Of a stretch of 64,000 nucleotides of DNA, positions 1 to 64,000 are shown piece by piece (positions within the stretch are counted from its first letter, which is position 1; each line of letters starts with the position of its first letter). The translations under genes and the position numbers were made by a program. The stretch comes from Gemmatimonadota bacterium (GTDB taxonomy: Bacteria > JAAXHH01): NCBI GenBank assembly GCA_009835325.1, contig VXWP01000091.1:1-64000 (forward strand), in the 5' to 3' direction. The notes beneath the pieces were generated by a model that worked only from the letters and a program-made list of their open reading frames with translations, searched no databases and was not told the origin of the DNA.

Positions 1-18
1 ACGAAACGTGGACCTCCT

Positions 19-381
19 ATGACCAGCGACACCGATTTGAATAACGACTCTGTTCAGATACCGAACCCGCGTTTACCCGCCCATTGCCCGGGCTGTGCCT
101 CGGCCCTGAAGGTCACCCGCCTGGACTGCACCGAGTGCGATACGGCCGTGATCGGCGGCTTTCGCCTGCCGCCGCTGGCCCGGCTTGCCCCGGAGGATCA
201 GGCCTTCGTGCTCTGCTTCCTCCAGACCGGCGGCAATCTCAAGGACATGGCCGAACACTACGGCGTCTCCTACCCCACGCTGCGGAACCGCCTCGATGAC
301 CTGGTCGAGCATCTGGATTCGTTGGGGGCGGCGGATCGGCCAGAGGAAGAACTCGGCGAAGCAAGTAGCTTCTCGCAATAG
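19..381 (+). CDS. DUF2089 family zinc-ribbon/HTH regulator
   Basis: This 120-residue protein has the layout of DUF2089 proteins. An N-terminal zinc ribbon has Cys pairs CPGC (about residues 23-26) and CTEC (about 37-40). It is followed by the RLPPLARLAPEDQAF segment and a helix-turn-helix (GGNLKDMAEHYGVSYPTLRNRLDDL, about residues 71-95, seen in two halves). The family is thought to bind DNA; no target is known. The next gene starts 17 bases downstream, so it probably heads a three-gene operon with two membrane proteins and may sense or regulate them. Confidence 0.85.
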   Translation: MTSDTDLNNDSVQIPNPRLPAHCPGCASALKVTRLDCTECDTAVIGGFRLPPLARLAPEDQAFVLCFLQTGGNLKDMAEHYGVSYPTLRNRLDDLVEHLDSLGAADRPEEELGEASSFSQ

Positions 382-398
382 ATAGAAGGACGCCAGTC

Positions 399-1409
399 TT
401 GGACGCTTCCCACACCCTCGATTCCCACACACGCGAGTCTTCCGTCCGGCGCACGTGGCTGTTCAATCCCTTCCACTACCTGGCCGGCGGTCCGGCGCTG
501 GCCTGGGGACTGGCATGCATCATCTTGACCGCCTGGCTCGGTGGCGCATTCGATTACCGTTACACGGGCACGCTTTCCTTCCAGCTTTCGACACCGACGC
601 CAATCTGGCTCGCCATAGCGCAGGGCCTTATGGCGTGGATCGTACCCAGCGCCCTGCTCTACCTTACCGGGCGCGGTCTCAGCCGTAGCCGCGTACGCCT
701 CATCGACGTCTTCGGCACCCAGGCCCTGGCCCGTGCGCCTGGACTGCTCGTGGCCCTGATCGTGATTTCGCCGCCCTTTCGCGACCTCACGACCTCTCTG
801 ATTGCCCAGGGCGCCTCGCACTTCTCGGTCGCACAGCTTGCTGGCCTCACTGCGATGGGTACGGTGATGGTGTTGCTGCTGGTCTGGATCGTGCTTCTGA
901 TGTACCGAGGCTTTGCCGTGTCGTGCAATGTCGCCGGTGGCTGGGCGATCGGTGCATTCATCGCCGCCATCGCCGTGGGCGAGGTGGCCACCGGTGCGAC
1001 GGGACAGCTCCTGCAGGGCACCATCGCCCCTCAGCCCGTGGCCAGCGTACCCGTCCAGTCCGATCAGCACCATCGGGCCGCGCAGCTGGCCACACGGATC
1101 CTCGAGGGCCACGAACAGGGCCGCTTTGAAGCCCTGAGTACGGAGGAGGCCGCCGAGTACTTTCGCGTGGGCTTTACCGCGGAGGTACAGCGCCAGAACC
1201 ACCAGACCATCCGGTTTTTGTTCGGCGCCTTCGAGGGCCTGGACTACATCGAAACCCGATACATGGACAGCCAGCCGCACCTGCTGATCCACCGCTTCAA
1301 AGGCCGGTACGGGAATGCGTCCCGGCCACCCGAAGTGCGCGTCGTCCTCGACCGGGACGGCAGGCTGGCGGGTCTATGGATCAAACCCTGGCAGGATGAA
1401 ATGCTATGA
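399..1409 (+). CDS. Polytopic membrane protein with DUF3887-like C-terminal domain
   Basis: The TTG start is supported by AGAAGGA eight bases upstream. The 336-residue protein has about five hydrophobic segments between residues 25 and 205. A soluble C-terminal part (about 225-336) contains FEALSTEEAAEYF and ends in a VVLDRDGRLAGLWIKP strand pair, the style of DUF3887-like domains. The N-terminal half resembles Yip1-type membrane domains only loosely. The stop overlaps the start of the next gene (ATGA), so the two are translationally coupled. Substrate and role are unknown. Confidence 0.65.
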   Translation: MDASHTLDSHTRESSVRRTWLFNPFHYLAGGPALAWGLACIILTAWLGGAFDYRYTGTLSFQLSTPTPIWLAIAQGLMAWIVPSALLYLTGRGLSRSRVRLIDVFGTQALARAPGLLVALIVISPPFRDLTTSLIAQGASHFSVAQLAGLTAMGTVMVLLLVWIVLLMYRGFAVSCNVAGGWAIGAFIAAIAVGEVATGATGQLLQGTIAPQPVASVPVQSDQHHRAAQLATRILEGHEQGRFEALSTEEAAEYFRVGFTAEVQRQNHQTIRFLFGAFEGLDYIETRYMDSQPHLLIHRFKGRYGNASRPPEVRVVLDRDGRLAGLWIKPWQDEML

Positions 1410-1867
1410 GCAACTATCGCCACACCCAGTTCGGCACGGTCAACGTCGTCATCATTATCGCCATCCTGCCGCTGGTCATTCTGCCCGCGTGGATGGCCGG
1501 AGCGGCACCCCTCGTGTGGATGATATTGGTTTTCCTGCTCGGTGTCCTGGCGCTGTTCCACAACCTGACCGTCACGATCGATGGCCAGGACCTGCGCATC
1601 AGTTTCGGCATCGGCCTGATCCGGAAGCGGTTCGCCCTGGATCAGATCGAGTCCTGCCAACCGGTCAGGAACTCCTGGCTTTATGGTTGGGGGATCCGGC
1701 TTACGCCGCGGGGCTGGCTATACAACGTGTCGGGACTGGAGGCGGTGGAACTGAAGATGAAGAACGGCAAGACCTGCCGCATCGGGACGGACGAGCCCAG
1801 GGTCCTGGCCGCTGCGCTTGAGGGGGCGCTGGAAAGGTTGGACAACTCGAGTAATGCGTCGGAGTGA
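1406..1867 (+). CDS. Small membrane protein with PH-like domain
   Basis: The start overlaps the preceding stop by four bases. The 153-residue product has two closely spaced hydrophobic segments (about residues 12-50). A beta-rich domain follows, with a GIGLIRKRF segment and the sequence GWGIRLTPRG followed by YNVSGLEAVEL and the IGTDEP turn. That pattern is typical of uncharacterised bacterial PH-like membrane proteins. It closes the DUF2089 operon. Function is unknown; a role in envelope homeostasis is only a guess from the context. Confidence 0.65.
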   Translation: MSNYRHTQFGTVNVVIIIAILPLVILPAWMAGAAPLVWMILVFLLGVLALFHNLTVTIDGQDLRISFGIGLIRKRFALDQIESCQPVRNSWLYGWGIRLTPRGWLYNVSGLEAVELKMKNGKTCRIGTDEPRVLAAALEGALERLDNSSNASE

Positions 1868-1939
1868 GATGTTGAACGGGCTACCCTGAGTCTCAAGAAA
1901 ATGCAGAACGCGGCTCCCGTGCGTCGCTGGCCTGGACGG

Positions 1940-2122
1940 TCATGCGGAAGGAAGCGGGTTTTTCCATGCGTACCAGACTTTATCCTGATATCCGTTCTTC
2001 AGTCTGATCTCGACCTCAATACCAAGCACCTCAATCTCTTCGTCGGTCAACAGATCCAGTATTTTGCTTTTCAGTATCTCGGCCTTTCGTGGGTCAATCA
2101 GCCGACCTTTCTCGTCTACCAT
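1940..2122 (-). CDS. Small hypothetical protein (60 aa)
   Basis: This is a 60-residue charged protein (starts MVDEKGRLIDPRKAE) with one helical stretch around KSKILDLLTDEEIEVL and an aromatic C-terminal region. AAGGAG lies seven bases before the ATG, which supports it over the plus-strand frame covering the same DNA. The upstream 36-residue ORF ends 12 bases before this start and its stop lies at the ribosome binding site, so the two look co-translated. I do not recognise the family. Confidence 0.6.
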   Translation of the reverse strand: MVDEKGRLIDPRKAEILKSKILDLLTDEEIEVLGIEVEIRLKNGYQDKVWYAWKNPLPSA

Positions 2123-2134
2123 AGGAATACTCCT

Positions 2135-2245
2135 TCAACCCCGCCAATGTTGGAATATGATGGTTATTAGCCCGCCGATGATCGCAGTTCCCAGTCCATA
2201 GACTACCCTCCGCAGGAATTGAAACTCGGCATCAAACTCCGACAT
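2135..2245 (-). CDS. Tiny single-pass membrane peptide (36 aa)
   Basis: An ATG at 2245 opens a 36-codon frame reading MSEFDAEFQFLRR, then a hydrophobic segment (VVYGLGTAIIGGLITIIF), then QHWRG and a stop. The stop overlaps the Shine-Dalgarno of the following 60-residue gene, the geometry of a coupled pair. The ribosome binding site of this ORF is poor: AGAGG touches the ATG, and the in-frame upstream region has no other start before a TAA. A small membrane peptide plus cytosolic partner is plausible but unrecognised. Confidence 0.4.
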   Translation of the reverse strand: MSEFDAEFQFLRRVVYGLGTAIIGGLITIIFQHWRG

Positions 2246-2397
2246 CCTCTTGAATGGACATCCACACCGAAAGATCGGCGGCGCGATACACGCTTAAACT
2301 CGAATCCTCTATAGTAAATGGTCATAGGGAAAACGGATAATCTCGTGTTTTATCTTGCTGATAGTCTGTTAGCCGATCTACAACACTGGAGCGTAAC

Positions 2398-2634
2398 GTG
2401 CCTAAAGTCAACGCCAGGCGACGGATCACGCTTCCGGCGGATCAGTGCCGTTTAGTCGGCATCAAGCCAGGCGACGAGTGTCTGAGCTTCGTGGCCGACG
2501 GACGAATTACCATAGTCCGCCAAGAGCCCGGAAGCGCCTGGGGATGCCTGATGCATCTCGTAGGCGATCCGACGGTTTCAGATGAGGAATCGCGTCAGGA
2601 CGCGATAGAAGGAAAGCAGGACCAGACACCTTGA
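2398..2634 (+). CDS. vapB: AbrB/MazE-type antitoxin (VapB-like)
   Basis: The product has 78 residues from a GTG start. The N-terminus (MPKVNARRRITLPADQCRLV, then GIKPGDE) is a SpoVT/AbrB swapped-hairpin DNA-binding motif. The acidic C-terminal tail should bind and neutralise the toxin. It overlaps the downstream PIN-domain gene by four bases (TTGA), as in vapBC operons. Such pairs usually autoregulate; no clear operator was identified in the roughly 150-base upstream gap. Confidence 0.85.
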   Translation: MPKVNARRRITLPADQCRLVGIKPGDECLSFVADGRITIVRQEPGSAWGCLMHLVGDPTVSDEESRQDAIEGKQDQTP

Positions 2635-3032
2635 TCGCCATCGACACCAATGTCCTGCTGCGCTATCTTCTGAGAGATGAGGAGGGTCAAGCTGCACGTG
2701 CGCGTCGCGTGATTGAAGGCGGCGAGCGCGTGCTCATTACGGACGTTGTACTGGCGGAAACGGTGTGGACGTTAGCCGACCGCCGGTATCGCGCGACCCG
2801 GGCCGACCTGATCGATCTGGTCAATAACCTGCTGCAAGACGCAAATCTGTGCTTTGAGGATGACGAGGTGGTCTGGAGCGCCCTGCAGGCCTATCGCAGG
2901 ACGGAGGCGGACTTCGCCGATTCCCTGATCGTGTGCAAGGCAGAAAAGCTGGCTGTCGCGGGCGACGAGTTGAGCGCTGTTTACACCTTCGATGACGTCG
3001 CTTTGCAATTGCCCGGTACTGCAAAGCCTTAG
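2631..3032 (+). CDS. vapC: PIN-domain ribonuclease toxin VapC
   Basis: This 133-residue PIN-domain protein starts with TTG overlapping the antitoxin stop. The acidic Mg2+-binding residues expected for a PIN nuclease are present: Asp5 (MIAIDTNVLLRYL), Glu43 (LAETVW), Asp94/Asp97 (ADFADSLI) and Asp121 (TFDD). The gene looks intact and the residues suggest an active enzyme. VapC toxins cut tRNA or rRNA when the antitoxin is lost; the target here cannot be read from sequence. Confidence 0.9.
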   Translation: MIAIDTNVLLRYLLRDEEGQAARARRVIEGGERVLITDVVLAETVWTLADRRYRATRADLIDLVNNLLQDANLCFEDDEVVWSALQAYRRTEADFADSLIVCKAEKLAVAGDELSAVYTFDDVALQLPGTAKP

Positions 3033-3060
3033 TACATTTCCGATTCCCTACCGATACCCC

Positions 3061-3837
3061 TCACCCCACCCCCACTTCAATCCCGATCGGACAGTGGTCC
3101 GACCCCATGACGTCCGGCATGATCCACGCGTTGGAGACTGAGGGCATCAGATCCTCGGTTACGTAGAAGTAATCGATGCGCCAGCCCACGTTCCGCTTTC
3201 TCGCTCCGGACATAAGGTGCCACCAGGTGTAGTTGTCCGGCCCTTCGTCGAATTGCCGGAATGTATCTACATAGCCCATATCAACGATCTTGTCGATCCA
3301 CTCGCGTTCCATGGGAAGGAACCCGGAGATCTTCTCGTTGTCCTTGGGGCGGGCGAGGTCGATCGCTTTGTGGGCCGTGTTCACGTCGCCGCATATGACG
3401 AGTTTTTTACCATCCGCACGGAGCGATTCCCAGTGGGCCAGGATGGCTGCGTAAAAGTCCATTTTGTACTGAAGCCGTTGGGCGTTCTGCTTGCCATTCG
3501 GGAAGTACACGTTGAACAGGGTGAAATCGGGGTATTCCAGCACCAGGGTCCGGCCTTCCGAATCGAACCGCTCTTCGCCGAACCCCTTCTCGACGCTGAT
3601 GGGTTCGTGGCGCGTGTAGACACCAACGCCGCTGTATCCTTTTTTCTCCGCTTCCGACCAGTAGCTCGTGTATCCTTCGACATCCGTGATCTTGGCGTCC
3701 AGTTGCGATTCCTGGGACTTGGTTTCCTGGATGCACAGGATGTCCGGCGCCTCCCCCTGGAACCACTCGATGAAGCCCTTCTTCGTCACCGCCCTTACCC
3801 CGTTCACGTTCCAGCTCAACAGATTCCATGAAGACAT
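3061..3837 (-). CDS. xth: Exodeoxyribonuclease III (AP endonuclease)
   Basis: This 258-residue protein is of ExoIII/endonuclease-exonuclease-phosphatase type: SWNVNGVRA with Asn10, IQETK with Glu38, a CGDVNTAH motif and a C-terminal GSDHCPI with the catalytic Asp-His. It would nick abasic sites and degrade 3' ends in base excision repair. The ATG at 3837 was chosen because AGGAAAGG lies about eight bases upstream. A GTG at 3846 overlapping the preceding stop (GTGA) would add three residues but leaves no room for a ribosome binding site. It is coupled to the topoisomerase gene. Confidence 0.93.
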   Translation of the reverse strand: MSSWNLLSWNVNGVRAVTKKGFIEWFQGEAPDILCIQETKSQESQLDAKITDVEGYTSYWSEAEKKGYSGVGVYTRHEPISVEKGFGEERFDSEGRTLVLEYPDFTLFNVYFPNGKQNAQRLQYKMDFYAAILAHWESLRADGKKLVICGDVNTAHKAIDLARPKDNEKISGFLPMEREWIDKIVDMGYVDTFRQFDEGPDNYTWWHLMSGARKRNVGWRIDYFYVTEDLMPSVSNAWIMPDVMGSDHCPIGIEVGVG

Positions 3838-3842
3838 GAAGA

Positions 3843-6038
3843 TCACCTTTCCTGGTTGATACTGTTATTGGTCACAAACTCCACATCCGCGACATCCGTC
3901 CGCTCGATCCGGTCGCCTCTCGCACGATGGCTTCGGATGGGAAAATCGTCCGCTTTTAGGTACTCGCGGGTTTCCTCCTCGGCCTTCGCGTCCAGAACTT
4001 TCATTACGATCTCCGGGTCGGCGTCCGCCGTGAAATCCAGCAACTCCGAATCCCCCGGCACGAGTTCGTAGAGCTGGTTGATCCGGCAGCGGTCCATGGT
4101 GCAGCGCTTGATGCAGGCGAAGCCTTCTAGATCGCGGTAGGCGACCGTGAACACGCGGCCCGGTTCCTCCATGGCGCAGTACAGGATATCGAGATCGACG
4201 TACATTTTGTCAAGGGTATTGTGGACGCCCGCGACGCCGCCGGAGCGCACGATCACGACCCGGTCGTAGAGGGAGACGTTGAAGAGTGGCCGGCCGCTCT
4301 CGATGGTGTAGCCCATGTACCCGGATTCGGTGTCGTAACGGAGCACCAGGTCGCGGGCTGCGGCGTCGCGTTCCTGCACCGGCGTGAAGGGCTTGACCTC
4401 CGAACGGCGAGGATGCTCATCGCGGTAGGTGCGGATGAGCTGCTCCAGGAAAGCGATGGCGAAATCCGTCAGGTGATAAAGATTATGTAGCACCGTCCTG
4501 AGCTGGCCTTCGATCTCCCGCATCTCGGATTCGGCCCGGTCGATACCGTACCGGGTGATGCGATAGATCGGTATGTCGAGGAGCCGGTCCAGGTCCTCCT
4601 TCGTCAGGTTGTCGGCCGTAATGATGTCTTCCACGGCGGCCATGCGCCGCGTCGCGGTCAGCTCGTGCCGGATCGCCGCCAGCAGCGACCGCACCAGGCG
4701 TCGATGCGGCTCCGGTCCGTGGCCGACCGCGTCCAGGTTCCGGGCGATCATCTCGCGGCTCGGTCCGTAGTGCTCGAAATCCAGGCTGCGGTAGACGGTC
4801 GTCAGCAGGCTGCGGGCCGCGTCGCGGATCTCCGGCGGCGCCTCGTTGAGTTCGATCATACCCCGGTCCACGGCGCGGGCCGTGGTCGAAACCGGGCTAT
4901 ACTTCGCGATAGCCTCGCGCACGGCGGCGTATACACCCTCGATGTGGTCGACATCCTCGATATCCTTGTATATACGGTTTTCGATGAAGACCTGCTCGAG
5001 TCTCCGGGCGCGGAGCTGGGCGCGCAGATCCCGCTCCTCGATCTTCAGTTCCGCTTCGAGGATCTCCCTCAGCCGGGTCGTGCTGTGGCGGATCATGTCC
5101 GTCACGGTCATCACGCGGGGATGGCCGTCGCTAATGACCAGCAGGTTGGCGGCGAGGGCGACCTCGCAGGACGTGAAGGCGTAGAGGCCCTGCAGGATGT
5201 CGTTGATGTCCGCGGTTTCCGCGCCGGGTTTCGTCCGGATCTCGATCTCCACGCCGTCGGTGGTATAGTCGGTCAGTCCGGACACCGCGATGCGCTTCGA
5301 GCGGGACGCCTCCTCTATGGATTTCATCAGGCTTTCCGTCGTCTCGCCGAAGGGCAGCGCGCGGACCATGACCACGCCATCGTCCCTGGGCTCAAGCCGC
5401 GCACGGGTATACACGCGCCCGTTTCCGTCCTCGTATTCGCTCACGTCCATGAGCCCGCCGGTGGGGAAGTCGGGGTACAGGTGGAAGGGCTCGCCCTTGA
5501 GGCAGGACACCTGGGCTTCCATGACCTCGATGGGGTTGTGGGGCAGGATGCGGGTGGACATGCCCACGGCGATGCCTTCGGCGCCGAGGATGAGCGCCAC
5601 CGGTACCTTGGCCGGGAAGACCACGGGTTCGCGGGCGCGCCCGTCGTAGGAGTCCACGTACTCGGTGATTTCCGGGCTGAGCAGCACTTCCCGGGCGAGG
5701 GGCGTGAGCCGGCATTCGATGTAGCGCGCGGCCGAGGCCTGGCCGCCCGTGAGCACCGAGCCGAAATTGCCCTGCTTGTCGATGAACAGGTCCTTGTTGG
5801 CGAGCGAGACCAGGGCGCCGAAGATGGACTGGTCCCCGTGGGGATGAAACCGCATGGTCTGGCCGACGACGTTGGCCACCTTGTGGTACTTGCCGTCGTC
5901 GATCTCGAAGAGGGTATGCAGGATGCGGCGCTGAACGGGCTTCAGGCCGTCGTCGATCTCCGGAATCGCCCGGTTCTTGACGACGTAGGTGGCGTATTCG
6001 AGGAAGTAGCGGTCGTATAGGGTTTCGACGTCGGCCAA
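3843..6038 (-). CDS. parC: Type IIA topoisomerase A subunit (ParC/GyrA-like)
   Basis: The protein has 731 residues with an apparent TTG start. The N-terminus carries DYF-type helix residues (YDRYFLEYATYVV), DGLKPVQRRIL and the catalytic Tyr106 in AARYIECRL. The short C-terminal region lacks a clear GyrA box, which favours topoisomerase IV-like ParC over GyrA. The quinolone-region motif reads HPHGDQSIFG, with Gln and Gly at the positions of E. coli GyrA Ser83 and Asp87. A charged segment around residues 385-460 looks like an insertion in the coiled-coil/tower region. No B subunit lies beside it; exonuclease III follows in the same operon. Confidence 0.85.
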   Translation of the reverse strand: MADVETLYDRYFLEYATYVVKNRAIPEIDDGLKPVQRRILHTLFEIDDGKYHKVANVVGQTMRFHPHGDQSIFGALVSLANKDLFIDKQGNFGSVLTGGQASAARYIECRLTPLAREVLLSPEITEYVDSYDGRAREPVVFPAKVPVALILGAEGIAVGMSTRILPHNPIEVMEAQVSCLKGEPFHLYPDFPTGGLMDVSEYEDGNGRVYTRARLEPRDDGVVMVRALPFGETTESLMKSIEEASRSKRIAVSGLTDYTTDGVEIEIRTKPGAETADINDILQGLYAFTSCEVALAANLLVISDGHPRVMTVTDMIRHSTTRLREILEAELKIEERDLRAQLRARRLEQVFIENRIYKDIEDVDHIEGVYAAVREAIAKYSPVSTTARAVDRGMIELNEAPPEIRDAARSLLTTVYRSLDFEHYGPSREMIARNLDAVGHGPEPHRRLVRSLLAAIRHELTATRRMAAVEDIITADNLTKEDLDRLLDIPIYRITRYGIDRAESEMREIEGQLRTVLHNLYHLTDFAIAFLEQLIRTYRDEHPRRSEVKPFTPVQERDAAARDLVLRYDTESGYMGYTIESGRPLFNVSLYDRVVIVRSGGVAGVHNTLDKMYVDLDILYCAMEEPGRVFTVAYRDLEGFACIKRCTMDRCRINQLYELVPGDSELLDFTADADPEIVMKVLDAKAEEETREYLKADDFPIRSHRARGDRIERTDVADVEFVTNNSINQER

Positions 6039-6370
6039 GATCGGACCCCGGCAGTGGCAGGAACACGTATCGGTTTCCGTACGAATGCGACCCGGAATCT
6101 GTACCGGCGCGCATCAGATTCCGGGGGAATAAAGCAATCGCTGCATTGAACTTATACGTTTCAGGAACGGATTACAATACATTTGTACCGGTGTCATGCG
6201 GTAAGGGTTGCCCGCGGATGCCTTCGCGTGCATAATGGACGAGGTTGTGCGTGGTGTTCCCGCCACCAAACCCTGGGACCTGTCAAACCGTTCAGAATCC
6301 CGTCGAACCGGCCAGCCACCGGCCGACGACCGGAACGAACGACCGAGACCAACCAAGGAGCGATATTCCC
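6039..6370. promoter_or_regulatory. Divergent intergenic region, topoisomerase versus MBL gene
   Basis: This 332-base gap separates the minus-strand topoisomerase from the plus-strand metallo-beta-lactamase gene. On the minus strand a weak promoter-like pair, TTGTAA (6172-6177) and TATAAG (6151-6156), is spaced 15 bases apart, shorter than ideal. The plus-strand gene has AAGGAG at 6355-6360. Open frames here have no recognisable protein character. I see no repeat or RNA gene. Confidence 0.3.
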
Positions 6371-8230
6371 ATGCCTTCCCATTGGGAACGAATTGAAGAA
6401 GGAATCTACCGATTTCAGGACAGCTGCATCGTCTATGCCGTCGAAGGACCGGAGGGGGTCGTGCTGGTCAACGCCGGCACCGGCGAGGCTGTGGACCACC
6501 TCGACGAAATCGCGGGCGGCAGGCCGGTGACGGTCCTCCTCACTCACCACTTCCGCGACCACACGGACGGCGCCATAAGGTTGCGCGAGAAGGGGGTCCG
6601 GATACTCGGACCATACTGGGACCAGGAGTATCTCGTCGACCCGGAACAGCACTTCCGCGAACGTCAGCACTGGAACTCCTACGACAACCGCTGGGACCGC
6701 TTCTCGCCCGTCCGGCCCGTGCCGGTCGACGGCTGGATGATGGATTACGAGACGCGGGACATCGCGGGGCTGTCGTGGGAGGTCGTGCCCACGCCCGGCA
6801 TGACCAACGGCGCGAGCAGCTACGTCGTGACCATCGGCGGCAGGCGCATCGGGTTCGTCGGCGAGGTGATCTGCGGGACCGGGAAGACGACCCGCCTGGC
6901 GCCCCTTCAGTACAACTACAACGACTACACCGGCGCGTGGAACCTGTACCACGCCGTCAACCGCCTGCTCGCTAACGGGGCGGGCCGTCTGCTCCCGAGC
7001 CTGGGGGACCCGGTGGACGACCCGGCCGGCGCCATCGCGGCTTTCAAGGCGAACCTGAAGCGCCTCGAGGAGATCCAGCCCGGCGTCGCCGAACCGATGG
7101 AGGATACGGACGAGGACGATATCGAAGAGGTTCTGCCCCACCTGTACCGCTCGAAGTACGCCGGGGCGGAGACCCATTTCGTGATCAGCGACACGGGCAA
7201 GGTCATGTCCATCGACTACGGCTACAACGTGAGGACCGGGTTCCAGCCCGGCAAGTCGCACGTGTCCAACCGAAGGCCGATCCTCCACGGGATCAGCGGG
7301 CTCCGAAAGCGCTTCGGGATCGACCGGATCGACGCGACGCTCGTCTCCCATTTCCACGACGACCACGTCAACGGCATCCCCATGCTCCAGCGACTGTACG
7401 GGACGGAGGTCCTGGCGGGCGTGCAGTTCAGCGACCTCCTCGAGCACCCGGTGAAATACGACCGGCCCTGTCTCTGGCACGAGCCGATCCGGGTGGGCCG
7501 GCACATCCCCAACGGGACGACCGTCCACTGGGAGAACATCCCCATCACGCTCTATCCCATGTCGGGTCACACCCGCTTCGCCACCTTGATCTGCATGGAG
7601 ATCGACGGGACCCGCGTAGCCCATACGGGCGACCAGGCCTTCTTCAACACGGGGGGCGGCGTGGGCTACGAGGCCGGCGCGCGCATGTTCACCAACCACG
7701 TCTACAAGAACGGGCTCGACCTGGGGTGCTACAATCGGTTCCTGGAAGATCTGAAACGCTTCGAGCCCGAACTGGTGATCACGGGGCATACCCGTCCCTA
7801 CCGCACGTCCCCCGAATGGTACGCCGAGATCGGCCGAGCCGCGGAGGCCTTCGACGACGTGCACACCACGCTCATGCTGCTGGAGGACGACGATGCCCAC
7901 TTCGGCGCCGAGTCCCAGGGCGGCAAGCTGGTGCCGTACCGGGCCCACGCGCCCGAGGGCGGACCGATCGAGTTCAGCGGATGGGTGCTCAATCCCTTTC
8001 CCACGGAGCAGCCGGCCCGCATCCGGCTGGTGGGTCCCGAAGGCTGGCAGAGCGAGACGGCGACCCTGTCCCTGGGTCCGCGGGAACAGAAGGAGATCCG
8101 CCTGGTGCTGCACCTTCCGGAGGGCACGCAATGCCGGCGGCAGCCCGTGGCGCTGAACCTGACCGTGGGCGGGCGGCCCTTCGGGCAGGTGACCGAGGCC
8201 CTGGTGACGGTGGGGATGCCGAAGTGGTAG
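6371..8230 (+). CDS. Double metallo-beta-lactamase-fold hydrolase
   Basis: The product has 619 residues; ATG 6371 was chosen for AAGGAG ten bases upstream. There are two MBL domains. The second (about 265-480) is canonical: HFHDDH at 327-332, SGH at 398-400, TGD with Asp421 and TGH with His473. The first (about 1-240) is degenerate: HHFRDH at 59-64 lacks the second His, PGMT replaces PGHT at 142-145, and GE replaces GD near 164. A beta-rich tail of about 120 residues follows. The N-terminal domain may be structural. Substrate is unknown. A gap of about 140 bases separates it from the GH172 genes. Confidence 0.75.
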   Translation: MPSHWERIEEGIYRFQDSCIVYAVEGPEGVVLVNAGTGEAVDHLDEIAGGRPVTVLLTHHFRDHTDGAIRLREKGVRILGPYWDQEYLVDPEQHFRERQHWNSYDNRWDRFSPVRPVPVDGWMMDYETRDIAGLSWEVVPTPGMTNGASSYVVTIGGRRIGFVGEVICGTGKTTRLAPLQYNYNDYTGAWNLYHAVNRLLANGAGRLLPSLGDPVDDPAGAIAAFKANLKRLEEIQPGVAEPMEDTDEDDIEEVLPHLYRSKYAGAETHFVISDTGKVMSIDYGYNVRTGFQPGKSHVSNRRPILHGISGLRKRFGIDRIDATLVSHFHDDHVNGIPMLQRLYGTEVLAGVQFSDLLEHPVKYDRPCLWHEPIRVGRHIPNGTTVHWENIPITLYPMSGHTRFATLICMEIDGTRVAHTGDQAFFNTGGGVGYEAGARMFTNHVYKNGLDLGCYNRFLEDLKRFEPELVITGHTRPYRTSPEWYAEIGRAAEAFDDVHTTLMLLEDDDAHFGAESQGGKLVPYRAHAPEGGPIEFSGWVLNPFPTEQPARIRLVGPEGWQSETATLSLGPREQKEIRLVLHLPEGTQCRRQPVALNLTVGGRPFGQVTEALVTVGMPKW

Positions 8231-8372
8231 GTCCTGCGTGCCGGATCGAAGCGCGGCGATGTGGTGAAGCTGCCGAGGAGGTCGTGTATAAAGTTCAGTT
8301 ATTTCAATAAATTATAGCTGATATTCACGGAAGTTACAACTGGTATCGTCAACAACCCGAAAGGAAGAATCC

Positions 8373-9455
8373 ATGATCGGTCAGACCAGCCTGGCGTCGC
8401 TGCCCTCGCTGCGTGCTTACGACAGCCGCCGGATTTCCAGCTGGAATACCTCCGGAGAAAACGCCGATTTCTGGCGCATCGAAGCCGGCGAGAATCGCGT
8501 CATCGGCGAGATCAATGGCCCGGGATGCATCAAGCACCTGTGGATGACGCTCGGGCTCCCGACCGAGGACTACTGTCGCCGCATCGTGCTGCGCATGTAC
8601 TGGGACGGCAGCGCGCAGCCGAGCGTGGAGTGTCCTATCGGCGATTTCTTCGGGCTGGGTCACGGCATGCGCAAGGATTTCATCACCGCCCCGCTGCAGA
8701 TGAGCCCGCAGGACGGCAAGGGGTTCAATGCCTGGTGGCCCATGCCCTTCAGGGACAAGGCCGTGGTCGAAGTGGAGAACCAGGGGACCGAGGGATACAA
8801 CCACTATTTCTACATCGATTACGAGACGTATCCGACGGTTGAAGCGGTGGCGGACCAGGCGTATTTTCACACGCAGTGGCGGCGGGAAGCCAACACCCGG
8901 GGATGGGCCTACGAGGAAGGACTCAAGCCGGAAACCTACCGGAACGACCCGCGCTGGTCGAATTTGAGCGAGCGGGAAAACTACGTCATCTGCGACGTCG
9001 AAGGTGACGGCGTCTACTGCGGTGCCCACCTGGACATCGACTGCTTCCAGCGGAACCCGAACGACTGGTACGGCGAGGGAGACGACATGATGTTCATCGA
9101 CGGCGAGGCGTGGCCGCCGTCGCTGCACGGGACCGGCACGGAGGACTGGTACCATTGCGCCTACTGCCCGACCGACGAGTACAACGCGCCTTATCACGGC
9201 ATCATTCTCTACAGCGGCAACGAAGAATGGCGGTGGAAGGGCAAGAACACGGTCTACCGCTACCATATCGAGGATCCGATCCGGTTTCGGAAAAGTTTCC
9301 ATATTTCCATTGAGCACGGTCACGCGAACAAGTTGAGCAACGACTATTCGAGCACGGCGTATTACTACCTGTCCGAGCCGCGGCGGAGCGGACCGGCCTT
9401 GTTGCCAGTCGAGGAACGCCTGCCCCGTCCGGACGAACCGAACTACGGAGAGTGA
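8373..9455 (+). CDS. DUF2961 (GH172) family protein, copy 1
   Basis: This 360-residue protein carries the DUF2961 hallmarks: an N-terminal SRRISSWNTSG, an IKHLWMT motif, a central HGTGTEDWYH motif and a C-terminal FRKSFHISIEHGHANKLSNDYSSTAYYY (seen in parts). DUF2961 defines glycoside hydrolase family 172, whose characterised members act on fructofuranose or arabinofuranose linkages. AAGGAAG precedes the ATG. No signal peptide is visible, so cytoplasmic action is likely. It is the first of two adjacent paralogs with long stretches of near-identical DNA. Confidence 0.88.
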   Translation: MIGQTSLASLPSLRAYDSRRISSWNTSGENADFWRIEAGENRVIGEINGPGCIKHLWMTLGLPTEDYCRRIVLRMYWDGSAQPSVECPIGDFFGLGHGMRKDFITAPLQMSPQDGKGFNAWWPMPFRDKAVVEVENQGTEGYNHYFYIDYETYPTVEAVADQAYFHTQWRREANTRGWAYEEGLKPETYRNDPRWSNLSERENYVICDVEGDGVYCGAHLDIDCFQRNPNDWYGEGDDMMFIDGEAWPPSLHGTGTEDWYHCAYCPTDEYNAPYHGIILYSGNEEWRWKGKNTVYRYHIEDPIRFRKSFHISIEHGHANKLSNDYSSTAYYYLSEPRRSGPALLPVEERLPRPDEPNYGE

Positions 9456-9493
9456 CGGACGGACCACGTCCACACATCTGCAAGGTAGGATCC

Positions 9494-10573
9494 ATGATCG
9501 GTCAGACCAGTCTGGCGTCGCTGCCCACGCTGCGCACGTACAGGAGCCACCGGATTTCGAGCTGGGACACCACGGGCGCCAACACCGACGCCTGGCGGAT
9601 CGAGGCCGGTGAGAAACGGGTCATCGGACAGATCGACGGTCCGGGGTGCATCAAGCACATCTGGATGACGCTCGGGATCCCGTCGGAGGACTACTGCCGC
9701 CGCATCGTGCTGCGCATGTACTGGGACGGTTGCACGGAGCCGAGCGTGGAATGTCCCATCGGCGATTTCTTCGGCCTGGGTCACGGCATGCGCAAGGATT
9801 TCATCACCGCCCCGCTGCAGATGAGCCCCCAGGACGGCAAGGGATTCAACGCGTGGTGGCCCATGCCCTTCAGGGAAAAGGCCGTGCTGGAAGTGGAAAA
9901 CCAGGGCGACGAAGGCTACTTCCATTACTTCTACATCGACTGCGAGGCCTATCCCACCGTTGACGCGGTGGCGGATCAGGCGTATTTTCACGTACAGTGG
10001 CGCCGGGAGGCTGATACGAAGGGCTGGGCCTTCGAGGAAGGGCTCAAACCCGACGAATACCGGAACGACCCGCGCTGGCTGAACACGAGCGACCGGGACA
10101 ACTACGTCATCTGCGAGGTCGAGGGCAACGGCATCTACTGCGGCGCCCACCTGGACATCGACTGCTTTCAGCGGAACCCGAACGACTGGTACGGCGAAGG
10201 CGACGACATGATGTTCATCGATGGCGAGGCGTGGCCGCCGTCGCTGCACGGCACGGGCACCGAAGACTGGTATCACGGCGCATACGGCCCGACGACGGAG
10301 TTCCAGGCGCCGTACCACGGGATCATTCTCTACAGCGGCAACCCGGACTGGAGATTCAAGGGCAAGAACACCGTATACCGGTATCACGTCGAAGATCCGA
10401 TCCGGTTTCGGAAAAGTTTCCGCATGTCCATAGAGCACGGCCATGCGAACAAATTGAGCAACGACTACGCCAGCACGGCCTACTATTACCTCTCCGAGCC
10501 TCGGCGCGGCGGACCGGTCCTGCTGCCGGTCGAAGATCGCCTGCCGCGGCCGAACGAGGAACGGTACGGCTGA
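9494..10573 (+). CDS. DUF2961 (GH172) family protein, copy 2
   Basis: This is a 359-residue paralog of the gene 38 bases upstream. ATG 9494 was preferred to a start at 9452 because it matches the N-terminus of copy 1 (MIGQTSLASLP) and follows AAGGTAGG. HGTGTEDWYHGAYGP and the C-terminal YYYLSEPRR motif are conserved. Differences cluster in surface-type segments, so the pair may differ in substrate. DNA identity is highest around the GDFFGLGHGMRKDF block, which suggests recent duplication or gene conversion. A PhyH gene follows 29 bases later. Confidence 0.88.
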   Translation: MIGQTSLASLPTLRTYRSHRISSWDTTGANTDAWRIEAGEKRVIGQIDGPGCIKHIWMTLGIPSEDYCRRIVLRMYWDGCTEPSVECPIGDFFGLGHGMRKDFITAPLQMSPQDGKGFNAWWPMPFREKAVLEVENQGDEGYFHYFYIDCEAYPTVDAVADQAYFHVQWRREADTKGWAFEEGLKPDEYRNDPRWLNTSDRDNYVICEVEGNGIYCGAHLDIDCFQRNPNDWYGEGDDMMFIDGEAWPPSLHGTGTEDWYHGAYGPTTEFQAPYHGIILYSGNPDWRFKGKNTVYRYHVEDPIRFRKSFRMSIEHGHANKLSNDYASTAYYYLSEPRRGGPVLLPVEDRLPRPNEERYG

Positions 10574-10602
10574 GAACGGGCAGTCCCTTCACGGAGGTCC
10601 AA

Positions 10603-11457
10603 ATGTTATCCCAGGAACAGGTTGAGTTCTACCACGAGAACGGTTACATGACCGTCGACAAAGTGCTATCGGATGCGGAAGTCGCGGACCTGCAGCATGT
10701 GACGGACGAATTCGTGCAAAAAGCGGCCGCCTTTACCGATCACACGGATTTTTACGATCTCGAGCCGGGTCACTCGGCGCACGATCCGCAGGTGCGCCGC
10801 CTCAAAAGCCCGATCGATCACCACGACGTGTACATGCGCACCATCAAACACGACAACATCCTGGACATCGTCGCGCAGCTGATCGGCGACGACATCCGGA
10901 CCAACGGCAACAAGCTGAACATGAAGTCCGCCGACTACGGCAGCCCGGTGGAATGGCACCAGGACTGGTCCTTTTATCCCCACACCAACGACGATATCCT
11001 GGCCGTGGGCGTCTGCATCGATGAGATGACCGAAGCCAACGGCGCCCTGCTGGTGATACCGGGCTCCCACAAAGGCCCGACTTACAATCACCACCAGGAC
11101 GGACGGTTCTGCGGCGCGGTGAACGATCCCGACTTCACCCCGGATAACGTCGTGGCGCTCGAAGTGCCCGCGGGCGGGATATCGATCCATCACGTCCGGA
11201 CGCTGCATGGTTCGGCGCCGAACTATTCAGGCGCACCACGGCGCTTGCTCTTGTTCCAGATGGCTGCCGCCGACGCCTGGCCGCTCACGGGAGCGGGCGA
11301 CTGGGACGTTTTCAACGGCAACCTCCTCCGGGGCGAACCGACCAACATGCCGCGCATGGCCGACCTGCCCGTACGCATGCCCCTGCCCGGCCCGGAACGA
11401 GGCGGCTCGATCTACGAGACCCAGTCGGTCCTCGAGAACAAGACCTGGGCCCGGTAA
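10603..11457 (+). CDS. Phytanoyl-CoA dioxygenase (PhyH) family oxygenase
   Basis: The protein has 284 residues; ATG 10603 has GGAGG five bases upstream. It has the Fe(II)/2-oxoglutarate oxygenase facial triad: His119 and Asp121 in EWHQDWS and His202 in LHGSAPN, with Arg213 (GAPRRLL) placed for 2-oxoglutarate binding. It is the third gene of a run with two GH172 paralogs, so hydroxylation of a sugar- or lipid-linked metabolite released by them is possible but unproven. It is the first of six PhyH genes in the window. Confidence 0.9.
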   Translation: MLSQEQVEFYHENGYMTVDKVLSDAEVADLQHVTDEFVQKAAAFTDHTDFYDLEPGHSAHDPQVRRLKSPIDHHDVYMRTIKHDNILDIVAQLIGDDIRTNGNKLNMKSADYGSPVEWHQDWSFYPHTNDDILAVGVCIDEMTEANGALLVIPGSHKGPTYNHHQDGRFCGAVNDPDFTPDNVVALEVPAGGISIHHVRTLHGSAPNYSGAPRRLLLFQMAAADAWPLTGAGDWDVFNGNLLRGEPTNMPRMADLPVRMPLPGPERGGSIYETQSVLENKTWAR

Positions 11458-11504
11458 CCAACCCCGTACGGTAACGGAATCGGCCCGGTGAAGGACACTT
11501 GGCG

Positions 11505-11990
11505 GTGAACGACTCGGCCCACAGTGAAGCGGAACACAGGCATCCGATCCTGTTTTTCGATGGCGTGTGCGGTCTCTGCAACCGGTTCGTCGACTTCATG
11601 CTGCGGTCGGATAGCCAGCACCGCTTCCGGTATGCGCCATTGCAGGGCGAAACCGCGCGACGTCTGCTGGGGGTGGACGGCGATGCCAGCGGCCGCGGGC
11701 CCGGAAGCAACGAAGCCGGCGTCCACCAGGTCAGCGGGCGCGAGGCGGACGACCCCCGATCCTTTATATTCCTCGATAAAGACAGGCATTTCGACCAGTC
11801 CAACGCGGTTTTGCACGCCCTGATACGATTGGGTGGCGCATGGCGCCTGACTGCCGTGCTGTATGTTTTTCCACGTCCCCTGCGCGATTTCATTTATCGC
11901 ATCGTCGCGCGCAACCGGTACCGCTGGTTCGGCAGGCGTGAAGCATGCAGGCTGCCCACGCCCGAAGAACGCGATCGGTTTCTGCCGTGA
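11505..11990 (+). CDS. DCC1-like thiol-disulfide oxidoreductase (DUF393)
   Basis: The protein has about 161 residues with ILFFDGVCGLCNRFVDFML near the N-terminus; the DGVCGLC dithiol motif is the signature of DUF393/DCC proteins. A later SNAVLHAL segment and the C-terminal YRWFGRRE region fit the family. GTG 11505 has AAGGA nine bases upstream; TTG 11499 in the same frame is also possible but its spacing is short. A segment of about 30 residues around GDASGRGPGSNEAG looks like an insertion relative to typical members. Confidence 0.85.
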   Translation: MNDSAHSEAEHRHPILFFDGVCGLCNRFVDFMLRSDSQHRFRYAPLQGETARRLLGVDGDASGRGPGSNEAGVHQVSGREADDPRSFIFLDKDRHFDQSNAVLHALIRLGGAWRLTAVLYVFPRPLRDFIYRIVARNRYRWFGRREACRLPTPEERDRFLP

Positions 11991-12057
11991 CGGGCGATAT
12001 CGGTTTGTGTCCTGACCATTTGGCCTGTGTCGTCCCTCTCCTCGCGATCATCCCATC

Positions 12058-12951
12058 ATGACCGACAGGTTCACTTCAGACAACCATCCCTTCGTTACCC
12101 CCGACGTAGTCAACGCGCTACCGAGCAAGCCCGCGGATTTCCGATCGTCCTACGGTCCAATGCCTCCCCAGTTCGGCGAATTGCGCATACCGGCCGGTCA
12201 AGGTCCTTATCCGGTGGCCGTGGTCCTGCACGGCGGTTGTTGGCTGTCGATTTACGCTGATCTGCGCAACGCGGATGCGCTGGCCGACGCCCTGCGGGAC
12301 GAGGGCATCGCGACCTGGAACGTGGAGTACCGGTGCGTGGACCAGGCGGGTGGCGGATGGCCGGGGACTTTTCTCGACGCGGGGAGCGCGACAGACCACC
12401 TGCACACGCTGGCAGCCGACCACGACCTCGACCTGGATCGCGTTATTTCCATCGGCCATTCGGCGGGCGGCCACCTCGCCCTCTGGACGGCAGCGCGCCA
12501 CCGGCTGCCCACGGATAGCCCGCTCTGGATCGCGGACCCATTGTCGTTACGCGGCACCGTCGTGCTGGGCGGCCCGGGCGATCTGAAGCGTTTCGTTCCC
12601 CATGCGGATGCGGAGTGCCGGCAAGGCGTGGTGGCGGAACTGCTTGGAGGTGCCGGCGTATCATCCAAAGAGCTTGAGAAGCGTATGGCGGGGCGATTTC
12701 GATACGGATCGCCCGTAGAAATGCTGCCCCTGGGCCTTCCGCAGGTCATGATCAGCACGGAACACGACTGGGTGGTACCGCTGGAACTGGGTGTGGCCTA
12801 CGCGGCGGCAGCCCACGCGGCCGGTGACCCTGTCGAACACGTCATCATCCCGAACGCCGGCCATCACGAGTTCATGGTACCGGGTTCCGTGACGTGGCCC
12901 GCCGTAAGCCAGGCCGTGCGTTCGCTGCTCGAAATCCGAGACGACCATTAA
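12058..12951 (+). CDS. Alpha/beta hydrolase (esterase/kynurenine formamidase-like)
   Basis: This 297-residue hydrolase has the oxyanion-hole motif LHGGCW (about residues 60-65) and the nucleophile elbow SIGHSAGGHLAL with Ser in GHSAG near residue 138. A late Asp (STEHDWVVP) and His (AGHHEF) complete a likely triad. The HGG(C/G)W form is shared with the hormone-sensitive lipase and kynurenine formamidase-like groups. No tryptophan-degradation genes are adjacent, so the substrate remains open. Confidence 0.85.
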   Translation: MTDRFTSDNHPFVTPDVVNALPSKPADFRSSYGPMPPQFGELRIPAGQGPYPVAVVLHGGCWLSIYADLRNADALADALRDEGIATWNVEYRCVDQAGGGWPGTFLDAGSATDHLHTLAADHDLDLDRVISIGHSAGGHLALWTAARHRLPTDSPLWIADPLSLRGTVVLGGPGDLKRFVPHADAECRQGVVAELLGGAGVSSKELEKRMAGRFRYGSPVEMLPLGLPQVMISTEHDWVVPLELGVAYAAAAHAAGDPVEHVIIPNAGHHEFMVPGSVTWPAVSQAVRSLLEIRDDH

Positions 12952-13036
12952 GTCCGGTCAACAACCAACTGCAGATCCGTTCAGTAGTTGCCTGCAAGTT
13001 CGCTACATATCCGTTTCATTATCGAAAGGCCAGGTC

Positions 13037-13423
13037 ATGCCCAACATCACTGTTAAACCCGACTGCAAGAACGCGCCGAAGAAGGCTCTGTTGCGGGACT
13101 TCATCTCTGCCTTCGCGCACGCCGACATCGAAGGCGTCCTGTCGCCAATGAGCGACGATATCGTCTGGAACCTGGTGGGCGATAGCGTGATCGAAGGAAA
13201 AGAAAACGTCCGCGCATTGCTGGAAGCGATGAAAGGTGTCGGAACGAGCGACCTGGTCATCGAGTCCATCATCACCCATGGCCGGGAGGCGGCAGTCAAC
13301 GGCGTGATCCGATCGAACTCGGGCCAGGCCCACGCCTTCTGCGATGTGGTTCAATTCACCAGTGCGGCGAGCATGAAGATAAAGACCATGACCTCCTACT
13401 CGATCGCCATAGACGATGAGTAG
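13037..13423 (+). CDS. SnoaL/NTF2-like protein
   Basis: This 128-residue protein has a cone-shaped NTF2-like fold pattern: an N-terminal helix pair (ALLRDFISAFAHADIEGVLSPM), then DDIVWNLVGDSVIEGKENV and beta strands ending in SYSIAIDDE. Members include ester or ring isomerases and binding proteins. The usual catalytic residues cannot be assigned. The last codons overlap a short remnant of a DUF1801-like gene. Confidence 0.7.
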   Translation: MPNITVKPDCKNAPKKALLRDFISAFAHADIEGVLSPMSDDIVWNLVGDSVIEGKENVRALLEAMKGVGTSDLVIESIITHGREAAVNGVIRSNSGQAHAFCDVVQFTSAASMKIKTMTSYSIAIDDE

Positions 13424-13535
13424 GCCGAAGCCGACCAGGAACGCCCCGGACGGGGTGGACGCGTACCTGTCCTCGCTTCCGGAAGCGCAAACGGAGAAGG
13501 CCTGCGGGCGCGTCTATTGGAGTTGGAGGTTGTAA
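13416..13535 (+). pseudogene. Truncated DUF1801-like remnant
   Basis: An ATG overlapping the end of the SnoaL-like gene opens a 39-codon frame. Its start (RNAPDGVDAYLSSLPEAQ) resembles the N-terminus of DUF1801/YdhG-like proteins (VDAYLAxLPExxR). The resemblance ends after about 29 residues, and a few unrelated codons lead to a TAA just before the next gene's AAAAAGGAGG. Family members run to more than 100 residues, so this reads as a 3'-deleted fragment. The match is short and chance similarity is possible. Confidence 0.4.
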
Positions 13536-13550
13536 AAAGGAGGACCCAAA

Positions 13551-13754
13551 ATGACAGAACGAAGATCCCGCCCCCAGATGCCTGCATTCGTGAAGGCATT
13601 GGTCGCCATGATGTTCGGCATCCTTGCCGGCGGCGCGCTTAATTTCATGCTGGGCGAGCAAGGCGCTGATACACCTGCCTTCGCCATCTATGGTGGGGTG
13701 CTGGCGCTCGTGATCTACATCGTTCAGGCCAGGCTAAGGTCGCGCAAAAAGTAA
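13551..13754 (+). CDS. Small two-helix membrane protein
   Basis: The product has 67 residues and is preceded by a strong AAAAAGGAGG. It shows two hydrophobic segments, about residues 12-33 (FVKALVAMMFGILAGGALNF) and 42-58 (FAIYGGVLALVIYIVQA), and a basic C-terminal tail (RLRSRKK). The basic termini suggest both ends are cytoplasmic. The family is not recognised. Confidence 0.6.
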   Translation: MTERRSRPQMPAFVKALVAMMFGILAGGALNFMLGEQGADTPAFAIYGGVLALVIYIVQARLRSRKK

Positions 13755-13765
13755 TTGCAGGGGAT

Positions 13766-13784
13766 CATGGGCTGGGCGCCCATG
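13766..13784. terminator. Hairpin between convergent genes
   Basis: CATGGGC (13766-13772) and GCCCATG (13778-13784) form a seven-pair stem with a five-base loop between two convergent genes. There is no T run, so it is at best a weak intrinsic terminator. Confidence 0.35.
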
Positions 13785-13796
13785 GGCGAACAACAG

Positions 13797-14282
13797 CTAC
13801 GTATCGAGTCTCAGCGTCCAGTTGTTCCACTTCCGATCCGGTAAGCCGCCCAGGGACCGGTAGAACGCCTCGGCGTCGGCGTTTCCGGCCATGACCGTCC
13901 AGATGACTTCGGACGCGTCCATGGACCGGGCATGCGCGGTCACCGACGCCATCAAAGCCTTTCCCACGCCCAAATTCCGGGCAGCCTCGGCGACAAACAG
14001 TTCCTTGAGTACGAGCTTGGGCCGCAACGTGTAGGTCCAGTGGATCGAATAGGTGACCGCCATCCCGACCAGTTCATCGTCGTGTTCGGCGACGAACGCG
14101 GTGAACAAACGCTCATCTCCGAAACCGTGCTCGAGGATGCTCTCCCGCGTCACGGCAAACTGGTCGATATAGGCTTCGTACCGCGCCAGTCCCTTCATGA
14201 GTTCGAGCAGGCAATCGGTGTCTTCCGGAATGGCTTGTCTGACGTGCATGTGGAGTCGTCCGACTTCGGGGAACGCACTCAA
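13797..14282 (-). CDS. GNAT family N-acetyltransferase
   Basis: This GNAT protein has up to 161 residues. LVLKELFVAEAARNLGVGKALM contains motif A (acetyl-CoA pyrophosphate loop, R-x-x-G-V-G-K), and the C-terminal NADAEAFYRSLGG is motif B. It resembles SAT-type diamine acetyltransferases in layout. The TTG start at 14282 overlaps the hisC stop (TTGA); an internal ATG at 14249 (MHVRQAIPEDTD) also gives a typical GNAT N-terminus. It is the last gene of the hisG-hisC operon; the substrate is unknown. Confidence 0.85.
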   Translation of the reverse strand: MSAFPEVGRLHMHVRQAIPEDTDCLLELMKGLARYEAYIDQFAVTRESILEHGFGDERLFTAFVAEHDDELVGMAVTYSIHWTYTLRPKLVLKELFVAEAARNLGVGKALMASVTAHARSMDASEVIWTVMAGNADAEAFYRSLGGLPDRKWNNWTLRLDT

Positions 14283-15370
14283 TCTTGCGTGGCCAGCACT
14301 TCCCGCAGCGCCTCGAGAAAAGCATCATTCTCTTCCGGCAGGCCAATCGTCACGCGCATGCCCCGCTCCAGCATGGGATAGCGGCTGACGTCGCGGATGA
14401 GCACGCCCCGATCGATGAGTCCGTGGAAGATCCCGGCGACCGGCCGTTCCGCCTCGAACAAGACGAAGTTGGCGTGGGAAGGATAAGGCTTGATGCCCGG
14501 CATGCCCCGCAGGGCTTCAAATACCCGTTGCCTTTCCGACCGGATCAGCGACGCACGTTCCTCGATCAGTGCATCCTGGCCGATCAACTTCCGCGCGGCA
14601 ATCAGGGAAATAACGTTCACGTTATAGGGGAGTTTGACTTTCTCGATCTCTCGTGCCACGGCAGGATCGGCGGCAAGGTAGCCCAGTCGAAGACCGGCCG
14701 CGCCGAGGGCTTTCGAGAAAGTGCGTGTGATCACCACGTTGGGATGACGGTCCAGCAACTCAATACACGACACGCCGCAGAATTCGAAATAGGCTTCGTC
14801 CACCACGACCAGGCCCGTGGTCGCTTCGGCGATTCGCACCGTATCTTCCGGTGTGATCATCGAGCCGGTCGGGTTATTCGGGGAACACAGGTCCACCAGC
14901 CGGACGTCCGGATGAGCGCTTTCTTCCACCAGCCGATCGACGTCGAAGCTCAAATCGCGCTTGAGGTGTACCGTCCTTATTTCAGCGCCCGCGATCCTGC
15001 CCATGAGGGCGTACAGGGTGAAGGTCGGCGCGGGCAGCACGACCCCATCGCCCGTCGAGACCGTAGCCTGGAAGATCGACTGGATCAGTTCGTTGGAGCC
15101 GTTTCCAATCAGGATATACTCGGGACCCAGCCCATGCCGCTTACCGATGGCCGCCTTGACCTCGCCGGGGACAAAATCCGGATAGCGGCCCCAGTTGCTT
15201 GCCAGGGCCTCGTCCACGATCTCCCGCTTGAGTTCTTCCGGCACGTCGAAGGGGCATTCGTTCTGGTTGAGCTTGACCGGGCAGTCCGGCTGGACCAGCG
15301 TGTAACCGGACATGGCGCGGACCGCCGCCTTCACCCCGGGAGCGTCGGCCTTTCGAAGCTTCTGATCCAT
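14279..15370 (-). CDS. hisC: Histidinol-phosphate aminotransferase
   Basis: This 363-residue fold-type I PLP aminotransferase is of HisC type: KLNQNECPFD near the N-terminus, SPNNPTG at 163-169, DEAYFEF at 191-197, the PLP lysine Lys220 in FSKALGAAGLRLGY, and a C-terminal MRVTIGLPEEN. It converts imidazole-acetol phosphate and glutamate to histidinol phosphate and 2-oxoglutarate. It lies 13 bases downstream of hisG, which supports the histidine assignment over related aromatic aminotransferases. Confidence 0.92.
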   Translation of the reverse strand: MDQKLRKADAPGVKAAVRAMSGYTLVQPDCPVKLNQNECPFDVPEELKREIVDEALASNWGRYPDFVPGEVKAAIGKRHGLGPEYILIGNGSNELIQSIFQATVSTGDGVVLPAPTFTLYALMGRIAGAEIRTVHLKRDLSFDVDRLVEESAHPDVRLVDLCSPNNPTGSMITPEDTVRIAEATTGLVVVDEAYFEFCGVSCIELLDRHPNVVITRTFSKALGAAGLRLGYLAADPAVAREIEKVKLPYNVNVISLIAARKLIGQDALIEERASLIRSERQRVFEALRGMPGIKPYPSHANFVLFEAERPVAGIFHGLIDRGVLIRDVSRYPMLERGMRVTIGLPEENDAFLEALREVLATQD

Positions 15371-15383
15371 GGTGTGGCCACCG

Positions 15384-16253
15384 TCAGTAAATCACCTTGT
15401 TCAGCGGATATTCCACCAGTCCCTGGGCGCCGGCCCGCTTGAGCGCCGGGATCAACTGCTGGATGGTGTGCTCCTCGATCATCACTTCGATGGCCACCCA
15501 CTCCTGGTCGGCCAGGGGAGATATGGTCGGGTTCTGCAGCGCGGGTAGCAGTTCGGCCACGGCGTCCAGGTCGGCGCGCTTCACGTTCATTTTAAGGCCG
15601 ACCATTTCCTCGGCGAGCATGGCACCTTTGAGCAGCAGGGCGATGTTCTCGATCTTGCGCCGCTTGTCCGGATCCTGCCAGCTCGTCTTGTTCGCGATGA
15701 GCCGGTTGGTGGACACCATCAGCGTATCGAGGATCCGAAGCTTGTTGGCCCGGATCGAACCGCCTGTTTCGGTGATTTCCACGATCGCGTCCGCCAGTTC
15801 CGGGGCCTTGGCCTCGGTGGCACCCCAGGAGAATTCCACCTTCGCGGTCACGCCGTGTTTCTTCAGGTAGGCTTCCGTGATGTTGACGACTTCCGTAGCG
15901 ATGCGCTTTCCTTCCAGGTCCTGGACGCTGTGGATGTCCGACGCCTCGGGCGCAGCCAGCACCCACCGAAGGGGCTGCCGGGTATGCTTGGCATAGACCA
16001 GTTCCGCCACCTCCACCACGTCCGCCCCGGTCTCCACGATCCAGTCCTTGCCCGTAAGCCCCGCGTCGAAGACCTCGTCCTCGACGTAACGGCCGATCTC
16101 CTGGGCCCGGATCAGCATGATTTCCAGTTCTTCGTCGTCCACCCAGGGGGAATAGGACCGGCTGCTGACCGTGCAATGGAAACCCGCCTTGCGCATGAGC
16201 TCAAAGGTGGATTCTTGCAGACTTCCTTTCGGCAGCGCCAGTTTGACTAACAT
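15384..16253 (-). CDS. hisG: ATP phosphoribosyltransferase (long form)
   Basis: This 289-residue protein begins [13 protein letters not shown] and has a DAGLTGKDW motif and a PRPP-binding region around [16 protein letters not shown]. Its length and the C-terminal domain ([28 protein letters not shown], in parts) identify the long form with an ACT-like regulatory domain, normally inhibited by histidine and independent of HisZ. It catalyses the first step of histidine synthesis. GAGGAG lies about ten bases before the ATG. No other his genes are in the window. Confidence 0.94.
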
Positions 16254-16431
16254 CTTAGTATGCTCCTCGTGACTCTTGTAGGGATCGATTCCCTTTGTTA
16301 CCTTCTATGATCTGTCCTTCACAAAGCCGCCTGAAAATAGCACGACACGCCGGGAATGTCCATTACTATTGAAATCAGCACCCAATCGTGATTGATCACC
16401 TCTTCACGCTGACGCCGCATCATTCGAACAA

Positions 16432-17118
16432 ATGGAAACGACCACAAAGATCGCCGTGATCTTCGATATCGATGGGACCCTGGTCGAGAGTTCCGGTTTC
16501 GAAGACGACTTGTACGTCGCCGCGGTAAGAGACGTTCTGGGAGATGTGTGCATCCGCAAAGCGTGGAATACATACAGACATGTAACCGACTCAGGCATTC
16601 TGCGCCAGATCATGGAAGAGAACCGGATTCGAGGCAAGGTCCGGATTCGAGGCGAGGACAGGATCCGGGAAGTCAGCTTCAGATTCGGCGACAAGGTCAG
16701 CCAATACCTTCGTAACGGTGGCAAATGTAATTCAATAGAAGGGGCGATCGACCTGATCGATGAGCTTCGCGCTGCCCCCGGATTTGCCGTCGGATTCGCT
16801 ACCGGAGGATGGGGTCATACCGCCCGAATGAAACTCGAACATGCTGGATTCAACCTGGAGCACGCCGTCCTTGCTTCCAGCGATGACGGCCTCGAACGAA
16901 CGGCGATCATGCATCAGTGCCTGGATATTCTGGAAGCTAAGGGGCAATCCTTCCAGCGAATCGTATACGTAGGCGATGCCGAATGGGATGTTCGGGCGAC
17001 CCGGGAGTTGAGATGGCATTTCATTGGCGTCGGACCGCGGCTTAAGGGTAAGTGTGAATCCTGGGTCGAGGACTTCTCGCGACGCGAGGCATTTATGGAG
17101 ATGCTGCATGCCCGTTAA
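16432..17118 (+). CDS. HAD superfamily phosphatase
   Basis: The protein has 228 residues, with motif I in VIFDIDGTLVES (about residues 9-20), a Thr in the FATGGWGHT region as motif II, and motif IV VYVGDAEWDVRA. A cap segment around residues 60-90 contains a short internal repeat (RIRGKVRIRGEDRIRE) reflected in the DNA as repeated ATTCGAGGC-type units. It has no recognised specific substrate. The permease gene starts 12 bases after its stop. Confidence 0.82.
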   Translation: METTTKIAVIFDIDGTLVESSGFEDDLYVAAVRDVLGDVCIRKAWNTYRHVTDSGILRQIMEENRIRGKVRIRGEDRIREVSFRFGDKVSQYLRNGGKCNSIEGAIDLIDELRAAPGFAVGFATGGWGHTARMKLEHAGFNLEHAVLASSDDGLERTAIMHQCLDILEAKGQSFQRIVYVGDAEWDVRATRELRWHFIGVGPRLKGKCESWVEDFSRREAFMEMLHAR

Positions 17119-17130
17119 CGGAGCCGCGTT

Positions 17131-19533
17131 TTGCTGAAACACTACCTCACGATCAGTGCGAGACATCTGCTCAGGCATAAGCCCTATGCCGCGCTCAATA
17201 TCCTGAACCTGGCCGTCGGCATGGCCTGCGCGGTCCTCATCGGCCTGTATATACAAGACGAACGGGCCTATGACCGGTACCATGCGAACGCGGACCGCAT
17301 CTTTCGCGTCGTAAACGGAACCAACGCGAAGACGACCCCCGTCCTCGGTCCCGCCATTCAGGAACTACTACCGGAAGTTCAGTCCTTCGCCCGTCTCAGT
17401 CCGCCATTCGGCGGGTGGATCATTCGGTATGAAGACCAATCGTACTTCGAAGACCGCGTGTTCTGGGCGGATTCCGAAGTCTTCGATGTTTTTTCCTTCA
17501 CCCTGGTGCGGGGCAATCCCGAGCAGGCGCTGCAGGATCCGGGATCGGTCGTCATCACCGAGTCCATGGCGCGCAAGTACTTCGGAAGCGCCGATCCCCT
17601 CGGCGAGACGGTATCGCTGGATACGTATCCGTTCACCGTCACCGGGGTGATGCGGGATATGCCCGGGCACTCGCATTTCCAGGCGGACTTTTTCCTCGGG
17701 ATCGAGGGGTCGCTCGATATCCTGGGAGATGATTACCTGGAGCAGTGGGATTGGCCTTCCTTCTATACCTACCTGTTGCTGTCGCCGGATGCGGATCCCA
17801 TCGCCTTCGCGCAGAAAATGCCGGATGTGCTCGAGGACCGTTTCGGTGCGCGGTGGGAAGCGGAGAACATCACGATGAGCCTCCGGGTGCAGCCACTGAC
17901 CGACATCTACCTCTACTCTCAACTCGAGAACGAGGCCGGCGAGAACGGCAACGGCACGTACCTGCTGCTCCTCGGCGCCCTTGCCGTCGTCATCGTCCTG
18001 CTGGCCTGTTTCAACTTCATGAACATGGCGACCGCCCGTTCGCTCACGCGTTATCGCGAGGTTGCGCTTCGGAAGGCCTTTGGTGCAAACCGCGGGCAAC
18101 TGGTCCGCCAGTTCGTGGGCGAATCCTTCGGAATCACGTGCGTCGCCATCGTGACCGCACTGATCCTCGTCGCGCTCAGTCTGCCGTTCTTCCAGGATCT
18201 CACGGGGAAGACCATCGCGCTCGACATCTTCCGTTCCTGGCAGTTCTGGACAGGCATCGCCGCGGTAACCCTCCTGGTGGGCTTCATCTCCGGCAGCTAT
18301 CCCGCGTTTTTCACGGCGGCCTTCACGCCGGCGGATCACTTGAAAGGCCGGACCGGGACCGGCGCAACCCGCCACCTGGTACGAAGGCTGCTGGTCATGG
18401 GCCAGTGCATGATGGTGATCCTGCTGCTCGGCAGCACCTGGGTGTTCACCGCGCAGCTGGACTACATCCAGGGCAAACGACTGGGCCTGCAGCCGGAACG
18501 GGTGCTCGTAGGGCCCTCCAGTTTCCCGGCCTTTGTGGATCAGTATCCGGTTTTCAGGGAAACGCTCGAGCAGTATCCCCGGATCGAAAGCGTCGGTACC
18601 ACCCTGATGCTGCCCGGCCGCACGGGACGCAAGGGTTTGCTCGCCACGACGGGGACGCGGCGGACCGACCGGCCGCAGGCGGAAGCGCAGAACCTGCTCG
18701 ACTGGGCGATCACCGACGATTTCGTCGAAGTATTCGGGATGGAGCTGCTGGCCGGCCGGAGTCTTTCGAGTTCGCGTCTGGCGGATCGGAGGGAAGCCGT
18801 GATGATCAACGAAACCGCCATGCGCCAGCTGGGATGGAACACTCCCGATGAGGCCGTCGACCAGGAGGTCCTGATCCACATCGGCCATCCCTGGGCGCAC
18901 GATCGCCGGATCATCGGCGTGATCGCGGACTTTCACATGCGGTCCCTGCACCATCGCATCGAGCCGATGATCATCCGGCATTGGCCCCGGGAAAACCTGC
19001 CCTTCTACGCGATCCGCATCCAATCCGATGACGTAAGGGGCACGGTCTCCTGGATCCAGGAAACCTGGAAGCAACAGATGCCGGACGTTCCCATGGTGTA
19101 TTCGTTTCTCGACGAGGATTACGATCGGCTCTACGCGGCCGAGGCGACGCTACGGGAAGTCTTCGGCGTTTTCTCGTCCGTGGCGGTCTTCATGGCCTGC
19201 GCCGGGCTGTTCGGCCTGGCCTCATTCATGTCGGCACGGCGTACGAAGGAAGTGGGCATGCGGAGGATACTCGGGGCCACGGTCGTCCAGACGACGGGTC
19301 TGCTTCTGAGGGAATTCGTCTACCTGGTCCTGATCGCTACGGTACTGGCCGCGCCCATCGCCTACATCGCCATGCGGCAATGGCTTCAGCTGTTCTCCTA
19401 CCGGGCGGACGTCGGTCCCGCCGCCTTCTTTGCCGCCGGCGCGGTCGTCCTGGCCATTGCCCTGGTAACGGTGAGTCTCCGTGTCGTCGGCGTGGCCCGG
19501 GCGAACCCGGTGGATACGCTGAGGTATGAGTAG
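17131..19533 (+). CDS. MacB/FtsX-type ABC transporter permease, copy 1
   Basis: This 800-residue protein starts at TTG with LKHYLTISARHLLRHKPYAALNILNLAVG. It has one N-terminal membrane helix (about 20-42), a large MacB-like periplasmic domain, three central helices (about 280-440), a second periplasmic region and three C-terminal helices ending in ARANPVDTLRYE. FtsX motifs appear at REVALRKAFGANRGQLVRQF and TKEVGMRRILGA. Proteins of this kind need a separate LolD/MacB-type ATPase; none is adjacent. It probably exports or extracts an envelope substrate. It has three homologs at 57366-64000. Confidence 0.87.
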   Translation: MLKHYLTISARHLLRHKPYAALNILNLAVGMACAVLIGLYIQDERAYDRYHANADRIFRVVNGTNAKTTPVLGPAIQELLPEVQSFARLSPPFGGWIIRYEDQSYFEDRVFWADSEVFDVFSFTLVRGNPEQALQDPGSVVITESMARKYFGSADPLGETVSLDTYPFTVTGVMRDMPGHSHFQADFFLGIEGSLDILGDDYLEQWDWPSFYTYLLLSPDADPIAFAQKMPDVLEDRFGARWEAENITMSLRVQPLTDIYLYSQLENEAGENGNGTYLLLLGALAVVIVLLACFNFMNMATARSLTRYREVALRKAFGANRGQLVRQFVGESFGITCVAIVTALILVALSLPFFQDLTGKTIALDIFRSWQFWTGIAAVTLLVGFISGSYPAFFTAAFTPADHLKGRTGTGATRHLVRRLLVMGQCMMVILLLGSTWVFTAQLDYIQGKRLGLQPERVLVGPSSFPAFVDQYPVFRETLEQYPRIESVGTTLMLPGRTGRKGLLATTGTRRTDRPQAEAQNLLDWAITDDFVEVFGMELLAGRSLSSSRLADRREAVMINETAMRQLGWNTPDEAVDQEVLIHIGHPWAHDRRIIGVIADFHMRSLHHRIEPMIIRHWPRENLPFYAIRIQSDDVRGTVSWIQETWKQQMPDVPMVYSFLDEDYDRLYAAEATLREVFGVFSSVAVFMACAGLFGLASFMSARRTKEVGMRRILGATVVQTTGLLLREFVYLVLIATVLAAPIAYIAMRQWLQLFSYRADVGPAAFFAAGAVVLAIALVTVSLRVVGVARANPVDTLRYE

Positions 19534-19612
19534 GGCGGCTGCAATGAAATGGTTGCCTAGAAATGACCGCACAGTTAGGAACAGTGGCCGCGATCAGGAG
19601 TGTATCGGCCGC

Positions 19613-20614
19613 TCAAAGCAACCCGGCGTGGCCGAGTCGGGCCTGCAGCCCTGCAACTCCGTCCTCCACCAGATCCGACCTTCCTTCTTCCAAACCGTAG
19701 ATGACCTCGTGACAGGATGCCATCCAGGTATAGAAACGGAGCCGGCTGATGAAGTTGGCGTCAAACGCACGCGTATAACTGGCACGGACCCGCTCAATGG
19801 TCTCCATGCCAATAGTTACGAAGACACCGACGAAATCGATCGCCGGATCGCCGATGGTCACGTCTTCGAAGTCAATCAGCCCGGTCACGGCCATCCCGTC
19901 CTCTTCGATCAGGATATGCTCGCAACCCAGGTCGCAGTGCACCAGGGCGACGTCCTCGAACGTCGAGAGTTCTACGTCGAGAAACCGATCGAAACCGCGT
20001 TCTACCGCGTCGCGCGAACGTGAGTCCAGTAAGGGCGATACTCTGGCCCGGACAGTTTCCCTCAGCTCGTGGTAGCGCTGCTGCCACGCCTCGATGGTGG
20101 GTTCCACACCGCAGGACTCGGCGACCAGCGATGTCGGTATATCATGCAGAGAGGAGAACGCGGCCGCTATGGATTCGGCCACTTCAGCGGACAGTTTGAC
20201 ACCCGTGAATGGACGGCCGGAAAGGGGACGACCCGGAATCCGCTGGTAACCCACATAGGGCTGGCCGTGCCTGGTTCCCACATACTCGAAACGCGGTACG
20301 GCGAAGTCAGTCCGAGGGGCGACTATGGGCAGTACCGCCTGTTCTTTTCGCAGGTTTTCTACGACTACACTATTTCTGGGAAAACGAAAGATCCAGCCGG
20401 GCGTCGAGGAATCGTCATGCTCATCGTGTCCCCTGAACCCGACTTCGAAGGTACAGTAAGACCAGCCTCCCGTGATGGGATGGATCCGAACGTGATCCAG
20501 TCCGAGGCTGACGAGCAGGTTTTCAACATCCCGAACTGTCACATTAGGGTACTGAATGATCGATCCGCCTTTTCTAGCCAAGAGAGGTGGTTGTCTGAAA
20601 GATGCGACAATCAA
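19613..20614 (-). CDS. APH-fold phosphotransferase
   Basis: This is an aminoglycoside phosphotransferase/choline-kinase-fold protein of up to 333 residues. The catalytic loop reads VHCDLGCEHILI, with His rather than Asn at the metal-binding position, and the DFE motif reads GLIDFEDVTIGDPAIDF. The TTG start at 20614 gives an extended N-terminus; no clear ribosome binding site was found and the true start may lie 20-30 codons downstream. The next APH-type gene upstream ends nine bases away, so the pair is co-transcribed. Substrate is unknown and antibiotic resistance should not be assumed. Confidence 0.82.
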   Translation of the reverse strand: MIVASFRQPPLLARKGGSIIQYPNVTVRDVENLLVSLGLDHVRIHPITGGWSYCTFEVGFRGHDEHDDSSTPGWIFRFPRNSVVVENLRKEQAVLPIVAPRTDFAVPRFEYVGTRHGQPYVGYQRIPGRPLSGRPFTGVKLSAEVAESIAAAFSSLHDIPTSLVAESCGVEPTIEAWQQRYHELRETVRARVSPLLDSRSRDAVERGFDRFLDVELSTFEDVALVHCDLGCEHILIEEDGMAVTGLIDFEDVTIGDPAIDFVGVFVTIGMETIERVRASYTRAFDANFISRLRFYTWMASCHEVIYGLEEGRSDLVEDGVAGLQARLGHAGLL

Positions 20615-20623
20615 CTTAGTAAT

Positions 20624-21577
20624 CTATTCAAGTGGACTCAGAACAGCCCTGAACTTCTCTAAACAAAACTGAGCTTCACGCTCATCTCCGGTCTCCAGGC
20701 AATAGCACAGCCCTCCGAGTTCCCTGTAGGGGAGGTACAATTCAATGCGCGAGAGGGCGCCAGGACCGAATTCGCCTCCATTCGCCTGGTATGCCTCAAG
20801 CATGAAGGTCACATATTCACGACCCAGGCGCATCTGCGGCACGAAATCAAAGATCGGATCACCAAATCCTGCGTATTCCCAGTCAAGGACCCCTGCGATC
20901 CGGGGTTCATCGGTCGCATGAAACAAGACATGCTCATGCCACAGGTCACCGTGAGAAAACCGTTGGACCGGACAACCCTGTTCCCAGTCCTCGCAGTACT
21001 GTTCCCACCAGTTCTGAGATTTGCGCAGGTCGCGTGGCGAAAGGTTCGCTTTCAGGTAGGAGTGCGCGTAGGACCATGTTTCCTCCGGTAGGGGAGCCGA
21101 GGATGTCGGCAGTTCCGGCAAGTCGTCCTGCCTTATCGTCTGTATGGCGAGAACCAACTCGCCCATTAAACCCGCAATTGGCTTAACGCTGGGCGATCGC
21201 TTGAGTACCGAGCCCAGGGCCGGTCCCTCGAATTTTTTTTGCATCATAACCCCGAAAGGAAAGATGTCCGATTCCTCGCAATAACCCAGGACCTCCGGCA
21301 CCTCAACGAGAAGAAGGGACCTGAGTTTTGAAAGGACATAGCACTCCCTTCGGTGCCCTGTTTGCGCATTCTCGTTCCGCGCCACCCGAAAGACCAGGCC
21401 GGCAGGGCTGCCCAGGACAATGCTCTTGAAGCCTGTACCTATTCTTCGAAGTGGAAACGCAGAACTGCCGAGGTCGAATGTACGTCGAAGGCCATCGGCT
21501 AACGCGCTGTCGTTTATTATGAACTCTGAATAGGTCATCGGAATTAGTCGTGCCAAGTTACGTTCTAGATTATCCAA
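20624..21577 (-). CDS. APH-fold phosphotransferase
   Basis: This 317-residue APH-family kinase has a nucleotide loop near RRIGTGFKSIVLGS, the catalytic loop FSHGDLWHEHVLF (again His where Asn is usual) and VLDWEYAGFGDPIFDF. It ends nine bases before its paralog-like neighbour. TTG at 21577 is the longest start; ATG at 21538 (MTYSEFIIND) is an alternative. The two neighbouring kinases share the variant catalytic loop but are otherwise divergent in sequence. Confidence 0.8.
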   Translation of the reverse strand: MDNLERNLARLIPMTYSEFIINDSALADGLRRTFDLGSSAFPLRRIGTGFKSIVLGSPAGLVFRVARNENAQTGHRRECYVLSKLRSLLLVEVPEVLGYCEESDIFPFGVMMQKKFEGPALGSVLKRSPSVKPIAGLMGELVLAIQTIRQDDLPELPTSSAPLPEETWSYAHSYLKANLSPRDLRKSQNWWEQYCEDWEQGCPVQRFSHGDLWHEHVLFHATDEPRIAGVLDWEYAGFGDPIFDFVPQMRLGREYVTFMLEAYQANGGEFGPGALSRIELYLPYRELGGLCYCLETGDEREAQFCLEKFRAVLSPLE

Positions 21578-21634
21578 ACCTCAATCTACTAATACTTTAA
21601 ATACGCTAACCATTGTTTTCGACAGGAGACGACC

Positions 21635-21901
21635 GTGTTACCATTTAACCGAATCCCTACTCATCCAGGTGAGATGCTTCTCGAAGAATTCATCAAACCT
21701 CTGGGCATGACTCAGGCCGCGTTCGCCGACCAGATCGGCATGCCTATTCAACTGCTAACCGAAATCATTCAGGGTAAAAGAGGAGTTACTCCCGAGACTG
21801 CGTGGCTGTTGTCTAAAGCACTGGATATGACTCCGGGGTTCTGGCTGAATCTCCAACGGAATCATGATATCGTGAAGCAACGGCTAGAATCGACCGATTG
21901 A
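21635..21901 (+). CDS. higA: Orphan HigA-type HTH antitoxin
   Basis: This 88-residue XRE-type helix-turn-helix protein is of HigA type: IPTHPGEMLLEEFIKPLGMTQ, then DQIGMPIQLLTEIIQGKRGVTPETAWLLSKAL and a C-terminal FWLNLQRNHD (quoted in parts). It has a GTG start with CAGGAG upstream. higB normally sits immediately upstream of higA, but the 57 bases upstream cannot encode one and the preceding gene is on the other strand. It therefore looks like a solitary regulator or the survivor of a broken module. Confidence 0.85.
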   Translation: MLPFNRIPTHPGEMLLEEFIKPLGMTQAAFADQIGMPIQLLTEIIQGKRGVTPETAWLLSKALDMTPGFWLNLQRNHDIVKQRLESTD

Positions 21902-22052
21902 TTACGGGTAAGTTTGCCAGAGCATCTGCCAATTTACAGGTGCAGTGGATTGATTCCAGTGTTATGCCAACAGGTGGACGAATCGCATCGCACAAACCGT
22001 AATCTCAGTTAGGGTGGTATCTTGAAGTGCATTCAATATAACCCTTGTCGTT

Positions 22053-22067
22053 TAACGTAACACGTTA
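22053..22067. promoter_or_regulatory. Operator-like inverted repeat upstream of higBA remnant
   Basis: TAACGT and ACGTTA form perfect six-base arms around AAC, ending eleven bases before the higB start codon. Position and symmetry fit a HigA autoregulatory operator. The following ATATAT stretch could contribute a -10 element. Confidence 0.5.
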
Positions 22068-22077
22068 TATATTTATC

Positions 22078-22215
22078 ATGATACGTTCGTTTGGCGATCG
22101 CGCTGGCCAGCACAGCATAAGGATAAACGCAAAGTGGCGTTAGTGCTTCACGTGGAGTAACGGCAATGCCTACGATGTTGAGATCGTGGATTATCATTTG
22201 GAGATCCTGCCATGA
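22078..22215 (+). pseudogene. higB: Degenerate higB toxin (internal deletion plus stop)
   Basis: From ATG 22078 the frame reads MIRSF, then jumps directly to GDRAGQHSIRINAKWR, an amber TAG, and CFTWSNGNAYDVEIVDYH before a TGA overlapping the higA start. These blocks match the first residues and C-terminal third of HigB/RelE-fold toxins (MIRSFxDK, then GxRxGQHSIRINxQWRICFRW and DVEIVDYH). About 50 codons of the middle are missing, and the codon between WR and CF is replaced by TAG. The toxin cannot be made; the higA overlap survives. Confidence 0.85.
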
Positions 22216-22532
22216 GTAATGAGAAACTGCCTCCTGTACACCCTGGCGAGATTCTGATGGAAGAATTCCTTAAGCCGATGAATCTGAGTCAGAACCAGCT
22301 TGCACTTTCCATAGGCGTACCGGCACGTCGCATCAACGAAATCGTCCTGGGGAAGCGAGGTATTACAGCCGATACCGCCCTTAGGTTGGCGCGATATTTC
22401 GGCATGTCACCCCAATTCTGGATGGGCATCCAGATGGACTATGCGCTCGACGTTGCCGAAGACGAACTAGCAGATCGACTAGAGGCTGAGGTCCGGCCGC
22501 ATCCGTTTACGTCGCGGGCGACATCTTCGTGA
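22212..22532 (+). CDS. higA: HigA-type HTH antitoxin (toxin lost)
   Basis: This 106-residue HigA protein contains PPVHPGEILMEEFLKPMNLSQ, an intact helix-turn-helix around IGVPARRINEIVLGKRGITA, and FWMGIQMDYALDVAEDE. Its ATG overlaps the stop of the broken higB. The C-terminal extension (residues 90-106) is unlike usual family members. With the toxin destroyed it could persist as an autoregulator or an anti-addiction gene. Its stop overlaps the GTG of the following HAD gene. Confidence 0.88.
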   Translation: MSNEKLPPVHPGEILMEEFLKPMNLSQNQLALSIGVPARRINEIVLGKRGITADTALRLARYFGMSPQFWMGIQMDYALDVAEDELADRLEAEVRPHPFTSRATSS

Positions 22533-23221
22533 ACATCACCTCAATCTCCTTCGACGTGGACCAGACGCTGATCGACACGGACCGGGTCATCATGCGATCC
22601 ATGGAGTCCGTTCGCGATGAATTGATTAAGCGCGTACCGGGTGAGCGAACCCGAAGCCTGACGGTAGAGGAGATGTGGTCTATTCGCGACCGGGAAGAGA
22701 AAGAATACGTGGGAAAGGTAAGAGACTTCGACGAGATACGGCGGAGGTCCTTCCTCAGGATGCTTGATCATGTCGGATACGCGGGTCCCGATCTGTCGGC
22801 GCGTCTCAACGAAGTGTACCTGGAACACCGGTACAACGACATCAGACCTTACCAGGACGTCGTGCCCATGCTCGATGCCCTTGCCCTGCGTTTCAAACTC
22901 GGGCTGCTGTCGAACGGCAACAACTATCCGGAGTACTTCGGGCTCGCTGACCGTTTCGACTTCGCCGTCTACGCACAGGATATCGGCATCGAAAAGCCGG
23001 ATCCGAGGACCTATCAGATCGCGGTGGAACGAGCAGGTTGTAGCCTGGACCAACTGCTACACGTGGGAGATTCGCTGGAAACGGACGTCAAAGGCGCACA
23101 GGCGGTCGGTGTACATGCGGTGTGGTTGAATCGCAATGGCGCATTCAATGATACGGGAATAGAACCTGATTATCAAATCGCTACATTGACCGAACTTCCT
23201 GCCCTGTTAAGTCTGGATTGA
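22529..23221 (+). CDS. HAD superfamily hydrolase with DxDQT motif
   Basis: This 230-residue HAD hydrolase begins with GTG overlapping higA's stop. Motif I is FDVDQTLID, with Gln in place of the usual Gly after the second Asp. LLSNGNN provides motif II, the Lys of IEKPDPRTY motif III and LHVGDSLETDVKGA motif IV. The layout resembles haloacid dehalogenase/YjjG-like nucleotidases. The coupling to higA may only mark a deletion or insertion endpoint. Confidence 0.85.
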   Translation: MNITSISFDVDQTLIDTDRVIMRSMESVRDELIKRVPGERTRSLTVEEMWSIRDREEKEYVGKVRDFDEIRRRSFLRMLDHVGYAGPDLSARLNEVYLEHRYNDIRPYQDVVPMLDALALRFKLGLLSNGNNYPEYFGLADRFDFAVYAQDIGIEKPDPRTYQIAVERAGCSLDQLLHVGDSLETDVKGAQAVGVHAVWLNRNGAFNDTGIEPDYQIATLTELPALLSLD

Positions 23222-23248
23222 GCCTGATTCGAAACGTATTCACGTGAA

Positions 23249-23857
23249 ATGAAGGTCAAGGAACATCATTCGGACATGCCAGATCACTTTGCCGGGCACC
23301 AGGTCCATCTGCAAACCACGCGCCTGCAACTTCGTCCTTTCCGGGAGGCAGATTTCGAGATCGCGGAGGCCTACTACCAGGATCCCGAATTCCTGAATGC
23401 CATGGAAGGAGAACCGCCGGCCGATCCTCCGACGGCGGATTCGCTCACGCGGGTGGGCAGGATCATGGCAGAGCAAGGGTTTCTTTTTGCCATCGTGGAA
23501 AAGGCGAGCGGCAGGACGATCGGCGAGGTATGCCTTCAGTGGATGAATCTGGACCGCGCAAAGATTCCGGACGAGAAGGTGATGCGCATGCCGATCGGGA
23601 TTTGGGACAAGTCCTTGTGGGGCCGAGGATATGGCAGGGAAGTAGTATGCTGTTTGATGGAGTACGCGTTTGAGGTGCTGGAAATCGACCGGCTTCGTCC
23701 TGTGGATGTTTCCATGGACAACGCCCGTTCCGTCGCGCTATGGCGGGCCTGCGGACTGAGGATCGCCTGCGAATCGTCGGACAGAAAGCTGGATTTCGAG
23801 ATCACGCGATCGGAATACGTCCGGCAACCCCCGTTTCATCCCGATCAGAATCCATAA
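23249..23857 (+). CDS. GNAT acetyltransferase, RimJ/RimL-like
   Basis: This 202-residue GNAT protein begins its conserved part with LQTTRLQLRPFREADFE, typical of the RimJ/RimL subgroup, and has IGIWDKSLWGRGYGREVV (acetyl-CoA loop) and SMDNARSVALWRACGL (motif B). An in-frame ATG at 23276 could also serve as the start. It probably acetylates a protein N-terminus or small amine. Confidence 0.85.
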   Translation: MKVKEHHSDMPDHFAGHQVHLQTTRLQLRPFREADFEIAEAYYQDPEFLNAMEGEPPADPPTADSLTRVGRIMAEQGFLFAIVEKASGRTIGEVCLQWMNLDRAKIPDEKVMRMPIGIWDKSLWGRGYGREVVCCLMEYAFEVLEIDRLRPVDVSMDNARSVALWRACGLRIACESSDRKLDFEITRSEYVRQPPFHPDQNP

Positions 23858-23912
23858 GGCAGGCTCAACGAAACATCCCTTAAGAGTGACACGATGGGTG
23901 AACTGATCCGAT

Positions 23913-24398
23913 CTACTCCACCCGGCTGAACGCCAGGCGCTCTCCGGCGAATCCCTCGCGCCAGACGCTCGTACACGCCTCCACCATCTCCTCGAGATTC
24001 TCCGTAACCTCGCCAAAGCGATTACCTGGAACCAGGCCCATGTTGGGCGACAGGATCAGATTGTCCCGTCCGTAGAAGATCGCAAGATCGACCAGACCCG
24101 TACTGAACGCGGCCTCGCGCAACGATGGCACATTGACGGCGCCGGGGGGAAAGAAGAAGTAAAGCAGATCGCCGGTGATCGGCGTAACGGTGGGATTCTC
24201 CATACCCGGCTCACTCGGTGCGAAGGATGGGACGAGGGTATAGACTTCGTTGCTCGCGTACTTGGCGTGATAGGCATCATTCTCCTGCGGCAAGGCATTC
24301 CACACCGCCTCGCACGTCTTCGGCGCGAGGTCGTCCAGCAATCGCGCGATGCAGCTCACGCCCCGTTTCTTCAAGGTCACTTCAATATAACGATCCAT
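23913..24398 (-). CDS. DUF3830 family protein (cyclophilin-like)
   Basis: This 161-residue protein matches DUF3830: RYIEVTLKKRGVSCIARLLDDLAPKTCEAVWNALP (in parts), SNEVYTLVP, GDLLYFFFPPG and a C-terminal GNRFGEVTENLEEM. The family has a cyclophilin-like barrel and is repeatedly found beside amidohydrolases and racemase-fold enzymes; its role is unknown. AAGGAG lies six bases before ATG. It is the last gene of a three-gene operon, 28 bases after the isomerase-like gene. Confidence 0.85.
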   Translation of the reverse strand: MDRYIEVTLKKRGVSCIARLLDDLAPKTCEAVWNALPQENDAYHAKYASNEVYTLVPSFAPSEPGMENPTVTPITGDLLYFFFPPGAVNVPSLREAAFSTGLVDLAIFYGRDNLILSPNMGLVPGNRFGEVTENLEEMVEACTSVWREGFAGERLAFSRVE

Positions 24399-24426
24399 AC
24401 ATTTCTCCTTAGGTACCCGTCAAACG

Positions 24427-25152
24427 TTATGCGATGACTTCCATCAACCGTCCCAGACCGGACTGCGGCGTCAGACGGTTTGCCAGGCGCAGGGCCTCCC
24501 ACAACGTCACCTGGTTTGCCGTCAGCACCGTTTTGCCGACCGCCGTCTCGAGTTCAGACAGAATACCAACGGTGTGCAACGCGGTGTCGGGGATCAGCAA
24601 CGCCTCAGCGTTTGGATGATCGTTGGCTCGTGCGAAGCGCAGGACCTCTTCGCGTTCAATGAGCGCAGACTCATCCCCCGTCCAGACCCCAAGACAACCC
24701 ATGTGTACCACCTCGATCCCATCCGACTCGAGAAAAGTGCGAAAGGCTTTCGACAGGGCTGCCGGGTAGGTCGCGGCGACGGCGACCTTTCTCAGACCGA
24801 GGGCTTTGCAAGCGCTGAGGAACGCCAGCGACGTACTCGATGACGGAACGCCGAGCGCATCGGCAAGATCCTGCGCCTGGCGCCGCGCACCTTTCAGGCC
24901 GAAGACGAAACTCCCGCTCGTGCACGCCCACGTACAGACGTCGACGTCTTGAGGACGCAACTCCTCCACCCCGGCGAGCAGGTATTCCCGGCTTCCGGTG
25001 ATCTGAGTCTCGTCGATACGATGCAGGTTCGGGCTGTCGGTATGGACCACCCGGACATCCACCGCGGGCTTCAGCGCGGCTGCGAGTCGGGGGTAGTCGT
25101 CTTCCGCGGAATGGAGCGGATAAAGTATGCCGACCTTCACTGTGTTGCCCAT
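24427..25152 (-). CDS. Asp/Glu racemase-fold enzyme (maleate isomerase/arylmalonate decarboxylase-like)
   Basis: The product has 241 residues of the racemase fold: VGILYPLHSAEDDYPRL, the nucleophilic Cys region CTWACTSGSFVFG (about residues 73-85), VAVAATYPAALSKAF and TANQVTLWEALRLA. The second catalytic position, Cys in maleate isomerases (around residue 194), falls in LLIPDTALHTVG and has no Cys. A single-Cys chemistry like arylmalonate decarboxylase, or another reaction, is possible. It lies between acetoacetate-decarboxylase-like and DUF3830 genes. Confidence 0.8.
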   Translation of the reverse strand: MGNTVKVGILYPLHSAEDDYPRLAAALKPAVDVRVVHTDSPNLHRIDETQITGSREYLLAGVEELRPQDVDVCTWACTSGSFVFGLKGARRQAQDLADALGVPSSSTSLAFLSACKALGLRKVAVAATYPAALSKAFRTFLESDGIEVVHMGCLGVWTGDESALIEREEVLRFARANDHPNAEALLIPDTALHTVGILSELETAVGKTVLTANQVTLWEALRLANRLTPQSGLGRLMEVIA

Positions 25153-25177
25153 CAGTTATGGTTACTCGCGCAATCCG

Positions 25178-26011
25178 TTACGGCCCATCGCTCAGATAGT
25201 CGTAAACAACCCGGGCATACCCTTCGGTGTAGCTGCTCTCCATGTGGAAGGCGTCGCCGTAGTCGAGCGGCGCGAGCGGCGTGAGGTCGCACCGCGGGGA
25301 AGCGCCGAGTTCGATGGTGCCCTTCCCCTGCGCGAAGGCGTGCACTTCCACGTCCTGTGTCGTTTCGCTGCAATCGATCAACTGTTTGAGGGCAAGTCCC
25401 GGACCGTCGGCCCGGGGTATGATCTTCAGACGCCAGGCCGGGGTCAGGGCGGGCATCGCGGCGTGGCCAGCACCGACATCGGGCGCGGGACAGGTGCCGG
25501 GCGAGGCGCCGGCATCCTGCGAAGCGCCGGCGGCCTGGCCGGCACCGGCATCCTGGGGAGCGCCGGCATCCACGTTCGAGGCGATGCGCAACACCGGCAC
25601 GCCGCCATAGGAGGTTTCCGTCACCATAGACCGGCCCGCATGGGTCACTTTCATTTCCGCATACACCTTCGGCGTCCCGTAGATCTCCCGGCCCGCGGCG
25701 ATGCCGGCGGGACCGTTGTGGAACACATGGGAGCAGTAGAACCCGGTCTGATCCCGGAAATGGCACTTCATCACGATAAAGGACTCTTCGAAGGGGCCGT
25801 AGTTTTTACAATCTGGCACCTCCAAGCCGGAGGCCACGCACATCCCGTCTTCAGCCGCCTGCAGGGGCTCCGGAAGGAATCCCTGCACGGCGGACGGCGC
25901 GGCGTGGAAGAAGACAAACTGGAATCGCACGTTTCGATAGACCGCCGGAAGCGGGGGATAGAAGGGGCTCCCCGCCGGAATGTTCCAACCGTAATCGTGT
26001 TTGAGTCTCAT
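25178..26011 (-). CDS. Acetoacetate decarboxylase family protein with repeat insertion
   Basis: The product has 277 residues; ATG 26011 was chosen because AGGAG lies seven bases upstream, rejecting the longer frame to 26068. GREIYGTPKVYAEMK places the Schiff-base lysine at residue 115, matching the clostridial enzyme, with Glu75/76 in YGPFEESF. A low-complexity segment (about 148-188), made of six-residue repeats such as DAGAPQ and DAGAGQ, interrupts the fold and is absent from typical members. It is the first gene of the operon. Members may act as decarboxylases or aldolase-like enzymes. Confidence 0.83.
   Translation of the reverse strand: MRLKHDYGWNIPAGSPFYPPLPAVYRNVRFQFVFFHAAPSAVQGFLPEPLQAAEDGMCVASGLEVPDCKNYGPFEESFIVMKCHFRDQTGFYCSHVFHNGPAGIAAGREIYGTPKVYAEMKVTHAGRSMVTETSYGGVPVLRIASNVDAGAPQDAGAGQAAGASQDAGASPGTCPAPDVGAGHAAMPALTPAWRLKIIPRADGPGLALKQLIDCSETTQDVEVHAFAQGKGTIELGASPRCDLTPLAPLDYGDAFHMESSYTEGYARVVYDYLSDGP
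25506..25571. repeat. 18-bp tandem repeat inside the decarboxylase gene
   Basis: Three 18-base units start at 25506, 25524 and 25542, each beginning GCGCCGGC or GCACCGGC, and a partial fourth starts at 25560. The period is a multiple of three, so copy-number change keeps the frame and adds or removes six residues. Confidence 0.75.
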
Positions 26012-26226
26012 GTCCGGTTCTCCTGCGACATGTCCGGGTCTCCAACGACACGGTTTGGGACCTTGCAACTTGTCATTAACTTAATCGATCAACATATTAG
26101 GTACAGGATGAATCCGTCAGCATCTTCGTCAACGTCTCCGTCAAGGTCTGCACCGGTGCCTGCTACTACCGTATCAACAGGAAGCGGGTGGCCCCGGACC
26201 GTTTCCCTTACCGCAATAACCTAACC

Positions 26227-27699
26227 ATGTCCAATTCCACGCCCAACATCATCTACATCCTCGCCGACGACATGGGATACGGCGACATGGGGTGCAACAA
26301 CCCCGGTTCGAAGATCCCGACGCCCCACCTGGATCTGCTCGCCGAGGGTGGTATGCGCTTCACCGACGCCCATGCCCCGTCGAGCGTGTGCACGCCGAGC
26401 CGATATGCCCTGCTGACCGGCCGCTACTGCTGGCGCACGCCCCTGCAGAACAGCGTCCTGTGGCCCTACGATCCGCCCCTGATCGAGCCCGGGCGCCTCA
26501 CCGCGGCGGAATTGCTTCGCGAGCAGGGCTACCGCACCGCGTGTATCGGGAAATGGCACCTGGGATGGGAATGGGCCACGCTGGACGGGAAGCCCGCCCA
26601 CGAGGGCACGGCGGTGGGCAGGCTGGATCGGGAACTGCGGGAGGAACGGGAACGGCACGTCGATTTCAGCGCGCCCATGCGCGGGGGACCGGTCGACTGC
26701 GGATTCGACACGTACTTCGGCGTGGACGTGCCGAATTTCCCGCCCTACACCTGGTTCGAGCAGGACCGGCTCGCCGGGGAACCGACAGTACCCAAGCCTA
26801 ATGAGATGTTCGGATGGCCCGGCATCATGAAACCGGGCTGGTCGCTAGAGGAGATGATCCCCGCGTTCATACGCCGCGTGGTCAACTACATCGATTCGTC
26901 CGGACCCGATCCGTTCTTCCTCTACTTTCCGCTCACGTCGCCCCACACGCCCATCGTGCCCAACGCGCCGTTCATCGGACGGAGCGGTTCGGGGCTCTAC
27001 GGAGACTTCGTGTGCGAGGTGGACTGGGTGGTGGGCCAGATCATGGCGGCCCTGGAGCGCCGCGGAATCGCCGACGACACGCTGCTGATCTTCACCAGCG
27101 ACAACGGACCGGAATGCGCCCCGGCCGCGGACGGCGGGAGCTACGAACACGCACGGCGCCACGGCCATTACAGCATGGGGAACCTGCGCGGCGTCAAACG
27201 CGACGTCTGGGAAGGCGGACATCGGGTCCCCTTCCTTGCCCGGTGGCCGGGTGTTGTGCCCGCCGGCACAGTTTGCGACCAGCTCACCACCCTGGGTGAC
27301 TTCATGGCGACCTGTGCCGACCTGACCGGCGTCGACCTGCGGGAGGACGAAGGCGAGGACAGCGTGAGCATATTGCCGCTGTTGCAGGGGGAGACCGGTG
27401 ATCCGGTGCGGGACTTTGCCGTTCACCACAGCTGCCACGGCACCTTCGCCATCCGTAGAGACAACTGGGTCTTCATCGATGCCCCGGACGGAGACGACAA
27501 CCGCGAACCCGACTGGTTCAAGGAAGAGCGGGGCTATACCGCCCACGACTTCCCAGGCGAACTCTTCGATCTCGACAAGGACATCTCGGAACGGGTAAAC
27601 CGGTACGGCGACCATCCCGATCTCGTCCAGGAGATGTCGCAGATGCTGCAAAGGGTGAAGTCGGAAGACATCGCGGAAAGGCCGTCGCCCGCGAAATGA
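26227..27699 (+). CDS. Type I sulfatase (arylsulfatase-like)
   Basis: This 490-residue sulfatase starts at ATG 26227. The formylglycine motif CTPSR has Cys55, which needs oxidation by a formylglycine-generating enzyme encoded elsewhere. Metal-binding Asp14-Asp15 (YILADDMGYGD), GKWHLG with Lys109 and His111, and FTSDNGPE complete the site. No signal peptide is visible, so it may act in the cytoplasm or start further upstream. It is divergent from the decarboxylase operon and overlaps the next gene by four bases. Confidence 0.93.
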   Translation: MSNSTPNIIYILADDMGYGDMGCNNPGSKIPTPHLDLLAEGGMRFTDAHAPSSVCTPSRYALLTGRYCWRTPLQNSVLWPYDPPLIEPGRLTAAELLREQGYRTACIGKWHLGWEWATLDGKPAHEGTAVGRLDRELREERERHVDFSAPMRGGPVDCGFDTYFGVDVPNFPPYTWFEQDRLAGEPTVPKPNEMFGWPGIMKPGWSLEEMIPAFIRRVVNYIDSSGPDPFFLYFPLTSPHTPIVPNAPFIGRSGSGLYGDFVCEVDWVVGQIMAALERRGIADDTLLIFTSDNGPECAPAADGGSYEHARRHGHYSMGNLRGVKRDVWEGGHRVPFLARWPGVVPAGTVCDQLTTLGDFMATCADLTGVDLREDEGEDSVSILPLLQGETGDPVRDFAVHHSCHGTFAIRRDNWVFIDAPDGDDNREPDWFKEERGYTAHDFPGELFDLDKDISERVNRYGDHPDLVQEMSQMLQRVKSEDIAERPSPAK

Positions 27700-28361
27700 C
27701 TCGATGTGTACTCTTTGACCTGGACGGAACGCTGATCGACACGTTGAATCTGTATGTTCGTGCGGTCGTCCGGACGCTGCAGGCGACCGGACACGACCTG
27801 ATGTCCCTGGAAGAAGTCCTGGCACTTCGCCTGAATTCCGAACCGCGCTTGATGGCCCACTTCTATCCACCGGACGAAGTTGAAGACGCCCACCGGCGAT
27901 TCCTGGATAACTACCGCGGACTGCACGCCGGGTACTTCGGTGGCGTGTATCCCGGTGTGGACGGACTGTTGAATTCGTTGCGCGGCCGAGGCATCAAACT
28001 GGGTATCGTTTCCGGCAAGAGCCGGGGTGCCTGGGCGATCACCCGCGAACACGCCCGGTTGGGCGCATTCGATACGCTGGTCTTCGATGACGATGTATCC
28101 GCGCCCAAACCGGACAGCGAGGGTCTCTTGAAGGCGATGAGCAACCTGGGCGTCTCGCCTTCCGATACCGTCTACGTCGGCGATTCAGTCGATGACCTGG
28201 AAGCCGCGACAGCCGCGGGCACCGGGTTTCTTGCGGCCCTGTGGTCGAAATCCGAATCGGACATCCTGGTTTTCGAGCAGGCCGCCGCGGAGATCGGGCC
28301 GAACACAGGTGTGGACCATCCCGGTGAGGTCGTAGGGTTTCTGCAGAACGCCGGAAGATGA
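27696..28361 (+). CDS. HAD phosphatase (PpaX/Gph-like)
   Basis: This 221-residue HAD hydrolase has CVLFDLDGTLIDT at the start, GIVSGKSRGAW (motif II), APKPDSEGLLKAM with the motif III Lys, and VYVGDSVDDLEAA (motif IV). It resembles phosphoglycolate or pyrophosphate phosphatases. The ATGA overlap with the sulfatase implies coupled translation, so it may handle a phosphorylated product of the same pathway. Confidence 0.86.
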   Translation: MTRCVLFDLDGTLIDTLNLYVRAVVRTLQATGHDLMSLEEVLALRLNSEPRLMAHFYPPDEVEDAHRRFLDNYRGLHAGYFGGVYPGVDGLLNSLRGRGIKLGIVSGKSRGAWAITREHARLGAFDTLVFDDDVSAPKPDSEGLLKAMSNLGVSPSDTVYVGDSVDDLEAATAAGTGFLAALWSKSESDILVFEQAAAEIGPNTGVDHPGEVVGFLQNAGR

Positions 28362-28452
28362 CACGGCGGAGAATGTCCACTCGGCGGTACCGTAGCGGAG
28401 CGTGGCCCGCTGTAACGGACCCCGACGAAGGCAGGCCGCAGCGGAGCACACC

Positions 28453-29292
28453 ATGCCGGATTACAACTATCATTTCGATCGTGATGATATAGAGGCTGCC
28501 CTGGCCTGCGTGGATAAGTACGGTTTCTGCGTCATCCGGCAGCTGATCGATCAGAACATGGTCGCCGCGCTGAAGGATTCCATCGACCGGCACCTGGATC
28601 CGGAGAGTGACCTGGCCCCGGCATCCAACCGGTATCACATGGCCTTCGCCGAGGACAGCGAGCCCGTCTGGGACCTGGTCGACAGCCCGGCCTACATGAA
28701 CTTCATTCGCACCGTGCACGGCACAACCGACCTCTGCCTGCATCGCTCCGCGGCCATCCTGCGCACGCCGGGCGAAGGCATGGGCCGCTGGCACCAGGAC
28801 CACCGGGGACACATCGATAATCCGCAGCGGGCCAATGACGTCCTCAACCGCTATCCCATCCCCAGCGGCTGCTGGTTTTATCTCAACGGAAGCCATCCCG
28901 ATCGAAGCGGCATCGCGGTCATCGAGAAGTCCAACCATCTCGAATGGGACGGCCCCGACGGGTTCGTCATGGGACCGGAGCGTAGCGGCCTGTACCCCGA
29001 GGGCGGCACACCCGACACGCCCTACGACCCCATGTCCGTGCCCGGCTGCGTCCCGGTCCTCGCCGATCCCGGCGACCTGATCTGCTTCGCCGCGCTCACC
29101 TGGCATGCCAACATGGCCACCCGCGAGCGGCGCTACTCCTGCGGCATCGGTTTCCGCCCCAGAGCCTGGCGCATCGACGCGCCGTGGCCCCTTCCCGCTT
29201 CCGCCGCTGCTCTCGCCGAACGGCTGCCCGATCGTCTCAAGCATTTCACCGACGGTTACACGGGTTTCGACGGGGAGTGGAAGGCAGAGTGA
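28453..29292 (+). CDS. Phytanoyl-CoA dioxygenase (PhyH) family oxygenase
   Basis: The protein has 279 residues; ATG 28453 has CGGAG upstream. The HxD pair is His114-Asp116 in GRWHQDHRGH; a late ALTWHANMATRERRYS provides the third ligand and an Arg for 2-oxoglutarate. It lies 91 bases after the HAD gene and 32 bases before an APH kinase, in a plus-strand run starting with the sulfatase. Substrate is unknown. Confidence 0.88.
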   Translation: MPDYNYHFDRDDIEAALACVDKYGFCVIRQLIDQNMVAALKDSIDRHLDPESDLAPASNRYHMAFAEDSEPVWDLVDSPAYMNFIRTVHGTTDLCLHRSAAILRTPGEGMGRWHQDHRGHIDNPQRANDVLNRYPIPSGCWFYLNGSHPDRSGIAVIEKSNHLEWDGPDGFVMGPERSGLYPEGGTPDTPYDPMSVPGCVPVLADPGDLICFAALTWHANMATRERRYSCGIGFRPRAWRIDAPWPLPASAAALAERLPDRLKHFTDGYTGFDGEWKAE

Positions 29293-29324
29293 AGTGGCCC
29301 GGCTACAAGAAGCCCATGTGAATC

Positions 29325-30137
29325 ATGCGTTCCCATCCGCCTATTCCGAATAGTCTTCCCGAACCGGTCCGGTCTCGCCTGAGGGGCTACAAAACCGAAG
29401 GCCGAAACCTCCGGACTGAATCCTGCTCATCCGTATTCCTCTACACGCATCCCCTGAAACCCGGACTGGTTCTGAAATCGCGAGACGTCCGGTTGAGGCC
29501 GCAGGAACCGGACCTGCTGGCGGAGACTATAGCTCTGACGTGGTTGCAGGACAAACTTCCCGTGCCCGAATACCGGTGTTTTCACGTGGAAGGCGACATG
29601 CAGTACCTACTCATGACGCAGTTGGAAGGCGTATCGGGGATACATCCGGAATCGACCGGGGATCCAGCGCGCCTCGTGCAAGAATTCGCACGGGGCCTGC
29701 GCGAAATACATGCGCTGGATATCGGATCCTGTCCCATGGATTGGCGCATTTCGCGGTTCTTTCAGTGGACGGAAGGGTTGATCGACCGTGGCGTGTTTGA
29801 CGATCGGATCCCGGCTGGTGGTACCAGAGACGGTCTAAGGGAAGCACTCGACGCGATCAAAACCGCGCTGCCCGAGGAGGAAGACCTGGTCTTCACGCAC
29901 GGCGACTACTGTCTGCCCAACGTCCTGTTCAAGGACGGCGAACTGACCGGATACATAGACCTTGGTTTCGCGGGTGTCGGCGATCGGTACCTGGATTTCG
30001 TGTCCGCGAGCTGGACGATACAGAGAAACCTGGGCGAAGAGTGGATATCCCTGTTTTTCCATGCCTATGGTCTCGAGCATCCCGACCGTGATAAAATGGG
30101 GACGTGGCAAAGCGTTTTCGAATTTGTTTTTCGATAG
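29325..30137 (+). CDS. APH(3')-like kinase
   Basis: The product has 270 residues. The catalytic loop VFTHGDYCLPNVLF and the following YIDLGFAGVGDRYLDF closely follow the aminoglycoside 3'-phosphotransferase pattern (HGDxCLPNxxx, then DxGRxGxADRYxD). The C-terminal FFHAYGLEHPD also fits. Two neighbours later is an inositol-monophosphatase-type gene; the genomic setting suggests a housekeeping or catabolic kinase as readily as resistance. Confidence 0.82.
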   Translation: MRSHPPIPNSLPEPVRSRLRGYKTEGRNLRTESCSSVFLYTHPLKPGLVLKSRDVRLRPQEPDLLAETIALTWLQDKLPVPEYRCFHVEGDMQYLLMTQLEGVSGIHPESTGDPARLVQEFARGLREIHALDIGSCPMDWRISRFFQWTEGLIDRGVFDDRIPAGGTRDGLREALDAIKTALPEEEDLVFTHGDYCLPNVLFKDGELTGYIDLGFAGVGDRYLDFVSASWTIQRNLGEEWISLFFHAYGLEHPDRDKMGTWQSVFEFVFR

Positions 30138-30172
30138 GAAAAGGCGCACGGACGACACTCCGAAGGGAGACG

Positions 30173-31042
30173 ATGGACGTGAACGTACCCCATGCCCAGG
30201 TCGAGGCCCTCCTTCGCGAGGCGGCCAATCAGATCGTCATGCCGCTTTGGAGAAACCTGGGTCGGGAGGACGTTTCCGAGAAGAGTGCGGGCGATTTGAC
30301 AACGTCAGCCGATACCCGGTGCGAGGCCTTCCTGGCATCTCACCTACCCCGGTTGATCGAAGGTGCGCTGGTCCTGGGCGAGGAAAGCGTTTATGACGAT
30401 CCCGACTTGTTGGACGTGTTGCAAACGGACGCGCCTGTCTGGGTCATCGATCCCCTGGATGGCACGCGGTACTTCGCGGCAGGTGAGCCGAAGTTCGCCA
30501 TCATGGTCTGCCTTATTCAGGCGGGCACGACGTTAGGAGCGTGGATACTCAACCCTTTGGATGGCGTCCTGACGAGTGCAGAAAGGGGAGGTGGCGCATT
30601 CCAGGGAGGTGGTGCCGTTCAGGATGGTGGGCGCCTGGCCGCCGATTCCACGCGCCTGGTCGTCGACCCATTGCCCCTGCCCCTGGATCGCGCCCGTGGC
30701 GTGGCCATGACGTGGTATCTCCCGGATGCGCTCAAACCCACCGCCGAAGCGGCGAAGGATAGCTTTCAATTCATAGAACGCACCCGGTGCGCCGGCTATA
30801 ACTATCCTTCTTTCGCAAAGAACGAATTGCAGTTCCTGTTCTTCTATCGCACCCTGGTCTGGGATCACGCGCAGGGCGTCCTGATCACGCAGGAGGCCGG
30901 CGGCTTCGTGCGAAGATTGGACGGTACCGAGTACTCCCCCGTGGATGACCGCAAGGGGTTGCCGTGCGCCAACAGTCCGGAAACGTGGAAATCGGTACAG
31001 CGGACGCTGGTACCGTACGTCGAGGTCGTCGGCAGCATCTAG
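30173..31042 (+). CDS. Inositol monophosphatase family phosphatase
   Basis: This 289-residue IMPase-fold protein has the metal site LGEES near residue 66, the signature WVIDPLDGTRYF and the late WDHAQGVLITQEAGG. GAAGGGA precedes ATG 30173. Other members act on inositol phosphates, histidinol phosphate, PAP or fructose bisphosphate. A Gly-rich insertion (RGGGAFQGGGAVQDGG) sits where the substrate loop lies. It ends the sulfatase-HAD-PhyH-kinase run; close association with a sulfatase makes PAP or a sugar phosphate reasonable candidates only. Confidence 0.87.
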   Translation: MDVNVPHAQVEALLREAANQIVMPLWRNLGREDVSEKSAGDLTTSADTRCEAFLASHLPRLIEGALVLGEESVYDDPDLLDVLQTDAPVWVIDPLDGTRYFAAGEPKFAIMVCLIQAGTTLGAWILNPLDGVLTSAERGGGAFQGGGAVQDGGRLAADSTRLVVDPLPLPLDRARGVAMTWYLPDALKPTAEAAKDSFQFIERTRCAGYNYPSFAKNELQFLFFYRTLVWDHAQGVLITQEAGGFVRRLDGTEYSPVDDRKGLPCANSPETWKSVQRTLVPYVEVVGSI

Positions 31043-31075
31043 CTGCTTTTATTTTCGGAGGTCAGGGGGGATAAC

Positions 31076-31102
31076 GTGGCCCCGCGACATCCACGGGGCC
31101 AC
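31076..31102. terminator. GC-rich hairpin between convergent genes
   Basis: GTGGCCCCG (31076-31084) pairs perfectly with CGGGGCCAC (31094-31102) across a nine-base loop. It lies after the IMPase gene and before the end of a convergent gene. A T run is absent, so intrinsic termination is uncertain. Confidence 0.45.
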
Positions 31103-31161
31103 GCCTGGCCGCGAAGGGCCGGTTCACGATGCGAGGCGCCACTTCACCTCGAGACGTCATT

Positions 31162-31947
31162 TCACCTCGTGGCCTGGAGCGGCCGGTCTGTTCCGGTGAA
31201 AGGTGACGGAGGATCAAGCCGCCATACCCGTGATACATCCGCGACTTTGGCCAGTTTTGCATACGCACCGTCAACTGAATCGGATTCCACTTCAAACTTG
31301 TCAAAGGCATCGGACGTTTCACCAGGATGTTCTCCCTTAGATTCGGATGACTCCGAATTCCAGGTGAATGCGTCATACACCAGCGTAAGGTTTAATAGCA
31401 CCGGCTTGCTTTCCGATTTGCCGTCACTGGCGTAGATAACCGCCGGCAGTACGGGAACGATACCGACGTTCCCGTATACAGACGCGAATTCGGCCGGCGT
31501 TACGGAACTCCGGGGCCGGATGATGAATCGACTGCCATACCGATCGACGCAGAGCAGCGCTTCCTCGGGGGATCGAATGCCCAGCCTGCCGGGAATCGCG
31601 ATACCGAACCGGTAAGTAATAACGTCCTCCTCATAGTCCGACGCCGGATCCCCCTCGAACTCCAGGTCCGTCCCGGGACCAGCAGGGAACTGGACGATGC
31701 GATATCGATCATAGACCGGGTCATTTACGATCGGAGGATGGTTTGGTCCGTGGTGCACGGGCCGAACCAGGTACTTCGTGTCGAAGGTGGCCAGTACCGA
31801 TTGCGTATACTGCGCCGGCTGCGACGGCTCCGTTGACGGCTTCACCTGCGGTGACGGCGTGGAATCCGAGAATCCGATCCAGGCGACCACGAACGTGACC
31901 GCGAGTAATGGAACCAGAAAGTAGGAAACCAGGTTTGACCGTGACAT
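31162..31947 (-). CDS. Membrane-anchored extracytoplasmic hypothetical protein
   Basis: This 261-residue protein has a short N-terminal MSRSN, a hydrophobic anchor (about residues 8-26, LVSYFLVPLLAVTFVVAWI) and a Ser/Pro-rich linker, so the bulk is probably outside the cytoplasm. GGGAG lies six bases before ATG. The mature part is rich in beta-type strands and contains no recognised motif. The Ser/Glu-rich segment near residue 205 (NSESSESKGEHPG) looks disordered. Confidence 0.6.
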   Translation of the reverse strand: MSRSNLVSYFLVPLLAVTFVVAWIGFSDSTPSPQVKPSTEPSQPAQYTQSVLATFDTKYLVRPVHHGPNHPPIVNDPVYDRYRIVQFPAGPGTDLEFEGDPASDYEEDVITYRFGIAIPGRLGIRSPEEALLCVDRYGSRFIIRPRSSVTPAEFASVYGNVGIVPVLPAVIYASDGKSESKPVLLNLTLVYDAFTWNSESSESKGEHPGETSDAFDKFEVESDSVDGAYAKLAKVADVSRVWRLDPPSPFTGTDRPLQATR

Positions 31948-32003
31948 GGGTAGCTCCCTTGTTGCAATGTGAAAGAGAACAGGAAGGAACTACGGACATG
32001 TGG

Positions 32004-32225
32004 TCACGGAGGAGATCTCGACTGCCAGCTGCTGCTTATGACATCTGGCAACCCGTGGTTTGTGTTTGAATCGCTGTCGACGCGAATAACCGGAGAGGTA
32101 GAGACGGGCAGCAGGATCTTGCGGGACAACGAGTTGACGTGCAGACCGCACAAATCCACCAACCCGTCCAGAGACAGCCTGTCCTGCAATAAAGAGAAGC
32201 ATTTGCACATCCAGAGCCCGATCAT
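32004..32225 (-). CDS. Possible small protein (73 aa) in a 400-base gap
   Basis: The gap 31948-32347 holds no recognisable gene, but a minus-strand frame of 73 codons starts at ATG 32225 with an excellent GGAGGA six bases upstream. The product (MIGLWMCKCFSLLQDRL at the start) has no recognised motif and its C-terminal half looks low in predicted order. Only the ribosome binding site supports it. Overlapping plus-strand frames in this gap look worse. Confidence 0.3.
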   Translation of the reverse strand: MIGLWMCKCFSLLQDRLSLDGLVDLCGLHVNSLSRKILLPVSTSPVIRVDSDSNTNHGLPDVISSSWQSRSPP

Positions 32226-32347
32226 GGTCTTTCCTCCGGGGCACGTCGAGGCTGATGGCGTGTCTACCCTGTTTTACTGTCGCGGTGGTTGTCTGGTTCC
32301 CGGAAAGGGTGAACAGACGCACCACGGGCCGGTTTTGGGGGCGCCAT

Positions 32348-33571
32348 TCAGGAACTGGAAATCTGCGGCGGCCGCAACCCGGTGTATCTGGCCCGCGGCC
32401 GGATGAGCTGGTCCCTTTCGTACTGTTCGATCGCGTGTCCGATCCAGCCTGCCGTGCGGCCGAGGGCGAACAGGGCCATGGCGCTGCCTTCGGGCATGTT
32501 GAGGACGCGCACCAGGGCCGTGAGGGCCAAGTCGATGTTGTACCGGTCCGGGACCAGTCGATGGGTCGTTTCGATGATTTCCCGCGCAAGCAGCAGGTCC
32601 TTGGATCCCGGAAACCGATCCTCCAGCTTGCGCAACAGCAGGCTCGCCCGAGGGTCCACGTCGCGGTATACGGCGTGGCCGAACCCTGGTATCTTTTCAC
32701 CAAGTCGCAGCCTGTTGGCAATCGCCCGTTCAACGCTGCCGATCGATTCCGCCTCCTGAAACAGCGCTTCGACCCGCTCGCTGGCAGCGCCGTGCTTGTA
32801 GCCGCGCAGTGCCGCGAGTCCCGCGCATACCGCACTGTAGGGCGTCGTTCCCGCCGATGCGGCGCATCGTACGGTAAAGGTCGATACATTCAGTTCGTGA
32901 TCCGCGAACAACACCAGGGTCGTATTGATCAGTTCCGCCGCGCCATCAATCTCCGGCGCCCAGGCCCTTCGCAACGCCTGCGCGATCCCGCCCATCGGGT
33001 CTTCGCCCGTGGCCACGCCTGTCATGAACCAGAGAATACGCATGCCCGTCGCGGCGACCGTGTCCCGCCGCAGGTCCAGTGCGGCCAGGTCATCCGCCTC
33101 AGCCAGGGGAAGCAAAATCTGGAAGCGTTCGACAGGCTTGAGCTTCTTCAATTTCAACCAGCTTTCGCGGTAGTCCCTCTGGTAGGTGTTTGAGAAAATC
33201 GGAAAAGAAAACCGCTTGTCATTCGTCCAGATCAAAGCCGCGACACGCTCGAACGACTCGTTCGCCGCCAGGATCGTCGCGTCCCGGCCGCGGTAGAACA
33301 GCCGTTCATCCGTGATCAGCGTGATCGCCGATTCCAGGATCGGATCCCCCGTGTGCAGGGCCCTTTTTACCGCCCATCCCGGATTCCGGCGGGCGCGCTT
33401 GCGGGCTTTCAGCCGTTCGATGTCTTCACTGCGATACAACCGCTTCCGCCGACCGTCGCCGCTTGCTTCCGACCGGATCATACCGCGGCTTACATACGCA
33501 TAGAGCGTCGACGGACTGACGTTCAGCGCGGAGGCCGCTTCGGTGGATGTCATGTATCTTCTGCTGTTCAT
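32348..33571 (-). CDS. Citrate synthase family protein with N-terminal HTH
   Basis: This 407-residue fusion starts at ATG 33571, with GAGAGGA six bases upstream. Residues 1-55 form a MerR/excisionase-like helix-turn-helix (MTSTEAASALNVSPSTLYAYVSRG, in parts). The rest is a citrate synthase fold with FADHELNVSTFTVR, PGFGHAVYRDVDPRA and an Asp-containing YNIDLALTAL. HTH-citrate synthases are a known but poorly characterised group. The HTH could autoregulate from the palindromes in the divergent promoter region. It lacks a recognisable second domain segment typical of short HTH-free forms, so enzymatic competence is unproven. Confidence 0.85.
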   Translation of the reverse strand: MNSRRYMTSTEAASALNVSPSTLYAYVSRGMIRSEASGDGRRKRLYRSEDIERLKARKRARRNPGWAVKRALHTGDPILESAITLITDERLFYRGRDATILAANESFERVAALIWTNDKRFSFPIFSNTYQRDYRESWLKLKKLKPVERFQILLPLAEADDLAALDLRRDTVAATGMRILWFMTGVATGEDPMGGIAQALRRAWAPEIDGAAELINTTLVLFADHELNVSTFTVRCAASAGTTPYSAVCAGLAALRGYKHGAASERVEALFQEAESIGSVERAIANRLRLGEKIPGFGHAVYRDVDPRASLLLRKLEDRFPGSKDLLLAREIIETTHRLVPDRYNIDLALTALVRVLNMPEGSAMALFALGRTAGWIGHAIEQYERDQLIRPRARYTGLRPPQISSS

Positions 33572-33660
33572 GAAAGATCCTCTCGTTTTGATGGCCGCTC
33601 GGTTTGATGGTCCGCCGTTTTGATGGCCCGCCGGGGTATGTCCCATTTCAAGAATATATG

Positions 33661-33697
33661 TTGATTGATATTTTAATCAATATTGACAATATGTCAA
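33661..33697. promoter_or_regulatory. Nested palindromes in the citrate synthase divergent promoter
   Basis: An AT-rich block holds TTGATT/AATCAA arms (33661-33666 and 33675-33680), a perfect ten-base palindrome TCAATATTGA (33677-33686) and TTGACA/TGTCAA arms around ATA (33683-33697). The sites overlap between divergent genes, one of which encodes an HTH domain. A shared operator is likely. Confidence 0.55.
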
Positions 33698-33758
33698 ATC
33701 ACCTTTTGTTAGATACAGACGGACCCTCTGGCCATCTGCCTGATATAGGAGCAACACT

Positions 33759-34838
33759 TTGCACCAGATCGCCGAATTGCCCGGAGACGGGATCGGACCT
33801 GAGATCACCCGCGAGGCCGTTAAGGTGTTGAAGGCTGTGGGGGAGCGGCACCAGCTGGACCTAGTTTTTTCCCACCACCTGGTCGGTGGAGCGCTGATCG
33901 ATGCACAGGGTGTCGCATTGTCCGATGAGGTCGTGGAGGCTTGCAGGCGTAGCGACGCGGTGCTCTTCGGCGCGGTGGGCGGCCCCCAATGGGACCACCT
34001 GGACATGCAGGACCGGGCGGACCATGCCCTGATTCGTCTGCGGCAGGAACTTTCCGTCTATGCGAATCTGCGGCAGTTCAGGTTGTACCCGGGGCTGGAA
34101 GACGCGTCCGCGGTCAAAGCCGATCTCATAAGCGGGGGTGTTGATTTCATCATCCTGCGCGAGCTTTCCAGCGGCGCCTATTACGGACAACCCAAGTTCA
34201 GCGAAGTCACCCCCAGCGGCAGAAGGGCCGTCGATACCATCGAGTACTACGATTTCCAGGTCGAACGACTGACGCGTTACGGATACGAATTGGCGCGACA
34301 AAGGCGTGGCAGACTGACCTCGATGTCGAAGTGGAACGCCCTGGAATCCTCCAGGCTCTGGCGCGATGTCGTCGAGGAGGTGGCCGCGGAATATCCCGAT
34401 GTCGATACGCGGCACGAAATAGTCGACGCGGGTGCCATGAACCTGATTCAGCGGCCCGCCGAGTACGACGTGATCGTCATGCCCAACATGTTCGGTGATA
34501 TACTGGGCGACGAGGCGGCCGTGCTTGCCGGGTCTATCGGAATGGTCCCGTCAGCGGAGATTTCGCTGGACGGCACCTCGCTGTATGAGCCGATTCACGG
34601 GAGTGCGAATGACATCGAAGGCAAGAACATCGCGAATCCCATCGGAACGATCCTGAGCGGCGCCCTGATGTTCCGGTACAGCCTGGACTGTCCCGACGGC
34701 GCCGACGAGATCGAACGCGCGGTCGGCAGGGTGATCGAAGAAGGATACAGGACCGCGGACATCCTGAGGTCGCCCGGTCAACAGAGGGTATCCACGTCGG
34801 AAATGGGCGATCTGGTGGTTGAAATGTTAAGGGAGTGA
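33759..34838 (+). CDS. Isopropylmalate/isocitrate dehydrogenase family protein
   Basis: The product has 359 residues from a TTG start, with AGGAG upstream. It begins IAELPGDGIGPEITREAVKVL and has the Arg motif LRQELSVYANLR, the tyrosine motif RELSSGAYYGQPK and NMFGDILGDEAAVLAGSIGM, as in LeuB. The catalytic lysine region reads SMSKWNALESSRLWR (Lys191) instead of the usual DKANV. It should oxidatively decarboxylate a 2-alkylmalate-type acid with NAD. The neighbouring genes encode two citrate synthases rather than LeuA/LeuCD, so its substrate may not be 3-isopropylmalate. Confidence 0.86.
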   Translation: MHQIAELPGDGIGPEITREAVKVLKAVGERHQLDLVFSHHLVGGALIDAQGVALSDEVVEACRRSDAVLFGAVGGPQWDHLDMQDRADHALIRLRQELSVYANLRQFRLYPGLEDASAVKADLISGGVDFIILRELSSGAYYGQPKFSEVTPSGRRAVDTIEYYDFQVERLTRYGYELARQRRGRLTSMSKWNALESSRLWRDVVEEVAAEYPDVDTRHEIVDAGAMNLIQRPAEYDVIVMPNMFGDILGDEAAVLAGSIGMVPSAEISLDGTSLYEPIHGSANDIEGKNIANPIGTILSGALMFRYSLDCPDGADEIERAVGRVIEEGYRTADILRSPGQQRVSTSEMGDLVVEMLRE

Positions 34839-34840
34839 TC

Positions 34841-35962
34841 ATGTCTTACTCACCTGGACTCAAGGACGTCGTAGCGGCGGAAACCCGCCTGAGTCATGTG
34901 GACGGCGAAGCCGGCAAACTGGTCATCGGAGGATATCCACTCGAGGAGATCGCGGATCGGGCGACCTATGAGGAGATGGTCTGCCTCCTGTGGCACGGAA
35001 GGCTGCCCACCGAGGCTGCCCTCGAGGGATTCGCCGGCGAACTGGCCGCGAGCCGGACGCTGTCCGGTGTCACCCACGATCTGTTGCGCGGCGCGGCGAA
35101 GGAGAAACGCCCCGTCATCGACGCCGTCCGCATGGCTGTCGCGTCCCTTCCCTCCATCGACGACACGGCGGACGCCCGGACCCTGGTGGCCGGACTGCCG
35201 ACCATCGTGGCGGCCTACTGGCGCCTGCTGCACTGTAAAGAGCCGGTGGAACCCGACGTCAGTCTTAGCCACACGGCCAATCTGCTGTACATGCTGCACG
35301 GTGAAATCCCGCGCGATGACCGGGTACGTGCGCTCACGACCTATCTCAACACCGTGATCGATCACGGCATGAACGCCTCCACCTTCACGGCGCGGGTCAT
35401 CGTTTCCACGCGTTCAGACTTCAACTCCGCCGTTACGGGTGCGATCGGCGCGCTCAAGGGACCATTGCACGGTGGTGCGCCGGGACCGGTCATCGCCATG
35501 CTCGAAGCCATCGGCGCCTCCGATAACGCCGATCCCTTCCTGCGAGCGAAACTTGATTCCGGGGAACGGCTCATGGGTTTCGGACACGCGGTTTACCGGG
35601 TTCGTGACCCGCGGGCCGACGTCCTTTCGCGCGCCGCGCGCGCATTCTTCGACCGTGAAGTCGACAACCGTGAGGACGACCTGTACGCCCTGGCCCTGCA
35701 CGTCGAGAAAACCGCCCTCGAACTCCTCGAAGAATACAAACCCGGCCGGCGCCTGCAGACCAACGTCGAGTTCTATACCGCCCTCCTCCTCAAGGGGCTG
35801 GGTCTCCACCCGGACCTCTTCACCCCTATGTTCGCCGTGGGACGCGTCGCCGGCTGGACGGCACATTGCATCGAGCAGCGGATCGTCGACCGCATCTTTC
35901 GCCCGGAATCCCATTACTCGGGCGAGATGATCAGGCGGTGGACGTCCCGTGACGAGCGGTAG
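34841..35962 (+). CDS. Citrate synthase/methylcitrate synthase family protein
   Basis: This 373-residue citrate synthase starts at ATG 34841, with AAGGGAG five bases upstream; a GTG at 34835 overlaps the previous stop. The catalytic His regions IDHGMNASTFTARVI and LMGFGHAVYRVRDPR are present, as is FAVGRVAGWTAHCIEQ. The position usually Asp reads Glu in TNVEFYTALL. It condenses acetyl-CoA with a 2-oxoacid; oxaloacetate is not guaranteed. It shares an operon with the dehydrogenase and is opposite the HTH-citrate synthase. Confidence 0.88.
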   Translation: MSYSPGLKDVVAAETRLSHVDGEAGKLVIGGYPLEEIADRATYEEMVCLLWHGRLPTEAALEGFAGELAASRTLSGVTHDLLRGAAKEKRPVIDAVRMAVASLPSIDDTADARTLVAGLPTIVAAYWRLLHCKEPVEPDVSLSHTANLLYMLHGEIPRDDRVRALTTYLNTVIDHGMNASTFTARVIVSTRSDFNSAVTGAIGALKGPLHGGAPGPVIAMLEAIGASDNADPFLRAKLDSGERLMGFGHAVYRVRDPRADVLSRAARAFFDREVDNREDDLYALALHVEKTALELLEEYKPGRRLQTNVEFYTALLLKGLGLHPDLFTPMFAVGRVAGWTAHCIEQRIVDRIFRPESHYSGEMIRRWTSRDER

Positions 35963-36101
35963 CTTATGGCCACGGATATTCATCGACTAAACGCTGGCAT
36001 TAAGCGTCCGAATCCCGCATAATATCATCTTGAGACATCTATACGTTTAATGATGTGAGTTCAGGTTGATCCTGCGGCCGATACCGGGAGAGGAACAGTC
36101 T

Positions 36102-36992
36102 ATGGCGATGGTCGACATGAAGCAGATCCACGCGCTGGAAGACGCGACGGACCTGCTCAGACGTCCCGACGAACTGCGTCAACGTGCCGTGGAGCACGGT
36201 TGTCTTTTCTTCCGGCGATTGCTCGATCCGGCGCGCGTGCTGGAGGTCCGGCGCCAGGTGCTCTGCGTGTGCCGGGAACACGGATGGGTTGCCCCCGGAT
36301 CGGACCTCATGGCCGGCATCGCGAATCCCGGCATCAGCGTATTCGAAGGCGACGACCCGCGCTGGATCGCTTTCTACAACGATGTCCAGCGGATCCGCGA
36401 TTTCCACGCACTGGCCCTCGACCCCGCGGTAATCCACATGCTCGAAGTGCTGTTCGGAGAACCCGTGCTGGCCCACAGCCGGAACATCTGCCGGCTCGTG
36501 TTCCCGGACACGAACACCCACTCGACCCCGCCGCACCAGGACAACTACTTCATCGGCGGTTCGGATGAGACGTGGACGGGCTGGATTCCGCTAGGCGACT
36601 GTCCGGAGAAACTCGGAGGGCTCGCCGTCAACCGGGGATCCCACCGCGGCGGCATGCTGGAGACGACTGATGGCGTGGGACCGGGCGGACGGCAGGTACC
36701 CGTCGAGGACGCTTCCGCGTGGGTCGGAGGCGACTATGCCTGCGGGGACGTCATCATCCTCCACAGCCTGACCATTCACCAGGGCCGGGACAACGTGACC
36801 ACGGACCGCCTCCGGCTGTCGTCCGACTACCGGTACCAGCCGAGAAGCCACCCCGTCCGGGAGGATTCCCTCCAGCCCCACATGAACTGGCTGACTTGGG
36901 ACCAGGTTTACGAACACTGGGATGCGGACGATCCGGTGAGGTACTACTGGCGGGACTGGCCCCTGGACGTGGTCAAGCGGGAGCCACGGTAG
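36102..36992 (+). CDS. Phytanoyl-CoA dioxygenase (PhyH) family oxygenase
   Basis: The product has 296 residues; ATG 36102 has GAGAGGA six bases upstream. The HxD pair is His145-Asp147 in TPPHQDNYFIGG, and IILHSLTIHQGRDN provides the distal His with an Arg-rich follow-on (TTDRLRLSSDYRY). It lies 139 bases after the citrate synthase gene and 94 bases before an SDR gene. The iron and 2-oxoglutarate residues are intact; the substrate is unknown. Confidence 0.88.
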   Translation: MAMVDMKQIHALEDATDLLRRPDELRQRAVEHGCLFFRRLLDPARVLEVRRQVLCVCREHGWVAPGSDLMAGIANPGISVFEGDDPRWIAFYNDVQRIRDFHALALDPAVIHMLEVLFGEPVLAHSRNICRLVFPDTNTHSTPPHQDNYFIGGSDETWTGWIPLGDCPEKLGGLAVNRGSHRGGMLETTDGVGPGGRQVPVEDASAWVGGDYACGDVIILHSLTIHQGRDNVTTDRLRLSSDYRYQPRSHPVREDSLQPHMNWLTWDQVYEHWDADDPVRYYWRDWPLDVVKREPR

Positions 36993-37000
36993 GCGGCCCG

Positions 37001-37056
37001 CGCCTGGACGCGCCGGCGCCTTGATTCGCGCCTGGACACGCCGGCGCCTTGACTCG
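37001..37056. repeat. 28-bp tandem duplication
   Basis: Two 28-base units (37001-37028 and 37029-37056) differ at two positions. Both begin CGCCTGGAC and contain CGCCGGCGCCTTGA. They lie just after the PhyH gene and before the SDR start, and may reflect slippage. Confidence 0.75.
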
Positions 37057-37086
37057 CCCCAGGTCCGCACCCGGACATCCCCGGAC

Positions 37087-38115
37087 ATGCCCAATCCACT
37101 TACAAAAACCGCCATGCACCTGGTGCGGATGTTCCTGTCTAAACCGATGGCGACGCCGGTGGATTTGTCGGGACGCCACGTGATCGTGACCGGGGCATCG
37201 CCCGGTTCGCTCGGGTACGAAACCGCGAGGATCCTCGCGAGCTGGGGCGCGACGGTCGTGGCGACCCGGGTCGGCGACGTGTCCCTGATGGAAGCGGCGC
37301 TGAAAGACGATCTACGCAAGGGCGGCGCCGACGCGGACAACCTCACGGCGCGCGCATTGGATCTCGCCGACTCGCACAGCGTCAACGCCTTCGCCGCCTG
37401 GTACCGCGACCGACACCAGGGCAAGCTCCATGTGCTGGTCAACAACGCGGGTATCCACAGGAAGACCCTGGCTCCTCGCACGGAAACGCCTTTGACCGAT
37501 GACGGCTTCGAGGTTCACTGGCGGACCAACTACCTCGGCGCCTTTCACCTGACCTGGGCGCTGCTTCCCCTCCTGCAACGTACCGGTATTGAAAGCGGCG
37601 ACGCGCGGGTCGTCAACGTGTCCTCCGGACTCCACGAACGGGTCGGGAACACGGATCTGTTCGGGTACGATGACCTGTTCGGTGAGGGGCCGGATCGCCA
37701 CCAGCCGCCACGTGATAGGCCGCGCTACCACTCCTGGGACGCCTATGGAAGGTCGAAACTGGCGATGAATCACATGGCTTTTGAAATCGAAAGGCGATTC
37801 GCCGAATCCCACAGCTTGCACGGGGTGGCCGTACACCCGGGCGTCGTGATGACCAACCTGACCCTGCCGCAGACGTTTGAAGGGTGGATCGGCAAGGCAG
37901 TGCATCGCATCAGTTCCGCGCTGGCCTCGCTGGTCCTGCTGTCCCCGAATGCCGGGGCGCAGACCATCGTGATGTGCGCGAGCCAGCGTCCCCTGCAAGG
38001 GGGAAGATACTATGAGCGCTGCGACATCGCCGAACCGAGCGCGGACAGCCTTGACGCAGACGCTTCAAATCGGCTGTGGGAGCAATCGGAGCGGTGGGTC
38101 GGGACGCTCGCATAG
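37087..38115 (+). CDS. Short-chain dehydrogenase (retinol dehydrogenase-like)
   Basis: This 342-residue SDR starts at ATG 37087. HVIVTGASPGSLGYETARIL is the cofactor-binding glycine motif, HVLVNNAGIH the NNAG motif, VVNVSSGLH the Ser, and YGRSKLAMNHMA the catalytic YxxxK. Insertions between the Ser and Tyr and a C-terminal extension with CASQRPLQGGRYYER resemble retinol dehydrogenase/WWOX-type SDRs. An NAD(P)-dependent alcohol or ketone reaction is expected. Confidence 0.85.
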   Translation: MPNPLTKTAMHLVRMFLSKPMATPVDLSGRHVIVTGASPGSLGYETARILASWGATVVATRVGDVSLMEAALKDDLRKGGADADNLTARALDLADSHSVNAFAAWYRDRHQGKLHVLVNNAGIHRKTLAPRTETPLTDDGFEVHWRTNYLGAFHLTWALLPLLQRTGIESGDARVVNVSSGLHERVGNTDLFGYDDLFGEGPDRHQPPRDRPRYHSWDAYGRSKLAMNHMAFEIERRFAESHSLHGVAVHPGVVMTNLTLPQTFEGWIGKAVHRISSALASLVLLSPNAGAQTIVMCASQRPLQGGRYYERCDIAEPSADSLDADASNRLWEQSERWVGTLA

Positions 38116-38236
38116 GACGTGGTGCTCGCGCGGCCAACCACGCGGCATACACTGCAAACCGCGCTGAACTTGTAGGCAATTCGTAATCAACCCGGGTGAA
38201 TCAACCCACCGGAATCAATCCTCAGGAAGACCCACT

Positions 38237-39007
38237 TTGGACAATGAGTTACTAAAACGGGGGTTCTCACCCCGGCCGCTGACCTCCGCGCAACGCACGG
38301 CGCTGGACACCGAGGGCTTCCTCATGCTGGAGGAGATCATCTCGCCGAACTGGCTCGCCCGGCTGCGCCATGCTTTCGATGAGATTCATGTCCGCGAAGG
38401 CGAAAAGGCCGGCGAGGAGGTCGCCCAGATGGAGGGCGTGCGCCGGCTTGCCGATCTCGTCAACAAGGGATCGGTATTCGACGCGGTCTACCTTCAGCCC
38501 GAACTCTTGACGGCGGTCTTCCATGTCCTGCAGCGGCCGTTCAAGCTGCACTCGCTCAATGGGCACGACCCCCTGCCCGGAAGCGGTTTGCAGATCCTGC
38601 ACGCCGATTGGGGCCAGCCTGCCGAACCCGGCGGACCCTGCCACGTCGTCAACTCCATGTGGATGCTCGACGATTTCACCCGGCACAATGGCGCGACGCG
38701 CTGCGTACCGGGCAGCCACCGGATACCCGGCCGGATTACCGACCACGTAGCCGACCGCCTGGCGGACCACCCCGATCAGGTACACCTAACGGGCCGCGCG
38801 GGTTCGGTGGCCGTATTCAACGGAAGCCTCTGGCACAGCTCTTACGTCAACCGCAGCGACGGCCCGCGGCGCGCCCTGCACTGCGCCTTCATCGCCCGTG
38901 AACACCCCCAGCAGACGAATCAGCGGGAGTATCTGCAGCCCCTGACGGCCCAACGCCTGTCCCCGCTGGCGCGTTACATCCTGGACGTCGAGGACGACCC
39001 GCGGTAA
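38237..39007 (+). CDS. Phytanoyl-CoA dioxygenase (PhyH) family oxygenase
   Basis: The protein has 256 residues from a TTG start, with AGGAAG seven bases upstream. His122 and Asp124 in ILHADWGQP make the HxD pair. GSLWHSSYVNRSDGPRRAL supplies the distal His and Arg. The segment GATRCVPGSHRIPGR is typical of the family. It is convergent with the following minus-strand gene, whose end lies five bases away. Confidence 0.87.
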   Translation: MDNELLKRGFSPRPLTSAQRTALDTEGFLMLEEIISPNWLARLRHAFDEIHVREGEKAGEEVAQMEGVRRLADLVNKGSVFDAVYLQPELLTAVFHVLQRPFKLHSLNGHDPLPGSGLQILHADWGQPAEPGGPCHVVNSMWMLDDFTRHNGATRCVPGSHRIPGRITDHVADRLADHPDQVHLTGRAGSVAVFNGSLWHSSYVNRSDGPRRALHCAFIAREHPQQTNQREYLQPLTAQRLSPLARYILDVEDDPR

Positions 39008-39012
39008 TTCGA

Positions 39013-40440
39013 TTACCCAAACAGCTCCTGCACCAAACCACGCGCCCGGTCGATCACGGTTTCGAGGCAGCCGGGTGCCAGCTTGGCCCAGTAGGTGACG
39101 TCTTCGTTGGCCTCGTGTCCACCTCGGGGATAGGCCTCCCGCGTCGGCAAGTAGCCGACATAGTGCGACGTGAGGTGGGCCGGAAAGAGGAAGGGCACCG
39201 GCGAGTTCATCTTGAGCGCCAGTTGCCCTTCCACGAATGGTTCGCCGGGGAGGCCAATAATACAGAGATCACCGATGCGAAGGGCCTGGATCTCGTAGCT
39301 GAACGCGCCGTCCCGCTGCCTGCACAGCTCGACGCTGCGGGTAGACGCCGCCCGGAACCAGCGCGGGTCCACCTGCCCTTCCGCTTCCCGCGGTGGCTGG
39401 GGATGCTCCGCCAGGATCGCGTGGGCCTCACGCAGGCGTTCGTCCGGAATCTCGCGAAATGGCAGACCGATCGTTTCGATCCGGGTATCCAGCGCGGCTT
39501 CGCCCGAGAAGTTGCCGGCTAACGTCATGTTGTTTACAATACGCTCGCTCAAACCAGACAGTTCGCGGCCCATCCGCCGGTGGTCCGGCCGGAAATCCGG
39601 GTCGTAGGGGTGCCAGGGGTTGATGTTTCCGCAACACCCGTTGACGACCAGTGGCACGGCATCGGGGCCGAAGGCCTGCTGCATCTCCCGGGACCAAGCG
39701 CCGGGCCAATCCGCCGACGCGGCCAGGAAGGTTTCGCTGTTTCCGTACGCATTGACCGGGTGGCACGTGTAGTGCAGGAGAAAGGCCAGCGGCTTCCCAC
39801 TCACATCCTGGATGCAGCAGACCCCCACTTCCGGATCAATAGGACCTTCCAGGTAACACACCTCCGAGATCCCGAAGGGCTGTTGCTCCCGGCCCAGCGG
39901 CCTGGGCATGAGAATGGTGCCATCCCGGCGAATGCCGCGCCGGTTGAAAGCCAGGTCGCCCTTCACGCCGCGGCCCAGACCGATGCGCGCGGGCTCAAGC
40001 CTGCCCGCCGCTTCGACAGCGGCTTCCACGGCCGCGGCTGCGGCCCGGTCTCCGTAAGCGCGCTCGCCCCCTCGCAGGTATTCCGTCTCCTCGGTGGTCT
40101 CCAGTGAAAAATCCGGATCCAGCATGAAGTAACCGAGGCTCGGAGCGGAATGCGTCTGCGTCGCCTGGACCATGATCGCGTCCCGTTCAATGCCCGTCTG
40201 CTCGTGGATCTCCGCGCGGATCCGGTCCGTGTAGTCGCCGGTAACGATGGTGAGATCCAGGATAACCAGGCAGATCCGCCGCCCACCCGCCTCAAAGACG
40301 ATGGCCTTGGCAAAGAGCGGATCCAGGACGGTACTGGCCGGACGGTGGTCACCGGCTCCGCTGCCCCCCAGATGTGTCCCAACCGAAGGGGAGATATCGA
40401 TCATCGCCGCACCGGCGCTCAGCTGGTTTGACGCGTTCAT
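39013..40440 (-). CDS. Neutral/alkaline ceramidase-like protein
   Basis: This 475-residue protein resembles the N-terminal domain of neutral ceramidases: SAGAAMIDISPSVGTHLGG, QATQTHSAPS (Zn-binding His region), FLLHYTCHPVN and a GCCGNINPWHP segment with the nucleophile-like environment. It is much shorter than full ceramidases (about 700 residues) and has no visible signal peptide. Many bacterial members of this type have no demonstrated ceramidase activity. It may hydrolyse an amide or another lipid-linked bond. Confidence 0.7.
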   Translation of the reverse strand: MNASNQLSAGAAMIDISPSVGTHLGGSGAGDHRPASTVLDPLFAKAIVFEAGGRRICLVILDLTIVTGDYTDRIRAEIHEQTGIERDAIMVQATQTHSAPSLGYFMLDPDFSLETTEETEYLRGGERAYGDRAAAAAVEAAVEAAGRLEPARIGLGRGVKGDLAFNRRGIRRDGTILMPRPLGREQQPFGISEVCYLEGPIDPEVGVCCIQDVSGKPLAFLLHYTCHPVNAYGNSETFLAASADWPGAWSREMQQAFGPDAVPLVVNGCCGNINPWHPYDPDFRPDHRRMGRELSGLSERIVNNMTLAGNFSGEAALDTRIETIGLPFREIPDERLREAHAILAEHPQPPREAEGQVDPRWFRAASTRSVELCRQRDGAFSYEIQALRIGDLCIIGLPGEPFVEGQLALKMNSPVPFLFPAHLTSHYVGYLPTREAYPRGGHEANEDVTYWAKLAPGCLETVIDRARGLVQELFG

Positions 40441-40530
40441 GGCGTTCCTTTCTTCGTTTCCCTTTCGTTCCTGGATGATTCAGACTAACATAAAACATCC
40501 ACACACCAATTGAGAAAGGGGAATTCGATC

Positions 40531-41670
40531 ATGATCGAATGGCTGGGTATCGAACACCTCTTCGAACTGTCCCGGACGGAAGCGATCTGGGGATTCTTCA
40601 CCCCGCTGATCGTCTACGCCGTGTTTTTCGTGATCCAGGTCATGCTCCCCGGCAGGTGGGTCCCCGGTTACGTCGTCAATCCGGAGACCGGCGAACCCCG
40701 CAATTACCGCCTGAACGGCATGCTCGTGTTCTTGATCGCGATCGTCGTGTGGGCGCTCGAACTCACCGGGCTTCCCCACGACTGGTTCTACCGGTCCTCG
40801 GTCTATGCCGTGGCCGGCGGAACGGTCTTCAGCATAATCTTCACCCTGATCGCCGTGTTTACCCAACCGGAAGGCAAGGTGAAGAACCGGTTCCTGGCGT
40901 GGTGGTTCGGCCGTGCGCAGGAGATTTCGTTCTTCAACGAACGAATCGACGTGAAAATGTACATGTATGTTGTCGGGGGAACGATGCTGTCGCTCAACGC
41001 CCTGTCCGGCGCCGTGTACCACTACGAACTCTTTGGTGAAAAAGCCAATCCGGGCGTCATCCTCTACGCGGCGTTCTTCACCTTCTACATCATGGACTAC
41101 ATGGTCTTCGAGCGCGTACAGCTCTATACCTACGACCTGATCCACGAGAATGTCGGCTTCAAGCTAATATGGGGCTGCCTCGTGGTCTACGGCTGGCTGT
41201 TCATCCTTCCGCTGTGGGGATTGGCCGCGCACCCGAACCCCGAATTCTCGCCCGCCTGGACTAACTTCTGGCTCATCGCCGCGTCCGCGCTGTTCCTGTT
41301 CGGCTGGGGTATCTCGCGCGGCGCCAACCTGCAGAAATACACCTTCAAGCGGTGGCCGGACCGCAAGTTCCTCGGCCTCATCGCGCCGAAGTACATCCAG
41401 GCCGGCGACCGCAGGATCCTGTGCAGCGGCCTGTGGGGCGTCGCCCGCCACTTAAACTATATGGGCGAGGGGTTCCTTGCCCTGTCCATCGCCCTGATCT
41501 TCGGTCACTTCGCGAACTTCTGGGCCTGGACCTATTTCATTTTCATCGTGTCCCTGTTCATGTACCGGCAATGGGACGACGACCGTCACTGCGCCGAGAA
41601 GTACGGCGCAGAAAATTGGGCGGAATACAAGGAGCGGGTGAAGTACCGGATCGTGCCGGGGATTTATTGA
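40531..41670 (+). CDS. ERG4/ERG24-type sterol reductase homolog
   Basis: This 379-residue protein has about nine membrane segments; ATG 40531 follows GAAAGGGG. The C-terminal part has the ERG4/ERG24 signature: LCSGLWGVARHLNYMGE, then MYRQWDDDRHCAEKYGAENWAEYKERVKYRIVPGIY (quoted in parts, about residues 295-379). In this family that region binds NADPH. Eukaryotic members reduce C14, C7 or C24 double bonds of sterols. Bacterial homologs exist but their substrate is often unclear, and the sequence does not identify which bond is reduced. Confidence 0.8.
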   Translation: MIEWLGIEHLFELSRTEAIWGFFTPLIVYAVFFVIQVMLPGRWVPGYVVNPETGEPRNYRLNGMLVFLIAIVVWALELTGLPHDWFYRSSVYAVAGGTVFSIIFTLIAVFTQPEGKVKNRFLAWWFGRAQEISFFNERIDVKMYMYVVGGTMLSLNALSGAVYHYELFGEKANPGVILYAAFFTFYIMDYMVFERVQLYTYDLIHENVGFKLIWGCLVVYGWLFILPLWGLAAHPNPEFSPAWTNFWLIAASALFLFGWGISRGANLQKYTFKRWPDRKFLGLIAPKYIQAGDRRILCSGLWGVARHLNYMGEGFLALSIALIFGHFANFWAWTYFIFIVSLFMYRQWDDDRHCAEKYGAENWAEYKERVKYRIVPGIY

Positions 41671-41736
41671 GCGCGGGTCGGGGCATTTGTATTCCAGGCA
41701 CTTCTCGTTCCGACAGCCATCAAGGAGATGCCGCCA

Positions 41737-42435
41737 ATGACCTCCAGCAGCACACAGGAATCTCTGAGATTACTGCACTCCGTAAAGGACAAGTACAATG
41801 GTCCTGACGAACTTGATATCCGAAAAGGCGAGCTGAAAAACGGTATCCGGGAAGCGGAACAAGCGTTCGCAGGAAAGTACCCGATAAACAGTCGCCTGCT
41901 GGACATTGGATGCGCGACAGGGCGATTATGCTTCGCACTCGCGCGGCAGGGATACGACGTCACCGGTATTGATGTCGCCGAAAAACAGATTGAACAGGCA
42001 GGGCGTACCGCGGAAGCGGAAGGCGTCGACGTGACGTTCCTACAGTACGAGATGCCGAATCTGCCTTTCCCCGACGCCTCATTTGCCGCTGCATTTATGG
42101 TAAATGTTTACTGCTATGTCCCGCACCGTGCGTCACGCATCGCTTTTCTTGAAGAGGTCGCACGCGTGTTACGTCCACATGGCGAGGTTTTTCTTTCGCA
42201 GACGGTCCTGGATTCCGTACTGGAGAGTTACGAAGACCTCTACGATGACAACCATCGTAAGTTCGCTCCCGATTACGAGACCCTTGAGGAGGGAGACGGA
42301 TTCGTGCTGGGAGCGCCCCAGTTTCTGCACTTCTTCTTCGCCGAAGATCTCATGGCAGAACTGGAAGCATCTTCATTTCAGGTGGTGAGTCCAGAATTGA
42401 AGAAGTCAGATTTCAAGTGTGTCCTGCGGAAATGA
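41737..42435 (+). CDS. SAM-dependent methyltransferase
   Basis: This 232-residue class I methyltransferase contains RLLDIGCATGRLCFALARQGYDVTGIDVA (motif I and beta2 acid, in parts) and FAAAFMVNVYCYVPHRASRIAFLEEVARVLRPHGEVFLSQ (motifs IV-V, in parts). AAGGAG lies ten bases before ATG 41737; ATG 41728 abuts the ribosome binding site. The substrate is unknown. It follows the sterol-reductase-like gene by 66 bases. Confidence 0.82.
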   Translation: MTSSSTQESLRLLHSVKDKYNGPDELDIRKGELKNGIREAEQAFAGKYPINSRLLDIGCATGRLCFALARQGYDVTGIDVAEKQIEQAGRTAEAEGVDVTFLQYEMPNLPFPDASFAAAFMVNVYCYVPHRASRIAFLEEVARVLRPHGEVFLSQTVLDSVLESYEDLYDDNHRKFAPDYETLEEGDGFVLGAPQFLHFFFAEDLMAELEASSFQVVSPELKKSDFKCVLRK

Positions 42436-42491
42436 GATAGATGAGCCCTTCGAGGTTACATTCGTCAGAGCGCGCTTAAACCCTCCTGCGC

Positions 42492-43229
42492 TTAAACCTT
42501 TCTCGCCACGTGCCGGTCTTCGTAAACTCCTTTGAGGAACTTCTCGGGATTGAGTTCTTCGGGCATGTAATGCCATGCCGTGCTGTAGCGGGTGCGGCTG
42601 CTGTGGTTGTCGTAGGCGCCGTGCAGGAGATTGGCGGAAAACAGCACGACCGTGCCCGCGGGTATAACCAGGTCCACGGCTTGGGCTTCATCGACCTTTG
42701 TCCAGCTGCCATGCCTGCTTAGCTCACTGCGGTGCTCGACGATCTCACCGATCCGGTGGCTGCGCGGCACCACCCGCAGGCAACCGTTCTCCACGTCCGC
42801 ATCTTCCAGGTAGATCCCGCAACTGACGATGCGATCCGTATCGGTCCCGAAATAGAAATTGTCCTGGTGCCAGCCCGTCGACGTGCCGCCATCGGGCAAC
42901 TTCGGAAAGAACTTGGTGCCGAACACGTCGAGATTCTCGCCGATCAACTCAGCCACGCGGTCTACAATCGCCGGTTCCCGCGCCAGTTCCAGCACGCGGT
43001 CGTCGACCACGCATACGCCCTGGACTTTGTGCAGCAGACCCGCCCTGGGTTCGCCGCCTTCGTCCAGCTCGAGTGACCAGTGCGGGGTCTGCTCATTCAA
43101 CCGGCTGCCCTGTGTGACAAGTTCATCGAATACCTGCTTGTACCAGGCCAGTCGCTCGCCCTGTATCAGGGATTCAAAAACGAGAAACCCGTCTTCCCGG
43201 TACTGTATTACCTGTTCGTCGGTTAACAT
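42492..43229 (-). CDS. Phytanoyl-CoA dioxygenase (PhyH) family oxygenase
   Basis: The protein has 245 residues. ATG 43229 has GAGGTG just upstream; a GTG at 43235 would add two residues. His121-Asp123 in TGWHQDNFYFG form the HxD pair, and NLLHGAYDNHSSRTRYS gives the distal His and Arg. ENGCLRVVPRSHR is the usual strand-loop. It is on the minus strand, with an 83-base gap to the lipoprotein gene. Confidence 0.88.
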   Translation of the reverse strand: MLTDEQVIQYREDGFLVFESLIQGERLAWYKQVFDELVTQGSRLNEQTPHWSLELDEGGEPRAGLLHKVQGVCVVDDRVLELAREPAIVDRVAELIGENLDVFGTKFFPKLPDGGTSTGWHQDNFYFGTDTDRIVSCGIYLEDADVENGCLRVVPRSHRIGEIVEHRSELSRHGSWTKVDEAQAVDLVIPAGTVVLFSANLLHGAYDNHSSRTRYSTAWHYMPEELNPEKFLKGVYEDRHVARKV

Positions 43230-43312
43230 GAACACCTCATTGAAATGGCGTGATCAACCGCCTTTCGACTTTTCGCGACGCGCGCCCCGGCAACCGATAA
43301 CGTGCCGCGTGA

Positions 43313-44191
43313 TCAACCTCCCTGCGTTTCCTCCAGCGTCTCCAGCCAGCGATAGCCGTAAGCCGGAACCAGGGGTGATCCGGTCATACCGCCGGGTGTT
43401 CCGTCCATGCCGTTCATACCTTCGGGAGACATGCTGAACTTCTCGACGCGCAGGCGGTAGTTGAATTCGTGCCTCGGGTGGAAGCCCACGATCTCTCCTC
43501 GGTAGGGAACGCCGCTATAGACCTTGCAGAACCCGGGATGGCCGTCGCCGCAATCGACCCGGCCCCAATCGATGGTGATCTCTTCTTCCTCAATTCCTTG
43601 CGCCCTGGTCTTCGAGACCACGCTCGTCAGGACGTACCGTCCATCGTTATACCGGTTCGCCTCGAGGACATAGTGATAGCCGGCCTCGTAGTCGAAGTCG
43701 TTGATGGTGTCGTCGTACGGCACGCCATTCACCACCGGACAGAAGTCGTCACTGCGGGCGCATACAACGCGCGCGGGACCTACCGTCAGGGTGACCGCCG
43801 TGGAAGGTGCCGGGTTCTTCTCCAGCTGCTCCAGCAACCGGTAGGCGTACCGGCTGGCGTCCTGCGGCGGCTCACGCCCGCCCCATGGATCGTATTTTCC
43901 GATCCGGAGGCGATAGGTATAGCCGGTCTCGTACTCGAAACCTTCGATCGCATCGTAGAAAAAACCGCCGTCGACCACCATGCAGGTCCGCAGGCCCACG
44001 CCGTAGCATTTGGCCAGGGTGGGACCGACGGTAACGACCCGGGTCTCGATGTACTCCTGCCCGTCCGGGCCGGGTCCTGTCGGGTCCGTGTCGCCGTCAC
44101 AGCCGGCGAAGACGCTGGTAATGACAAGGGCCGCAACGATCGGCAGAACGTAGCTTTTGCAGCGACTGGTTGAAGTATCGAAAGATCGCAT
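43313..44191 (-). CDS. Lipoprotein with three DUF4377 domains
   Basis: This 292-residue protein has a lipoprotein signal peptide: basic start, hydrophobic core (VLPIVAALVITSVF) and lipobox FAGC with Cys30 or nearby. The mature protein contains three related repeats beginning TVGPTLAKCYGVGLRTC, TVGPARVVCARSDDFC and TIDWGRVDCGDGHPGFC. Each is followed by a DxIxGFxYExGYxYxLR-type strand pair. This is the DUF4377 pattern in triplicate. Function is unknown; an outer-membrane or periplasmic anchor is expected. It is divergent from katG. Confidence 0.78.
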   Translation of the reverse strand: MRSFDTSTSRCKSYVLPIVAALVITSVFAGCDGDTDPTGPGPDGQEYIETRVVTVGPTLAKCYGVGLRTCMVVDGGFFYDAIEGFEYETGYTYRLRIGKYDPWGGREPPQDASRYAYRLLEQLEKNPAPSTAVTLTVGPARVVCARSDDFCPVVNGVPYDDTINDFDYEAGYHYVLEANRYNDGRYVLTSVVSKTRAQGIEEEEITIDWGRVDCGDGHPGFCKVYSGVPYRGEIVGFHPRHEFNYRLRVEKFSMSPEGMNGMDGTPGGMTGSPLVPAYGYRWLETLEETQGG

Positions 44192-44446
44192 GTTATCGTG
44201 TCCTGGATGCTGTCGAGCCTGGATGATGTCGCGCCTTGGACGGCATGGTGTCCGTGCCCTGGACGGATCAACCGGAACCTTATTTTAACCTGCAAAATCC
44301 CCGCTTAATCATCAAGACGAATTTACGGCAGAGTGGTTCCCTAAAAGCGTTCATTTTCTCCCATATTCCTCTTGCCTGAGCACAGGTGATTTCGGTATTT
44401 TTCCTAGCTGTAAGTTCCGATTTCAGACAAGCATCGAATCTCATAG

Positions 44447-46618
<2,172 letters not shown>

Positions 46619-46672
46619 GGTTGGCGTGTGCGGGACGTGGAGTCGCGCAGCATGCCCGGCGCAGGACGCGGT

Positions 46673-47344
46673 TCAGTAGCCCAGCACGCGGTAGTCGCCG
46701 TCCAGGATCAGGTGAGCCGACACGTACATGCCCAGCAGCCCGAAGAGCACCCAGGGTGCGTTCAGGACGCCGACATAGCCAAGCAGCTCGGTCCGGGTGA
46801 TGAGACGATGCCGCCCGGCCATGAAGAAGCTGACCCCGTAGACGGACGTGGCGTAGGCCCACTGCCAGGAAAGCACCAGCCCGAGCATGCCGGCCAGGAC
46901 AGCCGGCATGATGTTCAAGGTCAGGGCCGCGTAGAGGACCAGGGTCGGCAGCGGCGTAAAAAAGCCGTTCGCGACGTCGACGTTGAATCCCCAGGTGCGG
47001 CGGTCGGAGTACGAGCCGTCGATCTGGGAGTATGTGGCCCAGACATCCGCCCAGACCGTCGGGGCAAGTATGCGCCTCAGCGGCACCCTGGTCAGAAGGA
47101 ACTCGACAGCAGGCGTTCGGTCCGTTTCGCGCTGCCGGGCGCGCCAGTATTCGGTGCGTTCCTCGATATAATCTCGTTTGAGGAACAGGCAGATCTCCCA
47201 GTAGCAAACCAGCAGATTGGCCGAGAAAAACAGACTCAACAGGCTGTGTAAGGCGTTGAAATCACCGAAGACATAGTAACGCGCTCCGATACCGAGCATC
47301 GCCAGCAGCACGATCGCCAGTGCGGCGAACAGTCCGGGTGCCAT
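46673..47344 (-). CDS. Polytopic membrane protein, possibly EXPERA/EBP-like
   Basis: This 223-residue protein has about five membrane helices. VWATYSQIDGSYSD (about residues 99-112) resembles the W-x-EY-x-x-GDSRY loop of emopamil-binding protein (sterol delta8-delta7 isomerase) family members, and GVLNAPWVLFG has the N-x-x-W pair seen there. A longer loop separates the second helix from that motif. The resemblance is weak and I would call it an uncharacterised membrane protein first. It lies about 5 kb from the sterol-reductase-like gene. Confidence 0.5.
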   Translation of the reverse strand: MAPGLFAALAIVLLAMLGIGARYYVFGDFNALHSLLSLFFSANLLVCYWEICLFLKRDYIEERTEYWRARQRETDRTPAVEFLLTRVPLRRILAPTVWADVWATYSQIDGSYSDRRTWGFNVDVANGFFTPLPTLVLYAALTLNIMPAVLAGMLGLVLSWQWAYATSVYGVSFFMAGRHRLITRTELLGYVGVLNAPWVLFGLLGMYVSAHLILDGDYRVLGY

Positions 47345-47529
47345 CCCGATCTCCTATTCTCGGTTTGCCGTTCCTTTGAAGCGCGCCTTTCCTTTCTCGC
47401 GCGCTTTTTCGTCGATGCACGCCTTCCCTTGAATCCAAGGTAACCCTCCGGATCGGATTTGTACAAGTTTCTTGATTCGGTATTGCCTCTACACGCGGTT
47501 TACGAGGGCGTGACTTTGGGAGGACCTCC

Positions 47530-48585
47530 ATGCTGATCGTCGATTCCCACCTGGACATCGCTTACAACGCCCTCGAATGGGACCGGGACCTCTTCCAGCC
47601 CATCGCCAAAATCCGCGAATCCGAAGCCGGCATGGGACAGAAGGGCCGCGGCCTGGGCGTGGTGAATTTCGAGGAGCTGCGGCGCGGCGGGATCGGGCTC
47701 ATGTTTGTTACGGTGAACTGCCGGATCGCTTCGATGGGCAAGCGCTTCTCCGGCGTGCGCACCCAGGATATCGCCTACGCCCGGTGCATGGGCGAGCTGG
47801 CCTACTACCGGCTGATGGAAGCCAAAGGCGTATTTCGCCAGGTGCGCAACCGGGCCGAACTCGACGACCATCTGGCCGCATGGGAAAAGGACCCCCAGAC
47901 GACCCCGCTGGGGTTTGTCCTCAGCATGGAAGGGGCGGACGGCATCGTGGGGCCCGAGCAGGTGCCTGATTGGTGGGATGAGGGCTTGCGGGTCGTGAGC
48001 CTGTGCCACTACGGGGTCAGCTCCTACGCCCACGGGACCCAGGCGCCCGGCGGCCTGACAGCCCGGGGCCGTCCCATGCTCGAAGCCCTGGAGACGGCCG
48101 GGATCATCCTGGACGTGAGCCACCTGGCCGAGCAGGCCTTCTGGGAAGCGCTGGACCACTTCAACGGCCCCGTGCTGGCCACCCACAACTGCTGCCGGGC
48201 CCTGTGCGACCACGACCGCCAACTCGACGACAGGCAGATCAGGGCCCTGGCCGATCGCGGCGGCGTCATCGGTACGGCCATGGACATCTGGATGATATCC
48301 CCCCTGTGGGACCCGGTCGCCATGGACAATTCGGCCATCACCTTCGAAACCGTGGTGGACCACATCGACCATGTCTGCCAGCTGACCGGGAGCGCGCGCC
48401 ACGCCGCCATCGGCACCGACCTGGACGGCGGCTACGGCAAGGAACAGTGCCCGTCCGATATGGAGACCATCGCCGACCTGCGCAAGATCCCCGCCATACT
48501 CGACAGCCGCGGCTACTCGGAGACCGACATCGCCGACATCATGCACGGCAACTGGGTCCGGACGCTGCGCACGGCGTGGGGTTGA
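47530..48585 (+). CDS. Membrane dipeptidase-type hydrolase (peptidase M19)
   Basis: This 351-residue amidohydrolase-fold dipeptidase starts VDSHLDIAYNA with the DxHxD-like zinc site. LSMEGADG supplies the bridging Glu, LDVSHLAEQAFW and PVLATHNCCRALC the two His ligands, and AIGTDLDGGYG the Asp. Family members cleave dipeptides, D-amino-acid-containing dipeptides and sometimes N-acyl amino acids. No signal peptide is visible. Confidence 0.9.
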   Translation: MLIVDSHLDIAYNALEWDRDLFQPIAKIRESEAGMGQKGRGLGVVNFEELRRGGIGLMFVTVNCRIASMGKRFSGVRTQDIAYARCMGELAYYRLMEAKGVFRQVRNRAELDDHLAAWEKDPQTTPLGFVLSMEGADGIVGPEQVPDWWDEGLRVVSLCHYGVSSYAHGTQAPGGLTARGRPMLEALETAGIILDVSHLAEQAFWEALDHFNGPVLATHNCCRALCDHDRQLDDRQIRALADRGGVIGTAMDIWMISPLWDPVAMDNSAITFETVVDHIDHVCQLTGSARHAAIGTDLDGGYGKEQCPSDMETIADLRKIPAILDSRGYSETDIADIMHGNWVRTLRTAWG

Positions 48586-48632
48586 GTAGTCGAAGGCCGG
48601 CGTTCACCCTTTATAAAACTTGAGGCCGCTTT

Positions 48633-49745
48633 ATGCCTGAAGCTCCCGTATTCCGTCGTCACACCATCTACGAAGGCGGCCCCGCCGAGCGCATGGACTG
48701 CGTGGTGGGGGACCTCGATGGCGACGGCGTGCAGGAATTCGTCATCGCCACACGCAATCCGGACGGACTCCACTGGTTCGGCAGGACGGATCAGGGCACG
48801 TGGGCGCCTCACCTGATGGATGACGCGTTTCCGAGCATCAGTGTCGGCACCGCCCTTGTGGACCTCACCGGGAACGGGAAGCTCGACCTGATCTCCGGCA
48901 CCAGTGATCGGGGCAACCACGTATTCTGGTGGGAATGCCCCGACGATCCCGCCCGGCGATGGACCCGGCGCGTTGTCTTCGAACTTCCTCATAGCCGAAT
49001 CCACGACCTGCTGGTTGCGGATATCGACGGCGACGGTCGGTACGAGTTGTACGTATGGAACCCCGATGCCGGGACGATCTTCTCGGTGCCGGTGCCCGAG
49101 GATCCATATGTGTCTCCATGGCCGGGTGTCCGCATGGTGGCCACCGGCGTGAGCGAACAGGACTTCGTGGCCGCCGACGTGGACGGAGACGGGCGGCTGG
49201 AACTCATCGCCGGGACTTCGTGGTATCGCTTGCTGCCCAACGGTGAATGGGAGCGGCACATCTTCGCCGAAGGTTATGGCGGCGTACGTGTCCGGGCGGC
49301 GGATTTCGACGGTGACGGCCGTGTGGAAATCGCCCTCTGCGAGGTGGCCCTGGACATCGGCCAGACTTACGGACGGCTGGCGCTGTTCAGACCGGGATCG
49401 GACGTCGATCGGCCCTGGGAAGCCGAGGTGCTGAATGACCAGTTGCTCGACGCCCACACCCTGCAGGTGGCCGACTTCGATGGAGACGGCCGGCCCGACA
49501 TCTACGTGGGCGAGATGGGCAGGGGAGACTGGACCAAGCCGCATCCACCGCGGCAATTGCTCTATCTGAGCCGGGACGGCCGCATGGAAGAGCACGTCAT
49601 CGATACAGGGATCGGTACGCACGAAGCACAGGTCATCGAGCTGGACGGCAAGGTCGGTATCATCAGCAAGCCCTACCGCTGGCTCCAGGACACCGCGCCG
49701 CGGCCCCAGTTGGTGGATAATCTGTATTTGTATCTGCCGGAGTGA
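48633..49745 (+). CDS. FG-GAP/VCBS repeat beta-propeller protein
   Basis: This 370-residue protein has at least six blade motifs of the Ca2+-binding DxDGDG type: DLDGDGVQEF, DLTGNGKLDL, DIDGDGRYEL, DVDGDGRLEL, DFDGDGRVEI and DFDGDGRPDI. They indicate an FG-GAP/VCBS-type propeller. There is no visible signal peptide, unusual for this class, so either a non-canonical export route or a cytoplasmic location applies. It follows the M19 gene by 47 bases. Confidence 0.85.
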   Translation: MPEAPVFRRHTIYEGGPAERMDCVVGDLDGDGVQEFVIATRNPDGLHWFGRTDQGTWAPHLMDDAFPSISVGTALVDLTGNGKLDLISGTSDRGNHVFWWECPDDPARRWTRRVVFELPHSRIHDLLVADIDGDGRYELYVWNPDAGTIFSVPVPEDPYVSPWPGVRMVATGVSEQDFVAADVDGDGRLELIAGTSWYRLLPNGEWERHIFAEGYGGVRVRAADFDGDGRVEIALCEVALDIGQTYGRLALFRPGSDVDRPWEAEVLNDQLLDAHTLQVADFDGDGRPDIYVGEMGRGDWTKPHPPRQLLYLSRDGRMEEHVIDTGIGTHEAQVIELDGKVGIISKPYRWLQDTAPRPQLVDNLYLYLPE

Positions 49746-49785
49746 GGTGTGGCTGGTTATCTATCCGGCTCAAGTTGGGAGTCTG

Positions 49786-50508
49786 ATGAACAAGTCCCAG
49801 GACGCATTCGGACAGCTTCTACTAAGCTGCTTCCAAGGTAACGAATCATTGGAGATCATCGAACGCGACGATGGTTTCATTGAAGCCGGTTACGGAAATC
49901 GGTACTTCACATCGTATGAAGACTGGCCGTCTCATCACGTTACAGCGATGAAGTATGTAAGCGGCCGTGTGCTTGACGTAGGCTGCGGTGCGGGCAGCCA
50001 CTCGATCTACTGTCAGGACCGGGGTTCTATTGTCATGGCGATCGACGTCTCTCCAGGCGCGATCCAGGTCTCACGAAACAGAGGATTACGACACGGCAGG
50101 GTAATGTCGGTTACACAGGTCAGCGCCTCATTGGGTGTTTTTGATACGATACTGATGCTGGGAGGCAATTTCGGTACTTTAGAAAACAGTGAACGAGCGA
50201 GTAGGCTAGTCAAACGATTCCACAGAATGACTACATCAACAGCACGAATCATTGCAGAATCACGAGATCCCTATTTAACAACAGAGTCGGTTCACAGAGC
50301 GTATCACAAAGAAAACAGAAGTAGAGGAAGGATGTCCGGCCAGGTACGTATTCGAGCTCGTTTCAAGCATCTGAAGACGCCATGGTTTGACTATCTCTTC
50401 GTGTCGAAGGAGGAGATGGCGCAGATTCTCAATGACACAGGCTGGCGTGTAGAGGAATTCCTGGACTCCGGTGGTGCCGGCTACATTGGCGTGCTATCGA
50501 AATCCTGA
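49786..50508 (+). CDS. SAM-dependent methyltransferase
   Basis: This 240-residue class I methyltransferase starts at ATG 49786, with GGGAG upstream; an upstream GTG frame is less well placed. VLDVGCGAGSHSIYCQDRG and VMAIDVSPGAIQVSRNRG are motif I and the acidic loop. FDTILMLGGNFGTLEN is motif IV. The codon usage appears more AT-rich than neighbouring genes, hinting at horizontal origin. Substrate is unknown. Confidence 0.82.
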   Translation: MNKSQDAFGQLLLSCFQGNESLEIIERDDGFIEAGYGNRYFTSYEDWPSHHVTAMKYVSGRVLDVGCGAGSHSIYCQDRGSIVMAIDVSPGAIQVSRNRGLRHGRVMSVTQVSASLGVFDTILMLGGNFGTLENSERASRLVKRFHRMTTSTARIIAESRDPYLTTESVHRAYHKENRSRGRMSGQVRIRARFKHLKTPWFDYLFVSKEEMAQILNDTGWRVEEFLDSGGAGYIGVLSKS

Positions 50509-50528
50509 GTGCTTAACTGAACTGACCC

Positions 50529-51275
50529 ATGACCAAAGTACGACACGACCGGCCAACCTGGGCGGGACGCGTTCCGCGACACAAGATCGCCGAGTTATAC
50601 AAGAAAGAAGCCCTCGGGATCTGTGAAGAAGTACTGATCGACGATGTGGGGATCGGTCTGCTTGTGAGAATAGAGCATATCTTCCGTGCCAGGAAAGCGA
50701 ACAGCGGCCTCGCGAGTTGTCCGCTCTGCCAGCGCGAGATCCCACACGACTTCGACCCTGCGTTTCAGCTTCGTTGCGAATCCTGCAACTGGGAACTGAC
50801 TTGGACGGAATACCAGAAGTCGTTTCAGGGCAAACACCTGATTGCGTCCGGCATGACCGCCTTCCTGAAGGAATACGTGAAGAAGTACAAGGTTGCGAGA
50901 TCACCACAGGAAAAACTAATCCTCATAGATACCCTGATCCACCGGTATCACTGGGAACTGGAAGGCGGTCTGACCGGGCCGGGAGCACGCGATCTCATCG
51001 CCGGAAAGCCGAACGAAGTCATCGACTTTCTGAACCAACTGAGCTATGGGACCAGCAGCAGTCCGGAGATCCTTGCCACCCGCCAGGAGTGGCTGGACAA
51101 AGTGCGGAAGAGTCGAGCACAGTATGCGGATGCGGTTAAGGAGCGTGAGCTGAAGGATGAGAAGAAAAGGCAAAAGGCGGAAGAAAAGAACAGGCGGAGG
51201 ACCTTGAAAGCGAAAGCGCGGCACGCTGGACGGGCCGGTCGGAGCAATGCGGAAGAGGTCCGCGATGGTACGTGA
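50529..51275 (+). CDS. Zinc-ribbon protein with basic C-terminal tail
   Basis: This 248-residue protein has paired cysteines CPLC and CESC (about residues 64-67 and 80-83), a likely zinc ribbon. The C-terminal 60 residues are strongly basic and helical (VKERELKDEKKRQKAEEKNRRR), probably nucleic-acid binding. It overlaps the downstream HIT gene by eleven bases. No recognised family was identified. Confidence 0.6.
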   Translation: MTKVRHDRPTWAGRVPRHKIAELYKKEALGICEEVLIDDVGIGLLVRIEHIFRARKANSGLASCPLCQREIPHDFDPAFQLRCESCNWELTWTEYQKSFQGKHLIASGMTAFLKEYVKKYKVARSPQEKLILIDTLIHRYHWELEGGLTGPGARDLIAGKPNEVIDFLNQLSYGTSSSPEILATRQEWLDKVRKSRAQYADAVKERELKDEKKRQKAEEKNRRRTLKAKARHAGRAGRSNAEEVRDGT

Positions 51276-51720
51276 CAACGACTGTGTATTTTGCCGCATC
51301 ATCAGCGGCGAACTGGATTCCGCGACCGTTTTCGAAGATGAATCTACCATGGCGTTTCTGGATCTTCGCCAGAGCAACGAAGGGCACGTCCTGGTCGTAC
51401 CCAGGAATCACATCGAGCAGATCTACGACCTGGACAAGGACACTGCCTCAGCGCTTGCCAGCACAGTCTGTAAAGTCGCCCGGGCGATTCGCCAAGTTTA
51501 CAAGCCTGATGGATTGTCGATCTGGCAGTCGAATGGTCCCGCGGCGTTTCAGGAAGTGCCGCACGTTCACTGGCATGTATTTCCAAGATACACGGACGAC
51601 AGACATCTCGTGGTCTATCCCCGGGATCTCGCCGGCCGTGCGCGTACGGAATATTCATTACAGTCTCTGAAAGACATATCGGGTCCATTGATAGACGCGC
51701 TTAAGGAAAACGGCGCGTAG
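51265..51720 (+). CDS. HIT family nucleotide hydrolase
   Basis: The protein has 151 residues; ATG 51265 follows GGAAGAGG, while ATG 51247 lacks a ribosome binding site of its own. DNDCVFCRIISGEL is the usual N-terminus and HVHWH (His100, His102, His104) is the histidine triad. The family cleaves nucleoside phosphoramidates, dinucleoside polyphosphates or related bonds. It is coupled to the zinc-ribbon gene upstream and followed 21 bases later by the enolase-superfamily gene. Confidence 0.9.
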   Translation: MVRDNDCVFCRIISGELDSATVFEDESTMAFLDLRQSNEGHVLVVPRNHIEQIYDLDKDTASALASTVCKVARAIRQVYKPDGLSIWQSNGPAAFQEVPHVHWHVFPRYTDDRHLVVYPRDLAGRARTEYSLQSLKDISGPLIDALKENGA

Positions 51721-51741
51721 CAGCAAACAGAGGAACAATCC

Positions 51742-52980
51742 ATGAAGGTCATCGAGATCGAGGCACACGAGATCACCCTCGAATACGAGGACTGGATCGC
51801 TTACCAGCTCAATCATTTCTACGGGCCTGCGAAGCGGACGGTCTACGTCGCCCATACCGACGACGGGCTCGTCGGATTGGGCGAAGGGCATGACGCGGAA
51901 CCGGAGGAGGTGGTCGACAGGTACATCGGGACAAACCCCTTCGACTGGATCGGGGACGAGACCTCCCTGGCGCTGGGCACGGCGATGTACGACCTGATGG
52001 GCAAGGCCGCCGGCGTGCCGGTCTATAAGCTGTTCGGACAAAAAGTCAGGTCCTGGGTACCGGTGGGGAGCTGGACCGTGTCCACACACCCGGACCGCAT
52101 GGCCGAAGCGGTGCACGAGTACTCGGCGCGTGGCTACACCTGGATGAAGTACCATCTCTCGCCCTTCGAGAACGTCATGGACCAGACCGAGGCGATGCAG
52201 GCGGCAGCGCCGGAGGGGTTCAGGATCCATTACGATTTCACCATGCACGGCACCGACGACCACATGCCCGAACTTCTGGACAAGCTGGAACGGTTCACGG
52301 TGGCTGGCTGCTTCGAAGACCCCCTGCCGCCGGGGGACATCCAGGGCTACATCGAACTGCGCAAGCGCACCGGGCTGCCCGTCGTCCTGCATCATTTCCC
52401 CATGGGGGCAACCTACGAAGTCCTGATGAAACCCGCGGACGCGTATATGCTGGGGCATCAGCCGATCGGCGAGGCGGTGCGGCGGGCAGGCCTGTTCGCT
52501 GCGGATAACAGTCCCTTCATGCTTCAGAACGTGGGAGGGAACATCACCCGGGCCATGACCGCCCACATGACGGCGGCCTTCCCGTCGGCGAACTTCCATT
52601 TCATCAGCGCGACGGAAACCTTGAAGCACGACGTGGTCATGGAAAAGCTGGAGCCCGTCAACGGGTTCGTGCGGGTGCCGGAGACGCCCGGGCTCGGTGT
52701 CACGCTGGACCGCGAAGAACTGGAGCGGCTCAAGCGACTCGAGCTGCCGCGCCAGGATAGGTGGATCATCCGGTCGCGGTACGAGAACGGCGCCCGGATG
52801 TACAACATCGCCGACCCGAAGGATTCCATCTTCATGGTGCGTCCCGACCGGCGGCGCGGTATGGTCCCCATGAGCTACGATGCGCCCATAACCACCGAGT
52901 ACTGGGACGATGACGGCACCGATGCGTACCGGGAGATGTTCGCCCGCATCGAGCGCGAAGGCGTTGTGCTAGAGAAGTAA
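51742..52980 (+). CDS. Enolase superfamily (mandelate-racemase-like) enzyme with altered metal site
   Basis: This 412-residue protein has the capping-domain start VIEIEAHEITLEYEDW and a C-terminal barrel. Expected residues read: WMKYHL with Lys136 in place of a KxK pair, IHYDF with Asp165 as the first metal ligand, FEDPLPPGD with Glu192 as the second, and VVLHHFPM where the third acidic ligand would fall (His217/218). A His at the third metal position would be unusual for an active dehydratase. A divergent substrate or non-standard chemistry is likely. Confidence 0.75.
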   Translation: MKVIEIEAHEITLEYEDWIAYQLNHFYGPAKRTVYVAHTDDGLVGLGEGHDAEPEEVVDRYIGTNPFDWIGDETSLALGTAMYDLMGKAAGVPVYKLFGQKVRSWVPVGSWTVSTHPDRMAEAVHEYSARGYTWMKYHLSPFENVMDQTEAMQAAAPEGFRIHYDFTMHGTDDHMPELLDKLERFTVAGCFEDPLPPGDIQGYIELRKRTGLPVVLHHFPMGATYEVLMKPADAYMLGHQPIGEAVRRAGLFAADNSPFMLQNVGGNITRAMTAHMTAAFPSANFHFISATETLKHDVVMEKLEPVNGFVRVPETPGLGVTLDREELERLKRLELPRQDRWIIRSRYENGARMYNIADPKDSIFMVRPDRRRGMVPMSYDAPITTEYWDDDGTDAYREMFARIEREGVVLEK

Positions 52981-53048
52981 CGAGCAGTAAAGGGCCGCGC
53001 GCGGTCGGACTTGGTCGCTTGCGGACTTGGTTGCTGCGGACCTGGATA

Positions 53049-53064
53049 TTGTACAATTGTACAA
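53049..53064. promoter_or_regulatory. Tandem TTGTACAA palindromes
   Basis: The eight-base palindrome TTGTACAA occurs twice back to back (53049-53056 and 53057-53064), about 70 bases before the next start codon. GntR/FadR-type regulators often bind TTGT-ACAA sites, so this looks like an operator. No GntR gene is in the window. Confidence 0.5.
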
Positions 53065-53133
53065 TTGAACGATGGTAAGCGTATCCACTTCAGATCGGAA
53101 AGGCCGGAAGCCGTTTAACCAGAGCGAGTAAAC

Positions 53134-54681
53134 ATGCGAAAACCGAAGCTGATCCATTACAACGACGCGCGCCATTACAGCATCTACCGCTACGAACCCC
53201 CGATGAGCCTGCACCAGTGGCAGCAGCCCGTGGACGAGATCCTGGGAACCGACGTGGATACCCTGGTCTACGGCCTGGGTTCCGGCGAGACGTTTCTCCA
53301 CGGCACGAAGGCCGGCCTGAAGTGGGGAGAAGGCGTCGAAGAGCACAACATGAGCATGATGTGGTGGTGGGCGACAAAGAACCTGAACCTGGCGCTTGAG
53401 GCGGGTATCGATCCGCTCACTGTGGCGGTGGAACGGGCGCACGAGAAGGGACGTCGCATACTGGGCAGCCTGCGGATGACCGAGCCCACTTCTCCGGACG
53501 ACGATAACCCCTACATGCTGGGCCGTCTCAAGCGGGAGCACCCGGAGGTCATGATCGGCGAAAACCATCCCGACTACCCCCGGGCGGCCGGCTGCGCGGA
53601 CTACACCCGCAATGAGGTGCGGGCCGAGCGGCTTGGCGTCATCGAGGAGGTGTGCGTCCGGTACGGCATGGACGGGCTGGAGTTCGATCCCTACATGGGC
53701 GTGTTCTTCAAACCCTCGGAGGCGCGGGAGAAAGCGCCGATGCTTACGGGATTCATGCGGGAGATCAGGCAACTGCTCGATCGCCTCGGGGACGGGCGCG
53801 GCGAGTCGTTATGTTTGGCCGCACGGGTGCGTGCTACCGAGGAAGCAAACCTCGCCCTGGGCATGGACGTGCGTACCTGGCTCGAGGAAGGTCTCCTGGA
53901 TATCGTCATTCCCTGGACCGAGAGCTTCCTCTTCGACCAGGAGATGCCCATCGGTTGGGTGGTCAATGCGGCCTCCGCATCGGAGACACCGGTCTACCCC
54001 ATGCTGGGACGGTCGCCGTACGACGACCGGCACCACCTGCCGACCATCGAGATGTACCGGGCCGCGGCGGCCAATTACCGTGCCATGAGAGCGGACGGCC
54101 TGTACCTGTCGGACCTGCCCTGGCCGCACACCGAACGCGAATACCAGGTCTTTCGCGAGATGGCCGATCCGGATATCCACCTCAGGAAGAAGAAACACTA
54201 TTTCCCGACACACCGGGAACCCGACGCGGAACCGCACGCTCCCGAGCGATTTCTACCCGTGGACCTTGAAGAAGAGGCGCCCGCCCGGGTACCGTTCCTG
54301 GTCGGAGACCGGCTGGCCGATGCCCGGGACGACGGCGAGCTCAAAGACGTGACGCTGGGCGTGCGCATCGGGCACTGCTGCCCGGAGGACGATATCTCCT
54401 TCCGGTTCAACGGTGAAACCGTCACGCCGTCAGATAGCACGCACCATTACGGCGGCATCATCTCCTACACGGCCGCGAGAAGCGGTCTTCCGGAACGCAT
54501 CCTGACCCACTTCTGGTTCACTTTCGATCTGCCCCACGATCTGGTTCGCGAAGGCAAGAACGAGGTCGAGGTCGTGCTGGAAGAGCGATTCACCGGAATG
54601 GGCGGCGTCCGCGTGCTGCACCAAGTCGAGCTGATCGTGGCGTACGACGAGCCCCTCGTGCCCGAGGGCGGGCAGATGTGA
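53134..54681 (+). CDS. TIM-barrel glycoside-hydrolase-like protein with C-terminal beta domain
   Basis: The protein has 515 residues. Residues 1-370 look like a family-10-like TIM barrel: a conserved-looking MDGLEFDPYMGVFF with candidate acids, CLAARVRATEEANL, and DIVIPWTESFLFDQE. Residues about 390-515 form a beta-sandwich-like domain around VTLGVRIGHCCPEDDISFRFNG. The catalytic acids cannot be fixed. No signal peptide is visible. It may cleave or remodel a carbohydrate in the cytoplasm, with the enolase-superfamily neighbour acting downstream. Confidence 0.65.
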   Translation: MRKPKLIHYNDARHYSIYRYEPPMSLHQWQQPVDEILGTDVDTLVYGLGSGETFLHGTKAGLKWGEGVEEHNMSMMWWWATKNLNLALEAGIDPLTVAVERAHEKGRRILGSLRMTEPTSPDDDNPYMLGRLKREHPEVMIGENHPDYPRAAGCADYTRNEVRAERLGVIEEVCVRYGMDGLEFDPYMGVFFKPSEAREKAPMLTGFMREIRQLLDRLGDGRGESLCLAARVRATEEANLALGMDVRTWLEEGLLDIVIPWTESFLFDQEMPIGWVVNAASASETPVYPMLGRSPYDDRHHLPTIEMYRAAAANYRAMRADGLYLSDLPWPHTEREYQVFREMADPDIHLRKKKHYFPTHREPDAEPHAPERFLPVDLEEEAPARVPFLVGDRLADARDDGELKDVTLGVRIGHCCPEDDISFRFNGETVTPSDSTHHYGGIISYTAARSGLPERILTHFWFTFDLPHDLVREGKNEVEVVLEERFTGMGGVRVLHQVELIVAYDEPLVPEGGQM

Positions 54682-54776
54682 TGGGCGGGCGGGCACGTAA
54701 GTCACAAATTCGCTACATAGTCGAATTGTATTCACGCTGATCATCTGTATACACCAGCAAGGATCGGGCGACAGCC

Positions 54777-55634
54777 ATGAAGCTTTGCACGGTACAACCC
54801 CATATGTCGGATTCGATAACAGAGAATGTGCAGGAAACCACCAGATGGATCCATCAAGCCACCGAATCCGGTGTCGACTTAGTCGTTTTCCCCGAAATGA
54901 TGCTGACGGGCTATGATATTCACTTCATCGAGCTATACGCCAAAGCCGACAAAACCGATTGGCATGCGCCGGTCGATGAAGCACTAGACGAACTTGGTAA
55001 GGTAGTCGATGCTGCAGGTATCAGTGTCCTGGTAGGTTCTCCATACCGTTACGGTGGTGGCCAACTAAACGCCTTGTTGTTACTCCAGCCAGGTAAAGAA
55101 GCCGTTCTTGCTGGTGCGAGATCCCATTTGCCTGTAGGGGACAGAAATCGCATGGGATTCGTAGAACCTCGGGATCGTCTACCAGTGCCTGTTCTGGGTA
55201 TTGAGATCGGCTCGGTTTTTTGTGCCGAAGTTTACAATCTCGACTACATACAGGAAAAGGGATTGGAAGAAAGCGATATCATCCTGTGGTCCAGTGTGTT
55301 CATTAGCGACATAGATGAAAATGGTGACGTAATTCGAGATCGAAACGCTGAGTTTGCCCGTGAAATCGCCAGTTATTGGCAGGTCCCTGTAATCCAATCC
55401 AACTATGTTTCCTATGCCAGCGAAGTTTCCATCCAAGATTCGCTAAGAAAAGGACGCACGCTCGGTGGCTCAATTGCCTGCGACGCATCGGGACGTATCC
55501 TTGACCAGGCCTCATGGACAGAAGAAGACATGCGATCGTTCGAAATAAGTAGAGCCGACGACACAGTCGTGGTAACCCCTATAGCAGAGGAACGCTCATC
55601 CGAATCCCACGCGAAGACGCTTGCCGATGCATAA
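54777..55634 (+). CDS. Carbon-nitrogen hydrolase (nitrilase superfamily), variant triad
   Basis: The protein has 285 residues. Glu40 in VVFPEMMLTGYD and Cys149 in SVFCAEVYN fit the nitrilase-superfamily triad. The lysine position falls in GARSHLP, where Arg115 replaces the usual Lys of RKxHL. Catalysis could be impaired or altered. The gene overlaps the following TPR gene by eight bases and heads an operon with TPR, PhyH and permease genes. It likely hydrolyses an amide or carbamoyl group. Confidence 0.78.
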   Translation: MKLCTVQPHMSDSITENVQETTRWIHQATESGVDLVVFPEMMLTGYDIHFIELYAKADKTDWHAPVDEALDELGKVVDAAGISVLVGSPYRYGGGQLNALLLLQPGKEAVLAGARSHLPVGDRNRMGFVEPRDRLPVPVLGIEIGSVFCAEVYNLDYIQEKGLEESDIILWSSVFISDIDENGDVIRDRNAEFAREIASYWQVPVIQSNYVSYASEVSIQDSLRKGRTLGGSIACDASGRILDQASWTEEDMRSFEISRADDTVVVTPIAEERSSESHAKTLADA

Positions 55635-56526
55635 CCTCCCCGACTTCGACCGACTGTGGGACTACAACAATCCGGCAAAAACCGAGAAGGCCTTTGAGGA
55701 ACTGCTGCCCGTCGCGGAGAGCGCCGGCAACCCCGATTACCGCGCCCAACTTCTCACACAGATCGCTCGGACCCATAGTCTTCGTAGGGAATTCGACGCG
55801 GCCCACCGCATCCTCGATGAAGCCGAAACATTGATTGTCAATATTAACAACTCTTCCGAAGATGTATCACAGACTACCCGTGTCCGACTTCTCCTCGAAC
55901 GCGGCCGCACCTTCAACTCGGCCGGCGACACAGATTCTGCACGGCCGCTCTTCAAAGAAGCCTGGGAACGGGCGCGGCAGGCCGGCGAGGACTACCATGT
56001 CGTGGACGCGGCCCACATGCTCGGAATCTGCGAGCCGGCAGATGCATCCCTTATGTGGAATAACAGGGCGATGGAAACCGCGGAATCATCAGACGATCCG
56101 CGCGCAAAGGGCTGGCTCGGGCCGCTCTACAACAACATCGGTTGGACGCACCACGACGCGGGCGAGTACGATAAGGCATTGGAACTCTTCGAGAAGGGGC
56201 TCGCCTGGCGGACCGAGCGGGACAACCAGCAGGCGACACGGATTGCGAAGTGGACCGTCGGCAGGGCGAAGCGTTCGCTCGGACGTATCGAAGAAGCGCT
56301 GGCCATGCAGCAATCCCTGCTCGAGGAACACGAAGCGGCCGGCACGTCGGACGGCTACGTCTTCGAAGAAATCGCCGAGTGCCTGATTGCGCTGGGGCGG
56401 CCGGATGAAGCACGGCCATACTTCGGCCGCGCCTACCAGGAACTGTCGAAAGACGGTTGGCTGACGGATAACGAGTCCGAGCGCCTGGCACGACTCAAAC
56501 GATTGGGCAATGAACAACCATGTTGA
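55627..56526 (+). CDS. TPR-repeat protein
   Basis: The protein has 299 residues; ATG 55627 was chosen over the TTG six bases upstream. Helical repeats are visible in RAQLLTQIARTHSLRREFDAAHRILDEAE, YNNIGWTHHDAGEYDKALELFEKG and FEEIAECLIALGRPDEARPYFGRAY (in parts), the 34-residue TPR spacing. It would serve as a scaffold for a partner encoded nearby. It overlaps both its neighbours, the nitrilase-like and PhyH genes. Confidence 0.82.
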   Translation: MHNLPDFDRLWDYNNPAKTEKAFEELLPVAESAGNPDYRAQLLTQIARTHSLRREFDAAHRILDEAETLIVNINNSSEDVSQTTRVRLLLERGRTFNSAGDTDSARPLFKEAWERARQAGEDYHVVDAAHMLGICEPADASLMWNNRAMETAESSDDPRAKGWLGPLYNNIGWTHHDAGEYDKALELFEKGLAWRTERDNQQATRIAKWTVGRAKRSLGRIEEALAMQQSLLEEHEAAGTSDGYVFEEIAECLIALGRPDEARPYFGRAYQELSKDGWLTDNESERLARLKRLGNEQPC

Positions 56527-57365
56527 CCGCTGCGCAGAAATCCGAATTCGACGAACACGGCTGGGTTCGCGTGCCACGTATGCTTTCGGAAACGGACGTC
56601 CATTCCGTGCTCGACCGCGTCTGGGACGACCTGGAGCAAAGGTGCGGGATTCCGCGCGATGCCCCGGAGGCCTGGCCGGAAGCGAAACCCAAGGGATTCA
56701 ACCGGCTGATGCGTTCCGGCGCCTTCGAACCAACCTGCGGCTCGGCCGTTCAAGAAGCTATAGACGAATTCCTCGAACCCGGCCACTGGGAGAAACCAAG
56801 CCCCTGGGGAGCGCTTCTGCTTACCTTCCCCGCTGCCGGCCCGTGGTTTCTGCCCAACCATTCATGGCACATGGACCTACAGAAAGCCGTAGACGCCGAG
56901 TCAGCGCAAAACCCCGGCGTACAGGTTTTCGCCATACTGGAACCACTGGCCGCCCAGGGCGGCGCGACGATCGCCCTCGCCGGTTCTCATCGGCTTGTCC
57001 GACACCTTGCCCGGCAACCGGAACTGATCGGCGAAGGCCGTTCCAAAGACATCACCAATGCGGTCAAGCGGGCGGCGCCGAGTCTGCGGGATCTATGGTC
57101 CCGCGACCTGGGCGGAGACCGCGATTCGGGTGTAAACCGCGAAGACCGATACCTTGCGAATCCCGTCGATGTGTCCGGCATTCCCGTGCAGGCCGTCGAG
57201 TTCACCGGCGATCCCGGTGACGTGATCTTCATGCATCCCTGGATCATCCATACCGCATCTTCCAACCGCGGTGACAGGCCGAGAATCGTTATTACGGAGC
57301 GGGTTCGCAGACAGGACGGGCAGGACGACGCCCACCGCGTCACCAACAGTCCAGGTGAGGCCTAA
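56520..57365 (+). CDS. Phytanoyl-CoA dioxygenase (PhyH) family oxygenase
   Basis: The product has 281 residues. His117-Asp119 in NHSWHMDLQ form the HxD pair, and VIFMHPWIIHTASSNRGDRPRIVI supplies the distal His and Arg. It overlaps the TPR gene by seven bases; the permease GTG follows its stop directly. It is the only PhyH gene here fused into an operon by overlaps on both sides. Confidence 0.88.
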   Translation: MLTAAQKSEFDEHGWVRVPRMLSETDVHSVLDRVWDDLEQRCGIPRDAPEAWPEAKPKGFNRLMRSGAFEPTCGSAVQEAIDEFLEPGHWEKPSPWGALLLTFPAAGPWFLPNHSWHMDLQKAVDAESAQNPGVQVFAILEPLAAQGGATIALAGSHRLVRHLARQPELIGEGRSKDITNAVKRAAPSLRDLWSRDLGGDRDSGVNREDRYLANPVDVSGIPVQAVEFTGDPGDVIFMHPWIIHTASSNRGDRPRIVITERVRRQDGQDDAHRVTNSPGEA

Positions 57366-59768
57366 GTGCTCCAGAACTACTTAAGCGTGGCCCTGCGCAA
57401 TCTCCGCAGGCATCCCGCCTACTCGCTCATCAACATCGCCGGCCTCGCCATCGGCATGGCCACCTCCATCCTGATCCTCATGTATATCCAGGATGAACTC
57501 GGCTACGACCGGTATCATCCCCATGCCGATCGCGTTTACCGGATTGTCGACGACATCGAGAGCGGTGGGCAGACCGTACAGACGGCCGGTACGCCCACCG
57601 GTTGGGGACCTGCCCTCAGGCGCGACTTCCCCGAGATCGAGCTTCTCGTCCGCATTCGAGGCACCGAAACCGCGTGGCTGGTGGATCTCGGGAACACCAT
57701 CTACTACGAGCGCAAGGTCATCTGGGCGGAACCGGAGCTGTTCGAGATGTTCGACATGCCCCTGGTCCAGGGCGACCTCGGCACCGCGCTGGCCGAGCCG
57801 TACTCGATGGTGATTTCGGAGGACCTGGCGTTCAAGTACTTCGGCGCCGAAGATCCCATCGGGAAAGCCGTCAATCTCGACAATCGCTGGGACTTCATGG
57901 TGACGGGCGTCATGAAGAACGTCCCGACCAACGCCCATATGCGGCCGGACATGCTGGTATCCTATTCCACGATGAACGTGATCCGGTCCTGGGACCTGGA
58001 CGACTGGGAGTATCACCGGAACCTGTTTACCTATATCCGGCTTCGCGAGAACGTGTCCCCGGATGAATTCGAAGCGAAGCTGCCGGCCTTCCTGGAGCGT
58101 CACGCGGGCGACCAGTACCGGGAGGCGGGCATCAGCCTGCGGCCGTCTCTCCAGCCCCTCGTGGACATCCACCTCTATTCGAACCGGGAGAGCGAGCACG
58201 AACCCAACGGCGATATCCGGTACGTGGCCCTCTTCATGGTCATCGCGTTCCTGATCCTGATCATCGCGTGCATCAATTTCATCAACCTGGCCACGGCCCG
58301 ATCCGAAATGCGCGCCAGGGAGGTGGGCGTGAGAAAGGTCCTGGGTGCAAACCGGATGCAGTTGATCCGCCAGTTCCTGGGAGAATCGGTCCTCATGGCC
58401 GGCCTGGCCGCGATCGTGGCCGTCATCCTGGTTCAGCTCGTCCTGCCTGCCGTGAACGAGATCGCCGGGAAGCAACTCGCGCTGCCGCTGACCGACTGGA
58501 TAGTGCTGGCCGCGCTGGTCCTGGGTACGGCCCTGATTGGAGTGGCCGCCGGCAGCTATCCGGCAGCGTACCTGTACGGTTTCCTGCCGGCCGTGGTCAT
58601 GAAAGGCAACCCAGAGACGGGCAAAAAGGGCCTGGGCATGCGGCAGGTGCTGGTCGTGATACAGTTCTCCATGTCCATCTTCCTGCTGGTCAGCACGGCC
58701 ATCATCTACGATCAACTCGAGTACATCCAGACCAAGCGGCTTGGTTTCGACAAGGAACACGTGATGGTCGTCCCCATAACGGGATCGCCGCAGCAGGTGA
58801 ACACGCCCGTGCTGAGACGGCGCCTGTCGGAACTGCCCGGCGTGGTGGGAATCTCCACGACCACCGGCGTGCCGGGTATGCGGATAATGCCGATCCTGGA
58901 GGTACGGCCCGAAGGCATGCCGCCCGAGGACCACCTGATGATGGCCACGCTGCACGTGGACGAGCACTTCCTCGATGTCATGGGCATCGAAGTCGTCGCC
59001 GGGCGGAACTTCTCATCGGACTGGAGCACCGATACCACCAGCGCGTACCTGCTGAACGAGACGGCCGTCCGGAACCTGGGTTGGGGTTCGCCCATCGACG
59101 CGATCGGCCGGCAGTTCGAGCGGCTCTCCTTTGAAAGGGCCCCGGGCCGCGTGATCGGCGTGGTGGAAGATTTCCACTTGCGCACGATACACGAAGAGAT
59201 CGAACCCGCCGTGATCACGACCAGCCCCTATCACGTTTTCATCCTGATTCGGATCGTACCCGAGGGTATCCCCGAAACCATCGGGCGCATCGAAGAAGTG
59301 TGGAACGACGTGGATTCCCGATATCCACTCGAATATACCTTCCTGGACGAGGATTTCGACGCGCTGTACCGGACCGACCGGCAACTCGGCGAGATCTTCG
59401 CCGTCTTCGCCTTTCTCGCGATATTCGTGGCCTGCCTGGGACTTCTTGGCCTCGCTTCGTTTTCGATCCAGCAGCGCACCCGCGAAATCGGGATCCGCAA
59501 GGTCGTCGGCTCGTCGGTTTCCGGCATCGTGGTCCTGCTTTCGAAGGACTTCATGAAGTATGTACTCTGGGCGAACGTGATCGCCTGGCCGCTGGCCTAC
59601 TTTGTCATGAGCAACTGGTTGCAGAACTACGCCTACAATGCGGAAATCCAATATGGATGGTTCGTGGCCGGCGGCATGCTGGCGCTGGTCATCGCCTGGC
59701 TGACCATCGGGGCGCATGCGGTGGCGGCGTCGCGCCGGAACCCGGTCAATGCGCTGAGGCAGGGGTGA
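57366..59768 (+). CDS. MacB/FtsX-type ABC transporter permease, copy 2
   Basis: The product has 800 residues from GTG immediately after the PhyH stop. LQNYLSVALRNLRRHPAYSLINIAGLAIG is the N-terminal helix, with a MacB-like periplasmic domain. The central FtsX region has REVGVRKVLGANRMQLIRQF and the C-terminal region has TREIGIRKVVGSS and RRNPVNALRQG. It is of the same 800-residue family as the genes at 17131, 59900 and 62350. It lacks an adjacent ATPase. Direct coupling to PhyH suggests export or handling of an oxygenated product. Confidence 0.88.
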   Translation: MLQNYLSVALRNLRRHPAYSLINIAGLAIGMATSILILMYIQDELGYDRYHPHADRVYRIVDDIESGGQTVQTAGTPTGWGPALRRDFPEIELLVRIRGTETAWLVDLGNTIYYERKVIWAEPELFEMFDMPLVQGDLGTALAEPYSMVISEDLAFKYFGAEDPIGKAVNLDNRWDFMVTGVMKNVPTNAHMRPDMLVSYSTMNVIRSWDLDDWEYHRNLFTYIRLRENVSPDEFEAKLPAFLERHAGDQYREAGISLRPSLQPLVDIHLYSNRESEHEPNGDIRYVALFMVIAFLILIIACINFINLATARSEMRAREVGVRKVLGANRMQLIRQFLGESVLMAGLAAIVAVILVQLVLPAVNEIAGKQLALPLTDWIVLAALVLGTALIGVAAGSYPAAYLYGFLPAVVMKGNPETGKKGLGMRQVLVVIQFSMSIFLLVSTAIIYDQLEYIQTKRLGFDKEHVMVVPITGSPQQVNTPVLRRRLSELPGVVGISTTTGVPGMRIMPILEVRPEGMPPEDHLMMATLHVDEHFLDVMGIEVVAGRNFSSDWSTDTTSAYLLNETAVRNLGWGSPIDAIGRQFERLSFERAPGRVIGVVEDFHLRTIHEEIEPAVITTSPYHVFILIRIVPEGIPETIGRIEEVWNDVDSRYPLEYTFLDEDFDALYRTDRQLGEIFAVFAFLAIFVACLGLLGLASFSIQQRTREIGIRKVVGSSVSGIVVLLSKDFMKYVLWANVIAWPLAYFVMSNWLQNYAYNAEIQYGWFVAGGMLALVIAWLTIGAHAVAASRRNPVNALRQG

Positions 59769-59899
59769 TTGAGCCGACCGTCTGCCGCGTAGTTTGTACC
59801 GAAAAGACAAACCCTATTCAGTAACCGAGCAAGTAGCAAATCCGCTCGTTATTGTCAGCAATTCCTTTCCGGTAACCGCACCTTCGACCAGAGGTGCCT

Positions 59900-62302
59900 G
59901 TGATATACCATTATCTCAGAATCGCCCTGCGTAATCTGATCCGGCAGCCGGGATACAGCAGCATCAACATACTCGGGCTGGCGATCGGCATCACGTGCTG
60001 CATGCTGATTTTGTTGTATGTCCAGCACGAATTGAGCTACGACCGATTCCATGAGAAAGCCGATCGGATCTACCGGGTAGTAAACGGCAACTTCGCACGC
60101 ACACCGCCCGCGTTGGGACCGGCGCTCAAAGACCAGTTCCCGGAGGTTGAGGAATCTGTGCGGATGCGTGGCACAACGAATATCTGGATGATGTCCCATG
60201 GGGAGAACTCGTTTCTGGAAAGCGATGTCTATACGGTGGGAAAAAACTTCTTCAGCATCTTTTCCTTTCCACTTACTCAGGGCGATCCGGAATCCGCGCT
60301 GGACGACTACGCGTATCCTGAACGAACAATCGTCATCAGCGAACCCATGGCGGCCAAACTCTTCGGCGATGAGAATCCAATAGACAAGTATATCCGCGCG
60401 GATGACACGTACGACTTGCGTGTGACAGGCGTTATGGAAGCGGTTCCGTCCAATGCCCACTTCACCGCCGACTATCTTGTCAGCGAGAATCTCAATATCG
60501 AAAACCGTCGTGATCGGTATGCAACGGCCTGGTTCGGTGCGCAGCACTACACCTACATACTGCTGGCAGAAGGAACGACTTCTGCAGAACTGGAGGCCAA
60601 GATCGCCAGGTGGGTAGATACCTATGAGCCTCTTCAGCAGCTCGTGGCCCGCGGCGTGGCCTTCAGTCCCCGGCTGCAGCCGATGACCGATATCCATCTG
60701 CGTTCGCACCTGGAACGGGATATGGCTGGCCACAGTGATATAGGCTATATCTACGTTTTCACGGCTGTGGCGTCTTTTATCGTGCTCATCGCCTGTATCA
60801 ACTTTATGAATCTGGCCACGGCGCAGTCCGCCGCCCGATCCAGGGAAGTGGCCATTCGGAAAACCGTCGGCGCCCGGCGGGGCGAGTTGTTGATACAGTT
60901 CATGGGCGAGGCCATGCTTTCGGCCGGCCTGGCCTTCATTTTGTCCCTGGGTCTCTTTTCGGCCATCCTGCCCTGGTTCAACACGCTGGCGGGTAAAGCC
61001 ATACAGATCAGTTACCTTGACAACCCGGAGATGCTGCTGTGGCTGTTGGGCATCGCGATCTTTGCAGGTCTTTTATCCGGAAGCTATCCGGCACTGTTTA
61101 TCTCCAGATTTCACCCGATCCGGATCTTCAAGGATGAAATGACTCGCGGCATGACCGGTTCCCTGCTGCAAAAAGGTCTTGTAGTGGTACAGTTTACACT
61201 ATCGATTCTGCTGATCGTCAGCACCGCGATGGTGTATCAACAGCTGGATTACATGCAAAGTAGACACCTGGGATTCGATAAGGATCAGGTCGTCGTTATT
61301 CCACTCGTCACAGGTGTGGATCGACAATTCGATACCTTCAAGACCCAACTTTCTCGGAGCCCGCAAGTTCAGGGTATTACTCGATCTGTGCTGATGCCGG
61401 GACGCATGGCCAGTTCCGCTATGATTCCTTCCTTTCCGACCCGTCTGGCGGGTCAGCCCGAAGAAGACCTGATCGGGATACCCGCCTTGTATGTATCTAC
61501 CGGTTTTGTAGAGACCCTTGGCCTTGAATTGCTGGCCGGGCGCCCGTTTTCCAGGGCGTTGAACGATGATTCGAATAACGCGGTGATCCTGAATCGATCC
61601 GCGATTGAACGAATGGGCCTGACCGTTCCGGAAGAAGCCGCAAAAAGTCACATACAATACAGAAGGAGCCCGCCCGTCAGGATCATTGGCGTCGTGGAGG
61701 ATTTCCATATGCAGAGCCTTCATGACGCGGCGGGACCTATGCAGTTGAGGCTCTTGCGCCGAGGCGGCGGTCAGTCGGCGATACGACTGCAGGCACGGAA
61801 TATACCCGATGGAATCAGTGCGATCGAAGAAACATGGGCTTCGGTATTTCCTCATTACCCCCTGGCCTATTCGTTTTTGGATGAAGATTTCGAGCGACTG
61901 TACCAGTCGGAGCAACGCACCGCAAATCTGTTGGGCGCTTTCAGCATACTGGCCATCTTTATCGCGTGTCTGGGCCTGTTTGGCCTGACTTCGTTCGCCA
62001 TCCGGCGGCGAACCAGGGAGGTCGGAATCCACAAGGTAATGGGCGCTTCCGCGACTCGCATTGTATACATGCTATCGAAGGATTTTCTCATACTGGTTGC
62101 GATGGCCGTGCCGGTCGCCTGGGTCCTGGCCTACTGGGCCATGAGCAACTGGCTGCAGAACTTCGCGTACCGGGTCGATATCGGTCCCGGGTGGTTTCTG
62201 ATTGCCGCTTTCCTGGCACTGGCCATCGCCCTGGTTACGGTCAGTGTAAAAGCAGTCACCGCCGCGATGGTGAATCCTGTGGAGACCCTTCGATCTGAAT
62301 AG
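59900..62302 (+). CDS. MacB/FtsX-type ABC transporter permease, copy 3
   Basis: The product has 800 residues. GTG 59900 was chosen because it aligns with the homologs (I-x-x-Y-L-x-x-A-L-R-N-L) and has AGAGG five bases upstream; GTG 59894 is also in frame. N-terminal LGLAIGITCCMLILLYVQ is a membrane helix, with FtsX motifs at REVAIRKTVGARRGELLIQF and TREVGIHKVMGASATRIV, and ends NPVETLRSE. The gene looks AT-richer than copies 2 and 4, hinting at a different origin or older divergence. Confidence 0.88.
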   Translation: MIYHYLRIALRNLIRQPGYSSINILGLAIGITCCMLILLYVQHELSYDRFHEKADRIYRVVNGNFARTPPALGPALKDQFPEVEESVRMRGTTNIWMMSHGENSFLESDVYTVGKNFFSIFSFPLTQGDPESALDDYAYPERTIVISEPMAAKLFGDENPIDKYIRADDTYDLRVTGVMEAVPSNAHFTADYLVSENLNIENRRDRYATAWFGAQHYTYILLAEGTTSAELEAKIARWVDTYEPLQQLVARGVAFSPRLQPMTDIHLRSHLERDMAGHSDIGYIYVFTAVASFIVLIACINFMNLATAQSAARSREVAIRKTVGARRGELLIQFMGEAMLSAGLAFILSLGLFSAILPWFNTLAGKAIQISYLDNPEMLLWLLGIAIFAGLLSGSYPALFISRFHPIRIFKDEMTRGMTGSLLQKGLVVVQFTLSILLIVSTAMVYQQLDYMQSRHLGFDKDQVVVIPLVTGVDRQFDTFKTQLSRSPQVQGITRSVLMPGRMASSAMIPSFPTRLAGQPEEDLIGIPALYVSTGFVETLGLELLAGRPFSRALNDDSNNAVILNRSAIERMGLTVPEEAAKSHIQYRRSPPVRIIGVVEDFHMQSLHDAAGPMQLRLLRRGGGQSAIRLQARNIPDGISAIEETWASVFPHYPLAYSFLDEDFERLYQSEQRTANLLGAFSILAIFIACLGLFGLTSFAIRRRTREVGIHKVMGASATRIVYMLSKDFLILVAMAVPVAWVLAYWAMSNWLQNFAYRVDIGPGWFLIAAFLALAIALVTVSVKAVTAAMVNPVETLRSE

Positions 62303-62349
62303 GGTCGGCGAACCGTAACGAACTGACACTTCAATCATGTAATGCACAT

Positions 62350-64000
62350 ATGATCCGCAACTACCTCACGGTCGCCCTGCGCAACCTCCTCAGGCAACCC
62401 GTCTATTCCCTCATCAATATCGTCGGACTCGCCATCGGCATGGCGGCATGCATGCTGATCGTGTTGTACATCCAGGACGAGCTCAGCTACGACCGCTATC
62501 ACCCAGACGCGGATAGGATTTACCGGATCGTGGACGATATCGAAAGCGGCGGGCAGACCATCCGGACAGCGGGATCGCCCTTGAGCTGGGCGCCGGCACT
62601 GAAGCAAGACTATCCCGAGGTCGAGCGGTTCGTTCGGATGCGGGGTACGGCCTCTTCCTGGCTGTTTCATAAAGAAGAAATGCAATTCTATGAGAAAAAA
62701 GTCATCTGGGCGGAAGACGGCTTGTTCGACCTGTTCGCTATCCCCCTGGTCGCCGGAGATCCGAATACCGCGCTGGTAGAGCCCTTTACGATCGTCATCT
62801 CGGAAACGATGGCGGCCAAGTACTTCGGCGGTGAAGAATCCATGGGGCAGGTTCTGGGCGTGGATAACACCTACGATTTCAAGGTCACCGGGATCATGCG
62901 GGACCTGCCCGCCAATACCCATATGCGGGCGGACATGTTCACCTCCTATTCCTCCCTCGCCACCATCGGCAGTTACTACCGGGAGAACTGGGAGGTTCAT
63001 GACAACTTCTACACGTACATCCGGCTAAGTGAAAACACGGATCCGGATGATCTCGAAGCGCGGTTCCCGGACTTCCTCGAACGATACGCCGGGGACAGAT
63101 ACCGCGAATCGGGCGTCGTGCTGAGGCCGTCGCTGCAACCCGTCGTCGACATCCACCTTCACTCTCACCGGGAAAGCGAATTCGAACCCAACGGCGACAT
63201 CCGCTTCGTGGTCCTCTATACACTGATCGCGTTCCTGATTCCGCTGATCGCGTGCATCAACTTCATCAACCTGGCCACGGCCCGATCGGCTATGCGCGCC
63301 CGGGAAGTGGGCGTCCGAAAGGCAATGGGCGCCAACCGGACCCAGTTGCTGGGGCAGTTCCTGGGAGAGGCCGTCGTCATGGCGGCGCTCGCCATGGTGA
63401 TTTCGTCTATCCTGGTGCAGCTCGCCCTGCCCGCGGTGAATGCGATTGCCGCCAAGGAACTGATTTTCCCGCTTTCGAACGGGCTGGTGTTGACGGTGCT
63501 TGCATTCGGTGTGATCGTTATTGGATTGGCGGCAGGAAGCTATCCGGCCGTCTATCTCTCCGGGTTTGCGCCCACCGAAGTATTGAAGGGCAACCTTGAA
63601 ACAGGTACACGGGGACTGAATCTGCGAAAGGTCCTGGTCGTCGTACAGTTCGCCATGTCCATCTTCCTGCTGGTCAGCACGGCGATCATCTACGATCAGC
63701 TCGAGTATATCAGCACCAAGCGGCTGGGCTTCAACAAGGAACAGGTGATGGTGCTTCCCATCACGGGTTCCACCCAGCGTCGGAATACGCCCGTACTGAA
63801 AGAACGATTGGCCCAGTTGCCCGGTGTACTGGGCGTAGCCACGGCAAGCGGGGTACCGGGAATGCGGGTGATCCCGATCATGGCGGTCCGGCCCGATGGC
63901 ATGGCGCCGGAAGACCACCTCATGATGGCCACGCTACAGGTGGACGAGTCCTTCCTGGATGTCCTGGAGATCGATCTGGCTGCCGGACGGAACTTCTCGA
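62350..64000 (+). CDS. MacB/FtsX-type ABC transporter permease, copy 4 (partial)
   Basis: From ATG 62350 the frame stays open for 550 codons to the window end. It begins IRNYLTVALRNLLRQPVYSLINIVGLAIGM and has the MacB-like domain and FtsX motif REVGVRKAMGANRTQLLGQF. The partial sequence closely follows copy 2 (for example DRIYRIVDDIESGGQT and TPVLKERLAQLPGV), so copies 2 and 4 are the closest pair and probably arose by tandem duplication. About 250 residues lie beyond the window. Confidence 0.88.
   Translation, partial: MIRNYLTVALRNLLRQPVYSLINIVGLAIGMAACMLIVLYIQDELSYDRYHPDADRIYRIVDDIESGGQTIRTAGSPLSWAPALKQDYPEVERFVRMRGTASSWLFHKEEMQFYEKKVIWAEDGLFDLFAIPLVAGDPNTALVEPFTIVISETMAAKYFGGEESMGQVLGVDNTYDFKVTGIMRDLPANTHMRADMFTSYSSLATIGSYYRENWEVHDNFYTYIRLSENTDPDDLEARFPDFLERYAGDRYRESGVVLRPSLQPVVDIHLHSHRESEFEPNGDIRFVVLYTLIAFLIPLIACINFINLATARSAMRAREVGVRKAMGANRTQLLGQFLGEAVVMAALAMVISSILVQLALPAVNAIAAKELIFPLSNGLVLTVLAFGVIVIGLAAGSYPAVYLSGFAPTEVLKGNLETGTRGLNLRKVLVVVQFAMSIFLLVSTAIIYDQLEYISTKRLGFNKEQVMVLPITGSTQRRNTPVLKERLAQLPGVLGVATASGVPGMRVIPIMAVRPDGMAPEDHLMMATLQVDESFLDVLEIDLAAGRNFS

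Follow-up and report, generated by a model that had tools for sequence, protein, structure and literature searches.

A racemase-fold protein with a Cys/Asp pair encoded next to DUF3830: a candidate isomerase of small-amide catabolism

Results and Discussion

In a 64,000-nucleotide stretch of a Gemmatimonadota contig, hereafter the window, three neighboring genes encode an acetoacetate-decarboxylase-like (ADC-like) protein, a racemase-fold protein and a DUF3830 protein. The racemase-fold protein of this kind (type B, to be distinguished from its two-Cys paralogue, type A) has an aspartate where the second racemase cysteine is expected; sequence comparison indicates a conserved Cys-to-Asp replacement in the lineage and its near relatives, not a loss. 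The same B–DUF3830 pair is found in other bacteria beside small-amide-degrading enzymes, and therefore it probably represents a real but undescribed catabolic step. Our preferred reading, which we put forward tentatively, is that type B acts as a Cys/Asp proton-transfer isomerase when a small compound of the amide or lactam type is catabolized.

Table 1. Features of the operon in the window
Feature	Position	Strand	Remarks
DUF3830 gene	23913..24398	-	161 aa, cyclophilin-like fold, last operon gene; PF12903 2.8e-53
Type B racemase-fold gene	24427..25152	-	241 aa, Cys77/Asp189; PF17645 3.3e-23
ADC-like gene	25178..26011	-	277 aa, first operon gene; PF06314 1.5e-33
Cys77 codon	24922..24924	-	type B; corresponds to AMDase position 74, first racemase Cys
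Asp189 codon	24586..24588	-	type B; corresponds to AMDase Cys188, second racemase Cys
18-bp imperfect repeat	25501..25571	-	in ADC-like gene; TRF 3.9 copies, 73% matches

The operon

The short-spaced operon is located where the sequence-only reading had placed it (23913–26011): all three genes lie there on the minus strand, and the gaps along the order ADC-like, racemase-fold, DUF3830 are 25 and 28 bp. It is flanked on the opposite strand by a GNAT gene, which reaches up to 23857, and a sulfatase gene, which starts at 26188. In a comparison with six relatives, dN/dS was 0.05–0.17 over the three genes (0.07–0.16 for the ADC-like gene), and all three are under purifying selection. Because the gene order is kept in relatives, dN/dS lies in this range and the racemase-fold protein was modeled with a mean pLDDT of 96, we do not regard the operon as a product of chance; conserved residues and dN/dS also rule out pseudogenes or decay. 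A phage origin was rejected, as none of the three proteins had a match in PHROGs. Promoter and terminator counts did not exceed those of shuffled sequences.

Active site and fold of type B

The window's type B protein scored 83 bits against PF17645 (Amdase; cut-off 25.9) and 22 bits against PF01177, which is under the cut-off of 31. Cys77 occupies the position of the first racemase cysteine, and AMDase Cys188 aligns with Asp189. Among the near relatives (window included), all 73 B proteins and all 59 A paralogues have Cys at position 77, whereas position 189 is Asp throughout the B proteins and Cys throughout the A paralogues; the nine type B proteins of the genus genomes keep C77/D189 as well (9/9). 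The sequence-only reading had described an enzyme that lacks the second catalytic Cys. The equivalent of Cys188 is indeed absent, but Asp189 and Cys77 in 73/73 near relatives argue for a conserved state and not for decay. A 43-row tree separated type B from type A with a support of 100/100. No description of an Asp in the role of the second Cys was found in the literature consulted. The dioxyanion hole is kept: T78-S79-Y129 correspond to AMDase T75/S76/Y126 and are invariant in the 73 near-relative B proteins. Having an active-site Cys and the T/S/Y of this hole, the modeled protein fits the Asp/Glu racemase superfamily; it does not have the two opposed cysteines of racemases, as Cys77 is accompanied by Asp.

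The solved folds closest to the model are those of the maleate cis-trans isomerases 4fq5 (Z 33.2, 1.6 Å, 236 aligned residues) and 2xed (both Z 33), whose first Cys is kept in type B. Type B could accordingly be a similar cis-trans isomerase, in which Cys77 would add to a C=C bond and Asp189 would serve as the acid in place of the second Cys. By its title, 2xed shows succinylcysteine in a C194S mutant, and some actinobacterial clusters contain a tartrate-dehydrogenase-type gene (TIGR02089, 508 vs 470 bits in the one protein scanned), which suits such a reaction. We nevertheless consider it improbable: maleate isomerases usually need both Cys and type B offers only one, sequence identity is about 20%, a maleate pathway context and a maleate-forming step are not evident, and the Ser77 of some B proteins (see below) could not make the adduct. 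No full text joining maleate cis-trans isomerase, 2-hydroxyacid dehydrogenase and amidase was found.

AMDase of Bordetella shares with type B the fold (Z about 32), the residues of the dioxyanion hole and, as predicted for type B, cofactor-free carboxylate chemistry. However, the AMDase hallmark, G74 combined with C188 according to PMC4996985, is missing on both counts (C77, D189), and the AMDase model NF052327 gave 76.3 bits at a cut-off of 225; residues and cut-off thus exclude AMDase membership. Alternatively, type B may be a natural malonate-type decarboxylase, protonating from the face opposite to that used by AMDase. According to PMC12576825, the cysteine of the engineered (S)-selective AMDase was moved (G74C/C188S), and type B likewise has a Cys at the G74C position and none at 188. 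The structure of this variant (3ixl) ranks with the best fold matches (Z 32.2, 2.0 Å, 230 aligned), and the T75/S76/Y126 equivalents are in place. This alternative is unlikely in our view, since an Asp would face the enediolate, Gly/Ala and Ser/Val are found where the AMDase pocket has V156 and M159, Thr takes the place of Gly189 (a feature shared with the rows of EutA and type A), the AMDase score is low and some B proteins carry Ser77. The Cys-to-Asp exchange concerns the residue controlling AMDase stereochemistry and offers a natural experiment to enzyme engineers, who altered this position by hand (PMC12576825).

Distribution and gene neighborhoods

For the neighborhood analysis, 80 DUF3830 loci were used, the nearest of at least 570. 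Type B was encoded within about 8 kb of DUF3830 in 71 of these nearest 80, and among the remaining nine, six genomes carry B elsewhere. In 64 of the same 80, all of them actinobacterial, A adjoins B; A without B never occurred there. The A+B loci mostly comprise amidase, 2-hydroxyacid dehydrogenase and GntR genes, the amidase being present in 52 and the dehydrogenase in 60 of the nearest 80 loci. An ADC gene was found in only six of these 80 (one further locus, L033, ends too soon to tell). Its occurrence is restricted to the lineage of the window, so that the set of three genes represents a lineage-specific form of a B–DUF3830 module. In the genus (12 genomes), nine have both B and DUF3830 and three have neither; the triplet occurs in 9/12. 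L031 and L032 carry it too, with an inserted methyltransferase gene, and hydantoinase B genes surround the operon in L031 and, by sequence cluster, in L032. Thus, the neighborhood search that had been proposed found the triplet repeatedly and the B–DUF3830 pair to be widespread; the two anticipated objections, a triplet occurring nowhere else and a loss of key residues, fail, as the triplet recurs and the residue change is conserved. Plasmid matches for DUF3830 numbered only three, at 28–30% identity.

Taken over these loci, B is repeatedly associated with genes for predicted amide-, lactam- or amidine-bond hydrolyzing enzymes. In the window organism, no amide-cleaving step was seen among the partner genes tested. 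Of these, only a leuB relative of TTUC is present in the 64-kb window: the TTUC-like match at 33756–34799 is leuB itself (424 vs 353 bits) and lies outside the module. The genome contains no type A partner, only a single Amdase-family match. In the actinobacterial clusters, SSADH- and aminotransferase-like genes occur, and a Streptomyces cluster contains an amino-acid-type ABC transporter gene. Pantothenate catabolism was dismissed as the actinobacterial pathway, as no racemase step is known to fit it; D-malate would be another candidate substrate of this cluster. The combination of amidase, dehydrogenase, A, B and GntR genes exists in named cultured strains, which makes the pathway genetically testable.

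Some of these contexts resemble ectoine/hydroxyectoine use, where EutA is accompanied by amidine/amide hydrolase, aminotransferase and SSADH. A EutA-type step is favored by EutA (TIGR02990) being the best NCBIfam model for type B, by an ectoine-hydrolase-like M24 gene adjoining B in 3/3 genomes from outside the actinobacteria for which a separate B locus was read, by the M24-like matches of L108 and L119 in the vicinity of DUF3830 (28% and 41%), and by the actinobacterial SSADH- and aminotransferase-like genes, as in eut-ssd-atf clusters. Type B reaches only 108.2 of the 318 bits required by TIGR02990, however, and the M24 genes stop at 199 and 230 bits where 575 are needed; EutE-like M20 matches were absent from L108–L125, and a match to the partner EutD, an M24 hydrolase (TIGR02993, E <= 1e-15), from the window genome, which is 95% complete. 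EutA is a two-Cys enzyme, and the EutA rows of the 43-row tree keep both residues. Residues and cut-off rule out EutA membership, and we judge a EutA-type role to be rather improbable.

Coupling to DUF3830 and residue variation

When 246 genomes were sampled evenly (type B called at E <= 1e-60), 11 of the 12 with a high-scoring DUF3830 also encode type B, within 6 kb in 10 of these 11; among genomes having only a lower-scoring DUF3830, type B was found in 0/15. The recurrence of DUF3830 near racemase-fold genes, which the sequence-only reading had assumed in general, therefore holds for one DUF3830 subfamily (71/80 loci; 11/12 genomes) and not for its lower-scoring relatives.

The even sample also limits the invariance of Cys77/Asp189, which is true in the near-relative set and does not extend to all type B proteins. 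Position 77 is Ser in six of 15 B proteins; position 189 is Asp in 13 and Gly in two. With DUF3830 present, 8/11 B proteins have the Cys/Asp pair and the other three Ser/Asp; without DUF3830, it is 0/4, all with altered pairs. By these alignments, the pair is decayed or changed where DUF3830 is absent. The genomes G447, G480 and G545, which belong to one family, have Ser77/Asp189, yet have kept DUF3830, A, amidase and dehydrogenase; hence, either Ser is able to do the work of Cys77, or the essential base is a residue other than the first. Apparent internal stops in the B matches of G004, G447, G543 and G545 proved to be terminal stop codons.

Type A remains Cys/Cys while the type B pair varies (Ser/Asp in these three genomes, altered in 4/4 without DUF3830), B tracks DUF3830, and A and B occur together in 64 of the nearest 80 loci (of at least 570), A never without B. 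This would be expected if B were a non-catalytic or regulatory partner, working only in complex with A or DUF3830. B is present without A in the window's lineage, however, and the 73 near-relative proteins show no variation at the Cys, the Asp or the dioxyanion-hole positions. Due to the residue variation, we lowered our confidence in the Cys/Asp reading slightly and raised that in the partner role from quite unlikely to a degree that is still small.

The DUF3830 protein

With PF12903, the window's DUF3830 protein scored 180.2 bits (gathering cut-off 26). It matches 3KOP, a DUF3830 protein of Arthrobacter sp. FB24, at 4e-53 and 54–55% identity, and its model (pLDDT 93) has the same cyclophilin-like fold (Z 28.4). 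The structure of 3KOP has been solved since 2009, and the entry title gives no function; an Arthrobacter relative (L074) adjoins A and B genes. The next closest folds are the Pictet-Spenglerases McbB and KslB (Z 18, 2.0–2.3 Å, about 133 aligned). McbB His43/Asn49 align with the conserved H44/N50, whereas the catalytic McbB Glu97 aligns weakly with G121, and the second, C-terminal domain of McbB is missing from DUF3830 with its 161 residues. As the catalytic Glu is unaligned and profile comparisons gave little support (hhalign probability 31, hmmsearch E 0.3), we did not adopt Pictet-Spengler chemistry, in spite of the strong fold match, and treat it only as a lead. The name DUF3830 was absent from 5.39 million full texts, a collection outside which most subscription papers lie; full texts joining cyclophilin-like fold, racemase and operon were not found either.

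A possible reaction

According to the preferred isomerase reading, type B would hold a small carboxylate, released as an intermediate by an amide-cleaving step, in its dioxyanion hole and shift a proton at the alpha carbon, resulting in racemisation, epimerisation or a double-bond shift. Cys77 would be placed on one face of the substrate and Asp189 would act as acid/base on the other; DUF3830 may aid a neighboring step, possibly the opening of a ring or the handling of an imine. Rather than from acetoacetate or an arylmalonate, the pathway probably starts from an amino-acid-like amide, a lactam or a molecule of the compatible-solute type. In a wider formulation, which is conceivable but short of probable, type B is a distinct class of the Asp/Glu racemase superfamily: its second Cys would have become Asp for a new acid/base reaction, carried out with DUF3830 (Pictet-Spenglerase-like fold) in one catabolic step across actinobacteria, Latescibacterota-type bacteria and others, and the residue pair would degenerate upon loss of DUF3830. 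The link between a DUF3830 subfamily and a particular Cys/Asp racemase-fold enzyme provides an assayable hypothesis for both.

The ADC-like protein

The ADC-like protein scored 117 bits with PF06314 (cut-off 29.8). With the ADC model PRK02265, it reached 93.3 bits and its L029 relative 101.2, the threshold being 150; it also lies under the cut-off of MppR, a member of the ADC superfamily. In an alignment including segments of 3bgt, 3c8w and 3bh2, Lys115 and Glu76, the Schiff-base residues of acetoacetate decarboxylase, are kept in 7/7 ADC-like sequences. The positions of R29, E61 and K116, which also have roles in acetoacetate decarboxylase, are changed in 7/7; the window protein has V28, S61 and V116, and the residue that follows V28, an Arg (29), might in part substitute for R29. 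Residues and cut-off thus exclude acetoacetate decarboxylase membership. In the window's lineage, the product of the isomerase step may pass to this Lys115/Glu76 enzyme, which would decarboxylate or cleave a keto acid.

The malonate- or acetoacetate-type acid suggested by the sequence-only reading as substrate of the operon agrees with the Pfam family names ADC and Amdase. As the two proteins miss the NCBIfam cut-offs, both AMDase hallmarks and the three ADC positions, and ADC lies outside the wider module (6/80 loci, nearest of at least 570), such a substrate has become very unlikely.

The 18-bp repeat of the ADC-like gene encodes an Asp-Ala-Gly-Ala-rich insertion, which is missing in L027, L029, L031 and L032 and differs in length among relatives.

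The three-gene operon and its conservation

The sequence-only reading had proposed an operon of an acetoacetate-decarboxylase-type (ADC-like), a racemase-fold and a DUF3830 gene, and all three frames were found exactly at the reported place. Because the genes on either side lie on the opposite strand, the set is, judged by its layout, a self-contained unit; promoter and terminator counts showed no excess over shuffles. In the following, the racemase-fold protein is called type B (Cys77/Asp189 in the window), and its two-Cys paralogue type A.

Coordinates of the operon and of further features (window positions unless a locus is named)
Feature	Position	Strand	Remarks
ADC-like, racemase-fold and DUF3830 genes, in that order	23913-26011	minus	gaps 25 and 28 bp; PF06314, PF17645, PF12903, all above curated cut-off
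Imperfect 18-bp repeat	25501-25571		encodes DAGA-rich loop in ADC-like protein
20-bp unit, about 2 copies	26009-26050		across start of ADC-like gene
Citrate-synthase-like protein	32348-33646		N-terminal helix-turn-helix domain suspected by eye
leuB	33759-34838		424 bits; beside the preceding frame
Second citrate-synthase-like frame	34835-35962		by eye only; neighbour of the two preceding frames
APH-like phosphotransferase gene	L029, 6726-7787		separates B from DUF3830; seen in one member of the genus
Second, distant DUF3830	L002, 1161-1664		window genome, contig C87; about 34% identical
Two alphaproteobacterial plasmid B relatives	L139, 2866-3684; L023, 7788-8561		position 189: one Cys (LLPCTA), one Asp (LIPDTA)

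The window genome comprises 3.68 Mb in 119 contigs; among named genomes, those closest to it are MAGs with the label Latescibacterota, and others carry Gemmatimonadetes or Poribacteria labels. A neighbourhood search showed that the triplet recurs in nine of the 12 genus genomes (G000-G011): window-type DUF3830 and type B occur in the identical nine, and both are missing from G001, G005 and G009. The ADC-like gene joins the pair in eight loci (L001, L003, L004, L006-L010) and is also present in the ninth member, G004 (L125), where B and DUF3830 are about 1.3 kb apart. In L029, whose contig is equally long (56,798), this interval holds an APH-like gene. Values of dN/dS against six relatives were 0.07-0.16 (DUF3830), 0.05-0.17 (racemase-fold) and 0.07-0.16 (ADC-like); by these measures, the operon genes are conserved and under selection.

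Linkage of DUF3830 and type B

A DUF3830 alignment was used to scan 84,980 species genomes; of the relatives, at least 570 in number, the best 80 were kept, a sample biased towards near relatives. Among these best 80 loci, B lay within about 8 kb of DUF3830 in 71 (at most 1.5 kb away in 54 and on the same strand in 69 of them), which bears out the earlier remark that DUF3830 recurs near racemase-fold enzymes; type A was present in 64, always together with B, and the ADC-like gene in six. The same best 80 loci contained genes for 2-hydroxyacid dehydrogenase (60), GntR (59), class III aminotransferase (55), amidase (52) and aldehyde dehydrogenase (49). For the nine loci without a nearby B, a B-level match was located elsewhere in six genomes (324-391 bits), and none was found in the genomes G630, G633 and G636 (140, 146 and 111 bits).

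A less biased, even sample covered the phylum of G124 (actinobacterial by gene order) with 246 evenly chosen genomes. Twelve of them had high-scoring DUF3830 (the line to lower-scoring matches was drawn by eye where scores drop from 188 to 114 bits), 16 had B (E <= 1e-60), and 11 had both; Fisher's p of 1.3e-14 for this co-occurrence is too optimistic, given the relatedness of the genomes. The pair lay within 6 kb in 10 of the 11 genomes and about 85 kb apart in G124. The 15 genomes of this sample with only lower-scoring DUF3830 contained no type B. B without DUF3830 (E <= 1e-20) occurred in G260, G478, G553, G564 and G617, DUF3830 without B in G587, on a 5-kb contig. Outside the window's order, a broad sample of 384 genomes contained DUF3830 in three (G076, G124, G159), B above 300 bits in two (G124, G260), and both only in G124. 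By this genomic evidence DUF3830 and type B belong together; the initial observation was right, and more general than the sequence alone could show.

Gene neighbourhoods in other bacteria

Saccharopolyspora, Nocardiopsis and Actinomadura typically have the order DUF3830-A-B-GntR, divergent from amidase and 2-hydroxyacid dehydrogenase, and genes for an SSADH-like dehydrogenase and a GABA-type aminotransferase are often added. DUF3830 is found beside the aminotransferase, about 5 kb from A-B, in Amycolatopsis, and about 3.5 kb from A-B in Streptomyces, where the loci also carry an SBP_bac_3 ABC transporter, IclR and a luciferase-like monooxygenase. Two hydantoinase B genes enclose ADC, methyltransferase, B and DUF3830 in L031; sequence clusters and order are identical in L032. 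This context points to amide-type catabolism.

Within the 18 kb read at each of four Streptomyces-like loci (L121-L124), DUF3830, amidase and A were not found; B, dehydrogenase, ABC transporter and luciferase-like monooxygenase are retained. The B proteins of these four loci are changed at residues 77 and/or 189.

Neighbours of B were read in three of the six genomes with a separate B (G629, G631 and G632, MAGs from other groups), and in each B adjoins an M24 hydrolase. The best model for these hydrolases is ectoine hydrolase, with scores far under the cut-off: NCBIfam scans of two gave 199 and 230 of 575 bits, and all three reach 135-151 of 613. In the window genome no EutD-like hydrolase was found (E 1e-15), and the Amdase-family gene is single. 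We consider an EutA-like function of type B, as in ectoine utilisation, improbable.

The Cys77/Asp189 pair of type B

In an alignment with arylmalonate decarboxylase (AMDase; row of the G74C mutant), G74 and C188 correspond to Cys77 and Asp189 of the window protein, and T75, S76 and Y126 to T78, S79 and Y129. The second catalytic cysteine had been described as absent: there is indeed no cysteine, but a conserved aspartate rather than a missing residue. C77, D189, P188 and W75 were each found in 73 of 73 near-relative B proteins (71 from the 80 best DUF3830 loci out of at least 570, plus one each from the window and a Nitratireductor plasmid), whereas the type A paralogues have a Cys/Cys pair and Tyr at 75 (n = 59 with a clean translation, from the 64 loci with A among the same best 80). 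Cys/Asp also occurs in all nine genus genomes with type B, in G634, G635 and G637, and in G629, G631 and G632.

The AlphaFold model of type B (pLDDT 96, pTM 0.94) is closest in fold to maleate isomerase 4fq5 (Z 33.2, 1.6 Å, 236 residues), followed by maleate isomerase 2xed (Z 33.1) and AMDase G74C/C188S 3ixl (Z 32.2, 2.0 Å, 230 residues), where Z values differing by at most 1 count as tied. A cis-trans isomerase would be in keeping with the first two matches and a decarboxylase with the third; we regard both as rather unlikely. Our favoured reading, held tentatively, is that type B may be a proton-transfer isomerase using Cys77 and Asp189.

A tree of 43 rows (23 B including Nitratireductor, 12 A, 8 others) split type B from type A with branch support 100/100. 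In this split the Cys-bearing R. jaguaris protein (LLPCTA) goes with type B, where it forms a pair with the Nitratireductor protein, which bears Asp; both are long branches, flagged as unsafe by the tree tool. The remaining 22 B rows are grouped at 97/83. Cys versus Asp in the alphaproteobacterial plasmid relatives could possibly reflect a second switch or a reversal.

Residues were read in 15 of the 16 even-sample B proteins (G617 was left out), with Asp in 13 and Cys in nine. With DUF3830 in the genome, Cys/Asp was found in eight of 11 and Ser/Asp in three (G447, G480, G545), which form a single family. Without DUF3830, none of four had an intact pair: G260 has Ser/Gly, G564 Cys/Gly, and G478 and G553 Ser/Asp with more changes beside residue 77. 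The type A proteins of these loci are Cys/Cys wherever both motifs are readable. Cys/Asp is, on these alignments, a property of the window lineage and of most DUF3830-linked B; it does not extend to all B-level matches. Drift of the pair in genomes without DUF3830 fits a functional coupling of the two proteins. The Ser77 family counts against Cys77 as an indispensable base. Because of these residues, we slightly lowered our confidence in the proton-transfer isomerase and slightly raised that in type B being a partner protein, which is still unlikely.

The loci of the Ser77 family (L108 in G480, L109 in G447, L110 in G545) still carry DUF3830 and A as well as the amidase and dehydrogenase genes.

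The ADC-like protein and the DUF3830 fold

Alignment with segments of three solved ADC-family chains showed that all seven ADC-like sequences keep Lys115 and Glu76 and have Val, Ser and Val at the positions of R29, E61 and K116; all five have assigned roles in ADC. The protein stays under the cut-offs of PRK02265 (93 of 150) and MppR (19 of 380). It probably performs a Schiff-base reaction, and acetoacetate decarboxylation is not likely. The proposed malonate- or acetoacetate-type substrate is not supported. The DAGA-rich loop is long in L028 and short or absent in the other five relatives aligned.

The DUF3830 model (pLDDT 93) matched best 3KOP (Z 28.4, 1.7 Å, 155 residues). Next came McbB (Z 18.5, 2.0 Å, 133) and KslB (Z 18.3, 2.2 Å, 134) with their cyclophilin-like domains, followed by TM1367 (14.7) and cyclophilins (about 13). 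His43 and Asn49 of McbB align with the conserved H44 and N50, whereas Glu97 aligns with G121. The likeness to McbB and KslB hints at C-N bond chemistry, a lead rather than evidence. The second DUF3830 of the window genome lies near ORFs that by eye are outer-membrane/cytochrome-like, and by score it resembles those DUF3830 proteins that do not go along with type B.
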